In this document: piece after piece, positions 1 to 64,000 of the stretch
How positions within the stretch are numbered: position 1 is the first letter of the stretch
How the letters are laid out: each line of letters starts with the position of its first letter
Origin: Candidatus Saccharibacteria bacterium CG2_30_41_52
Lineage (GTDB): Bacteria > Patescibacteriota > Saccharimonadia > Saccharimonadales > Saccharimonadaceae
NCBI GenBank assembly: GCA_001873625.1
Contig: MNZN01000001.1
Span: 62,001-126,000, forward strand
DNA length: 64,000 nucleotides
Direction: 5' to 3'
Position numbers and translations under genes: made by a program
Notes under the pieces: model-generated
Told to the model about the DNA's origin: nothing
The model's input: the letters and a program-made list of their open reading frames with translations, nothing else
Databases searched by the model: none

Positions 1-1
1 T

Positions 2-871
2 GATAATTATGACTGGTTCAAGGGTATAAATTACCTGGACTTTTTGCGTAATGTTGGTAAACATGTGCCAATGAGCCAAATGTTGGGACGAGATTTTGTC
101 CAGGCTCGATTGGGCAATAATGGTTCCGGTATTTCATACGCTGAATTTAGTTATTCACTTATTCAGGGCTACGATTTTGTTTATTTGTACCGAGAACACG
201 GTGTGACTTTGCAGGTTTGTGGTGCTGACCAATGGGGCAACTCAGTTGCTGGCGTTGATTTGATCCGTCGTATGGAAGGCGCAGAAACTCATGTATATTC
301 AACTCCACTGGTTATTAATAAAGCTACAGGCATTAAATTCGGCAAGTCCGAAGGTGGTGCAATCTGGTTGGATTCAAATAAAACCAGTGTTTTCAAGTTT
401 TACCAATTTTGGCTAAACGTTGATGACGAAGGCGTTATTGATTATATGAAAATTTACACATTGTTATCAAAAGAGCAGTTAGAACAAATCGAACAGCAAA
501 AGTCTGTAGATCCAAGCTTACGCCAAGCTCAAAAGGCCTTGGCACATGAAGTTACAACTATTGTTCATGGTGCCGAACGGACAGCTAGTGTAGAACGTGT
601 AACCGATGTGTTGTTTGGGAATGCTGATTTTAATAGTTTGCAGACTGCCGAACTTGATGTGTTAGCTAGCGAAATTCCTGTTGTAGAATTAGGCAAGTCA
701 CTAATTGAAATACTTGTACAATCCGAACAGTTATCTAGCAACGGTGAAGCTCGTCGATTAATAGCAAGTGGTGCTGTATCAGTCAATGGTATAAAAGTTA
801 CCGAAGATCAAACTATTAACTTAGTCACTCTTGTTAAAAAAGGCAAAAATAGCTTCGTTTTGGTTCGATAA
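2..871 (+). CDS. tyrS: Tyrosyl-tRNA synthetase, 5'-truncated by window edge
   Basis: Charges tRNA-Tyr with tyrosine. The frame is open from base 2, so the ORF-track start (TTG at 44) is only the first start-like codon; the N-terminal half of the Rossmann domain lies outside the window. About 289 residues are visible: the substrate-binding stretch with CGADQWGNS, the KMSKS-class loop as KFGKSEGG, and a C-terminal S4-like RNA-binding domain (ARRLIASGAVSVNGIKV). It ends with TAA 22 bases before the next gene, which has its own promoter. Identification is firm. Confidence 0.96.
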   Translation, partial: DNYDWFKGINYLDFLRNVGKHVPMSQMLGRDFVQARLGNNGSGISYAEFSYSLIQGYDFVYLYREHGVTLQVCGADQWGNSVAGVDLIRRMEGAETHVYSTPLVINKATGIKFGKSEGGAIWLDSNKTSVFKFYQFWLNVDDEGVIDYMKIYTLLSKEQLEQIEQQKSVDPSLRQAQKALAHEVTTIVHGAERTASVERVTDVLFGNADFNSLQTAELDVLASEIPVVELGKSLIEILVQSEQLSSNGEARRLIASGAVSVNGIKVTEDQTINLVTLVKKGKNSFVLVR

Positions 872-880
872 TTAATTTGT

Positions 881-886
881 TATAAT
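881..886 (+). promoter_or_regulatory. -10 box TATAAT of a leaderless gene
   Basis: A perfect TATAAT lies seven bases upstream of the ATG at 894, so transcription would begin at or next to the start codon. No Shine-Dalgarno sequence is present. Confidence 0.6.
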
Positions 887-893
887 AAAGTTT

Positions 894-1652
894 ATGATTA
901 GAAAAGTTATAGTATTTGACCTGGACGACACACTAGCAATTACTAAATCACCAATATCGGATCGCATAGGTGATTTATTGGATGCATTATTAAATAAATA
1001 TGATGTTTGTATTATTTCCGGCGGAAAATTTGAACAGTTTAAAGTCCAAGTTGCCGACAGATTAGTAGCGACACCGCGACAATTATCAAGACTTCATTTA
1101 ATGCCTACTTGCGGCACCAGGTATTACAGATTTGATGAAATTGCCAAAGAATGGCAACAACAATACTCGGAAGATTTGTCAGATGATCAAAAAAAGCGAA
1201 CACTCGCTGCGTTAGAGGCTGGCGCCAAAGAACTTGGACTATGGGAAGCAAAGCCATACGGCGATATTATCGAAGATCGTGGTTCACAAATAACCTTTTC
1301 AGCACTTGGGCAAAAAGCTCCTGCCGAGAAAAAATATGCATGGGATCCAGACGGTAAGAAGAAACATAATTTGCGTGATTATGTAGCACCTATTGTCCCC
1401 GATTTAGAAGTTCGTGTTGGGGGAACTACATCTGTTGACGTTACGTTGATTGGCATTGATAAAGCCTACGGAATGAAAAAGCTGATGGAAACTATGAATC
1501 TCAATAAAGCAGACATATTGTTTATAGGCGACAAACTAGAAGAAGGAGGCAATGATTACCCCGTAAAAGCTATGGGAATCGACACAATTGCAGTTAAGTG
1601 TTGGGAAGACACCGCCTTGGTCCTGGAAGGCATATTGGCTGTTACTCAGTAG
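894..1652 (+). CDS. HAD-superfamily (IIB, phosphomannomutase-like) hydrolase
   Basis: A 252-residue HAD phosphatase. Motif I is FDLDDTLA at residues 8-15 (nucleophile Asp plus acid/base Asp), motif II is near IISGG, and motif IV is the late IGDKLEEGGND acidic loop. The pattern VIIFD-DDTL, IISGG, LMPTCGTRYY resembles eukaryotic-type phosphomannomutase (PMM2) and HAD-IIB sugar phosphatases, so a sugar-phosphate substrate is likely but cannot be named. The gene has its own TATAAT and no leader. It precedes recG by 19 bases, and recG has its own -10 box. Confidence 0.8.
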   Translation: MIRKVIVFDLDDTLAITKSPISDRIGDLLDALLNKYDVCIISGGKFEQFKVQVADRLVATPRQLSRLHLMPTCGTRYYRFDEIAKEWQQQYSEDLSDDQKKRTLAALEAGAKELGLWEAKPYGDIIEDRGSQITFSALGQKAPAEKKYAWDPDGKKKHNLRDYVAPIVPDLEVRVGGTTSVDVTLIGIDKAYGMKKLMETMNLNKADILFIGDKLEEGGNDYPVKAMGIDTIAVKCWEDTALVLEGILAVTQ

Positions 1653-1659
1653 TTCTTGA

Positions 1660-1665
1660 TACACT
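1660..1665 (+). promoter_or_regulatory. -10 box TACACT directly before recG
   Basis: TACACT ends six bases before the recG ATG at 1672, with TTGGCT as a possible -35 about 19 bases further up. This matches the leaderless arrangement seen at several other genes in the window. Confidence 0.45.
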
Positions 1666-1671
1666 ATAGGT

Positions 1672-3702
1672 ATGAACCTTGTGTCGTCACTTAAAAAAAT
1701 AAAAGGTGTTGGTTTAAAGACAGCCGAACAGTTTACATTGGCTGGGATACGAACAGTCGGTGATTTAATTGATTTTTTGCCACGTACATACGAGGATTTT
1801 TCACACATCACCACAATTGCCAACATTGCGCCTGGCAAAGCTACCATCTTGGCTCGTTGTGAAAAGATTGCAACTCGTCCGGTTCGGCGCGGTTTGCGTA
1901 TTACAACAGCTACCTTAGTTGATAGCACAGGTAAATTGCAAGCCGTTTGGTTTAATCAACCGTACCGCGAGACTCAACTAAAATCAGGTGAGGAGTTCTA
2001 TTTTTCGGGCGAATTTGAGTTTAATTACAACCGTTATCAATTAACCAACCCAAGTGCTGAATTAGTCAAAGACATGCCGGTTCAAACCGACAGAATTTTA
2101 CCGGTATACCGTTCGATAAAAGGCTTAAAAACGCCACTCGTGCGTAAGATTCTGTCCGAATTGCGACCATTAATTACGATGTTGTCCGAAACTTTACCGT
2201 CAAACATCATTAAAGATGAAAATCTAATGTCACGCAGCCAGGCAGTACTGACGATGCATTTTCCCGAAGATATGGCGGACATTGAAAAAGCGCGTGATCG
2301 TTTGGCATTCGAAGAGTTATTTCAATTATTACTAGCCAGTCAATTAAACCGTCAAGAAAACGCCAAATTGACAGGTTGGCATATCCCCTTTGAACAACCA
2401 GTGGTGGCAAATTTTGTAAAACAATTACCATTTGAATTAACTGGCGCACAGCGCCGCGCTGCTTGGGAAATCATTCAGGATTTAGAACGTAAAACGCCTA
2501 TGAACAGGTTATTACAAGGTGATGTTGGTTCGGGAAAAACTGTTGTTGCAGGCTTAGTTGCTTGCCAAGTGGCACATTTTGGTTTTCAGACGGCAATCAT
2601 GGCTCCGACCGAGATATTGGCCTCACAGCACGCCGAGACGCTAAGTAAACTATTGCAACCACTAGGAGTAACTGTTGGCTTGTTAACTGGCAGTGTCAAA
2701 GGAACCGCACGTAAGACTCTATATGAACAGATAGCTACCGGTTCGGTTCAAGTCGTAGTTGGAACACATGCGCTAATCCAAGATTCGGTGAATTTTTATA
2801 AACTAGGTTTTGTCGTGATTGACGAACAACATCGGTTTGGTGTTAATCAACGACAATTATTATTAGCTAAATCTGAACATATGCCTCACATGCTGGCAAT
2901 GACCGCGACACCGATTCCGCGAAGTCTGGCGCTGACTGTTTATGGTGAATTAGATATTAGTATTTTGAATGAACTGCCCAAAGGCCGTAAACCAATCCAG
3001 ACCAAAATATGGTCACCAAATAGCCGGGCTCAGTTATACGAAAAAATTGATGTCGAATTAGTGGCTGGCCGTCAAGCATATGTAATTTGTAGTTTAATCG
3101 AAGAAAATCTCGAAAACGAGATAAAAAGTGTTCAGGCAGAATATAAAAAACTGCAAAACTCGGTTTTTAAACATCGTCGTATTGGTTTGCTACATGGCAA
3201 GCTAAAATCAGACGAAAAAGATGTAGTCATGGGGCAATTCAGTCGTGGTGAACTGGATATTTTGGTCAGTACTACTGTCGTTGAAGTTGGTGTTGACGTA
3301 CCTAACGCGACAGTTGTTATGATTGAAAACGCAGATAGATTCGGTTTGTCACAACTTCACCAGTTGCGTGGTCGCGTTGGTCGCAGTGTTCATCAAAGCT
3401 ATTGTTATCTGGTTACCAGCACTAGCGCTAAACCGACTGAACGTCTGCGTCATCTGGAAAAGAGTAACGATGGTTTTTATTTGGCTGAAGTAGACTTAAA
3501 ACTTCGTGGTCCTGGCGAAATATATGGTCGGGCTCAACACGGTGCCTTGAATTTGCAAATTGCAACACTAGCCGATACTAAATTAATTGCTCGGGCTCAA
3601 AAACAAGCTAAATCTTTCGTGGCAAGTGGTGTTGACATGTTACAATATAAACAATTAGCTACGCAAGTTCAGTATTACCAGCGTCTAACAACCTTAAATT
3701 AA
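1672..3702 (+). CDS. recG: ATP-dependent DNA helicase RecG
   Basis: Remodels stalled replication forks and Holliday junctions. The 676-residue length is normal. The N-terminal wedge region begins with a helix-hairpin-helix-like stretch (KKIKGVGLKTAEQF) and an OB fold. The helicase core shows Walker A GDVGSGKTVVA near residue 280, motif II DEQHRFG, motif III MTATPIPRS and motif VI QLRGRVGRS. The C-terminal LRGPGEIYGRAQHG resembles the RecG/Mfd TRG region. Start ATG follows a -10 box by six bases. Confidence 0.97.
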   Translation: MNLVSSLKKIKGVGLKTAEQFTLAGIRTVGDLIDFLPRTYEDFSHITTIANIAPGKATILARCEKIATRPVRRGLRITTATLVDSTGKLQAVWFNQPYRETQLKSGEEFYFSGEFEFNYNRYQLTNPSAELVKDMPVQTDRILPVYRSIKGLKTPLVRKILSELRPLITMLSETLPSNIIKDENLMSRSQAVLTMHFPEDMADIEKARDRLAFEELFQLLLASQLNRQENAKLTGWHIPFEQPVVANFVKQLPFELTGAQRRAAWEIIQDLERKTPMNRLLQGDVGSGKTVVAGLVACQVAHFGFQTAIMAPTEILASQHAETLSKLLQPLGVTVGLLTGSVKGTARKTLYEQIATGSVQVVVGTHALIQDSVNFYKLGFVVIDEQHRFGVNQRQLLLAKSEHMPHMLAMTATPIPRSLALTVYGELDISILNELPKGRKPIQTKIWSPNSRAQLYEKIDVELVAGRQAYVICSLIEENLENEIKSVQAEYKKLQNSVFKHRRIGLLHGKLKSDEKDVVMGQFSRGELDILVSTTVVEVGVDVPNATVVMIENADRFGLSQLHQLRGRVGRSVHQSYCYLVTSTSAKPTERLRHLEKSNDGFYLAEVDLKLRGPGEIYGRAQHGALNLQIATLADTKLIARAQKQAKSFVASGVDMLQYKQLATQVQYYQRLTTLN

Positions 3703-3754
3703 CTCTATTTTTACTAAATCCATTTCTAATAGCTATTCGCTAAGGGCAAACATT

Positions 3755-4570
3755 ATGTACTCAGGAACAACTCTCCGTAAAGGTTCAGGCAGAATTGTGG
3801 GTGTTCACCAAAGAATTGATCGTATTGCCAGACTGCGTTTATATAAATATATATCCAAGACTTTGGAGTTTCCGTCTATAAGTGACATTCTTAAATTTGA
3901 AGGTAAGAATGGTCCGGATGGGCTAAAACTTAAAAGTCCATCCCGCGATGAACCAAGGCATTTTATTGATCCGACCGATTCAGACGATCATATGTTGCTT
4001 GATATGATCCATAGTCATATTAAAAATTTAGCTGAAGCTTTGAAGGCCGATAATCATGTTCGAGCTTCATTTGAAGCAGCTTGGTTGGCACATGCTGTTG
4101 TTGACGGTTTAACGCCACCGCATCATTATCCGTTGACTGAAAAGACTAGAAAATCATATCTTAAAAAAGGTTATGATTTATTGAAAAGTAAAAAAAATAA
4201 GAAAGAAATTGAAACCGAACTAAGTCGTCGGCAAGCAATATTAAAAAAGTGGGAATTCTGGGGTACTAGAAGTGCGACTTCGCACGTTATGTTTGAATGG
4301 GGTGTTGCTTCGGTTACTACTACCTCTCGTTTCACAACAAGTGGTCCAGCCGATAGTGATATTGAACGACTCAAACAAATTGGTTATGATGCGTTATTTA
4401 TGGAATCAGTACATAAAGTATATGATTTGCAGATGTTTGATGAATTTGAGGAAAATGGCTGGACACATAATCTAGCACTTAAAACTAGAAGAATCCTTGT
4501 CCCAGAAATCATTAAAGCCGTTACACTTGCTTGGTATCAGGCTGCAATAGTATCAAAGGATCTAAAGTAA
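3755..4570 (+). CDS. Unknown protein with histidine-rich, PLC/S1-P1 nuclease-like motifs
   Basis: A 271-residue protein that I do not recognise by name. It has no signal peptide or membrane segment. Suggestive are EPRHFIDP (about residue 66), an SH pair, and AWLAHAVVDGLTPPHHYP (about residue 112), because zinc-dependent phospholipase C and S1/P1 nucleases bind metals through a similar H-x3-D-x5-P-x-H arrangement. A lysine-rich helical stretch follows (KSKKNKKEIE). It ends one base before the rsmD start, so the two are probably co-transcribed. The function is unassigned; the metal-site reading is inference. Confidence 0.6.
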   Translation: MYSGTTLRKGSGRIVGVHQRIDRIARLRLYKYISKTLEFPSISDILKFEGKNGPDGLKLKSPSRDEPRHFIDPTDSDDHMLLDMIHSHIKNLAEALKADNHVRASFEAAWLAHAVVDGLTPPHHYPLTEKTRKSYLKKGYDLLKSKKNKKEIETELSRRQAILKKWEFWGTRSATSHVMFEWGVASVTTTSRFTTSGPADSDIERLKQIGYDALFMESVHKVYDLQMFDEFEENGWTHNLALKTRRILVPEIIKAVTLAWYQAAIVSKDLK

Positions 4571-4571
4571 G

Positions 4572-5114
4572 GTGAATCTGCGAATTATATCTGGTAAATT
4601 TGGTGGCCGAACAATTCAGGCGCCTGATGGCAGTGGGCTAACTCATCCGATGAGTGAACGCGTTCGTGGGTCATTATTCAATATTATAAATAGCAGGCTG
4701 AATGATGCTGATGTGTTGGACGCTTTTGCTGGATCCGGATCACTAGGACTTGAATCGTTAAGTCGCGGTGCCAAATCAGCAACATTTGTTGAACGGGACA
4801 GAATAGCTAGCAAGATTTTGTTAGAAAATATTGATAAGTTGAAAGTTGGTTCTAGTGCAATATCGGTGCAAATCGGTGTTTCGACTTGGGTAGAGCAAAA
4901 CCAAGACAAACAGTTTAATTTTATTTTTGTCGACCCGCCATATAATGACATGCAATTTTCGGTTGTTAAAAAACTGGGGTTATTATTGAAATCTGATGGA
5001 TTGATGATTTTGTCATATCCACGAAAAACAGTTATACCGGATTTTGAGAACATGGTAAAAACCGACGATAGAAATTATGGAACAGCAAATCTAGCCTTTT
5101 ATAAAAAAGAGTAG
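4572..5114 (+). CDS. rsmD: 16S rRNA (guanine-N2)-methyltransferase RsmD family
   Basis: Methylates G966 of 16S rRNA. The 180-residue protein starts at GTG one base after the previous stop. Motifs: RIISGKFGGR at the N terminus, SAM-binding DAFAGSGSLGLESLSRGA (about residue 55), catalytic N6/N2-methylase motif DPPY (about residue 121). Length and order of motifs fit RsmD. It is followed after four bases by a membrane glycosyltransferase-like gene. Confidence 0.93.
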   Translation: MNLRIISGKFGGRTIQAPDGSGLTHPMSERVRGSLFNIINSRLNDADVLDAFAGSGSLGLESLSRGAKSATFVERDRIASKILLENIDKLKVGSSAISVQIGVSTWVEQNQDKQFNFIFVDPPYNDMQFSVVKKLGLLLKSDGLMILSYPRKTVIPDFENMVKTDDRNYGTANLAFYKKE

Positions 5115-5118
5115 GGAA

Positions 5119-6843
5119 ATGCTAGAAAAGATAAATAATTTAAAATCTTGGCAAATCGCCGTTATTTTTGTTCTTATTGGTTTTGCAGCTTTTTTTACAG
5201 GTCTAACTAATCCATTTCAAAATGATGACTTTTTACAGATTGTAAACAATACGGCAGTACATTCTATAACGAATCTGCCTGAGTTTTTTGGGTCTAGTAC
5301 GTTTTTTAACGGTGAAAAGTTGACAGGTGTTTATTATCGACCATTAATGACAACTACTTTCTCGTTAATCTATTCGATATTTGGCACAAACACGTTCGCA
5401 TATCACTTTGTTCAACTATCGTTATATATCGCCAGTGCATATATATTGTTTTTGGTATTTAGACATTTCTTCAAAAAACAAACCTTAGCTTTATTTTTAT
5501 CATTATTATTTTTAATTCATCCGCTTAATTCCCAGATAGTGTATTCGATACCAACTATGCAAGACGCCTTGTTCTTTTTCTTCGGAATATTGGCCATTTG
5601 GACTCTAATAAGTCATGAGTCTAATAAAAGCTTATGGGTTGTTGTCGCTTATCTAATGCTGGCGATGTTTTCCAAAGAATCAGGTGTGTTATTTGTGATT
5701 GTGACGTTTTTGTACTTGTTTTGGTTTGATCGTGACCGTATACGCACACTGTTTTATAGGCTTGTGGGTCCAATAATTTTATATCTGATACTGAGATTTA
5801 ATGCGGTCGGTATGGCTGGTTCTAGCCACGCTGCGCCAATTAATAACTTAGATTTAGTCGAGCGGTTATTTACGGCGCCATCGGTATTATTCTTCTATAT
5901 ATCGAAATTAGTATTTCCGCAGCAATTATCTCTGGGGTATTATTGGGTTAATCCAAATTTTAGTGTCGAGAATGTATTATTTCCGTTATTAATTGATATT
6001 GCTGTTGTTGGTCTTTTTATATTCCTTGGCTTTAGAATACGAGCAAAACTGCCTAAAAAGAAATTACGTATATATTTGTTCTTTGCAGCCTGGACAATAA
6101 TTGGTCTGGGGTTGTATATGCAAGTATTGCCAGGGCTGGATTTTACAGCCTGTGAAACGTGGTTCTATTTCACAATGGTGGGGTTGTTGGGCATGATTGG
6201 CATATCAGCTCAAACTGTAAAAATTCGCTTTCAGCCGGAATGGTTGATAATACCTGCTATGTTATTAATTGTTGTATTGGGCGTACGATCAAATCTGAGA
6301 GGTCTGGATTATAGCAGTCAATATAAATTGGCGGTCCACGATTTAGAGGTCTCTAGCGACAATTTTGCAGCAATGACTAATATATCTCAGTATTATATCG
6401 ATCAAGGTAATTTCAATGAGGCAGCCTTGTATGCCAAGCGTTCCATCGATATATATCCTGGATTCTCAAACTACACAAACTTAGGAGTGGCTTTGCAACA
6501 AACTGGTGATTTTAAGGGCGCAATTGATGCGTATGATAAAGCTTTGAAATATGGCAATGTGGGTATTATTTATGGCAATTTAGCGTTAATCCATATAGTT
6601 TATTCAAAACCGTCTGATACTGAGCAGTTTTTCAAGATGGCTTTACAGGAATATCCGCACGACTATAAGTTATGGGTATATTATGCTGTTTTTCAGGGTG
6701 CTGTTGGGTCAAATGATAATGCCAAGACGGCAATTATGAATGCTGCGAAATACGGTAACGTCCCAACGGCTATTTATGAGGGTATTATGAATCACAAATC
6801 GTTTAGTGTGCCGATTTTAGGGAAGACGGTTTTGGTGAGGTAG
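5119..6843 (+). CDS. Multipass membrane GT-C-like protein with C-terminal TPR repeats
   Basis: 574 residues. About ten hydrophobic segments fill residues 10-400; the first luminal loop has the acidic FQNDDF typical of GT-C/PMT-type glycosyltransferases, followed by YYRPL and a region like TMTC/O-mannosyltransferase proteins. The C-terminal 150 residues contain tetratricopeptide motifs (NISQYYIDQGNFNEAALYAKRSIDIYPG, NLGVALQQTGDFKGAIDAYDKALKYG). A role in protein or cell-surface glycosylation from a lipid-linked sugar is plausible, but donor and acceptor are unknown. It is probably co-transcribed with rsmD. Confidence 0.75.
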   Translation: MLEKINNLKSWQIAVIFVLIGFAAFFTGLTNPFQNDDFLQIVNNTAVHSITNLPEFFGSSTFFNGEKLTGVYYRPLMTTTFSLIYSIFGTNTFAYHFVQLSLYIASAYILFLVFRHFFKKQTLALFLSLLFLIHPLNSQIVYSIPTMQDALFFFFGILAIWTLISHESNKSLWVVVAYLMLAMFSKESGVLFVIVTFLYLFWFDRDRIRTLFYRLVGPIILYLILRFNAVGMAGSSHAAPINNLDLVERLFTAPSVLFFYISKLVFPQQLSLGYYWVNPNFSVENVLFPLLIDIAVVGLFIFLGFRIRAKLPKKKLRIYLFFAAWTIIGLGLYMQVLPGLDFTACETWFYFTMVGLLGMIGISAQTVKIRFQPEWLIIPAMLLIVVLGVRSNLRGLDYSSQYKLAVHDLEVSSDNFAAMTNISQYYIDQGNFNEAALYAKRSIDIYPGFSNYTNLGVALQQTGDFKGAIDAYDKALKYGNVGIIYGNLALIHIVYSKPSDTEQFFKMALQEYPHDYKLWVYYAVFQGAVGSNDNAKTAIMNAAKYGNVPTAIYEGIMNHKSFSVPILGKTVLVR

Positions 6844-6909
6844 AGGGGGTGAGGGGCAAGATGAATAAACGGCTATGTATGTGATAGTTGATTGTGCTAC
6901 TATTGTTTC

Positions 6910-7293
6910 ATGAAAATGAACTACCCATTGAAGGCTTTTATTATTTTTGCGTCAATACTAAGCCCAATATGGCTTGGATATTTGATAAGTGTGTTAGCGC
7001 ATCCTCTAGTAAGAGAGGACAGGATATTTACATTAGCCTTATACTTCATTATTGGTACTCCAGTTATATGTATAATCGGCATAATATCGAGACCGAAATA
7101 TATTGTTAATGATTTTCTGCAAGTTGCTGGGTACGTAATTCCGGCAGTAGTATTTTTTGTCTATGCTTTATATGTGCTGATTACTTACGATTGGCCAAAG
7201 AATTTTATAAATTATGATATGTCACGCTTATTATTTTTGTGTTTGATTGTTTTTATACCATATTATTTATCAAAACGATCTGGTGATATTTAA
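6910..7293 (+). CDS. Small four-helix membrane protein, unknown
   Basis: The ATG at 6910 is preferred over the TTG at 6892 in the ORF track because the extra residues (MCYYCF) look non-genic. It gives 127 residues with four hydrophobic stretches (AFIIFASILSPIWLGYLI; IFTLALYFIIGTPVICIIGII; VAGYVIPAVVFFVYALYVLI; LLFLCLIVFIPYYL). No family is recognised. It borders the tRNA-associated repeat zone and may be poorly conserved. Confidence 0.55.
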   Translation: MKMNYPLKAFIIFASILSPIWLGYLISVLAHPLVREDRIFTLALYFIIGTPVICIIGIISRPKYIVNDFLQVAGYVIPAVVFFVYALYVLITYDWPKNFINYDMSRLLFLCLIVFIPYYLSKRSGDI

Positions 7294-7322
7294 TTTCGCC
7301 ATTCTGGGCAAAGGAAGGACTT

Positions 7323-7426
7323 GGTCACCTGTAATTTTCTTTGAAAATTCAGTCGACCCCGCCTCAGTCGGTGACGTTCGTCATCCGGCTTCCGGCCTTG
7401 CGAACTGCCATTCTAGGCAGTTCTCA
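7323..7426 (-). repeat. T1 structured element, copy 1 (104 nt)
   Basis: Read on the minus strand it begins TGAGAACTGCC and ends GTGACC. It has an 8-bp hairpin GAACTGCC/GGCAGTTC, a conserved core CGCAAGGCCGGAAGCCGGAT, GACTGAGGCGGGGT, and a 3' hairpin CTGAATTTTC/GAAAATTaCAG with one bulged A. It interrupts a decayed tRNA T-arm (GAAGG on one side, AAGTCCTTC on the other). Two further copies lie at 9648 and 9965. Confidence 0.8.
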
Positions 7427-7442
7427 CCTTCACGCCCTCGGG

Positions 7443-7469
7443 GTGAGGTCAAGTTCTTTCTCGGGCGCT
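7443..7469 (+). pseudogene. Decayed tRNA-Leu 3'-end fragment
   Basis: GTGAGGTCAAGTTCTTTCTC and the following GGGCGCT resemble the T-arm and acceptor strand of tRNA-Leu (GTGAAGGTTCAAGTCCTTTCTCGCGT), with substitutions and a lost base. It adjoins T1 copy 1 and is one of several mirrored tRNA fragments here. Confidence 0.4.
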
Positions 7470-7513
7470 AGCCTGGACTATCTCTCCGATTTGCCATTCT
7501 AGGCAAATCTCCG

Positions 7514-7610
7514 CTCCTCCGTTCTATCGCGAAAAAATGTAAACACTTTTTCGCTCCATTCACTTCGCGACCCTTCACTTCAAATTTGCTTTCAGCAAAT
7601 TTCGTGAAGG
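7514..7610 (+). repeat. T2 structured element, copy A
   Basis: About 97 nt beginning CTCCTCCGTTC. It contains hairpin GCGAAAAA-ATGTAAACAC-TTTTTCGC, the conserved CACTTCGC, and a terminal nested hairpin AAATTTGCTttcAGCAAATTT inside CCTTCAC/GTGAAGG. It shares its order and the ATGTAAACAC loop with copy B at 57505, although the stem sequences differ. It ends against the T-arm of a mirrored tRNA fragment. Orientation of transcription is unknown. Confidence 0.65.
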
Positions 7611-7695
7611 TTCGAGTCCGCACGGTACTAAAGAAAATAGAGACCAAACGGTCTCTATTTTCTTTGGTACGCGAGAAAGGACTTGAACCTTCACG
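7603..7695 (-). terminator. tRNA-Leu 3' end plus terminator palindrome
   Basis: A long imperfect inverted repeat centred near 7649. Its core AAAGAAAATAGAGACC/GGTCTCTATTTTCTTT is a terminator-type hairpin for tRNA-Leu(TAG). The pairing continues outward, so the last ~35 bases of the tRNA gene are mirrored on the other side (CGTGAAGGTTCGAGTCC). Confidence 0.7.
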
Positions 7696-7748
7696 CCCGG
7701 AGGCACCAGCTCCTAAAGCTGGCGTGTCTACCATTCCACCACTCGCGC
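7665..7748 (-). tRNA. tRNA-Leu(TAG)
   Basis: 84 nt with acceptor GCGCGAG/CTCGCGT, class II long variable arm, anticodon arm CCAGC-TTTAGGA-GCTGG (anticodon TAG, reading CUA codons), T-arm GAAGG-TTCAAGT-CCTTT, and an encoded CCA end. Its 3' third is mirrored downstream in the palindrome. Confidence 0.93.
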
Positions 7749-7825
7749 ATACATGTGACTTTTTGGTAACTTGGTTATTATATCAAATTATCTACCTCTT
7801 ACACAAGCTTTAATGTCTTGAGTTT

Positions 7826-7862
7826 TCTACTATATACCATCTACAACCTACTATCTACCATC
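7826..7862. repeat. CTACTA-rich intergenic repeat
   Basis: TCTACTATATACCATCTAC and the following ACCTACTATCTACC belong to a recurrent low-complexity family that also occurs near 29840-29960, 49234-49324 and 58886-59013. It sits between tRNA-Leu(TAG) and the flavoprotein gene. Confidence 0.6.
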
Positions 7863-7916
7863 CAGCTTGTGCTATCATAAATACAGATAAATGATGGATG
7901 GGGAATATACAGGATA

Positions 7917-9554
7917 ATGAGTAAAATTACACAATATCTCAATGAACATATTTTAGGTGAAGTCACTAGCGCCGAATCTGTACGTCAACGATTTTCTCGT
8001 GACGGCAGTGTGCTAAGCGTCACGCCAGAACTAATTGTTAGCCCTCGGGTTACAAACGACATTCGTAAAGTGGCTAGATTCTCTTGGCAATTAGCTGAAA
8101 AAGGTCACGTTCTACCACTGACGGCTCGTGGTGGTGGTTCAGATAAAACCGGCGCATCCATCGGCAAAGGTATTATTTTAAATACAATTGCTCACCTTAA
8201 TAACATCATCTATATAAACCTCAAAAGTAAAGACCAATTTGTCCATGTTCAACCCGGTGTTAAATTTGGCGCATTAAATGAAACTCTAAAATCACATGGA
8301 ATGATAGTTCCGGCTTATCCGACTTCATCTGCATACAGCACTGTTGGGGGTGCAGTCGCCAATAATGCTAGTGGCCCGCAATCAGGGCTATATGGAACGG
8401 TTGGCGATTGGGTTAAGCGATTAGAAGTAGTGTTGGCAAATGGTGACTTAATTGAAACAAATCGTATCAGCCGACGTGAATTGGACAAGAAAAAAGGTTT
8501 GCAATCATTCGAAGGGGAATTGTATCGTAAAATTGATGGAATTATCGAAGACAACCAATCGTTGATTGCTGACCAAATAGCTAATAATGAACGTGATAAT
8601 GTTGGATATTCTGGCATTGCCAAAGTTAAAAACCGCGATAGTTCGTTCGACCTAACGCCATTAATTATTGGTAGTCAGGGAACGCTGGCTATTATATCTG
8701 AAGTTGTTCTGCGTACGGATTATTACAGTAGTGAAGAATCCATTATTGTTGCAGCATTTAGTGACGCTGAGGCGGCTAGGGACGCAGCTGATGTACTGGT
8801 CACAACTCAACCAACTGCAATTGAATATATTGACGGTGAATTATTTAATATTGCGCATAGTTATGGCAAGAAATATGCTTTTATGACTGAATCTAATCCA
8901 AGTGTCGGTGCAGTTTTATTTATTAGTTATAACGATTTTAGCGATGGGCATCGCAAGCGCAAAATGAAACATGCTCTTAAGAAACTATCGAAATTTAGCG
9001 CCACAATCTTAACTAGCAAAGATCACTCAATCGATGAACTATACGCTATTCGTGAAGTTAGCTCTGTTATATTGCAAACAGAGGCAAGAGATGAATCAAT
9101 GCCATCACTTATAGATGGAGCCTCAATTTCATCAGAGCGACGTGAAGAGTTTATACTAGCACTCACAGAATTGGCTAAAAAACACCACATTAGTTTACCT
9201 GTAAGTATTAACTGGTTGGACGGCGTAGTCCATACACGAACTACTATGCAACTACATAGTGTTAGCGATAAACAAAAGACTTTCAAATTGATTACTGATT
9301 ATGCTGAATTGGTTACAAAATATGGTGGAACTTTCTGTGCCGAATCAGGCGAAGGTCGCCTCAAATCAATGGCAGCCTACGCACAATTAAGTGACGATGT
9401 ATTAGAAATCTATACTCAAATTCGAACAGCATTTGACCCGTTTAATACTTTGAATCCAGGTGTAAAACAAAAATCTGACATAAAAACATTGGTTGCGCAG
9501 CTAAATCCAGACTACGACCTAGCAGATTTTGCAAAATACTCCCCACAGGGATAA
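7917..9554 (+). CDS. FAD-linked oxidase/dehydrogenase (GlcD/LldD-like)
   Basis: 545 residues. The N-terminal PCMH-type FAD domain shows TARGGGSDKTGAS (about residue 70), HVQPGVKFGALNETL and PTSSAYSTVGGAVANNASG, the FAD pyrophosphate-binding segment. The C-terminal FAD-oxidase_C region ends with FDPFNTLNPGVK, typical of D-lactate/glycolate dehydrogenases. A fused 4Fe-4S domain is absent. The substrate is most likely a 2-hydroxy acid, but this is family-level inference. No neighbour indicates the pathway. Confidence 0.85.
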   Translation: MSKITQYLNEHILGEVTSAESVRQRFSRDGSVLSVTPELIVSPRVTNDIRKVARFSWQLAEKGHVLPLTARGGGSDKTGASIGKGIILNTIAHLNNIIYINLKSKDQFVHVQPGVKFGALNETLKSHGMIVPAYPTSSAYSTVGGAVANNASGPQSGLYGTVGDWVKRLEVVLANGDLIETNRISRRELDKKKGLQSFEGELYRKIDGIIEDNQSLIADQIANNERDNVGYSGIAKVKNRDSSFDLTPLIIGSQGTLAIISEVVLRTDYYSSEESIIVAAFSDAEAARDAADVLVTTQPTAIEYIDGELFNIAHSYGKKYAFMTESNPSVGAVLFISYNDFSDGHRKRKMKHALKKLSKFSATILTSKDHSIDELYAIREVSSVILQTEARDESMPSLIDGASISSERREEFILALTELAKKHHISLPVSINWLDGVVHTRTTMQLHSVSDKQKTFKLITDYAELVTKYGGTFCAESGEGRLKSMAAYAQLSDDVLEIYTQIRTAFDPFNTLNPGVKQKSDIKTLVAQLNPDYDLADFAKYSPQG

Positions 9555-9610
9555 TTCAATCATTGAAAAACTCTTATCTTAACGTTATGCTTGTTAAGGT
9601 ATAGATATAT

Positions 9611-9647
9611 GCGCGAGTGGTGGAATGGTAGACACGTCTGGTTCAGG
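9611..9647 (+). pseudogene. Interrupted tRNA-Leu(CAG), 5' half
   Basis: GCGCGAGTGGTGGAATGGTAGACACG matches the 5' half of the intact tRNA-Leu(CAG) at 9805. The anticodon arm then reaches TTCAGGT, where T1 copy 2 begins. After T1, CCTGGTGCCAG could continue the anticodon stem and variable arm with the length of the intact gene, but no T-arm or acceptor 3' strand follows. It is either a broken gene or one needing splicing. Confidence 0.65.
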
Positions 9648-9749
9648 TGAGCAGTGCAAGTCTGCACTGCGCAAGGCCGGAGCCTGGATTGCGAACGCAA
9701 CCAAGCGAGGCGGGGTCGCAAAAATTTCAGAAAGAAATTTATTGTGACC
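9648..9749 (+). repeat. T1 structured element, copy 2 (102 nt)
   Basis: Begins TGAGCAGTGC and ends GTGACC. First hairpin GCAGTGCA-AGTC-TGCACTGC, core CGCAAGGCCGGAGCCTGGAT and GAGGCGGGGT, 3' hairpin CAAAAATTTC/GAAATTTaTTG with a bulged A. The stems differ in sequence from the other copies but keep pairing, which is evidence for a functional structure. It is inserted in the anticodon loop of the tRNA-Leu 5' half. Confidence 0.82.
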
Positions 9750-9804
9750 TGGTGCCAGGCCACTAGAACAAAATGCACTTTGCAGAATAATGTTACATAT
9801 ATAT

Positions 9805-9890
9805 GCGCGAGTGGTGGAATGGTAGACACGCTAGATTCAGGTTCTAGTGCCAGCAATGGTATGGAGGTTCAAGTCCTCTCTCGCGTACCA
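9805..9890 (+). tRNA. tRNA-Leu(CAG)
   Basis: 86 nt with acceptor GCGCGAG/CTCGCGT, anticodon arm CTAGA-TTCAGGT-TCTAG (anticodon CAG, reading CUG), long variable arm, T-loop TTCAAGT, and encoded CCA. It is nearly identical in its 5' half to the interrupted copy at 9611, so the two are tandem duplicates. Confidence 0.93.
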
Positions 9891-9956
9891 AGAAGATAAG
9901 ACGGTTTTTATGCCGTCTTTTCTTCTTGGTACCCCAAGGACTTGAATCGACATACC
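9858..9956 (+). terminator. tRNA-Leu(CAG) terminator and mirrored tRNA 3' end
   Basis: Inverted repeat centred on AAGACGGtttttatgCCGTCTT, followed by a T-rich stretch, acting as terminator. Pairing extends so that GGTATG...TTCAAGTCC in the tRNA faces GGACTTGAATCGACATACC downstream. Confidence 0.7.
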
Positions 9957-9964
9957 TATGGAAA

Positions 9965-10066
9965 TGAGAACCGCAAGTCTGCGGTTCGCAAGGCCGGAAG
10001 CCGGATAACGAACGTCACCGACTGAGGCGGGGTAGCAGAAAACTCAGAATGAGTTTTACTGTGACC
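9965..10066 (+). repeat. T1 structured element, copy 3 (102 nt)
   Basis: Begins TGAGAACCGC and ends GTGACC. Hairpin GAACCGCA-AGTC-TGCGGTTC, core CGCAAGGCCGGAAGCCGGAT identical to copy 1, 3' hairpin CAGAAAACTCA/TGAGTTTTaCTG with a bulged A. It interrupts a decayed tRNA-Leu T-arm (TATGGAAA before; AAATCCTCTCCCACGTACCA after). Confidence 0.82.
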
Positions 10067-10069
10067 AAA

Positions 10070-10143
10070 TCCTCTCCCACGTACCAAATAAAATAGAGAC
10101 CAAACGGTCTCTTTTTATTTGGTACTGTGAAGGCTCGAAACCT
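10070..10143 (+). terminator. Third palindrome: tRNA remnant 3' end with terminator
   Basis: ACGTACCAAATAAAATAGAGACC pairs with GGTCTCTTTTTATTTGGTAC, and the mirror continues into GTGAAGGCTCGAAACC, a degenerate antisense T-arm. Its core is identical to the one beside tRNA-Leu(TAG), so the units are duplicates. Confidence 0.55.
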
Positions 10144-10347
10144 ACATAAACAACCTATTAGTCCGTACTCTCTCGACTCCGAAAAGATAAATAATTTCCA
10201 AAACGCCCAAAGTGCAGTTCCTTTCCAAAAAATTGACCAAATTATGGCAACAATTAGGATTAGCCAGTGTTAGCAGTAAATTGTGAAAAATCAACATTGT
10301 TTATATTTTATAACATAAGTATAGCAGTTTTATGATACCTGGCACTC
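10144..10347. other. Noncoding stretch before the TrmH gene
   Basis: An AT-rich interval after the palindrome, in which I see no ORF, RNA gene or repeat. It ends at the TACAAT box of the following gene. Confidence 0.5.
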
Positions 10348-10353
10348 ATGGGT

Positions 10354-10359
10354 TACAAT
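10354..10359 (+). promoter_or_regulatory. -10 box TACAAT, leaderless start
   Basis: TACAAT ends six bases before the ATG at 10366 and lies inside the longer ORF-track reading (ATG 10348). This argues for the 10366 start. Confidence 0.5.
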
Positions 10360-10365
10360 ATATCC

Positions 10366-10986
10366 ATGCAAGAACAAATCATTGGCGTCGGCCCACATCC
10401 AAAACCCTGGCCAACAGATTCAAAATATGACGCTACATTGCTGGAAGGCGGTGATAAACGCAACGTACTCGACAAATACCGTTACTGGACGATAGAGGCT
10501 ATAAAAACTGACCTGGACACCTCACGCGTATCTTTACACGTTGCCATCGAAAACTGGCAACACGATTTAAATATTGGCACAATTGTTCGTGCCGCTAATG
10601 CTTTTAACGTTGAAACTGTACATATAATTGGCAAACGGCACTGGAACCGTCGTGGCGCGATGGTAACAGATCGATATATGAATATAATTCAGCATCAAAC
10701 TGCTCAAGAATTCGTTGATTGCATGAAATCAGATGGCCGTCATATTATTGCCGTTGATATAGTTCCTGGTGCAAAACCTATATCCGAAACGCCTTTACCA
10801 GAAAAAACAGTGCTAGTATTTGGCAGTGAGGGCCCAGGTTTAAGTGACGAAATGCAAAAATCAGCCGAACAAATTGTAATGATTGAACAATTCGGATCTA
10901 CTCGTTCGGTCAACGTAGGTGTTGCTGCTGGTATCGCAATGTACGTCTGGATGCAACAGAATATACTGAAACAATTGCAAAAATAA
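10366..10986 (+). CDS. TrmH/SpoU-family RNA 2'-O-methyltransferase
   Basis: 206 residues from the ATG at 10366 (MQEQIIGVGPHPKP). It has the SPOUT knot motifs: N/R-containing motif 1 DLNIGTIVRAANAF (about residue 60), motif 2 VLVFGSEGPGLS, motif 3 STRSVNVGVAAGIAMY, all typical of TrmH-class enzymes that methylate tRNA or rRNA ribose. The short length and missing C-terminal extension leave the exact substrate unknown. It lies just upstream of the nine-unit array but has none of the array's flanking elements. Confidence 0.88.
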   Translation: MQEQIIGVGPHPKPWPTDSKYDATLLEGGDKRNVLDKYRYWTIEAIKTDLDTSRVSLHVAIENWQHDLNIGTIVRAANAFNVETVHIIGKRHWNRRGAMVTDRYMNIIQHQTAQEFVDCMKSDGRHIIAVDIVPGAKPISETPLPEKTVLVFGSEGPGLSDEMQKSAEQIVMIEQFGSTRSVNVGVAAGIAMYVWMQQNILKQLQK

Positions 10987-11033
10987 TTATTATATTGTAA
11001 AATTAGTGATAGTATTAATTACGGTGGTTGTTC

Positions 11034-11065
11034 ATTAAAAAGTCAGATTATTACAGTGCATATCG
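11034..11065 (+). repeat. Unit U1 5' element (E5)
   Basis: ATTAAAAAGTCAGATTATTACAGTGCATATCG. It pairs with the U1 3' element at 11408 over about 25 bases, and locally CAGTGC can pair with GCGCTG just downstream. A weak promoter with -10 TAGTAT (11010-11015) precedes it. Confidence 0.8.
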
Positions 11066-11125
11066 CGCTGCTTAATCATTAATTTTTGTATTTTGTAGGC
11101 CCTTGGCCTCGATGCAAGCACAATT

Positions 11126-11350
11126 ATGATGGGACTAAATTACTACCAGTATTCTGGTGGAATGCTAGCACTAAGCCTGCTAGTAGGCATTTGGACGATG
11201 TTTTGGATGGCTGTTGCCTTATGGCGCGCCGCCAACAAGAAGCAAGGATTGTGGTTCTTCTTCTTGCTAATCTTCTCGATGTGGGGCATTCTGCCTCTCA
11301 TCTACATCTTCTTGGTTGAGAAGATGGAGGCCAAAGAATGGTTTAGCTAA
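11126..11350 (+). CDS. Small membrane protein, DUF5652-like (unit U1)
   Basis: 74 residues with two transmembrane helices: LALSLLVGIWTMFWMAVALW and GLWFFFLLIFSMWGILPLIYIFLV, separated by RAANKKQ. The W-x-A-LW-RAA-K-Q ... WGILPLIYIF pattern matches a small membrane-protein family of unknown function that I recall as DUF5652 and that is common in CPR genomes. No catalytic residues are visible. It is enclosed by the U1 E5 and E3 elements, and the hairpin AGGCC-ctt-GGCCT lies just before the start. Confidence 0.75.
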   Translation: MMGLNYYQYSGGMLALSLLVGIWTMFWMAVALWRAANKKQGLWFFFLLIFSMWGILPLIYIFLVEKMEAKEWFS

Positions 11351-11365
11351 GTAGCATGGCTAGTG

Positions 11366-11437
11366 GAGTCCGCTCGAAAGAGCGGACTCTAAAGTTCAAT
11401 TTAGACCCGATATGCACATTGTAATAATTTGATTTTT
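11366..11437 (+). repeat. Unit U1 3' region: hairpins and E3
   Basis: Strong hairpin GAGTCCGCTC-GAAA-GAGCGGACTC (11366-11389), a weak CTAAA/TTTAG hairpin, then E3 CGATATGCACATTGTAATAA (11408-11437), complementary to U1 E5 with a 2-nt bulge (AT) after GCAC. E3 overlaps the 3' end of the antisense aminotransferase remnant. Confidence 0.8.
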
Positions 11438-11903
11438 GGATTCTAAATACTGCTTTATTGCACTTGCAATGGTTTTTAGTGTAGTGCGATATTTTTCGTC
11501 GTCAACTTCCAATAATGTCATCCTAAAACCTGGCAAGTCCAAATTAAATCCCGATAGTGGTACGACGTAAACACCGGTCGCGGCTAACAGATAATATACA
11601 AATCTTTTATCAAGTGCTATATCTTTAACTAATGGTTCAATATACTCTTTGACGGCTTGGTTCTCTATCTGTAAAGTTTGGTGTGATTTTAATTCGTTTG
11701 GTTTAAATACGACCGTTGCATACAATGCGCCATTGGGTTACCGCGCAGGTAATACCAGTAATAGGCGATAGAGTGCTGTAAAACAACTCGGCTCGGCGGT
11801 TATATCGTTTATTATTCCAGCCTAAATAGGCGTGATATTTGCTGTCAGATTCAATAGCCGACAATGCCATTTGTGGCAAAGTAGTGGCACAAATATCCGT
11901 CAT
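11396..11903 (-). pseudogene. Aminotransferase class I remnant, frameshifted and 5'-truncated
   Basis: Two ORFs on the minus strand join into one family. The upstream piece reads DICATTLPQMALSAIESDSKYHAYLGWNNKRYNRRAELFYSTLSP, the downstream piece YATVVFKPNEL...GVYVVPLSGFNLDLPGFRMTLLE, as in PLP-dependent class I/II aminotransferases. Near 11735-11750 a one-base shift restores the expected TNGALYATVVF. Stops lie directly before the first ATG, and the PLP-lysine region is missing. The last residues (NQIITMCISGLN) are encoded by the U1 E3 element, so the original C terminus was replaced. Confidence 0.8.
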
Positions 11904-11955
11904 CTATTAACAATAACTTAAACCCCTGGTTTAATGCGTAAAAGATTGCATAGTA

Positions 11956-11984
11956 TTGACAATTATTCATGTTTATGGTAAACT
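11956..11984 (+). promoter_or_regulatory. Promoter of unit U2
   Basis: TTGACA (11956-11961), 17-base spacer, TAAACT (11979-11984). A consensus -35 at ideal spacing, upstream of U2 E5. Confidence 0.75.
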
Positions 11985-12030
11985 ACGGTCAATGGTTGCT
12001 TTGGGAGACAAAACAACTATCGCTCATTAC

Positions 12031-12060
12031 AAAATCAAATCATTAAAGTGCGCGTCTGAG
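12031..12060 (+). repeat. Unit U2 5' element (E5)
   Basis: Contains CAAATCATTAAAGTGCGCGTC. The AAAG deviates from the usual ACAG and is matched by CATTTTA in U2 E3. AAAGTGCGCGTCT can also form a 13-bp local hairpin with AGATGTGTGCTTT directly downstream. Confidence 0.85.
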
Positions 12061-12155
12061 AAGATGTGTGCTTTACAAAACGGGTGAATTAATTAATTAA
12101 TTCAACTCTACTTTTGCACTAGCATCGCCTAGGGCAAAAAAGAGAAAACAACATT

Positions 12156-12401
12156 ATGTTTTCAAGAATCTTGAATTCATCTATGTATGTTAGCGTTATC
12201 GTGTCTATGGTAGGACTTTTGTTCTACAAACAGACAACCATCCTTGCAGAGGCAATTGTAATCATCGTAGCATTCTTGCTACCGCTTGCAATTATCTATG
12301 CAAACACCAAGTTGGAGCAGATCAAAAAGATCTGTTACGTGCTCGGTCTTATCGAGGCTGGATTGGTATTCGCTCTCATTGTTGGTAATCGCCTTTGGTA
12401 A
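12156..12401 (+). CDS. Small membrane protein, unknown (unit U2)
   Basis: 81 residues, almost wholly hydrophobic: three helices (YVSVIVSMVGLLFY; LAEAIVIIVAFLLPLAIIYA; CYVLGLIEAGLVFALIVG). No family recognised. It has the U2 leader with hairpin TTTTGC...GGCAAAA and an A-rich run before ATG instead of a Shine-Dalgarno. It is enclosed by the U2 elements and has a consensus promoter, so expression is likely. Confidence 0.7.
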   Translation: MFSRILNSSMYVSVIVSMVGLLFYKQTTILAEAIVIIVAFLLPLAIIYANTKLEQIKKICYVLGLIEAGLVFALIVGNRLW

Positions 12402-12425
12402 TACCATTGGCTTGCCGCACCCTCC

Positions 12426-12516
12426 AGGGAACCTATTTTATGCATCGCATATTTATAGGTTCCCTGTGAGTCAATTTTTTTGACTCGACTCGCACATTTT
12501 AATGATTTGATTTTTT
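12426..12516 (+). repeat. Unit U2 3' region: hairpins and E3
   Basis: Hairpin AGGGAACCTAT/ATAGGTTCCCT, then hairpin GAGTCA-tttttt-TGACTC, then E3 GACTCGCACATTTTAATGAT (12487-12516), which pairs with U2 E5 including the unit-specific TTTAATGATTT. Confidence 0.85.
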
Positions 12517-12574
12517 GAGTAGATACTAAATTTATAAATTATGATTAGGATTTTAAAGAATCTAGAACTTTGTT

Positions 12575-13246
12575 ATGGCCAAAAATTGTAATACGCACAG
12601 ATATAACGAAACGTTCGCCAATAAAAGCGAATCAATCAGAAGCGAAAAAGCTTCTGTATTAGGTGTCGCAATGGCAAATATCGCCCTAACGTCTGCGATC
12701 CTGGGTTCAATGTATTTCGTGTCTGAATATCAGAAGAATCATAACATTGCTATGGCAAGTACAGGTGAAGTAGTAGCTGAAAGTACGATCGCTCCAGACG
12801 CGTTGGCGGTTCGTGCTGTAAAGCGCGTAAAAGCTTTAACTGAAACTCGTACAATAACTATTAAAAATGAAGCTCCAATGGACGTTATTCTGCCCGAAGG
12901 TGTCACGCCAGAGGCGGAAACTATCAAGATTGAAGTTGAAGTACCAGCTGAAACATCTGAGTTACCACCAATTAAAACTAGTGAAGCAGAAGCCAAAGCT
13001 TATATCTTCCGTCGCGAGAGTAGTAATAGACCAGAAGCCGAGAATCAATTCGGCTGTAAAGGTCTAGGACAGGATTGTAATGGCCGTCTGGTTGTTGAAT
13101 GTCCAAATTGGAAAACAGATCGCAAATGCCAAGAAGTATTCTTTGGTAAATATGTTGCAGGACGTTATGGTAGCTGGCAAGCAGCTAAAACATTTTGGGA
13201 TGCGCGTGTACCGATAAACAGCCGTGACGTCGGTAACTGGTACTAA
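12575..13246 (+). CDS. Membrane-anchored lytic transglycosylase-like protein
   Basis: 223 residues: cytoplasmic N terminus, one membrane anchor (VAMANIALTSAILGSMYFVSE, residues 31-51), an acidic extended linker (residues 60-140), and a C-terminal domain AKAYIFRRESSNRPEAENQFGCKGLGQDCNG...YGSWQAAKTFWDAR. This resembles aggregation-promoting-factor/resuscitation-factor type lysozyme-like domains, with Glu in RRESS as the likely catalytic acid and paired cysteines that may form disulfides. It probably cleaves peptidoglycan, of self or host. It lies in the array but lacks E5/E3. Confidence 0.75.
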   Translation: MAKNCNTHRYNETFANKSESIRSEKASVLGVAMANIALTSAILGSMYFVSEYQKNHNIAMASTGEVVAESTIAPDALAVRAVKRVKALTETRTITIKNEAPMDVILPEGVTPEAETIKIEVEVPAETSELPPIKTSEAEAKAYIFRRESSNRPEAENQFGCKGLGQDCNGRLVVECPNWKTDRKCQEVFFGKYVAGRYGSWQAAKTFWDARVPINSRDVGNWY

Positions 13247-13258
13247 CACTGGTACGTA

Positions 13259-13287
13259 TTGACAAAACATAGCGTTTATGCTACTAT
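13259..13287 (+). promoter_or_regulatory. Promoter of units U3-U4
   Basis: TTGACA (13259-13264), 17-base spacer, TACTAT (13282-13287), directly after the transglycosylase-like gene. Confidence 0.75.
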
Positions 13288-13334
13288 GTAGAGTGTTAGT
13301 TTTTCCGGTATTAATCCGCGAGAAACTCAAGGTC

Positions 13335-13363
13335 ATTAATAAGTCAGATCATTACAGTGCAAG
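13335..13363 (+). repeat. Unit U3 5' element (E5)
   Basis: Contains AGTCAGATCATTACAGTGCA, complementary to U3 E3. Locally AGTGCAA pairs with TTGCGCT a few bases on. Confidence 0.8.
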
Positions 13364-13442
13364 TAATTGCGCTTAGGGTGAATTAAATTAATTATATATT
13401 TTTGTTGACTGGTTTAACCAGGCTGTCAAAAGTACATTAAGT

Positions 13443-13694
13443 ATGAAGAACAAGACAGACGAGGTAAAGTTACCAGGCTTTGTGAAAACAATAGCTACGG
13501 TGTTAGTGACAATTGCCGGAATAGCTTTCATCGTGTGGTTTTCAATAATCACTACGTCAATAGTTATTTATCTAGCAGCGGTCGCTTTTATCATCTTTTT
13601 AATGTTTTTAGCTGTTGATTTAATATCGTGGATTCCAGGTAAAGCTTTGGCTATAATTTTTATTTTAGCCGTTGCGTATCTGCTTTTCCGATAA
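13443..13694 (+). CDS. Small membrane protein, unknown (unit U3)
   Basis: 83 residues: charged N terminus (MKNKTDEVKLP), then hydrophobic helices TIATVLVTIAGIAFIVWFSIITTSIVIYLAAVAFIIFLMFLAVDLI and ALAIIFILAVAYLLF. No family recognised. Leader hairpin TTGACTGG...CCAGgCTGTCAA precedes the start. Likely co-transcribed with U4, since no promoter or terminator separates them. Confidence 0.7.
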   Translation: MKNKTDEVKLPGFVKTIATVLVTIAGIAFIVWFSIITTSIVIYLAAVAFIIFLMFLAVDLISWIPGKALAIIFILAVAYLLFR

Positions 13695-13708
13695 ACACCC
13701 GACAATTT

Positions 13709-13795
13709 CAAGAAACCTGCTCTCGCTTCGGCGGTCGAGTAGGTTTCTTGAAAAATCGCTTTGATGCATACGCACATTGTAATGATCTGGTTTAT
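13709..13795 (+). repeat. Unit U3 3' region: hairpin and E3
   Basis: Hairpin CAAGAAACCTGCTC/GAGTAGGTTTCTTG (13709-13750) followed by E3 with CGCACATTGTAATGATCTGG (13766-13795). The second hairpin is not clear here. Only about 18 bases separate this E3 from the next E5. Confidence 0.75.
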
Positions 13796-13813
13796 AGTAA
13801 TGGCGTAAGAACC

Positions 13814-13844
13814 TTAACAAATCATATCATTTCGACGCATGTTT
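13814..13844 (+). repeat. Unit U4 5' element (E5), divergent
   Basis: Contains ACAAATCATATCATTTCGACGC instead of the usual ATTACAGTGC. The same unusual bases are mirrored in U4 E3 (GCGTCTCGAAATGAT) and not in the adjacent U3 E3, which shows that a unit's own ends pair. Confidence 0.85.
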
Positions 13845-13901
13845 GAGTGGCCGCTTAACCGGTGTCGTTCATTATTCGTTTAAAATTAATACAAAAGAAG
13901 T

Positions 13902-14192
13902 ATGGAAAAAGCATCAAAAGTTTGCTACGCATACAGCCGAATTGAAATTGTAGTCGCCGAACGAGGTTTAGACCAAAAAGTCCAAAAAGCGCTCAAGGGA
14001 TTAGCAGTAATTCCATGTTACGTGGACTATGACGAAAAGATAGAGGCTCAAGCTTATAGTCGTTTTGTAAAAAAATACGATGAAGTTAAAGCTAGAGCTT
14101 ATGCGCATTTTTGCGCTATGGTCTTGGGATACACTCTTTACGACGGCAACAACCTTCGATGGGCGATGCAAGAAGCTGAAGCAAGAATTTAG
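13902..14192 (+). CDS. Small unknown protein (unit U4)
   Basis: 96 residues, soluble-looking and largely helical, rich in Ala, Lys and Glu. The second half (FVKKYDEVKARAYAHFCAMVLGYTLYDGNNLRWAMQEAEARI) resembles in spacing the helical module of other array proteins (F-x-x-Y ... A-x-x-A ... D-x-x-x-x-A), but similarity is weak. No known family. Start ATG follows an A-rich run as in other units. Confidence 0.65.
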   Translation: MEKASKVCYAYSRIEIVVAERGLDQKVQKALKGLAVIPCYVDYDEKIEAQAYSRFVKKYDEVKARAYAHFCAMVLGYTLYDGNNLRWAMQEAEARI

Positions 14193-14230
14193 GTTCAATT
14201 CTGGCAGAAGTTATTAACTTCACACTCCGC

Positions 14231-14330
14231 AGATCTACTCTATTTAGCGCGTAAGTGCTATCGGCCTAGAGTAGATCTTCGTGAACTGTTTTACATAGTT
14301 CAACATGCGTCTCGAAATGATGTGATTTGT
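14231..14330 (+). repeat. Unit U4 3' region: hairpins and E3
   Basis: Hairpin AGATCTACTCTA/TAGAGTAGATCT (14231-14278), small hairpin GAACT-gttttacat-AGTTC, then E3 AACATGCGTCTCGAAATGAT (14302-14330). The conserved 2-nt bulge is TC here instead of AT. Confidence 0.85.
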
Positions 14331-14343
14331 GGTAATTGATAGA

Positions 14344-14372
14344 AAATAACTGGCTAATGTCAGTTATTTTTT
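14344..14372 (+). terminator. Intrinsic terminator after U4
   Basis: AATAACTG-gctaatgt-CAGTTATTTTTT, a short stem with a U tract, ends the U3-U4 transcript ahead of the U5 promoter. Confidence 0.75.
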
Positions 14373-14387
14373 AAACTGTTATCATTG

Positions 14388-14416
14388 TTGACGCATTTAG
14401 TTGTTTATGATACTAT
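14388..14416 (+). promoter_or_regulatory. Promoter of unit U5
   Basis: TTGACG, 17-base spacer, TACTAT (14411-14416), about 50 bases before U5 E5. Confidence 0.75.
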
Positions 14417-14462
14417 ATTCTAATCAGCTGTTTACGGCTCTGTGCTGTAGCTACAAGCGATC

Positions 14463-14493
14463 ATTAACAAATCGGATTATTACAGTGCATGTC
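14463..14493 (+). repeat. Unit U5 5' element (E5)
   Basis: ATTAACAAATCGGATTATTA followed by CAGTGCATGTC. The TTATTAC variant is matched by GTAATAA in U5 E3. A local hairpin with GTGCAT/ATGTAC is possible. Confidence 0.85.
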
Positions 14494-14574
14494 TGAAGAG
14501 ATTATGTACTTTTAATTTATTAATTTCTTTTTCGGACTGAATTTATTTCAGGTCGTTAAAAGAGCTAAAAACAA

Positions 14575-14604
14575 ATGACTAACAAAAAATCTCAAGTAGT
14601 TTAA
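14575..14604 (+). other. Nine-codon upstream ORF in the U5 leader
   Basis: ATGACTAACAAAAAATCTCA and on to TAA encodes MTNKKSQVV. It has the AAAACAAATG context and hairpin distance that other units show at their main start codon, so it occupies the normal start position. Confidence 0.35.
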
Positions 14605-14661
14605 TTCAACTAGCTATTTTCTACATTGGCAATTTGCTAATTTAGAGGATAAGAAAATAAG

Positions 14662-14934
14662 ATGAAAACGAAAAAGAAAAGACAAGACGGACTTAGCTCA
14701 GATGATGTCGCGGTACTTTACAAGATAATTAGGGTAATGCCTCATTCGGATATCGATAAGCCATCAAGCCGTTTTGTGCGTGCCAGAGAAGGATATTTGA
14801 AGACTATGTTAAGTGGCTGTTCGAACCGAAGATGCGCGTTTCAATATGCGTGCTTTGTGGCTTCGAATGGAGATATGCATGATTGCTATGCGGCGATTAA
14901 TGCTGTCTGGTTTATGCCCGAGTTTTGGGCGTAA
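14662..14934 (+). CDS. Small unknown protein (unit U5, first ORF)
   Basis: 90 residues with a basic start (MKTKKKRQDG). The core SSRFVRAREGYLKTMLSGCSNRRCAFQYACFVASNGDMHDCYAAINAVWF has five cysteines and a helical Ala pattern loosely like its neighbours. No signal peptide and no recognised family. It begins 57 bases after the small upstream ORF and shares the unit with a second ORF. Confidence 0.6.
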   Translation: MKTKKKRQDGLSSDDVAVLYKIIRVMPHSDIDKPSSRFVRAREGYLKTMLSGCSNRRCAFQYACFVASNGDMHDCYAAINAVWFMPEFWA

Positions 14935-15008
14935 ACAGGTACTAGTCTATTATTCTAGAACGAAATTTTTGTCAAGTTCATAGTTAGCAATTAATAAATA
15001 CCAAAAAT

Positions 15009-15326
15009 ATGAAAAAACAATCAATCAACAAGTTTAAGGGTAACAGAGCATTGAAACAGAACTTCAGGAATCAAACATCTCAGGAGTTGGCTGCCAGATT
15101 TAGACACGCAATGTCGATAATTGGTTATATCAACAAGAAAGAGAGTCGAAAGCGTAATTCACGGATTATTCAATCAGTGATGAAAAGGTTCGACACTATC
15201 TATTCAGAGACAAGCCTGTTTAGAGATTCGTTCCGTAAGGTAGTGTTAGAAATTGCTGAAGAAAATGGCAAGAACGAAAGATGTGCTGCGTATGCGGCTA
15301 ACACTGCTCTGGAACTAAAGTTCTAG
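15009..15326 (+). CDS. Small basic protein, paralogue of the U6 protein (unit U5, second ORF)
   Basis: 105 residues, lysine/arginine-rich N terminus then a helical module RFRHAMSIIGYINKKES...MKRFDTIYSE...DSFRKVVLEIAEENGKN...NTALELKF. The U6 protein aligns with it over about 75 residues (R-x-R-x-AM, RFD-x-I, SF-x-x-x-V, AE-x-NG, N-x-AL-x-L). Function unknown; a nucleic-acid or membrane-surface role is possible from its charge, but this is speculation. It lies in the same transcript as the previous ORF. Confidence 0.68.
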   Translation: MKKQSINKFKGNRALKQNFRNQTSQELAARFRHAMSIIGYINKKESRKRNSRIIQSVMKRFDTIYSETSLFRDSFRKVVLEIAEENGKNERCAAYAANTALELKF

Positions 15327-15362
15327 ACAACTGTTGAATTGATGCAATTTTTCCGGATTGAA

Positions 15363-15463
15363 CTGTCGTAGGGCACCCTAAACTGGTGCCTTACGACAAG
15401 TAAAGACCTGTGATTCGCTAAACAAGCGAATCGACGTGCACATTGTAATAATCTGATTTGTTA
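15363..15463 (+). repeat. Unit U5 3' region: hairpins and E3
   Basis: Hairpin CTGTCGTAGGGCACC/GGTGCCTTACGACAAG, then hairpin GATTCGC-taaacaa-GCGAATC (replacing GAGTCA/TGACTC of other units by covariation), then E3 GACGTGCACATTGTAATAAT (15433-15463). Confidence 0.87.
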
Positions 15464-15469
15464 GTTCAC

Positions 15470-15497
15470 AAATAGGCCTTAGTGGTCTATTTTTATT
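15470..15497 (+). terminator. Intrinsic terminator after U5
   Basis: AATAGGCC-ttagt-GGTCTATTTTTATTT, stem and U tract directly after E3. Confidence 0.65.
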
Positions 15498-15532
15498 TAA
15501 TAAATTACAATGGTCAACGTTGATTTATCGAA

Positions 15533-15561
15533 TTGACAATACAACGCATTAGTGATATATT
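15533..15561 (+). promoter_or_regulatory. Promoter of units U6-U8
   Basis: TTGACA, 17-base spacer, TATATT (15556-15561). It is very similar to the U9 promoter, including ATTAGTG in the spacer. Confidence 0.78.
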
Positions 15562-15609
15562 ATTCAAATTAGTTGTCTGTGGCGTGGTAGCCTAAGGCGG
15601 CGGAGGATC

Positions 15610-15640
15610 ATTAATAAATCAGATCATTACAGTGCATGTC
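15610..15640 (+). repeat. Unit U6 5' element (E5)
   Basis: ATTAATAAATCAGATCATTA followed by CAGTGCATGTC. It pairs with U6 E3. Local alternative hairpin ATGTC-tgaac-GACAT. A 13-codon upstream ORF (15728-15769, MIQNVRLVIIINS) follows in the leader. Confidence 0.87.
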
Positions 15641-15831
15641 TGAACGACATGTCACTATGTTAATTTAATAAAATTTTCTTTTAACGTACTGAGCTAAATA
15701 TTCAGGACGATAAACGAACAAAAACAAATGATTCAAAACGTTAGGTTGGTCATAATTATTAATAGTTAGATTAATTGTTTATAACAGTGGTTTTAGTTAT
15801 TAAGCTATTTAATTAAATTAACAAAAAAGCT

Positions 15832-16152
15832 ATGAAAAACCAATTAAGCAAAAAGCTAATTTTAAAAAGAAGAGCTCTTGGTGATAAGATAAGGCGCGCA
15901 AAGCGTAAGATTTTAGTATGTCGATTACGAGGTGCTATGTATATGCTTTGCCTTGTCGCTAAAAACGAAACAAAAAGTACAAAAGTCGCAATGAAAAAAA
16001 GCCTATTAAATAGGTTTGATTCCATTAGGGAAGAAGGTTGTGGTTATAAAAAATCATTTTATTTGACGGTCAAATGGACTGCCGAAGATAATGGTATTTA
16101 TGATGAGGATTTAGTAAGAACGCTGGTTAATTGTGCGCTTGCTCTGCGATAA
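15832..16152 (+). CDS. Small basic protein, paralogue of 15009 ORF (unit U6)
   Basis: 106 residues. Strongly basic first 35 residues (MKNQLSKKLILKRRALGDKIRRAKRKI), then RLRGAMYMLCLVAKNETKS...LLNRFDSIREE...KSFYLTVKWTAEDNG...LVNCALALR, aligning with the U5 second ORF. No known domain. First ORF of the U6-U7-U8 transcript. Confidence 0.68.
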   Translation: MKNQLSKKLILKRRALGDKIRRAKRKILVCRLRGAMYMLCLVAKNETKSTKVAMKKSLLNRFDSIREEGCGYKKSFYLTVKWTAEDNGIYDEDLVRTLVNCALALR

Positions 16153-16169
16153 ACTTATAGTTTTATTCC

Positions 16170-16246
16170 AGGGGCCTGCGAAAGCAGGCTCCTGTGAGTC
16201 ATTTTTGATGGCTCGACGTGCACATTTGTAATGATCTGGTCTATTT
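16170..16246 (+). repeat. Unit U6 3' region: hairpins and E3
   Basis: Hairpin GGGGCCTGC-gaaa-GCAGGCTCC, hairpin GAGTCA...TGGCTC (16196-16214), E3 GACGTGCACATTTGTAATGA (16215-16246). U7 E5 follows 15 bases later without promoter or terminator. Confidence 0.85.
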
Positions 16247-16260
16247 TGATTTGAGCGTTC

Positions 16261-16291
16261 ATTAACAAGTCAAATCATTATGGTGCGTGTT
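16261..16291 (+). repeat. Unit U7 5' element (E5)
   Basis: CAAATCATTATGGTGCGTGT. The TATGG variant is matched by CATAATGATTTG in U7 E3. Local hairpin TGCGTGTT-tga-AAAGACGCA. Confidence 0.87.
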
Positions 16292-16369
16292 TGAAAAGAC
16301 GCAACCTGTTTTAATTAATATTTTTTCTTTATATAAGGCGTAATGCCGGATAAAAAAGAAAACAAAATT

Positions 16370-16849
16370 ATGAGAACAAAAGAACAAGATGATGACACAG
16401 TGAGTTATTTGCGAATAAGGTATGGTGTACGTATATTCGGGGTTGAAATGAATAAGGATATTCATTCAAACTCTGCAGCGGGCATATTTCTTTGGACTCG
16501 TGACAAGCGTAGACAGTTCAATAGGGAGTTTGCTGAATATTCGTATAATCACAATTCCGACGAGACCGTAGAATATATGGTTAATTGGGTAGCTGATTGT
16601 TTGTGCGTTAATGACAAAATAAGGGACACAGCGGTTGAATTAGCATTAGAGTATGACCCAACCTATCGGTTGAAGTTTGCTCAGCTGGTCAATAAACTTG
16701 ATGAAAAAGCCACAGTGACAAAAGTGTTTATAGTCGCCATTATAATTTTTGCAACTATAATGTGGGGCCTAGTCGGTTTCATTGCATCCTTTGTTTTTTT
16801 ATCACTTGTTATGGTTACGCATGTAATTATGACAGACAAAGTTAGATAA
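16370..16849 (+). CDS. Two-helix membrane protein, paralogue of the U9 protein (unit U7)
   Basis: 159 residues from ATG 16370; this start is preferred to 16343 because AAAACAAAATT-ATG matches the start context of other units and 16343 lies in the leader hairpin GGC-gtaat-GCC. A soluble helical region (RRQFNREFAEYSYNHNSDETVEYMVNWVADCL, LALEYDPTYRLKF) is followed by two transmembrane helices (VFIVAIIIFATIMWGLVGFIASFVFLSLVMVTHVI). The U9 protein has the same layout and a matching L-x-Y-x-P-x-x-R motif. Function unknown. Confidence 0.68.
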   Translation: MRTKEQDDDTVSYLRIRYGVRIFGVEMNKDIHSNSAAGIFLWTRDKRRQFNREFAEYSYNHNSDETVEYMVNWVADCLCVNDKIRDTAVELALEYDPTYRLKFAQLVNKLDEKATVTKVFIVAIIIFATIMWGLVGFIASFVFLSLVMVTHVIMTDKVR

Positions 16850-16867
16850 TGGTTTATAAATAGTTTC

Positions 16868-16973
16868 TAGAAAATCTACTAGCGCAGTCGCGCTGGTAGA
16901 TTTTCTATGAATTGCAGGTCGCTATATAGCGAAAGCGATTCGACGCGCACTATTCATAATGATTTGATTTGTT
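16868..16973 (+). repeat. Unit U7 3' region: hairpins and E3
   Basis: Hairpin TAGAAAATCTAC/GTAGATTTTCTA, a second hairpin around TCGCTatatAGCGA, then E3 GACGCGCACTATTCATAATG (16942-16973), with a longer bulge (TATT) and unit-specific pairing to U7 E5. Confidence 0.82.
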
Positions 16974-16989
16974 GATTGACGGATTGTAT

Positions 16990-17020
16990 CTTAACAAGTC
17001 GGATCATTACAGTGCATGTC
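16990..17020 (+). repeat. Unit U8 5' element (E5)
   Basis: CTTAACAAGTCGGATCATTA followed by CAGTGCATGTC. No promoter separates it from U7 E3. Local hairpin GTCT-gaaa-AGAC. Confidence 0.83.
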
Positions 17021-17104
17021 TGAAAAGACTGTACCGTTAATTTATAAATTTCTTCTTCATTTTCCGTGCAATTAAGTACGGAGTGTTAGAAAAGTAAAAC
17101 AAAT

Positions 17105-17419
17105 ATGAAAAAGCCAAGTATCAAGGAAATCCTTAAAGCGGGCGTTTCGGCCATTAAAGCTGATCCAAGAGGTAAAGATACATTTGAAAGCCGTGTTGTA
17201 CGAGCCGAAAAAAATTATTCTGCTAAAAAGAATAAAGGTGCAACGGTAGTTTCCAAGTTAAGGGAAGCTATGTGGGCCGCAGCTAATCTTGATGAGTTTG
17301 ACAATAACATTCATGATTATTCTGACGCGATGTGTGTTGTGAATAAGCTGTTGATGAAGCGAGAATTGGTCGCCAAGTCGATTGGAATTAAAAAAAAGCG
17401 CAAACTGGCAAAAGTTTAG
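17105..17419 (+). CDS. Small basic protein, unknown (unit U8)
   Basis: 104 residues, high lysine content at both ends (IKEILKAG..., GIKKKRKLAKV). The middle part FESRVVRAEKNYSAKKNKGATVVSKLREAMWAAANLDEFDNNIHDYSDAMCVVNKLL has the Ala-rich helical spacing seen in other array proteins, so a distant relationship is possible. Start context AAAACAAAT-ATG. Hairpin CCGT...ACGG sits upstream. No family recognised. Confidence 0.63.
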   Translation: MKKPSIKEILKAGVSAIKADPRGKDTFESRVVRAEKNYSAKKNKGATVVSKLREAMWAAANLDEFDNNIHDYSDAMCVVNKLLMKRELVAKSIGIKKKRKLAKV

Positions 17420-17449
17420 AATATTTAAAAATTAAGGTACAAATTCTGC

Positions 17450-17526
17450 GGAGTCTATCAGCAATGGTAGACTCCATGTGAGTCATTTTTTTGACTCGAC
17501 GTGCACGTTGTAATGATCTGATTTGT
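17450..17526 (+). repeat. Unit U8 3' region: hairpins and E3
   Basis: Hairpin GGAGTCTATCa/tGGTAGACTCC, hairpin GAGTCA-tttttt-TGACTC, E3 GACGTGCACGTTGTAATGAT (17498-17526), bulge GT. Followed at once by the U9 promoter. Confidence 0.85.
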
Positions 17527-17534
17527 GAGAAGTA

Positions 17535-17563
17535 TTGACAATACACCTAATTAGTGGTAATGT
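17535..17563 (+). promoter_or_regulatory. Promoter of unit U9
   Basis: TTGACA, 17-base spacer, TAATGT (17558-17563). Confidence 0.7.
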
Positions 17564-17602
17564 ATAGTGTGTTGTTGTCGAGGTGGAAACAGATAACGAA
17601 CT

Positions 17603-17632
17603 TTAACAAATCATATTATTACAGTGCACGTC
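17603..17632 (+). repeat. Unit U9 5' element (E5) and long leader
   Basis: TTAACAAATCATATTATTAC followed by AGTGCACGTC, paired by U9 E3 (GACGTGCAC, GTAATAAT). Local hairpin CACGT...ACGTG. The leader to the ORF is about 210 bases and contains two very short ORFs (MVKIE and an 18-codon one); apart from these I see nothing coding. Confidence 0.8.
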
Positions 17633-17843
17633 TTTTCGTACGTGACAAATAATTTCTAATTATCTTCTTATACAAGGCCTACGTCGTGTAAACAGAAATA
17701 TCAATACAATACAAAATGGTGAAAATTGAATGAACGGTAGCAAAGTACTATTTAGCGCTTATGCAAACATCGTCAAAACATCAATTTAAAATTGGTGAGA
17801 GTTAGTAATTTATTATTTTTCTTGAGCGTTTGAGTATCAAAAA

Positions 17844-18413
17844 ATGCTTGCGTATCAAGAAGCAAACAACCGTATGGAAAAAAAGAATTTCAACCAGGAA
17901 GTTGAAGAGATCAAAAAAGGTGTCGATGATTTAGCTCACAAAATGGAACGAAGTAAGTTTTTACTGGAAAGTGAAACTGAATTAGCAGTACGTTTTAGTG
18001 AAGCAAAAAGATTGTTGGGGGACAGACCTTACAATCATCAGATATCCACGATGATTGCCGAGTTCAAGGAATATCAGTCTGCTGGTTATGCCTATGATGA
18101 AGCATTGATTGCTACCGTATGGTCGTCAGTCAAATGGGATTCTACTGCAACCAAAGAAAAGGTTGGAAAAGCAATAAATAAATTGCTGGCATACAACCCA
18201 GATCGCAGAGTTGCTTACATTCGCTTCAAGAATAGCCATAGAATTTTGGTTATTGTGGCTTATGTATTGTGGTGTGCAATGATATTTGTAGGTACCCAGT
18301 TTTGGATTACCCAAGTCACTCACGACACCTTCACTCGATATTTCGTACCATCAATGGTAACCCTGTATTATGCCGCATTCTCTCATGGGTTTCTGCGTAA
18401 GAAACTTTACTAG
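17844..18413 (+). CDS. Two-helix membrane protein, paralogue of the U7 protein (unit U9)
   Basis: 189 residues from ATG 17844; ATG 17874 (MEKKNFNQEV) is an alternative start. A coiled-coil-like N terminus (NQEVEEIKKGVDDLAHKMERSKF) leads to a helical module ending KAINKLLAYNPDRRVAYIRF, then two transmembrane helices (ILVIVAYVLWCAMIFVGTQFWI; YFVPSMVTLYYAAFSHGFL). Same layout as U7. Unknown function. Last unit of the array. Confidence 0.68.
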   Translation: MLAYQEANNRMEKKNFNQEVEEIKKGVDDLAHKMERSKFLLESETELAVRFSEAKRLLGDRPYNHQISTMIAEFKEYQSAGYAYDEALIATVWSSVKWDSTATKEKVGKAINKLLAYNPDRRVAYIRFKNSHRILVIVAYVLWCAMIFVGTQFWITQVTHDTFTRYFVPSMVTLYYAAFSHGFLRKKLY

Positions 18414-18464
18414 AGATGGTTTTGATACCTGGTTTGCTGGTTACGATTGAATAGAGCCTACTCT

Positions 18465-18543
18465 CGCGAGAACGCCATAATGGCGTTCTCGCGGTTGAGC
18501 TGGACTAAAAAAGACGTGCACATTTGTAATAATTTGATTTGTA
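18465..18543 (+). repeat. Unit U9 3' region: hairpin and E3
   Basis: Hairpin CGCGAGAACGCCA/TGGCGTTCTCGCG (18465-18493), then E3 GACGTGCACATTTGTAATAA (18513-18543). The middle hairpin is not evident. Confidence 0.83.
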
Positions 18544-18544
18544 A

Positions 18545-18580
18545 GAAAGCCTAGGACACTAATCCTGGGCTTTTTTATTT
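18545..18580 (+). terminator. Intrinsic terminator closing the array
   Basis: AAGCCTAGGA-cactaa-TCCTGGGCTTTTTTATTT, a strong stem with U tract. Confidence 0.85.
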
Positions 18581-18624
18581 GCTCGACTTGCATTAAACAG
18601 ATAAAAATGTAAAAATTATAGAAC

Positions 18625-19917
18625 ATGAGTACACTATCATCACAACCATACAAAGGAACGCGCGACTATTATCCTGAGGATAAACGAATTCAGAATTATA
18701 TCTTTTCTGTATGGCATAAAGTTTCTCGATTGTACGGTTATGAAGAATACGGTGCGCCAACACTTGAACCGTTGGAAGCTTATATGGCCAAAAGTGGCCA
18801 AGAACTAGCCGGGGAACAAACTTATACGTTTACAGATCGTGGCGGTCGTATTGTTGCGATTCGTCCTGAAATGACACCTACAATCAGCCGTATGGTTGCT
18901 GCGCGTCGACAAGAATTATCATATCCTGCACGTTTATATTCAATCGCTAACTTTATGCGTTATGAACGCCCACAGCGCGGTCGTGAACGTGAATTCTGGC
19001 AATTGAACGTTGATATTTTTGGTGCTGATGGCGTAGCCGCAGAGGCTGAGATTTTAACACTTGCCGATAATATTATGAAAGAATTTGGCGCGCAACCGAC
19101 AGATTATGTCATAAGGATTAACAACCGAAAACTAATTAACTTTATGATGGCGCAGTATTTTGGTTTGGATGGTGTTCAGGGCCAAGCGATGATGAAATTG
19201 TTTGATCGTAAGAATAAAATCAGTGAACAAGATTTTATTATTCAAGCAACAGAAATATTCGGCGATCAGGCGGATGATGGAATAAAAAAAGTTCATGCGC
19301 TACTAGCTGCAACAAGTATGGCGGATTTGCCAGCTGAAATTCGCGATAGCGCTGCTGTAACTGAAATTCAAGAACTATTCACATTACTAGAACGTGCTGG
19401 TGTTAAAAGTTTAGTATTTGATATTACATTGATGCGCGGGTTAGATTATTACACTGGAATGGTGTTTGAAGTGTTTGATACTCACCCTGATAACAATCGC
19501 GCACTGTTTGGTGGCGGACGATACGATGGTTTGGTCGGATTATTTGGTGCAGAATCTATATCAGCCGTCGGTATGGCGCCAGGCGGTACTATGATGGAGA
19601 ATTTCATTTCAGTTCACAATTTGATGCCAAAACAACGCTCAACAACTGATGTATATATCGCAGTTTTGGGTGATACTGTCCGTGAAGCCGGTAAATTGGC
19701 ACGCGATCTGCGCGATAGTGGAATTAGAGTTGAATTGGATATTGTTGGCCATAAATTGGATAAACAAATCAAAACAGTGGTAAAAAAGGCAATTCCTTAC
19801 ATATTATTTATAGGTGAGGAAGAAGTTAAGAGTGAAATATATACAATAAAAGACATCGCGCAGTCCAAAGAATACAAATTGAACTTTGCCGGTATTGTTG
19901 AATTAATTAAGGAGTAA
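18625..19917 (+). CDS. hisS: Histidyl-tRNA synthetase
   Basis: Charges tRNA-His. 430 residues, normal length. Class II motifs are visible: motif 2 around RYERPQRGREREFWQLN, the histidine-specific LDYYTGMVFEV (about residue 275) and motif 3 GGGRYDGLVGLFG...AVGMAPG; the C-terminal anticodon-binding domain spans about residues 340-430. It ends two bases before tig, so the two are co-transcribed. Confidence 0.97.
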   Translation: MSTLSSQPYKGTRDYYPEDKRIQNYIFSVWHKVSRLYGYEEYGAPTLEPLEAYMAKSGQELAGEQTYTFTDRGGRIVAIRPEMTPTISRMVAARRQELSYPARLYSIANFMRYERPQRGREREFWQLNVDIFGADGVAAEAEILTLADNIMKEFGAQPTDYVIRINNRKLINFMMAQYFGLDGVQGQAMMKLFDRKNKISEQDFIIQATEIFGDQADDGIKKVHALLAATSMADLPAEIRDSAAVTEIQELFTLLERAGVKSLVFDITLMRGLDYYTGMVFEVFDTHPDNNRALFGGGRYDGLVGLFGAESISAVGMAPGGTMMENFISVHNLMPKQRSTTDVYIAVLGDTVREAGKLARDLRDSGIRVELDIVGHKLDKQIKTVVKKAIPYILFIGEEEVKSEIYTIKDIAQSKEYKLNFAGIVELIKE

Positions 19918-19919
19918 TA

Positions 19920-21206
19920 ATGAAAACATCTGTAAAAAATATATCCGACACCAAGGTCGTGCTAACTATCACAGTTGATGCTGCTGAATTGGCCGTTGCT
20001 GAACAAGTCGCGCTAACTAAGCTTGCACGAGATGTTAAAGTCCCAGGTTTTCGTAAAGGAAAAACACCAATCAGTGTTGCTGCTAAAAATGTAGACCCAG
20101 GTACTTTGCAAGAAAACGCATTGAATAATGCAATCAGTAAGGCAGTTGCCGAAGCTTTCGTTAATAGTGAAATTCAAGCGCTGGATCGTCCAGCTGTCGA
20201 AGTTAAAAAGTTTGTTCCAGGTGAAATGTTGGAGTTTACTGCTGAGGCTGAAATTTTGCCAAAGATCAAACTAGGTAATTACAAAAAGCTAAAAGCCAAA
20301 GCCGCAAAAGTTGTCGTTGAAAAATCTGAAATTGATGAAATTGTTGAACGAATGCGCAAAGGCTTTGCTGAGAAAAAAGCAGTAAAACGTGCTGCTATTG
20401 ATGGCGACGAAACCATTATTGATTTTGTTGGTAAAAAGGGTGGTGTTGCGTTTGATGGTGGTACAGGAACTGACTATGCATTAACACTTGGATCAAATCA
20501 ATTTGTCCCAGGTTTTGAATCTGGCGTTGTTGGACACAAAGCCGGCGAGACATTTGATATTGAACTTACTTTTCCTGCAGATTACGGTTCAGCTGACCTA
20601 AAAGGCGCTAAAGTTACGTTTACTACTACAATCAAGACTGTCAAAGAAGTCGTATTGCCTGAAATAACCGATGCTTTTGCTAAAAAAGCTGGTCCATTCA
20701 ATACTGTTGCTGAACTGTTAGCTGATATTAAACGAGAACTTACAACTCAAAAAGAAAAAGAAGCAGGCGAGAAGTTGAAAGATGCTTTAGTCACTGAACT
20801 TGTGGCTGCTAGCCACGTACCAGTACCAGACATTCTAGTTGAAGATCAAGCAAAATCAATCGAACAAGATTTTTCAAATAATTTGATGTATCAAGGTGTA
20901 ACAATTGAACAATACTTGGAAAACAAAGGTTTTGAATCCAAAGAAAAATGGTTAGAAACTGAAGTTCACGATGTTGCCGTAAAACGCGTTCAAGCTGGTC
21001 TGGCACTAGCCGAACTAAGCAAGATTGAAAAGATTGAAGCGACTAGTGCGGAACTAGAAGCCCACGTCGATACTTACCGACAACAATATGCCAAAAATCC
21101 AGAAGCGTTGAAGCAATTCGACCAACCCGAAGTCCGTCGTGATATTGCAAACCGCCTAATCACCGAAAAAACCGTTGATCGTTTAGTTGAACTCAACAAA
21201 AAGTAG
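19920..21206 (+). CDS. tig: Trigger factor
   Basis: Ribosome-bound peptidyl-prolyl isomerase and chaperone. 428 residues with the ribosome-docking signature VPGFRKGKTP (about residue 42), a central FKBP domain (residues ~150-240, DETIIDFVGKKGGVAFDGGTG, LGSNQFVPGFESGVVG) and a helical C-terminal cradle. Follows hisS directly and precedes clpP, a common trigger-factor neighbourhood. Confidence 0.96.
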   Translation: MKTSVKNISDTKVVLTITVDAAELAVAEQVALTKLARDVKVPGFRKGKTPISVAAKNVDPGTLQENALNNAISKAVAEAFVNSEIQALDRPAVEVKKFVPGEMLEFTAEAEILPKIKLGNYKKLKAKAAKVVVEKSEIDEIVERMRKGFAEKKAVKRAAIDGDETIIDFVGKKGGVAFDGGTGTDYALTLGSNQFVPGFESGVVGHKAGETFDIELTFPADYGSADLKGAKVTFTTTIKTVKEVVLPEITDAFAKKAGPFNTVAELLADIKRELTTQKEKEAGEKLKDALVTELVAASHVPVPDILVEDQAKSIEQDFSNNLMYQGVTIEQYLENKGFESKEKWLETEVHDVAVKRVQAGLALAELSKIEKIEATSAELEAHVDTYRQQYAKNPEALKQFDQPEVRRDIANRLITEKTVDRLVELNKK

Positions 21207-21225
21207 AACACGACACGATAAGCAT

Positions 21226-21260
21226 AACTAGCACTCATTTGAATGGAGTGCTAGTTTTGT
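21226..21260 (+). terminator. Intrinsic terminator after tig
   Basis: AACTAGCACTC-atttgaatg-GAGTGCTAGTTTTGT. The clpP -10 box begins two bases later, so terminator and promoter abut. Confidence 0.85.
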
Positions 21261-21261
21261 G

Positions 21262-21267
21262 TATAAT
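21262..21267 (+). promoter_or_regulatory. -10 box TATAAT of clpP, leaderless
   Basis: Perfect TATAAT with eight bases to the ATG at 21276. This supports the 21276 start over GTG 21270 and predicts no 5' untranslated region. Confidence 0.6.
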
Positions 21268-21275
21268 TAGTGTAT

Positions 21276-21872
21276 ATGAATAAGCCATCAAATTATCTAG
21301 TGCCAACTGTTATTGAAAAGACTTTTGATGGCGAGCGGGCTTTTGATATTTATTCCAGATTACTTAATGAACGTATTATCTTTTTGGGTGAGCAGGTGAA
21401 TGAACATACTGCGAATATCGTTGTTGCGCAGTTGTTGCATTTGGCGTATGCTGATCCCAAAAAAGACATAAAACTATATATCAACAGTCCTGGTGGCAGT
21501 ATCTATGATGGTTTAGCGATTTATGACACGATGCAATATATTGCGCCTGACGTGCAAACTATTGGTATTGGGTTGCAGGCAAGTATGGGAGCGTTTTTGT
21601 TGTCCAGCGGCGCTAAAGGTAAACGATTTGTTTTGCCTCACAGCAAGATTATGATTCACCAACCCAGCCACAGCACAAAAGGCAAGGTGACGGACATGGA
21701 AATTGATTTGAAAGAGACATTAGCCGTCAAGGAAATGTTAGCAGGAATGTTAGCAAAAAATACTGGTCAAAAATTGTCTAAAGTTAAATCAGACATCGAA
21801 CGCGATTATTGGATGACAGCCGAAGAGGCCAAAGCTTACGGTATAGTTGACGAAGTAATTGCTAAAGCGTAG
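21276..21872 (+). CDS. clpP: ATP-dependent Clp protease proteolytic subunit
   Basis: Serine protease that forms the 14-mer chamber with ClpX or ClpA. 198 residues from the leaderless ATG. The catalytic serine lies in [14 protein letters not shown], histidine in [12 protein letters not shown] and aspartate in the later [10 protein letters not shown] region. [16 protein letters not shown] forms the oligomer handle region. Length fits the family. Confidence 0.96.
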
Positions 21873-21884
21873 CCATAAAAATTT

Positions 21885-22526
21885 ATGGATAAGCCAGAGT
21901 TTTACATAAATCATATCTACCCTTCGGTTGAAAACGCCAAAGAAGTTATTGATTTACGGTACCGCGATATGCGACGAGCAGATTTGTCTGCGGAAAAGGC
22001 AGCAAAATTAGCTGGTGTAGATGATAAAAGGAAATTGGAAGAGCAGCGCCAGTCATTAGAGGATTATCTTGCTAGATCTGCTAGATACTTGGGGTTGGTT
22101 GCTTTAAAAAGCGACAAGTTAATTGGTTTTAGTTATACCAGCGAATGGACTGCTGAAGACATGCTACCATATTGCAATACCATGGAAAGATTTGCGATGA
22201 AAGCAATGATAAAATGCATAGGAAATCGATTTATTGGTAACTCTGTTGGTTTGCATGAATTAGTTGTCGACAGTACGCAGGTAGTTGAATGCATAGAGGT
22301 TAGCGAAAAAATACTCGATAGTGCTATGATTCATGCTGATTCGAACCAGATTTTTGTTGCTACATATCAAAATAAAGTTTCTGAAAGTGCTTTGACTGAT
22401 AGGCAATTTCATTTATTTTCCAAAAATCCATTTTCATCGAAAGAAATTAAAGATTTGTATGTGCGCTCGTTGCCTGTCGCTGAGCATAATTTTTATCAGG
22501 AATATAGTTTTGAAAAAACATTTTAA
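21885..22526 (+). CDS. Unknown protein, weakly GNAT-like
   Basis: 213 residues. The N terminus has a helix with RYRDMRRADLSAEKAAK, then strands YLGLVALKSDKLIGFSYTSEW and VGLHELVVDS, arranged loosely as in GNAT acetyltransferases, but the acetyl-CoA-binding R/Q-x-x-G-x-G/A loop is not recognisable. The late KILDSAMIHADSNQIFVATYQNKVSESAL could be the last strands of such a fold. No membrane segment. It starts 12 bases after clpP and is probably in its transcript. Confidence 0.5.
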   Translation: MDKPEFYINHIYPSVENAKEVIDLRYRDMRRADLSAEKAAKLAGVDDKRKLEEQRQSLEDYLARSARYLGLVALKSDKLIGFSYTSEWTAEDMLPYCNTMERFAMKAMIKCIGNRFIGNSVGLHELVVDSTQVVECIEVSEKILDSAMIHADSNQIFVATYQNKVSESALTDRQFHLFSKNPFSSKEIKDLYVRSLPVAEHNFYQEYSFEKTF

Positions 22527-22532
22527 AAGTCC

Positions 22533-22741
22533 TTGACTATTGTGCCGATTTAATACACAATAGACGTAAGAAGTAGTGTAGCTGTGGTTATTTAGTGTCT
22601 TTTTGCATGAGTGGCATCGTACAGATTGCAACCACTGGTAAGGGAATCTTCGGCGCCAAGAGAACCCTTCGTTTTCGCTGTAAAGCGATTTGCGAATAAC
22701 TAAACTAATACAATTTAAACTCTGAAGGAGTAGCATAACTT
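22533..22741 (+). promoter_or_regulatory. rpoB promoter and structured leader
   Basis: TTGACT (about 22533) with a -10-like CACAAT after 17 bases, then a ~190-base leader with several short hairpins, among them TTTTCGCTGTAAAGCGA just before the gene. GGAG (GAAGGAG) lies about 14 bases before ATG. A leader of this size ahead of rpoBC could be a regulatory site, but I cannot assign one. Confidence 0.45.
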
Positions 22742-25700
22742 ATGGCAAAAGCTAAGCCTACCAGCGCGAAACGCGTCTTTTTTACAAAAGATGATACAGC
22801 GTTGGCTCTACCAAATTTAATTTCTCACCAAAAGGACAGCTGGCGTGATTTCGTCGAAACTGGTCTAAGTGAGATTTTTTCGGAATTAAACCCAATTGAC
22901 GACTATACGGGTCAAAAATTGTCATTACGTTTTAACGACTATCGTTTTCAAGAACCAAAAGTCACTGAAGCCGATGCTAAAGAGAACAATTTAACATTTG
23001 ACGCTCCACTACATGCCAATGTTGAATTAACAAACAAAGTAACAGGCGAAGTAAAAGAACAAGAAATCTATTTGGGTGATTACCCATGGATGACTGACCG
23101 TGGTACGTTTATCGTCAACGGTACAGAACGTGTTGTTGTTTCTCAGTTGATCCGTAGCGCCGGCGTATTCTTTACGGCTGATGCAGCTGCAACTCGAAAT
23201 TTTTACGGTGCTAAATTAATCCCAGGTCGTGGTGCATGGTTAGAAATTGAAACCGCATCAAACGGTGTTATCTATGTCAAAATCGATCGCCGTCGTAAAT
23301 TGCCGATTACGACATTGTTGCGTGCCCTTGGTCACAGCAAATCATCTGAAATCAAAAGTTTGTTTGAGGATATTGATACCGGTGAAGTCAAATACATTGA
23401 TGCCACTTTAGACAAAGATCCCGCGCGCGGTTCAAATGAAGCCTTAATTGAAGTTTACCGACGTCTACGTCCAGGTGACCTGGCAACAGTTGACAACGCT
23501 CGCAGTATGATTGAACGAATGTTCTTTGATTTCAAACGATTCGACTACAGCCGAGTAGGACGATACAAATTGAATCAACGACTTGGTTTGACAGTTCCAA
23601 ATACAACTGAAAACCGTGTATTTCAACTAAGCGACCTTATTGCTATTATACGTGAAGTTATTCGCTTAAATAATACTCAGGATAAACCTGACGATATCGA
23701 TTCACTATCGAACCGTCGCGTTAAATTGGTTGGTGAACTTGTGGCTCGTCAGTTCCGCGTTGGTATGTTGCGTATGCAACGTAACGCAATGGACCGCATG
23801 AGCATGACTGATATCGAAAACGTAACTCCTGGTCAGTTAATAAATGCTCGTCCAGTTGTTGCTGCTGTTCGTGAATTCTTTGCAAGTTCACAGCTGTCAC
23901 AGTTGATGGACGAAACAAACCCACTAGCAGAACTCTCCCACAAACGTCGCCTAAGTTCGATGGGGCCTGGTGGTTTATCACGCGAACGTGCTGGATTTGA
24001 TGTTCGTGATGCTCACCCTACTCACTACGGACGTTTGTGCGTAGTTGAGACTCCAGAAGGTGCAAACATTGGTTTGGTGCTAAACCTAGCATCATATGCC
24101 CGTGTTAATGAGTACGGATTTATCGAAACTCCTTATCTAAAAGTTGTTAAAGGCAAAGTAACCGACCAAGTTGTTTACCTAGATGCTGCCCAAGAAGTAA
24201 CGGAAGTTATTGCTGATGCCAGTGTTAAATTAAACGATGACGGATCATTCGTTGACAACCGCGTTAGTGCACGTAACGGAGTTTTACCAGAGCAAGTTGA
24301 CGCGACTGAAGTTACTTATGTCGATGCCGCTCACAAACAAATTTTAGGATCATCAGCCGCTTTGATTCCATTTATCGAGAAAAACCGTGTTGACCGTTCG
24401 TTAACTGGTTCTGCTATGCAGAAACAAGCTGTGCCACTGTTAATACCTTCATCTCCAGTTGTTGGAACGGGCATCGAAGGTGAAATTGCTAAAAACACTA
24501 GCCAGTTAATCACTGCAAGTGGTGATGGTGAAGTTGTACGTGCTGACGGTGATCAAATTCATGTTAAATACAAAGAAGGTGTCAAAGTTTATGAACTAGT
24601 TCACTTTGCTAAAAGTAACGATGACCGTTCTATTAACCAAAAAGTTTGCGTTGTTCGTGGACAAAAGGTTAAAAAAGGCGACATCCTAATCGAAGGTGCT
24701 TCAATTGCTGATGGTGAATTGGCACTTGGACGCGATCTTTTGGTGGCATTTATGCCATGGGGTGGCTATAACATGGATGATGCTATAGTTTTGTCTAGCC
24801 GCGTTGTTAGTGATGATGCCCTTACAAGTATTAACATCAAAGATTACACAATTGAAGTTCGTGAAACTAAACTTGGTAACGAAATTGTTACCCGTGATAT
24901 TCCAAACGTTAGCGAAGATTCACTACGTCATTTGGACGAAAGTGGAATTGTTCAAGTTGGTTCAGAGGTTAAATCAGGCGACGTATTAGTCGGTAAGATT
25001 ACACCAAAGGGCGAACAAGAACTTTCAAGCGAAGAACGACTATTGCGTGCTATCTTTGGTGAAAAAGCCAAAGACGTTCGCGATACATCACTACGCATGA
25101 ATAATGCTGGCGGTGGAAAAGTTGTCGGCGTCAAGATATTTAGTCGCGAAAATGGTAATGAACTTAAAGCCGGTGTATTAATGCAGATTCAAATCTTTGT
25201 TGCTCAACTACGCAAAATTAGCGTAGGTGACAAGTTGGCAGGACGCCACGGAAACAAAGGTGTTATTGCTAAAATCCTACCAATTGAGGATATGCCATTC
25301 ATGGAAGACGGAACACCTGTTGATGTGGTCTTGAACCCACTTGGCGTGCCTTCACGTATGAACATTGGTCAGTTGTTTGAAACTCATCTTGGTATGGCTG
25401 CGACGGCACTTGGCTACAAAGTTGCAACACCTCCATTTAATGGTGTTCCAAACGAAGTTATCAAAGACGAACTTGAAAAAGCCGGTTTTGCACGTGACGG
25501 TAAGTTCCAATTGTTCGATGGACGCGACGGAAATGCATTCGAAGAGCGCACAACCGTAGGTGTCATGCATATGATCAAGCTACACCACATGGTTAGCGAC
25601 AAGATCCACGCTCGTTCAACTGGCCCATACACAATGGTCACACAACAACCTTTGGGCGGTAAAGCTCAAAACGGTGGTCAGCGCTTCGGAGAAATGGAAG

Positions 25701-25993
25701 TCTGGGCACTTGAAGCTTATGGCGCAGCTGCTACATTGCAAGAAATGATTACGATCAAATCTGACGATGTTTACGGACGTGCAAAAGCTTACGAGTCTAT
25801 CATTAAAAACGAACCAATTGTTGGTCCAAAACTACCTGAATCATTTAACGTTTTGGTTAAAGAATTACAAGGTCTTGGACTACGTGTCGACCTGTTAGAC
25901 GAAACTGTTGATGCAATTGTTGATGCCGAACAAATCATTACAGGAAAAGTTGCGGACATTGAAGAAACAGAACAAATAAAGGAGGAGGCGTAA
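22742..25993 (+). CDS. rpoB: RNA polymerase subunit beta
   Basis: 1083 residues, shorter than the ~1180-1340 of well-studied bacteria because lineage-specific insertions are missing. Conserved blocks include the rifampicin-region RLSSMGPGGLSRERAGFDVRDAHPTHYGR (residues ~400-430), ETPEGANIGL, and GDKLAGRHGNKGV near residue 830. It forms the active-centre cleft with beta'. Stop is one base before the rpoC ATG. Confidence 0.98.
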   Translation: MAKAKPTSAKRVFFTKDDTALALPNLISHQKDSWRDFVETGLSEIFSELNPIDDYTGQKLSLRFNDYRFQEPKVTEADAKENNLTFDAPLHANVELTNKVTGEVKEQEIYLGDYPWMTDRGTFIVNGTERVVVSQLIRSAGVFFTADAAATRNFYGAKLIPGRGAWLEIETASNGVIYVKIDRRRKLPITTLLRALGHSKSSEIKSLFEDIDTGEVKYIDATLDKDPARGSNEALIEVYRRLRPGDLATVDNARSMIERMFFDFKRFDYSRVGRYKLNQRLGLTVPNTTENRVFQLSDLIAIIREVIRLNNTQDKPDDIDSLSNRRVKLVGELVARQFRVGMLRMQRNAMDRMSMTDIENVTPGQLINARPVVAAVREFFASSQLSQLMDETNPLAELSHKRRLSSMGPGGLSRERAGFDVRDAHPTHYGRLCVVETPEGANIGLVLNLASYARVNEYGFIETPYLKVVKGKVTDQVVYLDAAQEVTEVIADASVKLNDDGSFVDNRVSARNGVLPEQVDATEVTYVDAAHKQILGSSAALIPFIEKNRVDRSLTGSAMQKQAVPLLIPSSPVVGTGIEGEIAKNTSQLITASGDGEVVRADGDQIHVKYKEGVKVYELVHFAKSNDDRSINQKVCVVRGQKVKKGDILIEGASIADGELALGRDLLVAFMPWGGYNMDDAIVLSSRVVSDDALTSINIKDYTIEVRETKLGNEIVTRDIPNVSEDSLRHLDESGIVQVGSEVKSGDVLVGKITPKGEQELSSEERLLRAIFGEKAKDVRDTSLRMNNAGGGKVVGVKIFSRENGNELKAGVLMQIQIFVAQLRKISVGDKLAGRHGNKGVIAKILPIEDMPFMEDGTPVDVVLNPLGVPSRMNIGQLFETHLGMAATALGYKVATPPFNGVPNEVIKDELEKAGFARDGKFQLFDGRDGNAFEERTTVGVMHMIKLHHMVSDKIHARSTGPYTMVTQQPLGGKAQNGGQRFGEMEVWALEAYGAAATLQEMITIKSDDVYGRAKAYESIIKNEPIVGPKLPESFNVLVKELQGLGLRVDLLDETVDAIVDAEQIITGKVADIEETEQIKEEA

Positions 25994-25994
25994 T

Positions 25995-28900
25995 ATGCCA
26001 CGAGTAATTGCAAATAACGGGATTACCGACTTTAACGCAATCCGCCTGACCGTTGCTAGCCCAGAAGATATTCTAAAGTGGAGCAATGGTGAGGTTACTA
26101 AACCAGAAACAATCAACTATCGAACTCAGAAACCTGAGCGCGATGGTTTGTTCTGTGAACGTATCTTTGGACCAGTAAAAGATGTAAATCCACATGACAA
26201 TAAACTAAAAGGTGTTCGTTCACGCGAAGCTGCAGTCGACAAGAATGGTGAATTAATTACCAAATCTATCGTCCGCCGCGAACGCATGGCTCACATCGCC
26301 CTAGCTACTCCAGTTGCACACATCTGGTTTATGCGTGGTACGCCAAGCGCAATGAGCTTACTTTTGGGCATTACTGTCCGAAACCTAGAACGCATTGCTT
26401 ACTTTTCAACCTACGTTATTCTAAAATCAGATGACAAAAAACGTGAACAGTATTTAGCAGACCTAGAAGCTGAAACTGAAGCTGGAAAAGTCGCTATCAA
26501 AATTCGATTCGAACGCGAAGCTGGTGTTGAAAACGCCGATGTTAAAGCATTAGCAACAGCTCAATCTGCTGAACTTGCAGAACTAGACGAATCATACTTG
26601 GCTAAAAAATCTCAACTAGAGATGCTAGTTAAGGGTGCTTTGATTTCAGAAGTAGACTTTAGAAACCTACCAGAAGAATACGAAGAATTAGTCGAAGTCG
26701 GTATGGGTGGTGCGGCATTAAAGACATTGCTAGACGAAATCGATCTTGCAGCCTTGATTGCTAAACTTACTACTGAAGTATTAGAAGCAAAAGGTCAACG
26801 TGAGAAGAAACTTCTAAAGCGTCTAAAGATGCTAGAAGGTATGGCCGTTGCTGGTATTAAACCGAACAGTCTTGCGCTAACAATCCTACCAGTTATTCCA
26901 CCAGATTTACGTCCGATGGTTCAATTGACTGGTGGTCGTTTCGCCACATCAGACCTAAACGATCTTTATCGACGCGTCATTAACCGTAATAACCGTCTTA
27001 AAAAGCTTATCGGTCTAAATGCGCCTGAAGTTATTCGCCGCAACGAGATGCGTATGCTTCAAGAAGCAGTTGATGCGTTAATTGACAACAGTGCAGCCAA
27101 GGGAAACCGTGCAGTTAATGCAACCGGTGGACGTCGACGTCTAAAATCAATTAGCGACATGCTAAAGGGTAAACAAGGTCGTTTCCGTCAGAACCTTTTG
27201 GGCAAACGCGTTGACTATTCGGGACGTTCAGTAATTGTTGTTGGTCCAAAACTTCACATTCACGAATGTGGTTTGCCAAAACAAATGGCATTGGAGCTAT
27301 TTAAGCCTTTTATTATCAGCTGGTTAATCCGCAACGAACACGCTTACAATATTCGCTCAGCATCACGCTTGATTGAATCTGGTGACGCGTTAGTTTGGGA
27401 CGCATTAGACGCTGTTATCGAAGGTAAATACGTTCTTTTGAACCGTGCTCCATCACTTCACCGATTGTCTATTCAAGCTTTCCAACCTAAATTGGTTGAA
27501 GGCAAAGCTATTCAACTACATCCACTTGTAGCAAATGGCTTTAACGCTGACTACGATGGTGACCAGATGGCAGTTCATTTGCCTTTATCAGATAACGCGC
27601 AGCGTGAAGCTCGCGAATTGATGAGTGCAACAAACAACTTGCTAAAACCTGCTGATGGCGTTCCAGTATTGAACATTGGTCAGGACGTTGTTTTAGGTAA
27701 TTATTACCTAACATACGAAAAACCAAGTGCTCAGACTAAAGAAGTTAAAGCTTACAGTTCAGTTTATGAAGCTGAAATGGCATACGATGACAAGAAATTG
27801 CAATTGCAAAGCCCAATTCGTGTTTACACCAAGGGTGAAATTCGCAATACAACACTAGGTCGCGTATTCTTTAACGAGATTTTACCTGTTGATTTTCCAT
27901 ATGATAACTCAATTCAAGCTAAAAAACAGTTGAAAAAAGTTTTGGCTAAAATCTTTAATGATTACGGTCCAGAAACAACTGCTTATACTGCAGACCGCAT
28001 GAAAGGCTTGGCTTTCCGCTTTGCTACTATCGCGGCTGTATCAACTGGCCAAGAAGACTACATCCAATTTAGCGAAATAAGTGAATTCGTTGTCGAAGGT
28101 GACGCCAAGACTGCACTAATTGCTGAGCAATTTGACCAAGGTTTGATTACAGAGGAAGAGCGCTACAGCCTAACTATCGCCGCATGGCGAGCAGTTGACC
28201 GTAAGATTGCTGACTTTTTGCGAATAAAGATGCGCGATATGGACACAAGTATTTCTGTCATGGTTAACTCTGGTGCTCGTGGCGATATTTCAAACGTCAA
28301 ATGGGCATCAGCAATGATCGGTATCGTTGTGGATTCAAATAACCGCGAAATCGAGCTTCCAATTCGTTCGAACTACAAAGATGGTCTAAGTTCACTAGAG
28401 CAATTCGTGGCAACACGCGGTGCACGTAAGGGGCTTATCGATACAGCTTTAAAGACAGCCGATGCTGGTTACCTAACACGACGACTTGTCGACGTGTCAC
28501 AAGATGTGTTTACTGTAGAAGATTCAGAAGTTAGCGACGATGATGGCTTTGCAATTTTGCGAAGTGAATCAGAATTAACAATGATTAACTTTGGTAACCG
28601 TCTAGTTGGACGATATACTGCCGAAGCAATTCCTGGTATTGTTGAAAACGATACAATCATTACTCGCGATATTGCAAACGCAATCGAATCTGATGAAACA
28701 ATTGCAAGTGTCAAGATTCAATCTGTTCTAACTACCAAAAACCTACGTGGAATCCCACGCAAGAGTTACGGTATCGATATGTCAACAGGCCGAATCGTTG
28801 ACGCTGCACAACCTGTCGGTGTTATTGCCGCTCAATCTGTTGGTGAGCCTGGTACACAGTTGACATTGAAGACTTTCCACAAAGGTGGAGAGGCTGGTGG

Positions 28901-29840
28901 AGACATCACCCAAGGTCTACCTCGTGTTGAAGAGTTATTTGAAGCTCGTAGTCCAAAAGGTCAAGCATATATCACTGAAGTTACCGGTCTTGTCGATATG
29001 TGGGAAGATGGCAAAAAGTACATTGTTCAAGTTACACCAGAAGCTGGTCACGTTGAGCGAATTGCGCTTGATGGCCGCACAGTAGTCGTTAAATCTGGCA
29101 GCAACATCAAAGTTGGTGACGTATTGGCTACCGGTGAAAGTGAAACACGACCACTAACTGCACCATTTGATGGCGTACTAGAAATCGCTGAAGATACTTT
29201 GATCCTAGCTGCAAACGCATCTTCACCAGTTCGCTACGAAATCCCAGGCACAGCACAAGTTGTTGTTGCTGCTGGTGATGTTGTCGAAGCAGGTGACCGC
29301 CTAACATCTGGTTCATTGAATCTACATGATTTGATGCGTCTAAAGGGTACCGAAGCTACACAACGCTATATCATTAACGAAGTCTTGCGTATTTACGCAG
29401 CACAGGGTCAAGACGTTGCTGACAAGCACCTCGAGATCATCGTTCGTCAGATGTTTAGCCGCGTCCAAGTTGAAGACCCAGGTGATGGTATCTTTGTCAC
29501 AGGTGACATCGTATCTAAGGCACTTGTTGTTGAAGCTAACGCTGAACTAGCAGCCGCTGGTAAATCGTTAATCGGTTACACCCAGTTGCTACTTGGTATT
29601 ACTAAAGTCTCAATCTGGTCAGACAGCTTCCTATCGGCTGCATCGTTCCAAGACACAACTCGTGTTCTTATCAACGCTGCAATTAGCGGACGCATCGACC
29701 GACTACATGGTTTGAAAGAAAACGTCATCATTGGCCGCAAGATTCCAGTTGGAACCGGCGCCCTTGACTACGTCAATCCTTCTGAACCTGACAGCGATGT
29801 TGTCGAAGAAATCGCTGCAAATATCGAATTAGCCATTTAA
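25995..29840 (+). CDS. rpoC: RNA polymerase subunit beta'
   Basis: 1281 residues. The catalytic magnesium loop is NADYDGDQMAVHLPLS (Tyr for the usual Phe). The N-terminal zinc ribbon, normally CxCx~12CxxC, lacks all four cysteines (GLFCERIFGPVKDVNPHDNKLKGVRSREAAV). The second zinc site, usually ending CxKCYGRD, reads VLTTKNLRGIPRKSYGID, also without cysteines. Bridge/trigger regions (AAQSVGEPGTQLTLKTFHKGG) are intact. So it is an intact polymerase subunit that appears not to bind structural zinc. Confidence 0.98.
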   Translation: MPRVIANNGITDFNAIRLTVASPEDILKWSNGEVTKPETINYRTQKPERDGLFCERIFGPVKDVNPHDNKLKGVRSREAAVDKNGELITKSIVRRERMAHIALATPVAHIWFMRGTPSAMSLLLGITVRNLERIAYFSTYVILKSDDKKREQYLADLEAETEAGKVAIKIRFEREAGVENADVKALATAQSAELAELDESYLAKKSQLEMLVKGALISEVDFRNLPEEYEELVEVGMGGAALKTLLDEIDLAALIAKLTTEVLEAKGQREKKLLKRLKMLEGMAVAGIKPNSLALTILPVIPPDLRPMVQLTGGRFATSDLNDLYRRVINRNNRLKKLIGLNAPEVIRRNEMRMLQEAVDALIDNSAAKGNRAVNATGGRRRLKSISDMLKGKQGRFRQNLLGKRVDYSGRSVIVVGPKLHIHECGLPKQMALELFKPFIISWLIRNEHAYNIRSASRLIESGDALVWDALDAVIEGKYVLLNRAPSLHRLSIQAFQPKLVEGKAIQLHPLVANGFNADYDGDQMAVHLPLSDNAQREARELMSATNNLLKPADGVPVLNIGQDVVLGNYYLTYEKPSAQTKEVKAYSSVYEAEMAYDDKKLQLQSPIRVYTKGEIRNTTLGRVFFNEILPVDFPYDNSIQAKKQLKKVLAKIFNDYGPETTAYTADRMKGLAFRFATIAAVSTGQEDYIQFSEISEFVVEGDAKTALIAEQFDQGLITEEERYSLTIAAWRAVDRKIADFLRIKMRDMDTSISVMVNSGARGDISNVKWASAMIGIVVDSNNREIELPIRSNYKDGLSSLEQFVATRGARKGLIDTALKTADAGYLTRRLVDVSQDVFTVEDSEVSDDDGFAILRSESELTMINFGNRLVGRYTAEAIPGIVENDTIITRDIANAIESDETIASVKIQSVLTTKNLRGIPRKSYGIDMSTGRIVDAAQPVGVIAAQSVGEPGTQLTLKTFHKGGEAGGDITQGLPRVEELFEARSPKGQAYITEVTGLVDMWEDGKKYIVQVTPEAGHVERIALDGRTVVVKSGSNIKVGDVLATGESETRPLTAPFDGVLEIAEDTLILAANASSPVRYEIPGTAQVVVAAGDVVEAGDRLTSGSLNLHDLMRLKGTEATQRYIINEVLRIYAAQGQDVADKHLEIIVRQMFSRVQVEDPGDGIFVTGDIVSKALVVEANAELAAAGKSLIGYTQLLLGITKVSIWSDSFLSAASFQDTTRVLINAAISGRIDRLHGLKENVIIGRKIPVGTGALDYVNPSEPDSDVVEEIAANIELAI

Positions 29841-29869
29841 CTAGTAGATGGTAGGTAGCATATAGTAGG
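29840..29869. repeat. TAGTAGATGGTAGGTAG repeat, left arm
   Basis: TAGTAGATGGTAGGTAGCAT after rpoC; a partner in opposite orientation lies at 29933-29959 (CTACTATATACCGTCTACTA). The two flank the terminator. Confidence 0.6.
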
Positions 29870-29882
29870 TGTTAGAAAATAG

Positions 29883-29916
29883 AATAGGCTCCGGAAATAC
29901 CGGAGCTTATTTTATT
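29883..29916 (+). terminator. Intrinsic terminator after rpoC
   Basis: AATAGGCTCCGG-aaata-CCGGAGCTTATTTTATT. Confidence 0.85.
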
Positions 29917-29961
29917 ATTGAGTCTTAGCTCTACTATATACCGTCTACTACCTACCAAATG

Positions 29962-29990
29962 TTGCTTTTATACAACATTTTTGCTATAAT
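29962..29990 (+). promoter_or_regulatory. Promoter of rpsL-rpsG
   Basis: TTGCTT, 17-base spacer, perfect TATAAT (29985-29990). The 314-base gap between rpoC and rpsL holds the repeat pair, the terminator, this promoter and a ~155-base leader ending in TTAGGAG before the start. Confidence 0.75.
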
Positions 29991-30154
29991 CAACCACGAG
30001 TTTACTCTTATTGGGCTAACGAATTATTGAATGTGTACAGATTCGATAGTGCCGATAAGTATGACACAGAGAGAGCATGCTGAGCTTAATCTGTAAAAGT
30101 GGACGAATCTCGTCCTATAATAGTGTCAATAAATAATTACTTTTAGGAGTATTA

Positions 30155-30568
30155 ATGCCAACAATCAATCAATTAGTGCGCAAGCCACGCAAGATTGCGA
30201 TTAAAAAATCGAAATCTCCTGCGCTTGGCAAGATTCACAATGCACTCAAGACTCGTTATTTCGAGCAAAACAGCCCACTAAAACGCGGTGTTTGTATTCG
30301 CGTAACAACTAAAACACCTAAAAAACCAAACTCAGCTTTACGTAAAGTTGCACGTGTTCGTTTAACAAATCAACAAGAAGTTTGGGCATACATTGGCGGC
30401 GAAGGTCACAACCTACAAGAACACGCCGTTGTGCTAGTTCGTGGCGGTCGTGTGCCAGATCTTCCAGGTGTACGTTACCACCTTGTTCGCGGTGCATTAG
30501 ATCTTCAAGGTGTTGCAAAGCGCAAAAAAGGCCGTTCTAAGTACGGTGCTAAAAAGGAGACCAAGTAA
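30155..30568 (+). CDS. rpsL: Ribosomal protein S12
   Basis: 137 residues. Decoding-centre motifs [15 protein letters not shown] and [16 protein letters not shown] are intact (the lysine sites tied to streptomycin response and the aspartate that is methylthiolated in some bacteria). Preceded by AGGAG. The stop overlaps the rpsG start by one base (TAATG). Confidence 0.98.
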
Positions 30569-31047
30569 TGCCTCGTAAAACAACAGCATCCCTACAACGT
30601 GAACTAAATCCAGATCGCAAGTACCAAAGCGTAATGGTTCAACGTTTGATTAACAAATCTATGCTAAATGGCAAAAAGCTAGTTGCAGAACGTGCTGTTT
30701 ACGGCGCAATCGAAACAGCTGCTAAAAAGCTAAAAAGCGAAGAACCAATGGAAGTATTTGAAAAAGCGTTGAAAAACATTTCACCAAATTTCGAGATCAA
30801 ATCTCGCCGTGTTGGTGGTGCAAACTATCAAATTCCATTTCCAGTCGCTGGTCACCGCCAAATGCACTATGCTTTTTCATGGCTAGTACAAGCTGCACGC
30901 TCACGCCATGGTATGTCATATTCAGATTGCCTAGCGCAAGAGATTGTTGACGCTTGTGGTGAAACTGGTGGTGCTTTCAAGAAAAAGGAAGATACACACC
31001 GAATGGCAGAAGCAAACCGTGCATTTGCTCATTTTGCCCGTTCATAA
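30568..31047 (+). CDS. rpsG: Ribosomal protein S7
   Basis: 159 residues; 16S 3' major-domain organiser. [21 protein letters not shown] and the central RRVGGANYQIPFPV are typical. The operon is not followed directly by fusA as in most bacteria: a membrane-protein gene lies between. Confidence 0.97.
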   Translation: MPRKTTASLQRELNPDRKYQSVMVQRLINKSMLNGKKLVAERAVYGAIETAAKKLKSEEPMEVFEKALKNISPNFEIKSRRVGGANYQIPFPVAGHRQMHYAFSWLVQAARSRHGMSYSDCLAQEIVDACGETGGAFKKKEDTHRMAEANRAFAHFARS

Positions 31048-31066
31048 TTAGCATTCAACTATATAT

Positions 31067-31891
31067 ATGAAACAAAATATCCGCGGATATGTGGGAACAT
31101 CAATCATCGTCGTTTGGAACACCTTCAAACGGTTGATGATTGGTGTTATTTTGTTAATTATAGGTTGGATTACGTACACTGTTGTTATTAACAATCTACT
31201 GCATGGTGAAACTAGACTGGATCAAATATTAGCGTTTTTAGCGCTTTGGTTTGTTGTTGCATATATATTCATACCTAGAATTCATCGAGTTTTGACTAAA
31301 CTATATATACCAGATTATTTTATTGGACGTATTCGTACGGCTGATGGTCTGCTAAGCGATCCAGTTAATTTGGCATTTATAGGTAGTGAAGAACATTTGC
31401 ATCATGCAATGAAACAGGCCGGATGGGTTTTAGCCGACGAACTAACGTTAACTAGTAGTTTCAAGATGGTAATGGCGACTTTACTGAGCCGAAGTTACGT
31501 ACACGCGCCGGTCAGTCCAGGATATTTATTTGGTAACGTCCAATCGTTTACATATCAACAAGGGGTAAATAATAAAACGTCGGCGCGTCATCATGTTCGT
31601 TTTTGGAAGACCCCAGACGGATGGTTAATGCCCGGTGGACATCGGGTTGATTGGGTTGCGGCTGGAACGTACGATCGAGCTGTTGGCTTTTCATACTTTA
31701 CATTACAAATAACTCACAAAATTGAATCTGATACCGATATCGAACGAGACTACATTGTCGATACGTTAGAATCAATAGTTAAATTAAAACGGGTAAATAT
31801 AATCAAAAACTATTTTAGTGCGTATCACCATCGAAGTGGCGGAGGCGATAATATTACGACAGACGGCGCTTTGCCTATTATTGAGCTATAA
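31067..31891 (+). CDS. Membrane protein with LssY-like C-terminal domain
   Basis: 274 residues: two N-terminal transmembrane helices (LMIGVILLIIGWITYTVVI; ILAFLALWFVVAYIFI), then a soluble domain with DPVNLAFIGSEEHLHHAMKQAGW, APVSPGYLFGNVQSFTYQQ, RHHVRFWKTPDG, GTYDRAVGFSYFTLQITHKI and DIERDYIVDTL. This matches the LssY C-terminal domain family found in PAP2-associated membrane proteins; its biochemical role is unknown. It follows rpsG by 19 bases and lies where fusA is usually found. Confidence 0.78.
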   Translation: MKQNIRGYVGTSIIVVWNTFKRLMIGVILLIIGWITYTVVINNLLHGETRLDQILAFLALWFVVAYIFIPRIHRVLTKLYIPDYFIGRIRTADGLLSDPVNLAFIGSEEHLHHAMKQAGWVLADELTLTSSFKMVMATLLSRSYVHAPVSPGYLFGNVQSFTYQQGVNNKTSARHHVRFWKTPDGWLMPGGHRVDWVAAGTYDRAVGFSYFTLQITHKIESDTDIERDYIVDTLESIVKLKRVNIIKNYFSAYHHRSGGGDNITTDGALPIIEL

Positions 31892-31932
31892 CAAAGCCTG
31901 CTCTGTATCTAGTAATAAGTATAAATATCTGA

Positions 31933-31938
31933 TAGAAT
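31933..31938 (+). promoter_or_regulatory. Probable -10 box of fusA
   Basis: TAGAAT about 60 bases before the fusA ATG, with no clear -35. AAAAGGA lies about 18 bases before the start codon. Confidence 0.4.
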
Positions 31939-31998
31939 TGATGCTAAGAGCTATTTTTAATGGCAAAAATTAATTGAAAAGGAATATAAGACAACACC

Positions 31999-34086
31999 AT
32001 GGCAGAAAGACACGTCCCCCTAGAGGACCTTCGCAATATCGGTATTATCGCCCATATTGACGCTGGTAAAACAACTACAACCGAGGCAATTTTGTATCGT
32101 ACTGGTCTTTCACACAAGATTGGTCTAGTTCACGAAGGTGGAACAACGACTGACTGGATGGAACAAGAGCGTGAACGTGGTATCACGATTACTTCTGCTG
32201 CTGTTACTGCTTTTTGGAAGGGTAAAAAAATTAACCTTATCGATACACCAGGCCACATTGACTTTACGGCCGAAGTAGAACGCTCACTACGCGTTTTGGA
32301 CGGTGCTGTGACTGTCTTTGACGGTAAAATGGGTGTTGAGGCTCAGTCTGAAACCGTTTGGCGCCAAGCTAACAAATATCACGTTCCACGTATATGTTTT
32401 ATCAACAAGATTAACCAAACTGGTGGCGATTTTTACAAATCTTTGGATTCTATCCATCACCGTTTGACAAAAAACGCGCTTCCAATTCACTTGCCAATTG
32501 GTTTTGAAAAAGAAATCAATGGTCTTGTTGATCTTATCGATATGAAATCTTACACCTACAGCGATTACGCAGACCACGAATTAGTTGTTGGCGAAATTCC
32601 AGCTAATATGATTGAAAAGTGTAAAAATTCTCGATCACTATTGGTTGAAGCAGCTGTCGAAGCTGACGATGCGTTGTTTGAGCGTTTCTTGGACAAAGGC
32701 GAAGATTCAATCACAATCCCGGAACTTAAAGCTGCTTTGCGCAAACGAGTTTTGGCTGGTGATTTCTACCTAGTAACAGGCGGCGATGGCCGTGGAGTTA
32801 TCGTCGAAAAAGTTTTGGACCTTGTTGTTGATTATTTACCATCACCATTAGATGTTAGTGGCATTTGGGGTCATGATCCAAAAACTGGTGACGAAATTGA
32901 ACGTAAGCCAGACGTCAAGGAACCTTTGTCATCTCTAGCTTTTAAAATTGCAACTGACCCATTCGTTGGTAAGTTAATTTTTGTTCGTGTCTACAGCGGT
33001 CAAATGACAGCTGGTTCATATGTCCTCAACACCGTTACTGGCGAAAAAGAGCGCATTGGCCGAATTGTTCGTATGCATGCTGACAAACGTGAAGATATTG
33101 ATTCGATTGATGCAGGTGACATCGCCGCAGTTGTAGGTCTGAAGGGTACATTTACTGGTCACACACTATCTGCTGTCGATAAACCAATTACACTAGAATC
33201 TATTACATTCCCAGATCCTCCAGTATCGATCGCGGTCGAACCAAAGACCAAGGCTGACCAGGAAAAAATGGGTATAGCATTGCAACGTTTGGCCGAAGAA
33301 GACCCAACTTTCCGCATTCACACTGATGATGAAACAGGTCAAACGATTATGTCAGGAATGGGTGAACTGCACCTTGATATTTTGATCGATCGTATGCGAC
33401 GCGAATTTAATGTTGAAGCTAACATCGGTGAACCACAAGTTGCTTTTCGTGAATCTATCAAAGGCACGTCTGATGTTCAAGGCAAACATATCAAGCAATC
33501 TGGTGGACGTGGTCAATATGGTGACGTATGGGTCAAATTTGAACCAAATGAAATGGGCAAAGGCTTCGAATTTATCGATGCCATCAAGGGTGGTTCAGTC
33601 CCTCAAGAGTATCGTAAACCAGTTGAAGCTGGGATCAAAGAAACGCTTAACGGCGGTGTTATTGCTGGTTACCCAGTAGTTGATGTCAAAGCAACTCTTT
33701 ATGATGGTAGTTATCACGATGTCGACTCAAGTGAACTTGCTTTTAAATTGGCTGGTAGCTTAGCTGCACGTGAGGGTATCAAACAAGCTAAACCAATCCT
33801 ACTTGAACCTATTATGCACGTTGAAGTAACTACTCCTGAGGATTTCATGGGTGATGTCATTGGCGACTTAAACAGTCGCCGTGGCCGTATCGAAGCTATG
33901 GAGGACCTTAGTGCCGGTGCTAAATTGATCAAAGCTTTTGTGCCACTTGCAAACATGTTTGGTTATACAACCGACCTGCGCTCAATGAGCCAGGGGCGTG
34001 CTGCAAGCTCGATGGAACTTGCTCAGTACGAGGAAGTACCGCCAAATGTGGCCCAAGAGATAGTAGAGAAGCGTTCAAGCAAATAG
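31999..34086 (+). CDS. fusA: Elongation factor G
   Basis: Translocase GTPase, 695 residues. G1 AHIDAGKTTTTE, G2 RGITITSAA, G3 DTPGHIDF, G4 FINKIN (NKMD-type, variant last residues) in domain I. Domain II ends near residue 400; the domain IV loop region shows SGGRGQYGDVWVKFEP. Full length and intact. Confidence 0.98.
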   Translation: MAERHVPLEDLRNIGIIAHIDAGKTTTTEAILYRTGLSHKIGLVHEGGTTTDWMEQERERGITITSAAVTAFWKGKKINLIDTPGHIDFTAEVERSLRVLDGAVTVFDGKMGVEAQSETVWRQANKYHVPRICFINKINQTGGDFYKSLDSIHHRLTKNALPIHLPIGFEKEINGLVDLIDMKSYTYSDYADHELVVGEIPANMIEKCKNSRSLLVEAAVEADDALFERFLDKGEDSITIPELKAALRKRVLAGDFYLVTGGDGRGVIVEKVLDLVVDYLPSPLDVSGIWGHDPKTGDEIERKPDVKEPLSSLAFKIATDPFVGKLIFVRVYSGQMTAGSYVLNTVTGEKERIGRIVRMHADKREDIDSIDAGDIAAVVGLKGTFTGHTLSAVDKPITLESITFPDPPVSIAVEPKTKADQEKMGIALQRLAEEDPTFRIHTDDETGQTIMSGMGELHLDILIDRMRREFNVEANIGEPQVAFRESIKGTSDVQGKHIKQSGGRGQYGDVWVKFEPNEMGKGFEFIDAIKGGSVPQEYRKPVEAGIKETLNGGVIAGYPVVDVKATLYDGSYHDVDSSELAFKLAGSLAAREGIKQAKPILLEPIMHVEVTTPEDFMGDVIGDLNSRRGRIEAMEDLSAGAKLIKAFVPLANMFGYTTDLRSMSQGRAASSMELAQYEEVPPNVAQEIVEKRSSK

Positions 34087-34098
34087 GTTAAATACCTC

Positions 34099-34127
34099 TT
34101 TACGAAGTGGCGTAGACTCTGTATAAT
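34099..34127 (+). promoter_or_regulatory. Promoter of tuf
   Basis: TTTACG, 17-base spacer, TATAAT (34122-34127). The same -35 variant is used by the second infA promoter. TAGGAG precedes the tuf start. Confidence 0.7.
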
Positions 34128-34195
34128 GACAGATATACGTCGTTGAGTAAGTATTTGCTCTCGTCTAAAAAATAATTAATAGGAGAAATAATTCA

Positions 34196-35377
34196 ATGGC
34201 AGATTTCGACCGAACCAAACCTCACGTTAACGTTGGCACAATGGGCCATGTTGACCACGGTAAAACAACATTAACCTCAGCAATTACTAACGTACTTGCT
34301 AAAAGATTGCCTAGTGCTGTTAATAAACCTGTTACTTATGCGCAGATTGATAACGCACCAGAAGAGCGCGCACGTGGTATTACTATTGCTTCATCTCACC
34401 AAGAGTATGAATCAGAAAAGCGTCACTATGCTCACGTTGACATGCCAGGTCACGCTGACTACATCAAAAATATGATCACAGGTGCTGCCCAAATTGATGG
34501 TGCTATCCTTGTGGTTGCTGCAAACGATGGTCCGTTGCCTCAAACTCGTGAACACGTTTTGTTGGCTCACCAAGTTGGTGTTCCAAAAATCCTTGTTTAC
34601 CTAAACAAGATGGACCTTGCTGACCCTGAACTAGTTGAATTAGTTGAGATGGATATTCGTGAACTTCTTGCTAAAAACGGATTTGACGAAAACGCTCCAA
34701 TTATCAAAGGTTCTGCAACCAAAGCCCTAGAAGGCGACAAAGAAGCCGAAGATTCTATTATGGAACTAGTTGCAGCTTTGGATAGCTATATACCAGAGCC
34801 AGTTCGTGAATTAGACAAACCATTCTTGATGCCAATCGAAGACGTCTTTTCAATCAAAGGCCGTGGTACAGTTGCTACCGGTCGTATTGAACAAGGTATC
34901 ATCAAATTGAACGATCCAGTTGAAATCGTTGGTATCCGTGCAACTCAAACATCAGTTGTTACTGGTATTGAGGCTTTTAAAAAGAACCTAAACCAAGGTC
35001 AAGCTGGCGACAACGCTGGTATCTTGCTACGCGGTATTGAACGCGAACAAATTGAACGCGGTCAAGTTATCGTCAAACCAGGTAGCTTAACACCACACAC
35101 TGAATTTGAAGCTGAAGTTTACATCTTGAAAAAAGAAGAAGGTGGACGACATACTCCATTTAGCAAAGGTTACAAACCACAGTTCTACTTCCGTACAACT
35201 GACGTAACCGGTGAAGTTGAACTTCCAGCCGACAAAGAACTAGTTATCCCTGGCGATACACTAACTTTCAAGGTTAAACTTCTTGCTCCAGTAGCAATGG
35301 AAAAAGGTCTAACATTTGCTATCCGCGAAGGTGGTAAAACTGTTGGTGCTGGCGTTGTAACTAACATCGTTAAATAA
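34196..35377 (+). CDS. tuf: Elongation factor Tu
   Basis: Delivers aminoacyl-tRNA. 393 residues with G1 [11 protein letters not shown]3 DMPGHADY, G4 NKMDLAD, and domains II and III typical. The switch I region is slightly unusual ([24 protein letters not shown]). Own promoter and own terminator, so it is transcribed independently of fusA. Confidence 0.98.
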
Positions 35378-35393
35378 TCTATTCTAGATTTAC

Positions 35394-35424
35394 AAAATAC
35401 CCCCGAGCAATCGGGGGTATTTTT
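35394..35424 (+). terminator. Intrinsic terminator of tuf
   Basis: AAAATACCCCCGA-gcaa-TCGGGGGTATTTTT. An almost identical hairpin follows the next small gene. Confidence 0.9.
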
Positions 35425-35468
35425 GATACACTAGGTATGCGAACCGCAAGAAGTGATACAATAAACAT

Positions 35469-35717
35469 ATGAGCGAAGATCAATTCACGAAATTATTCAA
35501 TTACATGGAAAAGCGTTTTAACGCCATTGATAAAAGATTTGAACTTACAGCATCCCAAGAAAGCCTTGATAGGCTAACCAACACTATCGATAATTTTGTC
35601 AAAAGACTTGATGACGCTGAAATCGAACAGGTCTCACGTGACGAACAATTCAAACGTCTGTTAAATTGGGCACGTAAAGTTTCTAAGAAAACTGGGATTC
35701 CATTAACAGATTTGTAA
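35469..35717 (+). CDS. Small coiled-coil protein, unknown
   Basis: 82 residues with heptad-like hydrophobic spacing (FTKLFNYMEKRFNAIDKRFELTASQESLDRLTNTIDNFVKRLDDAEIEQVSRDEQFKRLLNWARKVSKKTG). No membrane segment or signal. TACAAT (35457-35462) ends six bases before ATG, so it should be leaderless. It sits between two copies of the same terminator. Confidence 0.7.
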   Translation: MSEDQFTKLFNYMEKRFNAIDKRFELTASQESLDRLTNTIDNFVKRLDDAEIEQVSRDEQFKRLLNWARKVSKKTGIPLTDL

Positions 35718-35754
35718 AACAAAATACCCCGAGCAATCGGGGGTATTTTGTTTT
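35718..35754 (+). terminator. Intrinsic terminator, copy of the tuf terminator
   Basis: AACAAAATACCCC-gagcaatcg-GGGGTATTTTGTTTT, sharing CCCCGAGCAATCGGGGGTAT with the tuf terminator. Confidence 0.9.
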
Positions 35755-35767
35755 CATCTATTATTAG

Positions 35768-35796
35768 TTGTCAGAACAGATTCAAAATGTTATAAT
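35768..35796 (+). promoter_or_regulatory. Promoter of rpsJ
   Basis: TTGTCA, 17-base spacer, TATAAT (35791-35796), followed by a ~115-base leader. Confidence 0.8.
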
Positions 35797-35917
35797 CCAT
35801 GAGTATTATTAATGATATCGAGAACTCGGTGGTGGCAGAACATTCGCCGTACAGCGAACTGGTCCATAACAGAGGTTACGATATAACCGTCGTTTATGCG
35901 ACAAGAAGGACCATTAT

Positions 35918-36244
35918 ATGGCAGCAGACAAGCAAGAACAGGCCCTAAGAATTCGTATCCGCCTAAAAGCGTACGATCACAAGGTTATAGACCAATCAGC
36001 AAAACAAATTATTGACACTGCAATCCGTACTGGCGCATCAGTTGCCGGTCCAGTGCCACTTCCAACTCGCCGTAGCGTGTTTACCGTGGTTAAATCACCA
36101 CACGTCTACAAAAAAGGTGGAGAAGCATTCGAAATGCGCGTTCACAAACGACTAATCGACATTACCGACGCAACTCCAAAGACTATTGATAGTCTACAAA
36201 ACCTCAGCTTGCCTGCAGGTGTTGATGCTGAAATTCGCATGTAA
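35918..36244 (+). CDS. rpsJ: Ribosomal protein S10
   Basis: 108 residues, typical sequence ([37 protein letters not shown]). In most bacteria rpsJ is the first gene of the operon that continues with rplC; here it is alone with its own promoter and terminator, 2.9 kb from rplC. Confidence 0.97.
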
Positions 36245-36260
36245 TTTAAATGCAATTTAA

Positions 36261-36290
36261 TAACCCCGCTAATTGCGGGGTTATTTTTTG
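36261..36290 (+). terminator. Intrinsic terminator of rpsJ
   Basis: AACCCCGC-taatt-GCGGGGTTATTTTTTG. It may also serve the convergent minus-strand gene. Confidence 0.9.
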
Positions 36291-36302
36291 TCTAAAAACT
36301 AA

Positions 36303-36581
36303 CTAAAGAGCGTTGATCTTGTCGATAATACGCAAGGTATCCAACTGAATGTTCAAAATCCACAAAGATAGAATCATAATATATATAAATAAGATTGCCC
36401 AATAAATTGTTTGTTGGGAAACCTGGTATGTCATAAATGGAGTCTTTTCTTTGACAAGTTGGAATGATTTAAAAGCTACAGCTTTGGCTTTGCGTGGGGT
36501 AGCCTTTACAACCTTAATGGTTTTTTTAGCTACTACCTTTTTTGCGACTTTCTTTACAGTTTTTTTAGTTTTAGTTGCCAT
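36303..36581 (-). CDS. Small basic single-span membrane protein, unknown
   Basis: 92 residues. The N terminus is lysine/alanine-rich and histone-H1-like (MATKTKKTVKKVAKKVVAKKTIKVVKATPRKAK), and one transmembrane helix (IYWAILFIYIMILSLWIL) lies near the C terminus. The basic tail should face the cytoplasm and could bind nucleic acid near the membrane, but this is inference. GGAGTGG precedes the start. Confidence 0.7.
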   Translation of the reverse strand: MATKTKKTVKKVAKKVVAKKTIKVVKATPRKAKAVAFKSFQLVKEKTPFMTYQVSQQTIYWAILFIYIMILSLWILNIQLDTLRIIDKINAL

Positions 36582-36699
36582 AACATTACCACTCCTATGT
36601 TATTTAATGATACTTATGGTTACAGTATGCAACACGGTGGCAATTAGCACAAGTGGTATTATGACCAACACTTAAGGTTATTTGGTATACTTTAGTTAG

Positions 36700-37920
36700 A
36701 TGAAAGCATTAAAACCCAAAAATCATCGAATCTTGACGCTAGTTATTGCGGTTGTCTTAGTAATAGCAGCAGGTGTTGGTATCTGGTGGTATGTAAACAT
36801 CAATAATCAATCTAAATCAGTTGAGGATACGAATAAATCAGCTGAGTCTAAAAAAGAAACTGAACCAGCCGAAACCAAACCTATAATACCGGTCATCCAT
36901 ATGGCTGCTATGGGCGACATGTTGGCGCACGATACGATTATTGCCAACGCCAAAGTAGGGGATAGTTATGATTTTGGTAAGTTCTTTGCTAATATCTTGC
37001 CTATTTATAAAAATGACAAAGTGGTGTTTTGTAACCAAGAAGGCCTAAGTTCGGGCGAACAGTATGGAATTAGCGGCTATCCTTCATTTAACGCGCCAAC
37101 AAAGCTTGCAGCTGATCTGCAATCTGGCGCAAAGTGTAACATTATAAATCTAGCCAATAATCATATGGGCGATAAGGGTGTTGCGGCTACGAACGCAACT
37201 TTGGACGTTTGGGCTGCATTAAAACCACTTGCTATCAGTGGCGCGAATAAGAGTTTTGCCGACCAAAACAAGGTTAGTTTTGGCGAAATGAATGGTATCA
37301 AGATTGGTTTTGTGGCATTTGCTGATTTTAATAACAATAACTCGACCCCTGGATATAGCGTTAATAACTATCACGACGAGACATTAGTTCATAATCTGGT
37401 TACTGCTGCGCGTGCTAGCGCCGATGTCGTTATAGTATCGATGCACTGGGGGGTAGAGGATTCAACTGTAGTCAGCGCTAATCAGCTATCCGAAGCCACT
37501 TTACTGAGTTCTTTAGGTGTTGATGTAATAATCGGTACTGGGCCTCATGTACTGCAAAAAGCCGAAATAATCAATCGAGCAGATAGTGGCAAGACACTTG
37601 TCTGGTATTCGCTAGGCAATATGTTGTCTTCACAATTGAACCTCAAAGAGTTAATCGGAGGTATCGCACGATTTGATATTACCAAGACCGCTGATAAAAA
37701 GGTCACGATTACCAATCCGACCTTTACGCCTACATATATGCATTATGAATGGACAGCCAGCGAAGCCGCCAATGGTAATCTGTTAGCACGCAAAAACGCT
37801 ATGATATATCCGTTAGCCGATGCAGCAGTTCCGCTATCTAAATCACTGTTAAATACAACCGTAGCCGATCAGAAACAATACATAATCGACACACTAGGCC
37901 CTAAGGTTACAGTAAAGTAA
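36700..37920 (+). CDS. CapA-family metallophosphoesterase-like protein
   Basis: 406 residues: N-terminal membrane anchor (ILTLVIAVVLVIAAGVGIWWYV), a Ser/Thr/Glu linker, then a PGA_cap domain with GDMLAHDTI, NQEGLSS, INLANNHMGDKG, FADFN, VIVSMHWGVE and IIGTGPHVLQ. Metal-binding His/Asp/Asn residues are present. CapA proteins act in poly-gamma-glutamate capsule formation, but most relatives have no tested function. TATACT ends eight bases before ATG, so the message has almost no leader. Confidence 0.85.
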   Translation: MKALKPKNHRILTLVIAVVLVIAAGVGIWWYVNINNQSKSVEDTNKSAESKKETEPAETKPIIPVIHMAAMGDMLAHDTIIANAKVGDSYDFGKFFANILPIYKNDKVVFCNQEGLSSGEQYGISGYPSFNAPTKLAADLQSGAKCNIINLANNHMGDKGVAATNATLDVWAALKPLAISGANKSFADQNKVSFGEMNGIKIGFVAFADFNNNNSTPGYSVNNYHDETLVHNLVTAARASADVVIVSMHWGVEDSTVVSANQLSEATLLSSLGVDVIIGTGPHVLQKAEIINRADSGKTLVWYSLGNMLSSQLNLKELIGGIARFDITKTADKKVTITNPTFTPTYMHYEWTASEAANGNLLARKNAMIYPLADAAVPLSKSLLNTTVADQKQYIIDTLGPKVTVK

Positions 37921-37924
37921 GTGC

Positions 37925-38075
37925 TATTGGAAGGTAGCTATTGGAGTATGGCAAAGTTTTAGCTAATGGCTATTGGAATATGGAATATGACAAGTTGAAT
38001 TAGTGTCATTAGCCAACTTCTAGTAGCTAATAGCCAGCACTGTCAAATTCCAATAGCTATATTCCAATAGCTAAA
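37925..38075. repeat. AGCTATTGGAATATGG direct and inverted repeats
   Basis: Copies of TAGCTATTGGA(A)TATGG (37935-37985) face copies of TTCCAATAGCTA (38045-38075), giving a palindromic block between convergent genes that could act as a bidirectional terminator. Confidence 0.6.
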
Positions 38076-38946
38076 TAGCGCCATTCTGTCGTAAAGTTGC
38101 ATCAGCCTTGACTAGATACGTCCAGGCATCATCAAGGGTTAAGCCACTGTCATGCAATGCGGTTGCTAAATCAACGCCTACATAGCGGAAGTGCCATGAT
38201 TCATACTGATAACCGGTAATTAATTCTTTGCCACTGGGATAACGAAGGGTAAATCCGTATTTATACGCGTTATTAACTAACCACATCCCATCACCAGTTT
38301 GGGCGAAGCAATTGTCTAGATAACAGTTGCGTGCAATTGTACTAAGGTCAACAGCAAGCCCTGTCTGGTGCTCGCTTTGTCCAGGCCTTGCAATGGCTTG
38401 GTTAGCAGCAGGATCGCCCACAGAGGCTGCTAGGCTGTCAAAATAGACCTTTTGTAGCACAGCTGACCTGTATCCACTACCAATCATCAACTGATAGCCG
38501 GCGTTTGAAGCAGCGCTAAACAGATTTATCAAGGGTTTTTCGATAATTGATCTAACGGATCGTTCGGCATCGCTTTTGTCGGTTCTGGTCGCAACATCTG
38601 GAATTTTTAGGTCTGACGGGGCGTAATCGACTGAAATGGCGTGAGTTTTGCTGACTAGTGCCCACGTACTGTTGTCTGTCGAATAATCTTCGACGATTGC
38701 TCGAATAGTCTTTGCGCCTGGAAGGGTAATATAGACCGGCTCTTTACGTTTAGCTTCGCGGGCTGATTCGGCTGATTTGACGGCGATTTGACGAGAAATT
38801 GTTGCAATTTGATCGTTATAATTTGAATCTTGATCAGATATATACAAATAACCTGCATACGAAACGACGCCAATTACTAAAAAAGCTACAAAAATTGTTG
38901 TAATTTTTGGGAATAGCCCGTTTTGATGGGATTTAGCTGTTTGCAT
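38071..38946 (-). CDS. Membrane-anchored D-Ala-D-Ala carboxypeptidase, VanY family
   Basis: 291 residues: N-terminal anchor (ITTIFVAFLVIGVVSYAGYLYI), then a VanY-type peptidase domain. Zinc ligands and catalytic residues are visible in SEHQTGLAVDL (S-x-H-x-x-G-x-A-x-D) and YESWHFRYVG (E-x-W-H), with SGYRS upstream. It trims peptidoglycan stem peptides outside the membrane. It stands alone, convergent with the CapA-like gene and divergent from the ribosomal operon. Confidence 0.9.
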   Translation of the reverse strand: MQTAKSHQNGLFPKITTIFVAFLVIGVVSYAGYLYISDQDSNYNDQIATISRQIAVKSAESAREAKRKEPVYITLPGAKTIRAIVEDYSTDNSTWALVSKTHAISVDYAPSDLKIPDVATRTDKSDAERSVRSIIEKPLINLFSAASNAGYQLMIGSGYRSAVLQKVYFDSLAASVGDPAANQAIARPGQSEHQTGLAVDLSTIARNCYLDNCFAQTGDGMWLVNNAYKYGFTLRYPSGKELITGYQYESWHFRYVGVDLATALHDSGLTLDDAWTYLVKADATLRQNGAI

Positions 38947-38985
38947 TACTATCCTTATACTACCATATTCGTTTGATGTATATTA

Positions 38986-39014
38986 TTGACGTATAACAGA
39001 TAGTGTGCTAGAGT
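38986..39014 (+). promoter_or_regulatory. Promoter of the rplC ribosomal operon
   Basis: TTGACG, 17-base spacer, TAGAGT (39009-39014). Confidence 0.7.
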
Positions 39015-39045
39015 TAGATGGTAACTTATAAGAAAATAATAAACA

Positions 39046-39111
39046 ATTCTTGGTGAATTGGTAGGTCTATATCTTTAGAAACCACCTCCCACCAAGAATT
39101 TTAAGTGGGAG
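39046..39111 (+). promoter_or_regulatory. rplC leader with two mutually exclusive hairpins
   Basis: ATTCTTGGTG (39046-39055) is complementary to CACCAAGAAT (39090-39099). Overlapping the second arm, CTCCCAC (39086-39092) is complementary to GTGGGAG (39105-39111), which lies 12 bases before ATG and includes the purine-rich ribosome-binding candidate. Only one of the two can form, as in attenuators or ribosomal-protein autoregulation sites. Confidence 0.6.
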
Positions 39112-39122
39112 CATGAAGGCAA

Positions 39123-39737
39123 ATGAAAGCACTTCTCGGTACCAAAATTGGTATGACCCAAATCATTAGCGAAGATGGCGTTGCAGTTCCTGTAACGTTA
39201 ATTCAAGCTGGCCCCGTGACTGTGACTCAGGTTAAGACTGTCGAAACCGACGGTTACACTGCAGTACAGGTGGCATATGGTGAGGGTAAGAACCTGAGCA
39301 AGGCCGTGGCTGGACACACAAAAACAGCCGGAAGTAACCCGAAACATATTCGGGAAATTCGTGTAAGCAAACTACCAGAAGGCCTCTCGGTAGGTAGCAC
39401 GATTGACGTAACAACCTTTTCACTTGGTGACATCGTAGATGCCACAGGCACAAGTAAGGGTAAAGGTTTTGCCGGTACGGTAAAACGTCACAACTTTAAC
39501 ACCAGTAAACACACCCACGGCGGCAAAGGCGATATTCGCAAGCCGGGCTCAATTGGATCAATGTATCCACAAAAAGTATTCAAGGGTAAGCGAATGTCAG
39601 GACGCATGGGTCATGATCGTGTAACGGTCAAGAACCTTGTTGTAGCCTACATCGACCAAGAGAACAATTTGATTGGTCTACGTGGCGCTGTACCAGGCCC
39701 TAAAAAAGGTCTGATTATCATCGGAGGAAAAGCGTAA
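39123..39737 (+). CDS. rplC: Ribosomal protein L3
   Basis: 204 residues, MKALLGTKIGMTQI start and the HGGKGDIRKPGSIGSMYPQKVFKGKRMSGRMG block characteristic of L3. First gene of the operon, as rpsJ lies elsewhere. Overlaps rplD by one base (TAATG). Confidence 0.97.
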   Translation: MKALLGTKIGMTQIISEDGVAVPVTLIQAGPVTVTQVKTVETDGYTAVQVAYGEGKNLSKAVAGHTKTAGSNPKHIREIRVSKLPEGLSVGSTIDVTTFSLGDIVDATGTSKGKGFAGTVKRHNFNTSKHTHGGKGDIRKPGSIGSMYPQKVFKGKRMSGRMGHDRVTVKNLVVAYIDQENNLIGLRGAVPGPKKGLIIIGGKA

Positions 39738-40354
39738 TGTCTGAAATTACTAAAACAGCTACAAAGACAGCTTTACCTAAAGAGATATTTGCAGTTGAAG
39801 TTAAAAATCACGAGCTTTTGAAATTAGCTTATGATAGCTATCTTGCAAACTCACGCACTGCTAGTGCAACCACTCTCCAACGCGGCGAAGTTCGCGGTGG
39901 TGGTAAAAAACCTTGGAAACAAAAAGGAACTGGACGTGCTCGTTTCGGTTCATCTCGTAACCCAATTTGGCGCGGTGGCGGTGTCGTATTCGGTCCACGT
40001 GGTAATGAAAATTACACAAAGACTATTACTACTACCAGCAAACGCGTAGCTTTGCGACAAGCTTTGTCGTTAGCAAACAAGGCTGGTAAGATCGTTGTTC
40101 TTGATTTCAAGACAACAGGTAAAACTGCTGAAACCGTTAAGCTCTTGGCTGATAACAAACTAGACCGTAAGGTTCTATTAGTCGTCGATGAGAAAACACC
40201 TGAAATTTTGCGCTCAACTAACAACGTCCAACGATTATTGTTAACTCGTGCTAATTACCTAAGTGTCTATCACATCCTAAATGCTGATAAAATTGTTATT
40301 ACGCCTGCTGCGCTTGCTGTTGTAACAAGCTGGTTAACAAAGGAGGATAAATAA
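39737..40354 (+). CDS. rplD: Ribosomal protein L4
   Basis: 205 residues. The extended loop is recognisable as RGEVRGGGKKPWKQKGTGRARFGSSRNPIWRGGGVVFGP, which lines the exit tunnel. In some bacteria L4 regulates its own operon through the leader; here the leader structure before rplC would be the candidate site. Confidence 0.97.
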   Translation: MSEITKTATKTALPKEIFAVEVKNHELLKLAYDSYLANSRTASATTLQRGEVRGGGKKPWKQKGTGRARFGSSRNPIWRGGGVVFGPRGNENYTKTITTTSKRVALRQALSLANKAGKIVVLDFKTTGKTAETVKLLADNKLDRKVLLVVDEKTPEILRSTNNVQRLLLTRANYLSVYHILNADKIVITPAALAVVTSWLTKEDK

Positions 40355-40355
40355 T

Positions 40356-40700
40356 ATGACAATTCATATTAGCGTATTCCCACGTACGACTGAAAAAGCC
40401 TACGGCCAGTCAAAAAATAACGTTTATGTATTTGACGCTCCGGTAACTGCAAATAAACAAGAGATTGTTGCAGCTATCGAAGCCCAATACGGCGTAAAGA
40501 CTACAGGTATTAAAACTTTAGTCCAAACCGGAAAAGCTATTCGTTTTTCAAAAGGTAAACGAGCTCAACCTGGTATAACCAACCACAAAGATTCTAAAAA
40601 AGCATACGTAACTCTAGCTGAGGGCAACAAAATCAATGTATTTGATGAAGTAGCCGCAGCAGAGACAAATGCTAAAGCCGAAAAGAAGGAGAAGAAGTAA
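40356..40700 (+). CDS. rplW: Ribosomal protein L23
   Basis: 114 residues; TEKAYGQSKNNVYVFDAPVTANKQEIVAAIEAQYGVK is the L23 core near the tunnel exit where trigger factor docks. Lysine/glutamate-rich C-terminal tail. Overlaps rplB by one base. Confidence 0.94.
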   Translation: MTIHISVFPRTTEKAYGQSKNNVYVFDAPVTANKQEIVAAIEAQYGVKTTGIKTLVQTGKAIRFSKGKRAQPGITNHKDSKKAYVTLAEGNKINVFDEVAAAETNAKAEKKEKK

Positions 40701-41539
40701 TGCCAATTAAGCTTTACAACCCAACTACTCCAGCCCGACGTGGTATGACTACTCAAGACCTTAGTGAGATTACAACTCGTAAACCACTAAAAAGTCTTGT
40801 TAAAAGCAAGAAACAAAATGCTGGTCGTAACAATACTGGACGTATCACCGTACGACACCGTGGTGGTGGCGTTAAACGTCATTACCGTCTAGTTGACCAC
40901 AAACTAGCTGCAGGTTTAACTGTAACTATTCAAGAAATCGAATATGATCCAAACCGTAGCGCCCGAGTTGCTCGTGTATTAGACCAAAATGGCCTATATC
41001 ACTACATCTTGGCTGATACGTCTATGGAAAAGGGCAAAGTTATTGTAAGTGGTGCTGACGCTCCAGTCGAGTCAAGCAACCGTTTGCCACTAGCTAACAT
41101 CCCAGTTGGTACCCAAATTTATGCAATCGAAATCCATCCAGGTAAAGGCGCCCAATTGGTTCGCTCAGCTGGCGTAACTGCTCAGTTGATGGCTAAAGAA
41201 GGTGAATACGCTCAGGTACGTTTACCGTCAGGTGAAGTTCGCCGTTTCCGCATGGAAGCAACCGCAGCGATTGGTATGGTCGGCAACGTCCAACACCAAA
41301 ACGTCAAGATTGGTTCTGCCGGACGCAACCGCCGCAAATCTATTCGTCCAGGTGTTCGTGGTATTGCTATGAACGCTTGTGATCACCCACACGGTGGTGG
41401 TGACGGTGGACGACACGGTATTGGTGGATCACCACGTACTCCATGGGGTCAATTGACTCTTGGATATCGTACTCGTCGCCGTAAGGATGTCAGTAAGATG
41501 ATCATTAAGAGTCGCCATGACGCGAAGAGGAAGAAATAA
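40700..41539 (+). CDS. rplB: Ribosomal protein L2
   Basis: 279 residues, full length, with [22 protein letters not shown] and the peptidyl-transferase-proximal [20 protein letters not shown]. Confidence 0.98.
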
Positions 41540-41541
41540 CT

Positions 41542-41808
41542 ATGAGTCGCTCACTTAAAAAAGGACCATTCGTTGATTTCAAGCTTGCCAAGAAAGTGGC
41601 GGCGCTTGGACCAGACGATCGTACTATTATCAAGACATGGGCACGCGCTAGTACTATAAGTCCAGAAATGGTCGGCCGTACTATCGCTGTTCATAATGGA
41701 AAAATGCACATCCCTGTATTACTAACGGAAAATATGGTTGGACACAAACTCGGTGAGTTTAGCCCAACACGTAAGTTCCGTAAGCATGGTGGAAAGGATA
41801 ATAAATAA
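41542..41808 (+). CDS. rpsS: Ribosomal protein S19
   Basis: 88 residues; [15 protein letters not shown] and [40 protein letters not shown] are typical. Overlaps rplV by one base. Confidence 0.98.
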
Positions 41809-42206
41809 TGTCTGATTCATTAATTGTCCGTGCATATATCAAAGGTGTTGATCAAGCACCTCGCAAGGTTGCGCTTGTAGCAAGCCTAATCCGTGCCCGC
41901 AGCGTTGCTGATGCATTGGTTATCTTGACGCACGTTCCAAAGCGAGCAGCTAAACCCGTAATCGATGCAATCGAGAGCGCCAAAGCAAATGCTATCAACA
42001 ATCACGGCTTAGATGGTAAAACACTATTAATTTCTACTATTTCTGTCACAACTGGTGTCCGAATCAAACGATTCAAGCCAGCTAGCCGCGGTCGCGCATT
42101 ACCATTCGAGAAGAAAACCTCAAATATCCTAGTTGAATTAACTGGTGATGTTAAGCCAAAGAAGAAACCAGTGGCTAAAACCGCTGAGACAAAGGAGAGC
42201 AAGTAA
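41808..42206 (+). CDS. rplV: Ribosomal protein L22
   Basis: 132 residues. PRKVALVASLIRARSVADALVILTHVPKRAAKPV is the globular part; the tunnel loop reads RIKRFKPASRGRALPFEKKTSNI. A C-terminal lysine-rich tail is present. Overlaps rpsC by one base. Confidence 0.96.
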   Translation: MSDSLIVRAYIKGVDQAPRKVALVASLIRARSVADALVILTHVPKRAAKPVIDAIESAKANAINNHGLDGKTLLISTISVTTGVRIKRFKPASRGRALPFEKKTSNILVELTGDVKPKKKPVAKTAETKESK

Positions 42207-42835
42207 TGGGACAAAAAGTAAACCCAATTAGCTTCCGTCTTCAAGTTCACAAGAACTGGGATTCACGATGGTTTGCAAACAAACGAGATTTTGCAAAATG
42301 GCTAGCCGAAGATATTCACATTCGCGAAATCATCGAAAAGCGATTTGAAAGTCGTCCAACAATCAATCGTATCGAGATTGAACGTTCAGCAAACCTAATT
42401 ACTATTACTATTCATACTGCCAAAGCTGGTGTTGTGATTGGTCGTGGAGGTGCTGGTGTAACTGAACTGAAAGCTATGATTGAAAAAGTCGCAAGTCTAC
42501 CAACTCGATTAAACATCGAAGAAGTAAAACGACCAGAACTAGCAGCTAAATTAGTTGCTGAAAACATCGCAAGACAGCTAGAAAGACGTGTAAACTTCCG
42601 CCGAGCTATCAAAATGACAGCACAAAACACAATGGCCGCTGGAGCAAAGGGTGTTCGTATCCAAGTTGCAGGACGATTGAATAATGCTGAAATGGCTCGA
42701 CGCGAAAAAGTAATCGAAGGATCAGTACCATTACATACATTACGTGCTGACATTGATTACTACGGAGCTCGTGCTATGACCCCCGCTGGCGTTATCGGCG
42801 TAAAAGTATGGATTTACAAAGGCGAAAGGGCATAG
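42206..42835 (+). CDS. rpsC: Ribosomal protein S3
   Basis: 209 residues, MGQKVNPISFRL start, KH domain with VVIGRGGAGVTELK, and C-terminal domain ending AGVIGVKVWIYKGE. Confidence 0.98.
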   Translation: MGQKVNPISFRLQVHKNWDSRWFANKRDFAKWLAEDIHIREIIEKRFESRPTINRIEIERSANLITITIHTAKAGVVIGRGGAGVTELKAMIEKVASLPTRLNIEEVKRPELAAKLVAENIARQLERRVNFRRAIKMTAQNTMAAGAKGVRIQVAGRLNNAEMARREKVIEGSVPLHTLRADIDYYGARAMTPAGVIGVKVWIYKGERA

Positions 42836-42838
42836 ATT

Positions 42839-43252
42839 ATGTTATTACCAAAGAAAACTAAATACCGAAAAGTTCGCAAAGGCAAAAACAACGGAATTGC
42901 ATCACGCGGTCAGTACGTTGCTTTTGGTGACTACGGTCTACAATCACAAGAAAACGAACGAATTACCGGTCGTCAGATCGAGGCGGCTCGCCAAGCAATG
43001 ACTCACCATATCGACCGTACTGGAAAAATCTGGATCCGCATCTTCCCACACATTCCTGTTACGCGTAAGCCATTGGATGTTAAAATGGGCAGCGGCAAAG
43101 GAAACCCAGAATTTTTTGTCGCAAAAGTAAAAGCAGGAACAATTTTGTTTGAAATGAAGGGTGTTAATGAATCTGTTGCACGCGAAGCAATGCGTCTAGC
43201 AGGTCATAAACTCCCCGTCATGACTAAATTTGTTATAAGGGAGCAGATCTAA
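42839..43252 (+). CDS. rplP: Ribosomal protein L16
   Basis: 137 residues; [24 protein letters not shown] and [38 protein letters not shown]. Overlaps rpmC by one base. Confidence 0.97.
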
Positions 43253-43488
43253 TGGCTACTATGAAAAAAACAACTAAGGTCGCTAAAGTAGCAACCGAAG
43301 TTATGTCAGCAGATCAGCTTAGTACGAACCTTACAACAAAGGTATCTGAATATATTGCAGCAAAACGCGGACACAAGCTTGGTGAATTAACCAATCCTCG
43401 TGTTATCAGAAATATACGTAAAGAAATAGCTCGCCTTCACACTGCCATCCGAGCAGCTGAGATTGCAAGCGCAAAGGAGAGTAAATAA
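43252..43488 (+). CDS. rpmC: Ribosomal protein L29
   Basis: 78 residues with an N-terminal extension ([23 protein letters not shown]) before the two-helix L29 core (GELTNPRVIRNIRKEIARLHTAIR). Position between rplP and rpsQ is standard. Confidence 0.93.
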   Translation: MATMKKTTKVAKVATEVMSADQLSTNLTTKVSEYIAAKRGHKLGELTNPRVIRNIRKEIARLHTAIRAAEIASAKESK

Positions 43489-43489
43489 T

Positions 43490-43774
43490 ATGGCCAAGAC
43501 ATTGACCGGTATCGTTACGTCGGACGTAGCGGATAAAACTATCACCGTCACTGTTACTAGTCGTGAAACGCATCCTATTTATGGTAAGCAGTACACTGTA
43601 AACCGCAAGTACGCCGCACACGATGAAGCTAACATGGCAAAAATTGGTGACAAAGTTACCATTTCAGAATGCCGACCCATTTCAAAACGCAAAACCTTCA
43701 CACTTGACGCAATTGTCGAGAAGTCACGCGGCTCAATCGAGCTTAAAGATGAAGTGTTGGCGGTAGAGGCTTAA
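43490..43774 (+). CDS. rpsQ: Ribosomal protein S17
   Basis: 94 residues from ATG 43490, one base after the rpmC stop (the ORF-track start at 43463 lies inside rpmC). [33 protein letters not shown] is the S17 OB fold. Confidence 0.96.
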
Positions 43775-43776
43775 TT

Positions 43777-44145
43777 ATGATACAACAAGAATCCCGTCTA
43801 AAAGTCTGCGATAACTCTGGAGCCAAAGAAATTCTTTGTATCCGAGTTCTTGGTGGTACTAAAAAACGTTACGCACGCGTTGGTGATATGATTGTCGCTA
43901 CTGTTAAAGTTGCTTCAACAACTGGTGTTGTCAAACGCAAATCAGTTGTTAAAGCTATTGTTGTACGTACTCGTGACCAAATCCAACGCAAAGATGGCTC
44001 AACTATTGTCTTTGATGACAATGCTGCAGTTATCGTTGCTGATGACAAAACCCTAAAAGGTACACGCGTCTTTGGACCCGTACCTCGCGAACTACGTGAC
44101 CTTGGTTTTGCCAAGATCATCAGCTTAGCACCGGAGGTACTATAA
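43777..44145 (+). CDS. rplN: Ribosomal protein L14
   Basis: 122 residues; [33 protein letters not shown] and [25 protein letters not shown]. Typical and complete. Confidence 0.98.
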
Positions 44146-44146
44146 T

Positions 44147-44476
44147 ATGGCAACTATCAAACGAATTATCAAAGGTGACACTGTAAAGATTATCAGCGGT
44201 GCAAATAAAGGCGTAACTGGTAAAGTTCTACAAGTGTTAGCAAAGAAAAAAGCGATTCTAGTTGAAGGTGTTGGCAGCATTCACCGCCATCTCAAACCAT
44301 CTCAGCAAAACCCACGTGGTGGCAGTAAAGACATTCATGTCGCTACCAGCCTACACAAGGTTGCGCTAGTAGTTGACGAAAAATCAGCTAAAACTAGTCG
44401 AGTTGGTCTAATTAAAAATGCTGACGGTGGAACTACACGAGTTGCCCGACAGATTAAAAATAAGGAGATAAAGTAA
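44147..44476 (+). CDS. rplX: Ribosomal protein L24
   Basis: 109 residues; KOW motif GDTVKIISGANKGVTGKVLQVL, then RHLKPSQQNPRGGSKDIHV. Overlaps rplE by one base. Confidence 0.97.
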   Translation: MATIKRIIKGDTVKIISGANKGVTGKVLQVLAKKKAILVEGVGSIHRHLKPSQQNPRGGSKDIHVATSLHKVALVVDEKSAKTSRVGLIKNADGGTTRVARQIKNKEIK

Positions 44477-45066
44477 TGGTTAAAACTGCTTCAACGCTAA
44501 CACCCGCTACTCCTCGCCTGAAAGCCTTGTACCAAAGTACAATCGTCAAGGAACTACAAGCCGAATTGAACTTGAAAAACGTTCATCAAGTACCAAAGTT
44601 TGAAAAAATTGTAGTAAGCGTAGGAATTGGCAAAAACAAAGACGACAAACGTTATTACGAAACTGTCAAAAACACACTTGTTAAGATTACAGGTCAAGCA
44701 CCAGTCGATCGTATGGCTAAAAAATCAATTGCAACCTTTAAAATTCGTGCAGGTTTGAACCGAATTGGTATCAACGTTACACTACGCGGTGCCAGAATGT
44801 ATGAATTTTTGGATCGCCTTGTCAACGTATCACTACCACGTGTTCGTGACTTTCACGGTGTAAATCCAAAGGCTTTTGACAAACAAGGTAACTACAATAT
44901 GGGTATTGTTGAACAATCTATCTTTCCAGAACTAACATTCGAAGAAACACAGATTTTACACGGACTACAAGTTACTTTCGTAATATCAGGCGGCAATTCA
45001 ACATATAGCCGTGCTTTACTTGAAAAATTTGGTATACCTTTCGAAAAAACTGGAGGCAAACGATAA
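44476..45066 (+). CDS. rplE: Ribosomal protein L5
   Basis: 196 residues; [65 protein letters not shown] and [19 protein letters not shown]. Overlaps rpsN by one base. Confidence 0.98.
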
Positions 45067-45335
45067 TGGCTAAGAAATCTTCAATAGCTCGCGATGAAAA
45101 ACGCAAGAAAATGATTGTTAAATATGCCGCAAAACGTGCCGAACTAAAGGAATTAGGTGATCAAGAGGGATTGGCAATGTTGCCACTTAACAGTTCTCCA
45201 ACTCGTTGGAAGAACCGCGATGTCCTTCATGGCCGTCCACGTGCCTTTATGCGCCGTTTTGGTCTAAACCGTATTAACTTCCGCGAAAAAGCCTCAAAAG
45301 GCGAAATTCCCGGCGTAACAAAGAGTAGTTGGTAG
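45066..45335 (+). CDS. rpsN: Ribosomal protein S14 (zinc-free type)
   Basis: 89 residues, the long cysteine-less form; the CxxC pairs of the short zinc form are absent. [51 protein letters not shown] is the conserved C terminus. Confidence 0.96.
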
Positions 45336-45347
45336 GAAAGGAAATAT

Positions 45348-45749
45348 ATGTCTTTACAATCTACAGATCCAATCGCTGACCTACTAACTCGCATCCGTAA
45401 CGCAGTTATGGTTGGCAAAACTGAAATCCGCGTTCCTGCAAGTAAATTAAAACTTACTGTTGCTAAGGAACTTAAAAAAGCTAGCTACTTGGCTGATGTC
45501 AAAGTAGAAAGTGGCAAACCACGCGACACTATGGTTATCACAATCAACAAACCAGGCGAAAACGCAACAATTACCGAGATCATCCGACTATCTAAACCAG
45601 GACGACGCGTGTACGTAGGTGCAGCTGAAATCCCACGTGTTAAAAATGGTCGTGGAATGGTACTTGTTAGCACAAGTAAAGGTGTAATTTCAGGCCAAGC
45701 CGCTGTTAAAGCGCGACTAGGTGGTGAATTACTGCTTAAGGTCTATTAA
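45348..45749 (+). CDS. rpsH: Ribosomal protein S8
   Basis: 133 residues; DPIADLLTRIRNAVMVGKTEI and the C-terminal GRGMVLVSTSKGVISGQAAVKARLGGELLLKVY. AAAGGA before the start. Confidence 0.98.
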   Translation: MSLQSTDPIADLLTRIRNAVMVGKTEIRVPASKLKLTVAKELKKASYLADVKVESGKPRDTMVITINKPGENATITEIIRLSKPGRRVYVGAAEIPRVKNGRGMVLVSTSKGVISGQAAVKARLGGELLLKVY

Positions 45750-45764
45750 TAAAGGAGAATAATT

Positions 45765-46298
45765 ATGAGTCGAATCGGAAAACTACCAATTGACGTACCC
45801 GCAGGCGTGACAATCACGGTTGACTCAGATGTTGTTACCGTCAAAGGGCCAAAAGGCCAATTGACCGTACCTCACCTGAGCGATGTGACTGTTGCCCTAG
45901 AAGGCACACAAGCTATCGTTACTCGTAAGGACGATGAATTTATTGCAAAAGCACAACATGGTTTGCAACGAGCATTACTAAATAACGCTGTTATCGGTGT
46001 TACAAAAGGCTATGAAAAGAAGCTAGAAGTAAACGGTGTCGGTTATCGTGTAAACGGTGGCGGTCAAAAAATTGAAATGCTACTAGGATTTTCACACCCA
46101 GTTAATTATGAAGCACAAGCAGGCGTATCACTTGCTGTCGACAAGATGACCATTACGGTATCTGGTATCGACAAACAAGCTGTAGGTCAAACTGCTGCTG
46201 AAATTCGTTCAATCAAGAAACCTGAACCTTACAAAGGTAAGGGTATTAAATATGCTGACGAAGTATTACGCCACAAGGCTGGAAAGGCTGGTAAATAA
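45765..46298 (+). CDS. rplF: Ribosomal protein L6
   Basis: 177 residues; MSRIGKLPIDVPAGVTI and EPYKGKGIKYADEVLRHKAGKAGK. AAAGGAG before the start. One base separates it from rplR. Confidence 0.98.
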   Translation: MSRIGKLPIDVPAGVTITVDSDVVTVKGPKGQLTVPHLSDVTVALEGTQAIVTRKDDEFIAKAQHGLQRALLNNAVIGVTKGYEKKLEVNGVGYRVNGGGQKIEMLLGFSHPVNYEAQAGVSLAVDKMTITVSGIDKQAVGQTAAEIRSIKKPEPYKGKGIKYADEVLRHKAGKAGK

Positions 46299-46299
46299 T

Positions 46300-46653
46300 A
46301 TGTCTAACCTTACTCAAAAACTAGTAAACCTTAAACTACGTAAAAATCGTATCCGTTCTAAGGTTTCTGGAACAGCTGAACGACCACGCTTAAGCGTATC
46401 AATCAGCAATAAACATGTTAGTGCTCAGATCATTGACGATGTAAAGCAAGTAACGCTAGCAGCTTCAACTACTGTTGGAACAAAGCAAACTGGTTCAATT
46501 ACTGAACAAGCTATTTTTATCGGTACAGATATTGCTAAAAAAGCTAAAAAAGCAAAAATTAACTCAGTAGTATTCGACCGCAATGGCCGACTATATGCTG
46601 GACGATTGAGTGCATTTGCAGAAGCTGCACGCAAGGAAGGTTTAGGATTCTAA
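46300..46653 (+). CDS. rplR: Ribosomal protein L18
   Basis: 117 residues from ATG 46300; the ORF-track start at 46252 lies inside rplF. LRKNRIRSKVSGTAERPRLSVSISNKHVSAQIID and VVFDRNGRLYAGRLSAFAEAARKEGLGF are the 5S-binding core. Confidence 0.96.
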   Translation: MSNLTQKLVNLKLRKNRIRSKVSGTAERPRLSVSISNKHVSAQIIDDVKQVTLAASTTVGTKQTGSITEQAIFIGTDIAKKAKKAKINSVVFDRNGRLYAGRLSAFAEAARKEGLGF

Positions 46654-46655
46654 TC

Positions 46656-47234
46656 ATGGCAGAAGCTATTACAAAGACTACAACTGACTCACGCGCACCA
46701 CGTCAAAATGGTAGTCGCCGCGAGCAAATGCCAGCCGAACCAAAACAATACGAAGAAGTAGTTATCAATATCGATCGCGTTTCTCGCGTCGTAAAAGGTG
46801 GTCGCCGCTTCCGCTTTAAAGCTTTAGTTGTTGTTGGTGATGGTAAGAACAAAGTTGGTATCGGTGTCGCTAAAGGTGCCGATGTTCAAGCAGCTATTGC
46901 AAAAGCAACAGAAGTAGCTAAAAAGCACATCGTTGTTATTGCAATCGACAAAACAACAATCCCTCACGATACAGAAGTCCGATTCACTGGTGCTCAAGTT
47001 ATGTTGAAGCCAGCAGCTCCGGGTACTGGTATTATTGCTGGTGGTGTAGTTCGATCTGTTATCGCTGTAACTGGTATTAAAAACCTATTGTCAAAATCAC
47101 TAGGATCAACAAACAAAGTAAACATTGCTTATGCAACTGTTGAAGCTTTGAAGAGCTTAGTTCCAAAAGACGAATGGTTGAATGCTTCAAAGAAAACTGC
47201 TAAAAAAGTAGTTGCAACTGAGGAGACAAAATAA
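46656..47234 (+). CDS. rpsE: Ribosomal protein S5
   Basis: 192 residues. YEEVVINIDRVSRVVKGGRRFRFKALVVVGDGKNKVGIG and GTGIIAGGVVRSVIAVTGIKNLLSKSLGSTNKVN. The gene that usually follows, rpmD (L30), is absent; rplO begins at the stop. Confidence 0.98.
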   Translation: MAEAITKTTTDSRAPRQNGSRREQMPAEPKQYEEVVINIDRVSRVVKGGRRFRFKALVVVGDGKNKVGIGVAKGADVQAAIAKATEVAKKHIVVIAIDKTTIPHDTEVRFTGAQVMLKPAAPGTGIIAGGVVRSVIAVTGIKNLLSKSLGSTNKVNIAYATVEALKSLVPKDEWLNASKKTAKKVVATEETK

Positions 47235-47713
47235 TGAAATATCATGAACTACAAGTTACGGCCAACAAATGCATCAAACGCGTTGGTCGTGGTATCGCAT
47301 CTGGTCAAGGTAAAACTGCCGGACGTGGTACAAAAGGTCAAAAAGCTCGTACAGGTAAGAAATTACGTCCAATGTTTGCTGGTGGATCAGGTTCATTAGC
47401 TCGACGTACGCCAAAGGTAAAGGGCTTTAAATCCCTACGAACACCTGCTCAGGTTGTGTATCTTGATCACCTAAACGTGTTCAAGGGCAAAACTGCTGAC
47501 AATTTCACACTATTTAGTGCTGGCCTAATTTCTACACCTTATCAGGCTGTAAAAGTTATCCTACGCGGTGAATTAACCGAGAGCGTCAAGTTGCATGTTT
47601 CAAGCGCAAGCAAAAGCGTAAAAGCAGCTGTAACAAAAGCTGGTGGAACTTTTGTCAAAACTGCGGTACCATTGAACAAGAGTACAAAGACAACCGAAAC
47701 TACTGAAAAGTAA
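47234..47713 (+). CDS. rplO: Ribosomal protein L15
   Basis: 159 residues; KRVGRGIASGQGKTAGRGTKGQKAR is the L15 signature. Directly fused in order to rpsE without L30 between, as in CPR genomes. Confidence 0.96.
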   Translation: MKYHELQVTANKCIKRVGRGIASGQGKTAGRGTKGQKARTGKKLRPMFAGGSGSLARRTPKVKGFKSLRTPAQVVYLDHLNVFKGKTADNFTLFSAGLISTPYQAVKVILRGELTESVKLHVSSASKSVKAAVTKAGGTFVKTAVPLNKSTKTTETTEK

Positions 47714-47714
47714 A

Positions 47715-47783
47715 TATTGTTGCACTTTCCATGGCATCATTCGATACCATTCGGGTCAATCGATGCCATGTGGAGTAGCAATA
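47715..47783 (+). promoter_or_regulatory. Large hairpin between rplO and secY
   Basis: CCATGGCATC (47729-47738) pairs with GATGCCATG (47762-47770), with further pairing outward (TTGC...GCAA). There is no U tract, so it is not a plain terminator; it may protect or regulate the secY part of the transcript. Confidence 0.5.
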
Positions 47784-47822
47784 AGCACCTGATAGACAAG
47801 GGTAAGAGAGGGTAAACGATCA

Positions 47823-49235
47823 ATGAATTGGAAAACAATTTTTAAATCATTAAAGAATCGCGATATGTTAAAGCGAATTCTTATTTTGCTAGGCATTATT
47901 GTCGCTTATCGATTTTTGGCACACGTTCCTGTGCCGTTGGCAGCCCCAACTCAGTTAAAAGAGGTTATTAGTAGTGTTATTAATGGATCAGATTTTGGTG
48001 GATTTTTAAACCTGCTATCTGGTGGCGCATTGACTAGCTTTTCTATCGTGCTAGTTGGCATGAGCCCGTTCATTACGTCGTCTATTATTACTCAGTTGTT
48101 GACCAAAGCTATTCCAAAACTTGAAGAACTACACAAGGACGGCGAATCAGGTCGCCGCAAGATTAATCAGTGGACTCGTATGATTAGCGTGCCACTTGCT
48201 ATCATCCAATCTGTTGCGTTTATCTATATTCTTCGTCAGACAGTTTTATCTGGCAATACGACAGTTCTATCTAACGCAACACCTATCGAGTGGGTTGTAG
48301 CTGTTGTCGCCATGAGCGCCGGTTCAATACTATTGATGTGGCTAGGTGAGTTAATGACTGAACAAGGTGTTGGTAATGGTATTTCGTTAATAATCTTTGC
48401 TGGTATCGTCAGCCAATTACCAACAACATTAGCTACAATCGGTACATCATTATTTGATACATCAACTGGATCATTGAGCGTATTCGGTTGGTTTACATTA
48501 CCAGTCAATCCGTTATCATTTTGGGTTGCTGTTGCACTCGCAACCGTTTCATTACTAGTGTTATATTTGTTGGTTAAAGTCAACGAAGCCCAAAGGGTTA
48601 TTACAATTAATTATGCAAAACGCGTTCAAGGTAATACAAATTACGGTGGCGTCAAAAGCATTCTGCCTGTTAAATTAATCGCTGCAAACGTTATTCCAAT
48701 CATCTTTGCAGTCGCATTCTTGTCACTACCTGCCTTTATAGGACAATTACTAAAGGCTACTGGCAACGCCGGTTATCTGGATATTGCTAATAATCTAATA
48801 CTTTGGTTCCAATCACCAAGCCCAGGAGCATTCACTGGATCAACTATACAGGCATTTATTTATCCTGCTGCGTACTTTATCCTTGTAATTGCGTTTACGT
48901 ATTTTTACACTGGTATCATATTTAACTCAAATGAAATTGCTGAAAACCTACAAAAACAAGGTGGTTTTATTGAAGGCATTCGTCCGGGCATTCAAACCGA
49001 GAAATATCTAACTCGAACTGTAAACCGTTTAACGTTGTTTGGATCATTGACACTTGGTATTATTGCAGTCTTACCTTTCATAGGTGAATATCTGATGTAC
49101 GCTGTAGCTGGCGTTACGGGCAGCAAGCTATCAATCGGCGGTACTGGACTTTTGATCGTGGTATCAGTCGCACTTGAATCGCTACGCCAAATCAACTCAC
49201 GTGCTTTGATGATTACTTACGACGACTACAAGTAG
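47823..49235 (+). CDS. secY: Preprotein translocase subunit SecY
   Basis: 470 residues with ten predicted membrane helices. ILLGIIVAYRFLAHVPVPL is TM1, GGALTSFSIVLVGMSPFITSSIITQLLT is the plug/TM2 region, and the cytosolic loop EGIRPGIQTEKYLTRTVNRLTL is typical. Forms the protein-conducting channel. adk and map, which often follow secY, are absent. Confidence 0.97.
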   Translation: MNWKTIFKSLKNRDMLKRILILLGIIVAYRFLAHVPVPLAAPTQLKEVISSVINGSDFGGFLNLLSGGALTSFSIVLVGMSPFITSSIITQLLTKAIPKLEELHKDGESGRRKINQWTRMISVPLAIIQSVAFIYILRQTVLSGNTTVLSNATPIEWVVAVVAMSAGSILLMWLGELMTEQGVGNGISLIIFAGIVSQLPTTLATIGTSLFDTSTGSLSVFGWFTLPVNPLSFWVAVALATVSLLVLYLLVKVNEAQRVITINYAKRVQGNTNYGGVKSILPVKLIAANVIPIIFAVAFLSLPAFIGQLLKATGNAGYLDIANNLILWFQSPSPGAFTGSTIQAFIYPAAYFILVIAFTYFYTGIIFNSNEIAENLQKQGGFIEGIRPGIQTEKYLTRTVNRLTLFGSLTLGIIAVLPFIGEYLMYAVAGVTGSKLSIGGTGLLIVVSVALESLRQINSRALMITYDDYK

Positions 49236-49324
49236 TAGTTAGTAGGTTATATATAGTAGTAAAGCCAATTGCGGCTCCCTTTAATTTTTTCTACTAAATA
49301 CCATCTACTACCTACTATCTACTA
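49234..49324. repeat. TAGTAG/CTACTA repeat pair after secY
   Basis: TAGTAGTTAGTAGG (49234) and CTACTAAATACCATCTACTA (49290) flank AAAGCCAATTGCGGCTCCCTTT, a weak terminator-like hairpin. Same arrangement as after rpoC and rpmG. Confidence 0.6.
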
Positions 49325-49326
49325 AT

Positions 49327-49356
49327 TTGACATTCGTTAAATAATTGCGATATAAT
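49327..49356 (+). promoter_or_regulatory. Upstream promoter of the infA operon
   Basis: TTGACA, 18-base spacer, TATAAT (49351-49356). A hairpin AACGCT...AGCGTT follows in the leader. Confidence 0.8.
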
Positions 49357-49413
49357 GAAGACATCAAACAACGCTGGTATCGAAATCTAGCGTTAATTCC
49401 ATGTATTTTACCC

Positions 49414-49442
49414 TTTACGCCACCACCTCTATGGTGTATAAT
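49414..49442 (+). promoter_or_regulatory. Second infA promoter
   Basis: TTTACG, 17-base spacer, TATAAT (49437-49442), 15 bases before ATG. Confidence 0.6.
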
Positions 49443-49457
49443 CGTATATTGTAACCT

Positions 49458-49682
49458 ATGACTAGTCAAAAAGAAGTAATTAAATTGCAGGGGAAGGTGG
49501 TGGAATCACTACCTAATACTCAATTTAAGGTAGAACTTGAGAATGGCCATAGTATAATCGCCCACATTTCAGGTAAAATGCGCAAGCACTATATCCGACT
49601 TGTACCAGGCGATAAGGTGGAAGTTGAGTTGACCCCTTACGATCTAAGTAAGGGAAGAATCACCTTCCGTTTAAAGGATTAA
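49458..49682 (+). CDS. infA: Translation initiation factor IF-1
   Basis: 74 residues, S1-like OB fold: [63 protein letters not shown]. Binds the 30S A site. First gene of the infA-rpmJ-rpsM-rpsK-rpsD-rpoA-rplQ operon. Confidence 0.98.
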
Positions 49683-49708
49683 CGTAATAACAGGAGTTTT
49701 GAACGCTT

Positions 49709-49825
49709 ATGAAGGTTCGCGCAAGTGTCAAAAAAATTAGTCCTGATGATCAGCTAGTTCGCCGAAAAGGTGTCCTGCGAATCATCAACAAGAAAAAACC
49801 TAAAAATAAGCAAAGGCAGGGTTAA
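49709..49825 (+). CDS. rpmJ: Ribosomal protein L36 (zinc-free form), missed by the ORF track
   Basis: 38 residues ([20 protein letters not shown]... ending KQRQG), in the standard place between infA and rpsM. The three cysteines and one histidine that hold zinc in most L36 proteins are replaced (ISPDDQ for ICRNCK; IINKKKP for ICSDPRH), so this is a zinc-free form. Stop TAA at 49823-49825, two bases before rpsM. Confidence 0.95.
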
Positions 49826-49827
49826 GC

Positions 49828-50214
49828 ATGGCTCGAATTTCTGGGGTAACAATCCCATCAGAAAAGCAAGTTCAGATCGCTTTGACGTATATATACGGCA
49901 TCGGTCCAAAATTTGCGTCGGACATCCTTGCGGCGGCTAAAGTTGAGCCGACCACTCGGGTGAAGGATCTCACCGAGGCTGAAGAACAACGTCTACGTGA
50001 TGTAATCGATACCGAATACACCGTAGAAGGCGACTTACAGCGTCAAGTAACAAATAATATTAAACGCTTGAAAGATGTGGCTTCTTACCGTGGTCTACGT
50101 CATAAAGCGGGCCTTCCAGTACGTGGTCAACGAACTCGCACAAATGCCAAAACTCGCAAGGGTAAAGGTGTAGCAGTTGGTGGAACACAAAAGAAGGCAG
50201 CAACTAAGACTTAG
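49828..50214 (+). CDS. rpsM: Ribosomal protein S13
   Basis: 128 residues; [30 protein letters not shown], helix-turn-helix region and C-terminal [25 protein letters not shown] tail that reaches the P-site tRNA. Confidence 0.98.
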
Positions 50215-50228
50215 AAAGGAATTAGATT

Positions 50229-50636
50229 ATGGCAGAGGCAATTACAACAACCGTCAAAGCGACAGCAAAGAAAAAGCAACGCCGATCAGTTCCAGCTGGT
50301 CAGTTGCACGTTCAAGCTACATTCAATAATACAATCGTTTCATTTACCGACAAAAAAGGTAATGTTCTAACTACATCAAGCGCCGGTGCAACTGGATTCC
50401 GTGGCAGCAAAAAGGGTACAGCATACGCCTCCCAAGTTGCAGCCGAAAAAGTTGCCGAAATAGCTAAAAGCCAATTCGGTGTTCAATCAGTTGATGTATT
50501 CATCAAAGGCGTAGGCCTTGGACGTGATGCAGCAATCCGAGCTATGGGTAGCTTTAATATTACTGTTGATAGCATTCAGGATGTAACAGGAATACCACAC
50601 GGTGGTGTTCGTCCACGCAAAGCGAGAAGGGCTTAA
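50229..50636 (+). CDS. rpsK: Ribosomal protein S11
   Basis: 135 residues; HVQATFNNTIVSFTDKKGNVLTTSSAGATGFRGSKKGT and C-terminal DVTGIPHGGVRPRKARR. Confidence 0.98.
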   Translation: MAEAITTTVKATAKKKQRRSVPAGQLHVQATFNNTIVSFTDKKGNVLTTSSAGATGFRGSKKGTAYASQVAAEKVAEIAKSQFGVQSVDVFIKGVGLGRDAAIRAMGSFNITVDSIQDVTGIPHGGVRPRKARRA

Positions 50637-50639
50637 CAA

Positions 50640-51266
50640 ATGGCACGAGATATTTCTCCTATCGTTAAACAAAGCCGACGTGAGGGCTACGCTCTTCACC
50701 CTAAGGCTCATAAAGTTATGGCCAAAAAGACTGGTATCCCAGGTCAACATGCAAATGGCCGACCCGGTAAACCAAGTCTATATTTGACACAACTTCGTGA
50801 AAAACAAAAAGTACGCCGTACTTACGGACTACTTGAAAAACAATTCTCAAGATTGATTGACGAAGCTACTAGAACAGCCGGACAAGGTGAACTTCCAGGT
50901 GAAGTTTTGCTACAGTTCCTAGAACGCCGCATTGATAACGCAGTTTACCGTGCTGGTTTTGCAACTAGCCGACGTGCTGCTCGTCAACTTGTTGGACATG
51001 GACACTTTATGCTAAACGGCCGACGCGTCGACATTCCTTCAATTCGTTTGAAGGCTGGTGACGAATTGGTAGTTCGACCAAAAAGCGTTAAGTCTGGTTA
51101 CTTTAGTCAAATCGACGAAGTAGTCAAGAATTCTATTCAAGAACCTCTAAGCTGGCTAAGAAGCGACGACAAAAAGCTAACCATTTCTATAACTGGTTTG
51201 CCAACTCGCGCCGAAGCCGAAGCAGATATCAAAGAACAGCTAATCGTTGAGTATTACTCACGTTAA
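50640..51266 (+). CDS. rpsD: Ribosomal protein S4 (zinc-free form)
   Basis: 208 residues. The N-terminal region of zinc-type S4, with four cysteines, appears here as SRREGYALHPKAHKVMAKKTGIPGQH without any. S4 RNA-binding domain RRIDNAVYRAGFATSRRAARQLVGHGHFMLNGRRVDIPS is intact. Confidence 0.97.
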   Translation: MARDISPIVKQSRREGYALHPKAHKVMAKKTGIPGQHANGRPGKPSLYLTQLREKQKVRRTYGLLEKQFSRLIDEATRTAGQGELPGEVLLQFLERRIDNAVYRAGFATSRRAARQLVGHGHFMLNGRRVDIPSIRLKAGDELVVRPKSVKSGYFSQIDEVVKNSIQEPLSWLRSDDKKLTISITGLPTRAEAEADIKEQLIVEYYSR

Positions 51267-51284
51267 AGGGTAAGGAGCCTAACT

Positions 51285-52211
51285 ATGATGACAAAAGTTA
51301 TTCACAATCCAGCACTCGCAAATATCGAAGAAGTAAGTTCGAATATTGCAACGTTTACGATTGAACCACTACACGCTGGCTACGGTAACACACTTGGTAA
51401 TAGTTTGCGACGTGTGTTGCTATCAAGCATCGAAGGTGCTGCAGTAGTTGCTTTCCGTATCGAAGGTGCTAGCCACGAGTTTACAACCGTTGCCGGTATC
51501 AAAGAAGATGTTGTTGATATCATGCTAAACATCAAAAATATCCGCCTAAAAGCTTTCAGCAATGAACCAATCGAGCTACGTCTTGAGAAAAAAGGTTCAG
51601 GCCCTGTAACTGCTGGCGATATTAAGACTACAGCTGACATCGAAGTAATCAACCCTAATCAGATTATTTGTAACATTGACGACCCAAAGAAGTCAGTTGT
51701 TATTGATTTAGTCGTTGAAACAGGTCGTGGTTACCAAACTATCGAAGATTCAAGCACACAACGAATTCACAGCGACATGATTGCAGTTGATGCAATCTTT
51801 AGCCCAATTCTACGTGTCCGCTACAAAGTCGAAGGTACACGCGTTGGACAAGAAACCAACCTAGACAAGCTTTTGATTACCGTCGAGACCGATGGTTCAC
51901 TATCACCTCGCGAAGCGTTCGAAGAAGCATCTGCAATCTTGGTCAATCAATACACCGCACTTGCTGGTTCAACAGTTGTTGATTCCGCACCTGCCCTTGG
52001 TCAAAGCAAAGACGGCGAACGAAACGAACTAAACACTCCAATCGAAGAGCTAAGTCTAACTGCCCGCACAGCAAATGCTTTGATTAACAATGAAATCCGA
52101 ACTGTTCATGATTTAGTAACATTGTCTGAACAGGATCTACGCGAACTTAAAGGCTTCGGTACCAAAGCGCTAGACGAAGTAAAAGAAAAATTGGCGGAGT
52201 TGGAACTTTAA
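51285..52211 (+). CDS. rpoA: RNA polymerase subunit alpha
   Basis: 308 residues. N-terminal assembly domain (HAGYGNTLGNSLRRVLLSSIEGAAV) and C-terminal DNA-binding domain with two HhH motifs (TPIEELSLTARTANALINNEIRTVHDLVTLSEQDLRELKGFGTKALDEVKEKL). GTAAGGAG before the start. Confidence 0.98.
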   Translation: MMTKVIHNPALANIEEVSSNIATFTIEPLHAGYGNTLGNSLRRVLLSSIEGAAVVAFRIEGASHEFTTVAGIKEDVVDIMLNIKNIRLKAFSNEPIELRLEKKGSGPVTAGDIKTTADIEVINPNQIICNIDDPKKSVVIDLVVETGRGYQTIEDSSTQRIHSDMIAVDAIFSPILRVRYKVEGTRVGQETNLDKLLITVETDGSLSPREAFEEASAILVNQYTALAGSTVVDSAPALGQSKDGERNELNTPIEELSLTARTANALINNEIRTVHDLVTLSEQDLRELKGFGTKALDEVKEKLAELEL

Positions 52212-52213
52212 TT

Positions 52214-52615
52214 ATGCACAGACATGGATATGTAGGCCGTAAATTTAGCCGCGAAACCGACCAACGCCACGCCCTAATGATGGGTTTGGCTACAAGTTTG
52301 GTTATACACGGCAAAATTGAAACGACTTTGCCAAAAGCTAAAGAATTAGTACGTTATATTGAAAAACTCATCACAAAAGCTAAAAAAGGTGATCTTGCTA
52401 ACCGCCGCCTAGTTATTGCAGCGCTTGCAACCGAAGAGGCAGCTTACAAGCTATTCGACGTTATTGCGCCACAATTGACTGCACGTAACAGCGGACATGT
52501 TCGAGTAGAACGTACTGCTTTGCGAACAGGCGACGGCACACAGATGGCAACAATTGCATTTGTTGATGAGATTAAATCTACAGTCGTAGAAACGAAAGAG
52601 GAGGTGAAAGCGTAA
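52214..52615 (+). CDS. rplQ: Ribosomal protein L17
   Basis: 133 residues; MHRHGYVGRKFSRETDQRHALMMGLATSLVIHGKIETTLPKAKELR-type start is typical; the C terminus is extended by an acidic/basic tail. Overlaps rplM by one base. Confidence 0.95.
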   Translation: MHRHGYVGRKFSRETDQRHALMMGLATSLVIHGKIETTLPKAKELVRYIEKLITKAKKGDLANRRLVIAALATEEAAYKLFDVIAPQLTARNSGHVRVERTALRTGDGTQMATIAFVDEIKSTVVETKEEVKA

Positions 52616-53055
52616 TGGTTAATGCTAAGACGTATTCACAAAAACCAACTGAAGTTACTCGCCGTTGGATTATAATTGATGCTTCAACCGCGCCTTTGGG
52701 CCGTGTTGCAACAGCTATTGCTAAATACATTATCGGTAAATACAAACCTACGTACACTCCACACATTGATGCAGGTGATTACGTTATCGTTATTAACGCC
52801 GCTAAAGTAGTAGTAACTGGCGAAAAAGAAACTGCAAAAAAGTATTACCGTCACTCTGGTTTCCCGGGTGGTATATCTGAGAAGAACCTAGGTGAAATGC
52901 GTGTAAAATACCCTGAACGAATTATTGAACTCGCCGTAAAAGGTATGATTCCTGTCAACAAATTAACTGCAGAACGCATGAAGCGTCTACGTGTCTTTGC
53001 TGGTAATACTCATACTCATACGGCACAGACTCCAGAGAAAGTTGAGGTTATGTAA
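52615..53055 (+). CDS. rplM: Ribosomal protein L13
   Basis: 146 residues; WIIIDASTAPLGRVATAIAKYIIGKYKPTYTPHIDAGDYVIVINAAKVVVTG is the family core. Followed by rpsI after two bases, the usual pair. Confidence 0.97.
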   Translation: MVNAKTYSQKPTEVTRRWIIIDASTAPLGRVATAIAKYIIGKYKPTYTPHIDAGDYVIVINAAKVVVTGEKETAKKYYRHSGFPGGISEKNLGEMRVKYPERIIELAVKGMIPVNKLTAERMKRLRVFAGNTHTHTAQTPEKVEVM

Positions 53056-53057
53056 TC

Positions 53058-53456
53058 ATGGCTGAAGTTAAATATCTTTACGGCCTAGGACGACGCAAAA
53101 GTGCAACTGCATCTGTACGTTTGACACCAGGCAAAGGTAGAATCACAATCAACGATCAACCTGCATCTGAATACCTAAGTGGTAATAAAACTGTTGTTGC
53201 AAAAATTACTGATCCACTAGCATTAGTAAGCAAGCAAAAAGATTTTGATATTACTGTTGTCGTAAAAGGCGGCGGTGTAACTGGTCAAGTTGATGCAATC
53301 CGATTAGCTATCGCTAAAGCTTTAGTAGTTGGATTTAGCGACTTACGTACGATCTTGAAAAAAGCTGAGTTCCTAAAACGCGATTCTCGCGAAAAAGAAC
53401 GCAAAAAATACGGTTTGCGATCAGCTCGTAAGCGCGAACAATTCTCGAAACGTTAG
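53058..53456 (+). CDS. rpsI: Ribosomal protein S9
   Basis: 132 residues; YLYGLGRRKSATASVRLTPGKGRITIND and the C-terminal KKYGLRSARKREQFSKR tail that contacts the P-site tRNA. Last gene of the operon. Confidence 0.98.
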   Translation: MAEVKYLYGLGRRKSATASVRLTPGKGRITINDQPASEYLSGNKTVVAKITDPLALVSKQKDFDITVVVKGGGVTGQVDAIRLAIAKALVVGFSDLRTILKKAEFLKRDSREKERKKYGLRSARKREQFSKR

Positions 53457-53473
53457 TCGTTTTGCAAGATATG

Positions 53474-53509
53474 CATATTAACTTCTCTGTTATAAGAGGA
53501 GTTAATATG
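53474..53509 (+). terminator. Terminator of the infA-rpsI operon
   Basis: CATATTAACTTCTCT-gttata-AGAGGAGTTAATATG, a long stem. A TATAAT directly follows (53511). Confidence 0.7.
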
Positions 53510-53597
53510 TTATAATATACTCAATGCGTAAATTAAACACAAACAAGCAATCATTCTGGCATATCTAGTCTCTTTGTAACTAAACAAACTTAACTGC

Positions 53598-53603
53598 TAT
53601 AAT
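53598..53603 (+). promoter_or_regulatory. -10 box TATAAT of trpS
   Basis: TATAAT ends ten bases before the trpS ATG, leaving a leader of at most a few bases (AAGGATTAAT). Confidence 0.5.
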
Positions 53604-53613
53604 AAGGATTAAT

Positions 53614-54813
53614 ATGACAAAACCTGTAATTTTAACTGGAATTCGCGCAAACGAAGAGCCAACTATTGGTAACTATTTAGGTGCGATTGCGCCACTTGTA
53701 CAGATGCAAAAACTAAATGCTGGTGATTTTCAAATCAACATGTTCGTGCCTGACTTGCACAGTTTTACAACGCCAGTCAATCACAAAACTTTATACCAAA
53801 ATACATTGAATAATCTAAAGTATTTTATCGCATCAGGACTTGATATAAACAATCCTGATACATATATTTATCGCCAAAGTTACATATCAGCCCACAGCGA
53901 ATTAACCTGGATCTTGGACTGCTTTACATACTTTGGAGAAATGAGCCGCATGACTCAATTTAAAGAAAAATCAAGCGAACACTGTGAAAGCGTTACCGTT
54001 GGTTTGTTTAATTACCCAGTTTTAATGGCAGCCGATATTCTGCTTTACGGTGCTAAATACGTACCAGTTGGTGAAGACCAGTTCCAACACCTTGAAATCG
54101 CGCGTGACATTGCGACCCGATTTAATAATAAATTTGGCGAAATCTTTGTCGTACCCGAGGCAACTAAAACGCAAACTCAATTTATTCAACGTGATCACGG
54201 ACTACGTATTCGCAGTCTAACCGACCCTACTAAAAAGATGTCAAAAAGTTCTGATGACAAAAAATCTAAAATTTTGTTAATCGATAACCCCGATGAAGCC
54301 GCTAAAAAGATTATGAGCGCCACAACCGACAGCGTCGGTAGCGTCCACTTTGACTGGGAAAACCAACCCGGTATCACCAGTCTATTACAAATTCTGGCAC
54401 TACTCACTGGTCGCAAACAACATGAAGTAATTCAGGAATGGGAAGGCTGTACAAGCTATGGCGAATTTAAAACAGCCGTCGCTGATGCGGTTAAAAACTT
54501 CTTGACTGATTTTCAAGAAAAATATAACAGCATCTCTGACGAACAATTATTGGCTAAATTGGAACAATCTGAACGCGACCTAACCCCAGTCGCCAATGCA
54601 ATGCTTCTAAAGGCCCAACAAGCTGTCGGTCTAAGGCCAAAGAGACAGACTGTCTCGCACATAATTCACCCAGCAGGTGGGTTAAATAACAGTAATTCAG
54701 AATCAAATTTTTCTGACGGAGGCATATCTGACGATACGTCGACAACAGAAAATTTGATTATGGATACTGATAATAAGCCAGATGCGGGTGATATTATGTG
54801 CGAGACAGTCTAA
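53614..54813 (+). CDS. trpS: Tryptophanyl-tRNA synthetase with C-terminal extension
   Basis: 399 residues; typical enzymes have about 330. Class I motifs: HIGH-type PTIGNYLG (about residue 17), DQFQHLEIARDIATRFN, and KMSKS (residue ~210). The catalytic part ends near residue 345 (AMLLKAQQAVGLRP). The remaining ~55 residues (TVSHIIHPAGGLNNSNSESNFSDGGISDDTSTTENLIMDTDNKPDAG) are low-complexity, acidic, Ser/Asp/Asn-rich and unlike the family. Overlaps the next start (TAATG). Confidence 0.95.
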   Translation: MTKPVILTGIRANEEPTIGNYLGAIAPLVQMQKLNAGDFQINMFVPDLHSFTTPVNHKTLYQNTLNNLKYFIASGLDINNPDTYIYRQSYISAHSELTWILDCFTYFGEMSRMTQFKEKSSEHCESVTVGLFNYPVLMAADILLYGAKYVPVGEDQFQHLEIARDIATRFNNKFGEIFVVPEATKTQTQFIQRDHGLRIRSLTDPTKKMSKSSDDKKSKILLIDNPDEAAKKIMSATTDSVGSVHFDWENQPGITSLLQILALLTGRKQHEVIQEWEGCTSYGEFKTAVADAVKNFLTDFQEKYNSISDEQLLAKLEQSERDLTPVANAMLLKAQQAVGLRPKRQTVSHIIHPAGGLNNSNSESNFSDGGISDDTSTTENLIMDTDNKPDAGDIMCETV

Positions 54814-55979
54814 TGGCTAAACTATCAAGTCGTGATATTCTGGACATCCTGCGACGCTTTGAACTAGCTGGCGATGAAAACGTACCTCGTCACATTGAAT
54901 CAGTCAAAACTTCGAACCCTAACCCAATAAACACGCTGGTGTCGTTTAACTTTAACCGAAACCAATTCTTTATATTGCTCGATGATACGGCAGATGATGA
55001 TATTGAATACATCATGAAACAAATACGAACTAAAAAAAGTACCATTACAGGTAAGTTATTAGAGAACCCATCTGATAGCGAAACAACATACGGACTACCT
55101 TTCAAGGGTAAAAGCTGTTATTTATATCAAGTTATTTCAGATAGAAAACGACTAGACGGTGAACTGGCTAGACGTTATCCTGAAACTTCACGCAGTACTT
55201 GGCAAAAATACATAAAAGCTGGCCATGTTAGCATCAATGGGGTTGTTATAACCTCGACTAAACACGAAGTAACTGATATTGATGCAATTTCAATCAATAC
55301 TCCTGATGCCCCAGATTTTAGTGACCAAGATTTACCGATTTTATATATTGATGACAATGTAATCGTCATTAACAAGCCAATTGGTGTCTTGTCTCATGCC
55401 AAAGGTGTAATGAGTGAAGAATTTACAGTGGCCGAGTTTTTCCGTCGGTATAGTTCATACAATGCCGATACTAATCGTCCTGGTATTATTCACCGACTTG
55501 ACCGCGATACCAGTGGTGTTATGATTGGCGCTCGAAATGAAGAGACGGCTACGATGTTGCAAAAACAATTTGCGGATCGCAAGACTAAAAAGACATACTT
55601 TGCAGTATTAAACGGCGTGCCAAAACTAGATAAAGCTAACATTGATTTGCCAATTGCTCGTAACCCAACCGCACCTAGTACATTCCGTGTTGATGGCAAG
55701 GGTAAATCAGCTTTAACGCGCTACGAAGTTATCGCACGTGATGATAAACACGCTTTAGTTAAATTACAGCCTAAAACGGGCCGTACGCATCAATTACGTG
55801 TACACATGGTCTATATCAATACGCCAATCTTGGGCGACAAGTTATATGGCAAGCCTGCCGCTAGATTATACCTACACGCTTTTAGCCTTGAAATAACTAT
55901 TCCAAGCGGAAACCGCACTACATTTACTGCACCTCTGCCACCAGAATTATTAACCTTCTTTCCAGACATACAAATATGA
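54813..55979 (+). CDS. RluA-family pseudouridine synthase
   Basis: 388 residues from ATG 54813, which overlaps the trpS stop; GTG 54798 is inside trpS. The catalytic aspartate is in HRLDRDTSG (about residue 235), with RTHQLRVHM and LILDDKLYG-like GDKLYGKP later. An S4-type RNA-binding domain lies before it (STWQKYIKAGHVSINGVVI). The first ~110 residues (MAKLSSRDILDILRRFELAGDENVPRHIE...) are extra and unassigned. RNA target unknown (rluD-like or rluC-like). Confidence 0.88.
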   Translation: MAKLSSRDILDILRRFELAGDENVPRHIESVKTSNPNPINTLVSFNFNRNQFFILLDDTADDDIEYIMKQIRTKKSTITGKLLENPSDSETTYGLPFKGKSCYLYQVISDRKRLDGELARRYPETSRSTWQKYIKAGHVSINGVVITSTKHEVTDIDAISINTPDAPDFSDQDLPILYIDDNVIVINKPIGVLSHAKGVMSEEFTVAEFFRRYSSYNADTNRPGIIHRLDRDTSGVMIGARNEETATMLQKQFADRKTKKTYFAVLNGVPKLDKANIDLPIARNPTAPSTFRVDGKGKSALTRYEVIARDDKHALVKLQPKTGRTHQLRVHMVYINTPILGDKLYGKPAARLYLHAFSLEITIPSGNRTTFTAPLPPELLTFFPDIQI

Positions 55980-56806
55980 TAAAACTAATCATAAATCAAT
56001 CTAGCGAAAAATTACTAGTCGCTATTACTAATAGACTGCCACAGTCATTGTTAATAACCGGCCAAAGTGGAGTAGGACTAACCACGATTAGCCTATACAT
56101 AGCCGAATTATTAAAAACGAATCCAGTGATTATTTTGCCCGAAAAAGATGAAAAGATTGATATCGAAAGGGGGATTATCAGCGTTGATATAATGAGACGC
56201 CTGTATAACGAAACCAGTACTAAAACAGATTCGATGCGAATCATTATCATCGATTGCGCTGAACGGATGACTCACCAAGCGCAAAATGCGTTTTTAAAGT
56301 TGCTTGAAGAGCCAGGGAAAAACATTCACTTTATACTAGTATCTAATTCAGCTTCAAAATTATTACCAACAATAGTATCTAGAACAGAGAATTTGAATAT
56401 AAAACCAATCAGTACTGAACAATCTGAACAATTAATTAGCGGGTTAGGTGTTACTGACGTCACAAAACAATCCCAGCTATTATTTATGGCTGATGGATTG
56501 CCAGCAGAACTAACTCGACTAGTCACTAATAATAATTACTTCGATAAACGCAGCTCCACCGTACGTAATGCCAGAGAATTGCTTCGCGGAACTGTTTATC
56601 AGAAACTATTGATTGCTAATAGCTACAAAGACGATCGTGCATCTGCCCTAAATTTACTACTGGACGCTGCAAAAATATTAAATAAAAGTATTACCGCTAA
56701 TCCCCAAATCGAAACGATAGGCAAAATTGACGGCATATTAAACGCTTATCAACAAATTGAAGCTAATGGTAATATTCGCCTCTGTTTGGCGCGAATAGTG
56801 TTATAA
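55976..56806 (+). CDS. holB: DNA polymerase III delta'-like clamp-loader subunit
   Basis: 276 residues. AAA+ fold: SLLITGQSGVGLTTISLYIAELL corresponds to Walker A but lacks the lysine (GVGLTT), as is usual for the non-hydrolysing delta' subunit; IIDCAERMTHQAQNAFLKLLEEPGKNIHFILVSNSASKLLPTIVSRTE is the characteristic clamp-loader segment with the SRT/SRC arginine finger. Overlaps the previous gene by four bases (ATGA). Confidence 0.88.
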   Translation: MIKLIINQSSEKLLVAITNRLPQSLLITGQSGVGLTTISLYIAELLKTNPVIILPEKDEKIDIERGIISVDIMRRLYNETSTKTDSMRIIIIDCAERMTHQAQNAFLKLLEEPGKNIHFILVSNSASKLLPTIVSRTENLNIKPISTEQSEQLISGLGVTDVTKQSQLLFMADGLPAELTRLVTNNNYFDKRSSTVRNARELLRGTVYQKLLIANSYKDDRASALNLLLDAAKILNKSITANPQIETIGKIDGILNAYQQIEANGNIRLCLARIVL

Positions 56807-56817
56807 TCTAATTAGAT

Positions 56818-57468
56818 ATGTTAAGTCTGTTATTGATAATAATTTTAGGCGTCTGGGTTATTTACCAGCCCCAAACAATCGCTGAAGTTACCGCCGATTT
56901 ACCCATAAAATTATCTGATAAATTGAATCAGTTATGGTCTATCGCGCAGGATTCTTTGCAAAATAATAAATATTTGCGTGCTGAAAAAGCGTTACTAACT
57001 ATTTTGCGTGTTGATGAGCGCAATGCTAGTGCATATAACCGCCTAGGTATTTTATACGCCAAACAACGATCACTTAAAGACGCTATTGAATGTTTTGAGA
57101 TTGCAGAGTCATTAGAACCAAGTGCCAGCAGCCTTCACAACGTCGGATTAATTTATTTCGAGACAAAGAACTATGATAAAGCCGCTTTAGCGTTCGAACA
57201 AGCATTAGCAATTGATGGGGAATTAGCATCACGACATATTGCATATGCCAAGGTACAAGAAAAACTAGGTAATGATAAAAAGATGATTGAATCATTAGAA
57301 AAAGCCGTTGAATTAGACCCAATCCCACAAACTCTCAATATTTTGGCTGACGCATACGATCGAACTGGACAGACAAATTTAGCACTTTCTTTGCGTGAAA
57401 AATCAGCAAAAATGATTATTCCTCAGGTACAGCAACGACGCATTCGACAACCTCGAAGAGTAATGTAA
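56818..57468 (+). CDS. Membrane-anchored TPR protein
   Basis: 216 residues: N-terminal transmembrane anchor (LLLIIILGVWVIYQP) then about five tetratricopeptide repeats (AYNRLGILYAKQRSLKDAIECFEIAESLEP, SLHNVGLIYFETKNYDKAALAFEQALAIDG). A scaffold role is likely; partners unknown. TATAAT (56802-56807) lies ten bases before ATG. Confidence 0.8.
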   Translation: MLSLLLIIILGVWVIYQPQTIAEVTADLPIKLSDKLNQLWSIAQDSLQNNKYLRAEKALLTILRVDERNASAYNRLGILYAKQRSLKDAIECFEIAESLEPSASSLHNVGLIYFETKNYDKAALAFEQALAIDGELASRHIAYAKVQEKLGNDKKMIESLEKAVELDPIPQTLNILADAYDRTGQTNLALSLREKSAKMIIPQVQQRRIRQPRRVM

Positions 57469-57504
57469 GTCAACCGAATAAGTACATCACCTCGCTTTGC
57501 TCGT

Positions 57505-57600
57505 CTCCTCTGTTTGCTTATTAAAATATGTAAACACATTTTAATTTTACTGCACTTCGCCGAACTCTTCGGCTTTTTGCTTTGCAAAAAGTTCCGAAGG
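57505..57600 (+). repeat. T2 structured element, copy B
   Basis: CTCCTCTGTTTGC start, hairpin ATTAAAAT-ATGTAAACAC-ATTTTAAT with the same ten-base loop as copy A but a different paired stem, then CACTTCGC, then nested hairpin around TTTTGCtttGCAAAA inside CTTCGG/CCGAAG. It ends against a mirrored tRNA T-arm, as copy A does. Confidence 0.65.
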
Positions 57601-57689
57601 CTCGGGTCTTATCGTCAGATCAAATAAAAATATCCATCACAAGGATGGGTATTTTTATTTGGTGCTGAGAGAAGGACTCGAACCTTCGG
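57594..57689 (-). terminator. tRNA-Tyr 3' end plus terminator palindrome
   Basis: Core AAATAAAAATATCCATC/GATGGGTATTTTTATTT is a terminator hairpin for the minus-strand tRNAs. Outside it CCGAAGGCTCGGGTC mirrors the tRNA-Tyr T-arm. Confidence 0.65.
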
Positions 57690-57744
57690 AGCCGAAAGGC
57701 GGGAGATTTACAGTCTCCTGTGATTGCCACTACACGATCTCAGC
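57660..57744 (-). tRNA. tRNA-Tyr(GTA)
   Basis: 85 nt, acceptor GCTGAGA/TCTCAGC, anticodon arm GGAGA-CTGTAAA-TCTCC (GTA), class II variable arm, T-arm GAAGG-TTCGAGT-CCTTC, encoded CCA. Separated by five bases from tRNA-Thr(TGT). Confidence 0.94.
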
Positions 57745-57749
57745 GAACT

Positions 57750-57824
57750 TGGAGCCGACTTTCGGGATTGAACCGAAGACCTGATGCTTACAAAGCAACT
57801 GCTCTACCACTGAGCTAAGTCGGC
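57750..57824 (-). tRNA. tRNA-Thr(TGT)
   Basis: 75 nt, acceptor GCCGACT/AGTCGGC, anticodon loop TTTGTAA (TGT), D-loop AGTGGTAGA, T-loop TTCAATC, encoded CCA. Upstream of tRNA-Tyr in the same minus-strand transcript. Confidence 0.94.
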
Positions 57825-57975
57825 GCTTACTCTATTTTAACATATTTTTCTCTACGCCAAAAACTTCCATTGTCTTTAATTACAATATTAGCAATTTATC
57901 ACATACTTATCATGCTATGAATAATGCCTCTTGAGTATTTGGTATTAAGGATAAATTTGCTACAATAGTCTCTAT

Positions 57976-58051
57976 GCCGCGATAGCTCAGTTGGTAGAGC
58001 GCATCCATGGTAAGGATGAGGTCTCGGGTTCAACTCCCGATCGTGGCTCCA
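57976..58051 (+). tRNA. tRNA-Thr(GGT)
   Basis: 76 nt, acceptor GCCGCGA/TCGTGGC, anticodon arm CATCC-ATGGTAA-GGATG (GGT), T-loop TTCAACT, encoded CCA. TACAAT lies about 10 bases upstream. Confidence 0.94.
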
Positions 58052-58061
58052 TATTGCATCT

Positions 58062-58086
58062 AACTACCCCAGTGGTAGTTATTTTT
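58062..58086 (+). terminator. Terminator of tRNA-Thr(GGT)
   Basis: AACTACC-ccagt-GGTAGTTATTTTT. Confidence 0.8.
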
Positions 58087-58088
58087 GT

Positions 58089-58094
58089 TATAAT
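58089..58094 (+). promoter_or_regulatory. -10 box TATAAT of the YajQ-like gene
   Basis: TATAAT ends six bases before ATG 58101, leaderless pattern. Confidence 0.6.
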
Positions 58095-58100
58095 GGACAT

Positions 58101-58595
58101 ATGGCAACATTTAGTTTTGACACAATATCCGAATATAACAAAGCAGAAATGAATAACGTACTAGCGATGACTGAAAAAGAAATTAGCAATCGCTATGATT
58201 TTAAAGGCACACCAGCCGAAATTGATTGGATGGAAGATAAAGGTGGATTCAAGATAATTGGCGCCAACGAATGGCAAATCGACAGTATTATCGACATTGT
58301 CCGCAAAAAACTAGCATCTCGCGAACAAAGTAGCAAAGTCATCGACCTTAGCAAAGAAGTTGTGATCAGCAACCTAAAAGCAACCAAGCAAGTTCCGTTT
58401 ATCGCCGGCCTTGATCAAGACAAAGCTAAACAAATTACTAAACTATTACGTGAACAATTACCAAACGTAAAAGCTCAAATTCAAGGTGAAACCGTACGCG
58501 TAGTCAGTAGCAGCAAAGACGAATTGCAAACAGCTATGCAACTAATCAAAAACGCTGATTTTGAATTTCCAATTGGTTTCAACAATTACAGGTAA
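58101..58595 (+). CDS. YajQ/UPF0234 family nucleotide-binding protein
   Basis: 164 residues, normal length. MATFSFDTISEYNKAEMNNVLAMTEKEISNRYDFKGTPAEIDW and the C-terminal VVSSSKDELQTAMQLIKNADFEFPIGFNNYR are diagnostic. Relatives bind RNA or cyclic di-GMP; the role here is unknown. Confidence 0.93.
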   Translation: MATFSFDTISEYNKAEMNNVLAMTEKEISNRYDFKGTPAEIDWMEDKGGFKIIGANEWQIDSIIDIVRKKLASREQSSKVIDLSKEVVISNLKATKQVPFIAGLDQDKAKQITKLLREQLPNVKAQIQGETVRVVSSSKDELQTAMQLIKNADFEFPIGFNNYR

Positions 58596-58600
58596 GCGAC

Positions 58601-58629
58601 TTGCGGTAACAATCTGTTTTTGGTATAAT
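58601..58629 (+). promoter_or_regulatory. Promoter of rpmG
   Basis: TTGCGG, 17-base spacer, TATAAT (58624-58629). Confidence 0.7.
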
Positions 58630-58682
58630 CTACCTCAATAGTCTATACAAATCCGCCGGACAGCGGAATAAGGAAGTTTTAA

Positions 58683-58889
58683 ATGGCAAAAAAGAATACG
58701 AAGCGTAAATTAATTGGTATGATTAGCAGTATTAGCGGCCACCGCAGCTATTACACTACTAAAAATACCCAAAACACTACTGATAAACTAGTTCTTAATA
58801 AATACGACCCAATTGCACGTAAACACGCAACTTACACTGAAACCAAGGGTAACCTAGGCCGCAACGAAGTTAAAGAACGCAAGGGATAG
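58683..58889 (+). CDS. rpmG: Ribosomal protein L33 (zinc-free form)
   Basis: 68 residues, slightly longer than usual (~50). RKLIGMISSISGHRSYYTTKNTQNTTDKLVLNKYDPIARKHATYTETKG follows L33 closely, but both CxxC pairs are replaced (SSISG for C-x-x-C; YDPIARKH for YCPRCRKH). AAGGAAG before the start. Confidence 0.9.
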   Translation: MAKKNTKRKLIGMISSISGHRSYYTTKNTQNTTDKLVLNKYDPIARKHATYTETKGNLGRNEVKERKG

Positions 58890-59013
58890 TTAGTACATGA
58901 TAGATTGTAAGTGTTAGAAATCACCTAACACAATCCAATCCAATAAAAACTCCGGATTATTCTGGAGTTTTTATTTTGTAATTCATTCTACTATCTACTA
59001 CCTACAAACTACT
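58886..59013. repeat. TAGTTAGTA/CTACTA repeat pair with terminator
   Basis: Left arm TAGTTAGTACATGATAG, right arm CTACTATCTACTACC, enclosing AATAAAAACTCCGG-attatt-CTGGAGTTTTTATTTT (58942-58977), the terminator for rpmG and probably for the convergent glucoamylase gene. Confidence 0.65.
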
Positions 59014-60973
59014 AACCCTGTACTATCATGTCCAACAAAGTGGCAACATACTCAGCATGCGTCCATGTGAGTGGAGCAGGGGATACGACTTGATTTGTGA
59101 CTGGGTCTAACTGTTCGCCCATAACACCAGTACTGAGGGCGTGGCTTTTAGCCCAATCTAATATTTGTAAAGCTTTTTCTTCCTTACCTGAATCGATATA
59201 ATATTGCGCTAACCAAAATGATACGATAAACCATTGATTGCCAGTTATTCCAGGGCTAACTCTACGATAATCATCATTTTCATAGCGAGGTAAACCTAGT
59301 TGGCCATCATTAATACCGAACATCTGTTCAATCGTTGCGATTGAAGATAATATTTCGGGGCTGTTATGATCAAATAATCCGAATATATAAGCACCAAATA
59401 CGCTTGAGCAATCGACAACATCATCAGGCACAATTAGGCTTTTTTTGATATTTACGCCGCGGTAAAAGACCTTCTTTTCTTCGTTATATAACAATTTATG
59501 AGCTGCAGTTTGAATGTCTGTTGCAGCCAAGCGCCATTTAACGGCGTTATTATGATCATTAGCAGCAGTCGCCAAATCAGATGCCGCCATAAGGGCTGCA
59601 AATGTGACAGCAGTTGTATATGTGCTTGTCAAAAAAGTCTGTTCCCATAGATCGTAACTAGACTTTGGTAGCTTAGTTAATTCATCGACATAATTCGTCA
59701 TAAAATCAGCCATAGGTTTAATCATGTCTTTATAAAACTCGGTCAATAAACTAGTATCTGGATGTATCTTGTAATATTGAGCAAACATAAACAGTGGCAG
59801 TGCAGTTTCATCTTCCTGTATTGGTGGTGCGACAATGTCATCATGAACATACGAATGCCAACTACTACCTAGCGCACCATCAGCGCGATATTTGTGCATC
59901 ATGTATCCATCAGCATGCAGTCCGCGCAAAGTAAATTGAAAGAACTGATAGGCTTCCTTTTTGTATCCCATTCGGATCAACGGCCATATAGCATAGGCAC
60001 CATCCCTAGGCCAACAATAGGCATAGGCGTCGCGCGAATAATTCAACATCGACGTATCTGTACTGGCGATAATTGCACCGTTGTCATCGATTTGAGATTT
60101 AATTATCATCACGCTTTGGATAAACGTCATACGATGTTTTTTAGGTAATTTATCTACCACAGAATATGCTGGTTCTAACCATTTATTCCACCAGTTAGCT
60201 GTCTGTTTCAAATACGACAAAGCACCGTCTTTTTGTATCTGTTTATGAATATTTAATGCGGTTTCGATAGTTTTACCAACAGCTATCCAGTAATGAACGC
60301 GCTGCGAGCTGTGTGCACCAATATTAACTGTGAACCTGATAGTAGAGTCGACTCGGCCGTGTTCAACGTTATTCATACCTAGCTGCCCATCTTCGGCATC
60401 ACGGAAAGTACCTTCTTTGCCCTCGATACCAAATAATCCAACAGTGTGTTGATCGAATGATTTTCCGTTACATTCGCCTGATACTACAAACGCTCGATGT
60501 CCGCGATAATGTAATATCGCATGACTGTCAGGAATATATTGTGCTGTATCGGTATTACTGCGAGAATCGCCAATTGCAAACGGCTGATGCATAAATAAAC
60601 GAATTTCACGGTCTTGGTCTCGCAAATTAACTATATGTATATTACGAATAAATATATTTACGTCAGCGCCAACATAATCATCAAACTCTAAAAGAATACC
60701 CAATCGGTCATTTTTAGCAATTGTATGGCCAATTAATGCGCTATGCGGATAATGGAACGAAAATGACCATTCACTAAACCCATTACTGTCGTTTGGATTA
60801 TCAGTCCAGCTAAGCTCGTTATCGACCCAAACACCGACACGATGTCTTAGACTGGCTCCTGCGCAGTGGTTCTCGAATCCAACATATGGGAAGTAGAAAT
60901 CATGTACTGTCCCAAAGTTATTCAATCCAACGTGCAGCTGGCCATTACTAAGTACTATTGGTCGTTTAGCCAT
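59012..60973 (-). CDS. Glycoside hydrolase family 15 (glucoamylase-like)
   Basis: 653 residues. N-terminal beta-sandwich domain (VLSNGQLHVGLNNFGTVHDFYFPYVG), then an (alpha/alpha)6 barrel with YCWPRDGAYAIWPL (about residue 315), the acid Glu region IQEDETALPL, and the second Glu in VMGEQLDP. Releases glucose (or trehalose-derived glucose) from alpha-glucans. No signal peptide, so it acts inside the cell. Start overlaps the GH57 stop by eight bases; last gene of the operon. Confidence 0.93.
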   Translation of the reverse strand: MAKRPIVLSNGQLHVGLNNFGTVHDFYFPYVGFENHCAGASLRHRVGVWVDNELSWTDNPNDSNGFSEWSFSFHYPHSALIGHTIAKNDRLGILLEFDDYVGADVNIFIRNIHIVNLRDQDREIRLFMHQPFAIGDSRSNTDTAQYIPDSHAILHYRGHRAFVVSGECNGKSFDQHTVGLFGIEGKEGTFRDAEDGQLGMNNVEHGRVDSTIRFTVNIGAHSSQRVHYWIAVGKTIETALNIHKQIQKDGALSYLKQTANWWNKWLEPAYSVVDKLPKKHRMTFIQSVMIIKSQIDDNGAIIASTDTSMLNYSRDAYAYCWPRDGAYAIWPLIRMGYKKEAYQFFQFTLRGLHADGYMMHKYRADGALGSSWHSYVHDDIVAPPIQEDETALPLFMFAQYYKIHPDTSLLTEFYKDMIKPMADFMTNYVDELTKLPKSSYDLWEQTFLTSTYTTAVTFAALMAASDLATAANDHNNAVKWRLAATDIQTAAHKLLYNEEKKVFYRGVNIKKSLIVPDDVVDCSSVFGAYIFGLFDHNSPEILSSIATIEQMFGINDGQLGLPRYENDDYRRVSPGITGNQWFIVSFWLAQYYIDSGKEEKALQILDWAKSHALSTGVMGEQLDPVTNQVVSPAPLTWTHAEYVATLLDMIVQG

Positions 60974-62198
60974 TCATGCCTCCTGTATGGTGGTCATTAT
61001 GCAAACGCCAGCGCAGATCGCGAACAGCGTTGATATAGTACAAAAAGGCATCGTAAGGTGATTTGTATGGGCTAAAGTAGGCGTGAACGTCGCCATCGCT
61101 AAACCATTTGGTACACATGTAATATACGTGGTCAGACGTCTGTAGTTTGCGCCAATCACTGATTAGGTCGACATCGCCGGTCATTATGACGTCGTTTTCC
61201 ATTGAATAGATATATTTCAATGCCTCTTGTTGCATAGTATTACCCATCCAGGCTGTCAAATCGCGTTCAGTATCAGCCCATGTGACAGTATTTGGCATAC
61301 TAATCTCGCCAACGGGTTCAAACTCGGCGATTGCTTCGGACACTGTATAGAATGTGTTAATTGGGTTCTGCAACCATTTGCCGATAAAGGCTTCAAAAAA
61401 GTCAAAAATTCCAGTATCTTTCCATTGATGTTCGCCAAAGGTTTCATAATCCATGAACAAGTTAATAAGCGGCTGATTATCAATTGATGCGTTAGCCCAA
61501 TCGTTATAGGTGTCAGCCGAGAGTGGCCATGCAGACCAGTTTTGGTTGCTAAAACGAAAGGCGATGTCATCACTGAGGCGATAGTTTTTAAGTAGTAATG
61601 AAATGTTTTTTGTACCAGTTGGTCGATAAACATAGTTAGGAGAGCGCCATTCCAAAATCGGGTCCCAGCCTTCAGCCAAAATACCTTTGAACCCATAATC
61701 ATCAGCCCATTTTGCCAATGAATCGTTGTATGCTAATTCGGTATTACGGAAGACTGATGTTTCAACACCAAATAACTGGCGGACTTTGGCCTTGTGAGCT
61801 TCGACCTGGCGTACAAACTCAGTTCGGCTATAGAAAAAGGCAAGTGAGTGATAATACGTTTCAGCAACGATTTCAACGCGACCAGTTGCAACTAATCTCT
61901 GGAAGCTGGCAATTACATCTGGCGCCCACATTTCAGCTTGCTCCATGAATGTACCAGTAATACTCATTGATACTTTAAATTCATGATGAATCGCAAGTAA
62001 TTTTTCCAACACAGCATTCATCGGACGATATGATTTTTCGGCAACTTTTTTAAAGACCTGCTCGTTATTGCGTTCAGTATTATAATCAGGCTCATTAAAA
62101 TAATCATGTTTAGTAGCCGTATCAAATACGCTGTACTGACGCACGCGGAATGGTTGGTGTACGTGCAGATAAAGTACTATACCGCGTTTGCTAGTCAT
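60966..62198 (-). CDS. Glycoside hydrolase family 57 alpha-amylase-like
   Basis: 410 residues. Family motifs: LHVHQPFRVR at the N terminus, EIVAETYYHSLAF, nucleophile region VFRNTELAYND, acid Asp in FMDYETFGEHQ, and a C-terminal TWADTERDLTAWMGN helical part. GH57 enzymes cleave or branch alpha-1,4-glucans. Cytoplasmic. It lies one base downstream of the GT4 gene and overlaps GH15. Confidence 0.93.
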   Translation of the reverse strand: MTSKRGIVLYLHVHQPFRVRQYSVFDTATKHDYFNEPDYNTERNNEQVFKKVAEKSYRPMNAVLEKLLAIHHEFKVSMSITGTFMEQAEMWAPDVIASFQRLVATGRVEIVAETYYHSLAFFYSRTEFVRQVEAHKAKVRQLFGVETSVFRNTELAYNDSLAKWADDYGFKGILAEGWDPILEWRSPNYVYRPTGTKNISLLLKNYRLSDDIAFRFSNQNWSAWPLSADTYNDWANASIDNQPLINLFMDYETFGEHQWKDTGIFDFFEAFIGKWLQNPINTFYTVSEAIAEFEPVGEISMPNTVTWADTERDLTAWMGNTMQQEALKYIYSMENDVIMTGDVDLISDWRKLQTSDHVYYMCTKWFSDGDVHAYFSPYKSPYDAFLYYINAVRDLRWRLHNDHHTGGMNG

Positions 62199-62199
62199 A

Positions 62200-63417
62200 T
62201 TATGAATTTCCCTTTAGTTTTTCGTATACTTTTAAACATTTGTCTGCGACGTCGTCCCATGATATTTTGTCGTATTCCATTTTGACGTTATCTTGGAGTG
62301 ATTTTTTCAAACTTTCGGACGTTGCAATTGCGATTAAATGATCGGCTAGCATATCTTCATCCCAGAAATCATAGCGGAAAATATTGTTCAAAACCTCACC
62401 AACACCTGATTGTTTAGAGATGATAAGTGCATTGCCGTGATGTGCAGCCTCTAGTGCCGTCAAGCCGAATGGTTCTGATACTGAACTCATAACGAATACG
62501 TCACCGACACTGTATGCATCACGCCACTGTTTACCGCGCACAAAACCAGTAAAAAATAGTTTGTCGGATATTCCCAGTTCAGATCCTAATTTAATCAACT
62601 CTTCACGCTGTTCACCGTCACCAGCCAACAAAAAGACTAATTTATCATATTTTTGGCAAGCTTTGGCAGCTGCGCGTACAAAGTTAGCCAAGCCTTTTTG
62701 AATTGTAAATCGAGTGACTGTGACGATTATTGTATAACCTTCGCTTTTCAAAGCCTCCAAATATTTGTATGTCCTGAAATCGTATTCGTAGCCGTCGTCA
62801 AAACTCAACACGTCGATTGCGTTATGAACTACTTCAATCTTGTCCTCGGGAATACCATATTTTTGCATGATAATTCCTTTGGTAATGCCACTAACTGCCA
62901 AGATTCGATCAGCCATCATTAACCCCTGGTATTCGATTTCGTGAATCAGGGGATTACCAGCGTTGCTACCAGACCTGTCAAATTCGGTAGCGTGAACGTG
63001 GACGATAAGTGGGGCGCCTGTAATTTCTTTGGCGCGCATGCCGGCTTCCATAGTCAACCAGTCGTGGGCATGAATCACATCTGGTTTATTAGTAATGCAA
63101 AGTCTTTCAACGTATTGGACATAGCGTTTTTGAACGCCGCGCATGTCTTTGAGGTCATTAATATCGGCTTTGGATAATTGTTTTTCGATAACTTTTTTGC
63201 TGTCATATGCGCCTAAACCGTATCTTTCCAGTGGGGAAAGGCCAGTTGCAGCGTGAATTGTCATAAAATCTATACCAGGATGAACAGCGTCATAGGGGAC
63301 GACAAAATCAATAGTCGCACCTTTTAATGCAAGAGCTTTTGACATGTGGTAACAAGCGACCCCTAAACCACCGCTGTTATGCGGAGGAAGTTCCCACCCT
63401 AGCATTAATATATTCAT
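62200..63417 (-). CDS. GT4-family glycosyltransferase (glycogen-synthase-like)
   Basis: 405 residues, GT-B fold. The N-terminal MLGWELPPHNSGGLGVACYHMSKALA binds the acceptor side; HAHDWLTMEAG, VSRFT-type VTVTRFTIQKG and SVSEPFGLTALEAAHHG (E-x7-E nucleotide-sugar motif) are present. With GH57 and GH15 downstream it probably makes an alpha-glucan, inferred from context. First gene of the operon. Confidence 0.9.
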   Translation of the reverse strand: MNILMLGWELPPHNSGGLGVACYHMSKALALKGATIDFVVPYDAVHPGIDFMTIHAATGLSPLERYGLGAYDSKKVIEKQLSKADINDLKDMRGVQKRYVQYVERLCITNKPDVIHAHDWLTMEAGMRAKEITGAPLIVHVHATEFDRSGSNAGNPLIHEIEYQGLMMADRILAVSGITKGIIMQKYGIPEDKIEVVHNAIDVLSFDDGYEYDFRTYKYLEALKSEGYTIIVTVTRFTIQKGLANFVRAAAKACQKYDKLVFLLAGDGEQREELIKLGSELGISDKLFFTGFVRGKQWRDAYSVGDVFVMSSVSEPFGLTALEAAHHGNALIISKQSGVGEVLNNIFRYDFWDEDMLADHLIAIATSESLKKSLQDNVKMEYDKISWDDVADKCLKVYEKLKGNS

Positions 63418-63615
63418 GTGCCTTTACAAGCAGCCAAGTTTGACTAACTACCACTCCTATTTAGTTTTAACAGGCGTTCTTGCCATAATTATAGGACGAC
63501 GCTAATGCTTTTGCAACACTATAAATTCATTAAATAATCTGTTATTATATTTTACGTAGTTATCCACAAAACATATTGTCAATAATTTGATATTATAATT
63601 TATGCAACTACATTT

Positions 63616-63690
63616 AGGGGTATAGTACAACGGTTAGTATATGGGTTTCCAAAACCTAGGATCATGGTTCGATTCCGTGTACCCCTGCCA
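63616..63690 (+). tRNA. tRNA-Trp(CCA)
   Basis: 75 nt, acceptor AGGGGTA/TACCCCT, anticodon arm TGGGT-TTCCAAA-ACCTA (CCA), T-loop TTCGATT, G discriminator and encoded CCA. A TATAAT at 63594-63599 serves as -10. The minus-strand recombinase frame runs through it. Confidence 0.93.
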
Positions 63691-64000
63691 AATAGGACAA
63701 AGAAGGGAAATTTGATAGTTTTCCACATTATGACCTCTGTAAATGAGGTCTTTTTTGTTGGTTCGGTTAAACATATTTTCCTCCATTAATTTTTGCTTAC
63801 TTTCTTCGACTTTTTTAGCTATCATATCAACAAATTTGGTATATTTAACAGATAAGGAATTGTCTTTTAATGTGACCGATTCAAGCAGTTCGGTTAAAAT
63901 CACACGTTTTGCATCATTGGCTAGATTTTCGTTTAAATACTCGTCTTTAGCCTGCTGGGTAAGTCTGACTAAATTAACGGTCTGCTTATGTTGTTCTAGG
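63634..64000 (-). CDS. C-terminal part of a probable serine site-specific recombinase
   Basis: The minus-strand frame is open from the window edge, so the track start at 63903 (GTG) is internal. Visible are about 120 residues: LEQHKQTVNLVRLTQQAKDEYLNENLANDAKRVILTELLESVTLKDNSLSVKYTKFVDMIAKKVEES. This resembles the coiled-coil C terminus of large serine recombinases in CPR genomes. The last ~45 residues (RGHNVENYQISLLCPIWQGYTESNHDPRFW) are the antisense of the tRNA-Trp terminator and gene, so the reading frame continues into the likely attachment site. Confidence 0.5.
   Translation of the reverse strand, partial: LEQHKQTVNLVRLTQQAKDEYLNENLANDAKRVILTELLESVTLKDNSLSVKYTKFVDMIAKKVEESKQKLMEENMFNRTNKKDLIYRGHNVENYQISLLCPIWQGYTESNHDPRFWKPIY
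63732..63757 (+). terminator. Terminator of tRNA-Trp
   Basis: GACCTC-tgtaaat-GAGGTCTTTTTTG. Confidence 0.75.

Follow-up and report, generated by a model that had tools for sequence, protein, structure and literature searches.

Three-hairpin elements that replace base triplets in partial tRNA duplicates of Saccharibacteria: a probable new type of small, structured mobile element

Several described systems place short folded sequences at many sites of bacterial genomes or make use of tRNA genes as targets. REPs are palindromes of 20-40 nt that bear a GTAG or CGTC tag; they form stem subfamilies with compensated bases, and some REP/REPIN families have no dedicated transposase (PMC3733652). The element family described here is similar to REP/REPIN sequences and their Y1-type RAYT transposases in that it consists of short hairpin repeats with many copies and compensated stem subfamilies, but its members are about 100 nt long, fold into three hairpins with a conserved core, have GTGAG/GTGAC termini and target tRNA loops, and their occurrence does not follow that of Y1 genes. 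With MITEs of IS200/IS605 or other insertion sequences the family shares small size, lack of cargo and a high number of copies. Unlike these, it has no terminal inverted repeats and, at tRNA sites, no short target duplication, replaces three bases, and occurs in a genus without TnpB. Elements integrated by tyrosine integrases likewise hit tRNA loops and leave a partial tRNA copy beside an intact one, whereas the present element carries no cargo, lies 21-241 nt from the intact tRNA in the genome studied here, uses additional loops and junctions, and has a conserved covarying fold. IS110 bridge RNAs and TnpB reRNAs are also folded non-coding stretches flanked by target-like sequence, some of it antisense, but the genome studied here encodes neither an IS110 transposase nor TnpB. 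Integron attC sites are single folded hairpins with GTT/AAC core sites that are served by an integron integrase, in contrast to the three hairpins seen by eye in the element.

Group II introns have a GUGYG start, an AY end and a branch-point A that bulges 7-8 nt before the 3' terminus. The element resembles group II and group III introns in its ends and in its last hairpin: the bulged A and the AC end fit, while its start reads GUGAG. This resemblance is a lead only; no intron or domain V-VI model matched, and removal of the element amounts to a 3-nt deletion. One or two features of the family recur in each of REP/RAYT, IS605-type miniatures, attC sites, tRNA-integrated elements, bridge RNAs and group II introns, but the family lacks defining features of every one of them. 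Literature searches returned no description of this element, and the family has the appearance of a small, structured type of mobile element that is new to the literature.

Our analysis started from a stretch of 64,000 nt (hereafter the window) of the 825-kb genome of Candidatus Saccharibacteria bacterium CG2_30_41_52. A sequence-only reading of the window had reported three copies of a structured element inside tRNA-Leu sequences. All three copies are present, with their ends shifted slightly to 7324-7427 (minus strand), 9647-9748 (plus) and 9964-10065 (plus), and tRNA-Leu arms are indeed their hosts in the window; these arms are partial duplicates, however, and the working tRNA-Leu genes are uninterrupted. 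Copy A (7324..7427, minus; GTGAG...GTGAC; locus L041) lies in the T loop of a partial tRNA-Leu arm, where it replaces GTT, 241 nt beyond the intact tRNA-Leu(TAG) (7665..7748, minus; Rfam tRNA match) on the 3' side of that gene. Copy B (9647..9748, plus) lies in the anticodon loop of a second partial tRNA-Leu copy, whose left arm (9611..9646, plus) holds nucleotides 1-36 from the acceptor 5' strand through the CAG anticodon, as read from the sequence and direct repeat D2 (partner 9794-9842). A comparison of the two tRNA-Leu copies places copy B where the intact gene has GTT (9841-9843). The right arm (9749..9769, plus; from sequence) consists of the 3' side of the anticodon stem followed by a short antisense fold-back (CTGGTGCCAGGCCACTAGAAC).

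The intact tRNA-Leu(CAG) (9805..9890, plus; Rfam tRNA match) lies between copies B and C. It is followed by a terminator hairpin (9891..9932, plus; inverted repeat I8, terminator scan) that runs on as a palindrome into an antisense copy of the gene's T arm (9937..9956, plus; inverted repeat I9, 9858-9877 with 9937-9956) located 5' of copy C. Copy C itself (9964..10065, plus), the first base of which is mutated to A, lies in the T loop of a partial tRNA-Leu 3' copy. Its right arm (10066..10084, plus; sequence and inverted repeat I5) comprises the 3' side of the T stem and the acceptor 3' strand, and a second terminator hairpin follows (10081..10125, plus; repeats D3 and I17, terminator scan), which is 92% like the hairpin behind tRNA-Leu(TAG).

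The element folds into three hairpins (H1, H2 and H3) and a conserved core. H2 has a conserved GGCCGGA/GAGGC internal loop, and H3 has a G.U pair near its base and a single bulged A located 7-8 nt from the 3' end. Lengths in the family range from about 78 to 157 nt and are mostly 90-112 nt. Unconstrained folding returned H1, H2 and H3 with the bulged A for each of copies A, B and C (z-scores -5.6, -5.0 and -3.3), which bears out the earlier observation that the stems differ among the three copies yet remain paired, and RNAalifold was consistent with the structure drawn by hand. The claim of selection on structure, based on compensatory changes, held in larger samples. Among 26 aligned copies, standard pairs filled 97.6% of the pair cells and double changes occurred in 20 of 32 pairs, a value equalled by none of 500 shuffles; the signal was lost when the pairing partners were slid. 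In 75 diverse copies, 97.0% of the cells were paired and 30 of 32 pairs had double changes, although this alignment was fitted to a covariance model and is therefore biased towards structure. Modules (H1, core and H3 types) are shuffled among copies. The sequence-only reading had matched no known RNA family, and this was also the outcome of our Rfam 15 scans: at the gathering score the window and seven diverse loci gave tRNA matches only, a search of 9590-10130 at E<=10 returned tRNA and low-scoring sub-threshold families without a credible model for the element, and near rRNA loci only rRNA and group I introns were found besides tRNA. Neither of the outcomes that would have counted against the sequence-only reading, a match to Rfam or further copies lacking covariation, was observed.

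The ends were analysed in 120 distinct elements having H1 and both termini. GTGAG was found at the start of 94 and GTGAC at the end of 87 of these. For 53 of the 120 the flanks could be aligned to a nearby intact copy of the target, and in 51 of the 53 exactly three bases were replaced, the first being G in all 51 (GTT in 21 loci, GCA and GGT in 10 each, others in fewer). Such a three-base replacement is unlike the usual target-site duplication, and it excludes simple intron excision. When the core halves were searched separately across all fetched loci, no larger copies with cargo were found; apparent exceptions with long inserts were diverged core sequences or chance matches.

Within the window genome, blastn returned 19 matches and the covariance model 23, far more than chance would give. 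Of the 23 copies, 22 are located 21-241 nt from one of the 39 tRNA genes, 18 of which carry an element, and all 23 have the strand of the nearest tRNA; the zone within 120 nt of a tRNA makes up about 1.5% of the genome. At tRNA sites throughout the family the element sits in a partial tRNA duplicate beside an intact gene, and the working tRNA is uninterrupted. Upstream units begin with the tRNA 5' part and the element; the 3' strand of that arm comes next, in many cases with an antisense fold-back, and a spacer then leads to the intact tRNA. In downstream units the intact tRNA is followed by a terminator, an antisense T arm, the T-stem 5' strand, the element and the T-stem 3' strand, sometimes with an added acceptor strand and second terminator. 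Other classes of Patescibacteria have simpler downstream units without H1, in which the antisense T arm is directly joined to AGGCCGGA. A location inside tRNA-Leu was also too narrow a description, since arms of Leu, Gln, Glu, Ile, Ser, Pro, Arg, Lys, Gly, His, Phe, Val, Met, Trp, Thr and Ala tRNAs serve as hosts, all as partial copies by the intact gene, and a few other stable-RNA and protein-gene sites exist. Positions hit are the T, D and anticodon loops, the variable region, the junction of D arm and anticodon arm, and the 8-9 linker.

One partial tRNA-Gln holds two elements (L075). Nearly perfect tandem repeats of about 95 nt (L066) and about 54 nt (L314) look recent from their sequence, and at L096 the tRNA-Gln arm differs from the genome's own tRNA and looks foreign. 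In some Elusimicrobia and similar records (L276, L314 and, by eye, L288) the element is antisense to the tRNA, which argues for a target at the level of DNA and not of the transcript. In many upstream units the partial arm matches the local intact tRNA without a difference as far as nucleotide 1, although the preceding 40 nt are close to random (32%); the Glu and Gln 5' units recur in distant genera. At a tRNA-Gln(CTG) site found in eight congeneric species the fold is kept while the stems differ (96.9% of cells paired, double changes in 14 pairs, 0 of 500 shuffles). Judged by identical position and fold-back and not by synteny, this site is probably orthologous across the eight species. A route to empty sites by synteny was closed, as the methyltransferase gene next to the tRNA-Leu is not syntenic with it in the genus, and consequently no orthologous pair of filled and empty sites was obtained in this way.

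Targets other than tRNA include a non-coding RNA near pth, where the element lies in a duplicated 5' part at six loci, a Kaiserbacterium 5S rRNA gene with elements on both sides, and gene starts in Kaiserbacteria. At the start of a glycosidase-like gene, called by eye, the first codons are repeated (L236 and L315), and an EF-P-like gene, also called by eye, has the element at its 3' end together with a short direct repeat (L156). Tandem copies are missing at L246 (Elusimicrobia) and L273, where the element lies inside helicase-type genes with a Schlafen group 3 helicase domain, at L246 in the place where the alanine codon of the DEAH motif would be. Splicing at these two loci was considered and rejected; no stop closes the reading frame within the 126-nt element, and both genes have a degenerate appearance.

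The covariance-model search also revealed copies across Patescibacteria. Within the genus the element was detected in 22 of 28 genomes with 0 to 23 copies per genome, and six genomes had no detectable elements; in the element-free G010 the flanks of a tRNA-Glu are clean. At class level 71 of 393 genomes and 40 of 153 genera were positive, and strict filters left 31 of 380 genomes in a sample of the phylum, counts that come mostly from fragmented metagenome bins. The model derives from a single genus and therefore undercounts distant copies, with incomplete sampling of the subtypes of about 87 nt and without H1. Among the matches listed by a pattern scan of named genomes were Saccharibacteria, Kaiser-, Nomura-, Yonath- and Berkelbacteria, Paceibacterota, Peribacteraceae, WS2 and Elusimicrobia. 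Pattern matches in Streptomyces and Nitratireductor (L268 and L285) lack the element ends and were treated as chance. A phage origin was set aside, as 2.9 million viral contigs gave a single match, probably by chance and without element ends.

A partner enzyme was sought by presence or absence of four protein families (reverse transcriptase, Y1, IS110 and TnpB) in the 28 congeneric genomes. TnpB was found in none of the 28, IS110 transposase in two, not including the window genome, and reverse transcriptase (RVT_1) neither in the window genome nor in several element-rich congeners. Y1 transposase was uncorrelated with the element among the 28: it is missing from the element-bearing genomes G004, G009, G012 and G391 and present in the element-free G010 and G395. 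One Y1 gene, in G007, is bordered by GGGGACGGTTCC repeats and lies just after an element in the same type of palindrome next to a tRNA, from which it follows that the site attracts other insertions and not that Y1 moves the element.

Next to the observed fold, boundaries, GNN replacement, tandem units, taxonomic spread and strand bias, we propose, with a probability of roughly one half, that the family is a non-autonomous, hairpin-structured insertion element whose targets are loops and junctions in stable-RNA genes and which survives at places where the gene is spared by a partial duplication. As RNA or as single-stranded DNA its sequence adopts H1, H2 and H3, and it stands in place of a GNN triplet that in most cases belongs to a loop or helix junction; at tRNA genes it occurs with a tandem partial duplication, so that the working gene is kept. 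We infer that elements move or have moved, that the folded strand may be the substrate, and that an enzyme or host process would act in trans. The duplications would be retained because plain insertion into a single-copy tRNA gene would be lethal. Mobility is supported by copy number, patchiness, sharp ends, varied targets, module shuffling, the near-perfect repeats and the arm at L096. Against it, the genomes revealed no transposition event, and the protein families searched yielded no enzyme. The conserved fold at the tRNA-Gln site and the upstream arms identical to the tRNA also count against an insertion element, as neutral relics should not behave in this way.

These latter observations would be expected if partial tRNA and element together formed an RNA serving the host, cis-acting or processed and under selection, for example a leader or trailer modulating transcription or processing of the tRNA. 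The recurrence of the Glu and Gln 5' units in distant genera fits as well, and host function keeps some standing because the one tRNA-Gln site preserves its compensated fold in eight species. We nevertheless consider it unlikely, given the six congeneric genomes without elements, the 21 of 39 tRNAs in the window genome that do without one, the 3' copies located behind intrinsic terminators in the window's terminator scan, and the non-tRNA sites; furthermore, stems at one site could also change through replacement by another copy. Mobile elements retained by selection, or repeatedly re-created, would reconcile the evidence for mobility with that for function. Considerably less probable is a leftover recombination site of an integrative element. 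Tyrosine integrases use tRNA anticodon and T loops as standard targets and leave partial tRNA copies behind (PMC8371274, PMC9897764), and the tandem units are reminiscent of attL/attR pairs, but D-loop, linker and variable-loop sites, an exact 3-nt replacement and strong covariation would be unexpected, the viral contigs offered nothing beyond their one chance-like match, and the reading is weakened by the absence of integrated cargo between the repeats. Equally improbable in our view is a degenerate mini-intron of group II/III type that reverse splices into stable RNAs. The end sequences (5' GUGAG, 3' AC), the position of the bulged A in the 3' hairpin and, in Saccharibacteria, the preference for the sense strand of structured RNA genes speak for it, whereas no Rfam intron model was matched even at E=10, the window genome has no RVT_1, and some Elusimicrobia copies are antisense to the tRNA. 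A real intron in a tRNA is rejected, because an intact copy adjoins and excision, leaving three bases missing, would not restore the intact sequence.

Returning to the insertion element, we put forward more tentatively, at slightly less than even odds, that it represents a new class of structured mobile elements distributed from Patescibacteria to Elusimicrobia, in which a GNN triplet in a loop of a stable-RNA gene is swapped for a three-hairpin sequence that spreads with a partial duplicate of its target, by neither a known transposase nor intron homing. We know of no transposition chemistry that fits a rule by which GNN is replaced and a copy of the gene is retained and, if our reading is right, this would point to a new enzyme or ribozyme. 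There would then be a process that duplicates the ends of essential tRNAs in minimal genomes, and the element may confuse tRNA annotation and assembly. If true, an abundant mobile or regulatory RNA-like element that curated RNA models miss would be present in a large section of bacterial diversity that has hardly been studied.

A second family of repeated inserts, with a core like GTTTACAT...AACGGAGGAG...GCGA and distinct in sequence from the element, occupies the same position, that is after the antisense T arm and the 5′ strand of the T-stem. It is found in the window at 7490-7575 and at about 57480-57566 (both minus strand) and at the further loci L224, L202 and L198, and the genes it lies behind include tRNA-Leu, tRNA-Tyr, tRNA-Met and others. 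Palindromes of antisense and sense T arm that hold no element also occur behind tRNA terminators, at L213 (tRNA-Gly) and L172 (tRNA-Leu CAG, genome G005), and these might be empty or pre-insertion sites.

At L220 (2500-3200) a Y1 transposase gene is located between GGGGACGGTTCCCC and GGAACCGTCCCC, within a second tRNA-Ile-derived palindrome immediately 3′ of an element. Group I introns were detected in the 23S rRNA genes of L242 (1968-2301) and L249 (3555-3796), records from Kaiserbacteria and Nomurabacteria which in addition have elements beside 5S rRNA. In Saccharibacteria, an apparently conserved ncRNA near pth with the 5′ hairpin GAGCCTCCAGAGGGGGTGGGCACCGCTGGAGGCTC (L120, L125, L132, L137, L140, L154) had no match in Rfam, and a duplicated 5′ part of this ncRNA surrounds an element.

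The element itself varies. A subtype of about 87 nt (L048, L049, L050, L052, L053, L166) shares with it hairpin H1, GCAAGG and a G.U-containing 3′ hairpin (GGGTCGCGGAACGTGACC), but differs from it in the middle part (AAACCTTCCGA...TCGTGAAGTTT). In certain copies H2 has an additional hairpin or the helices are longer (L067 1500-1629, L156 570-696); these show which of the helices accept insertions.
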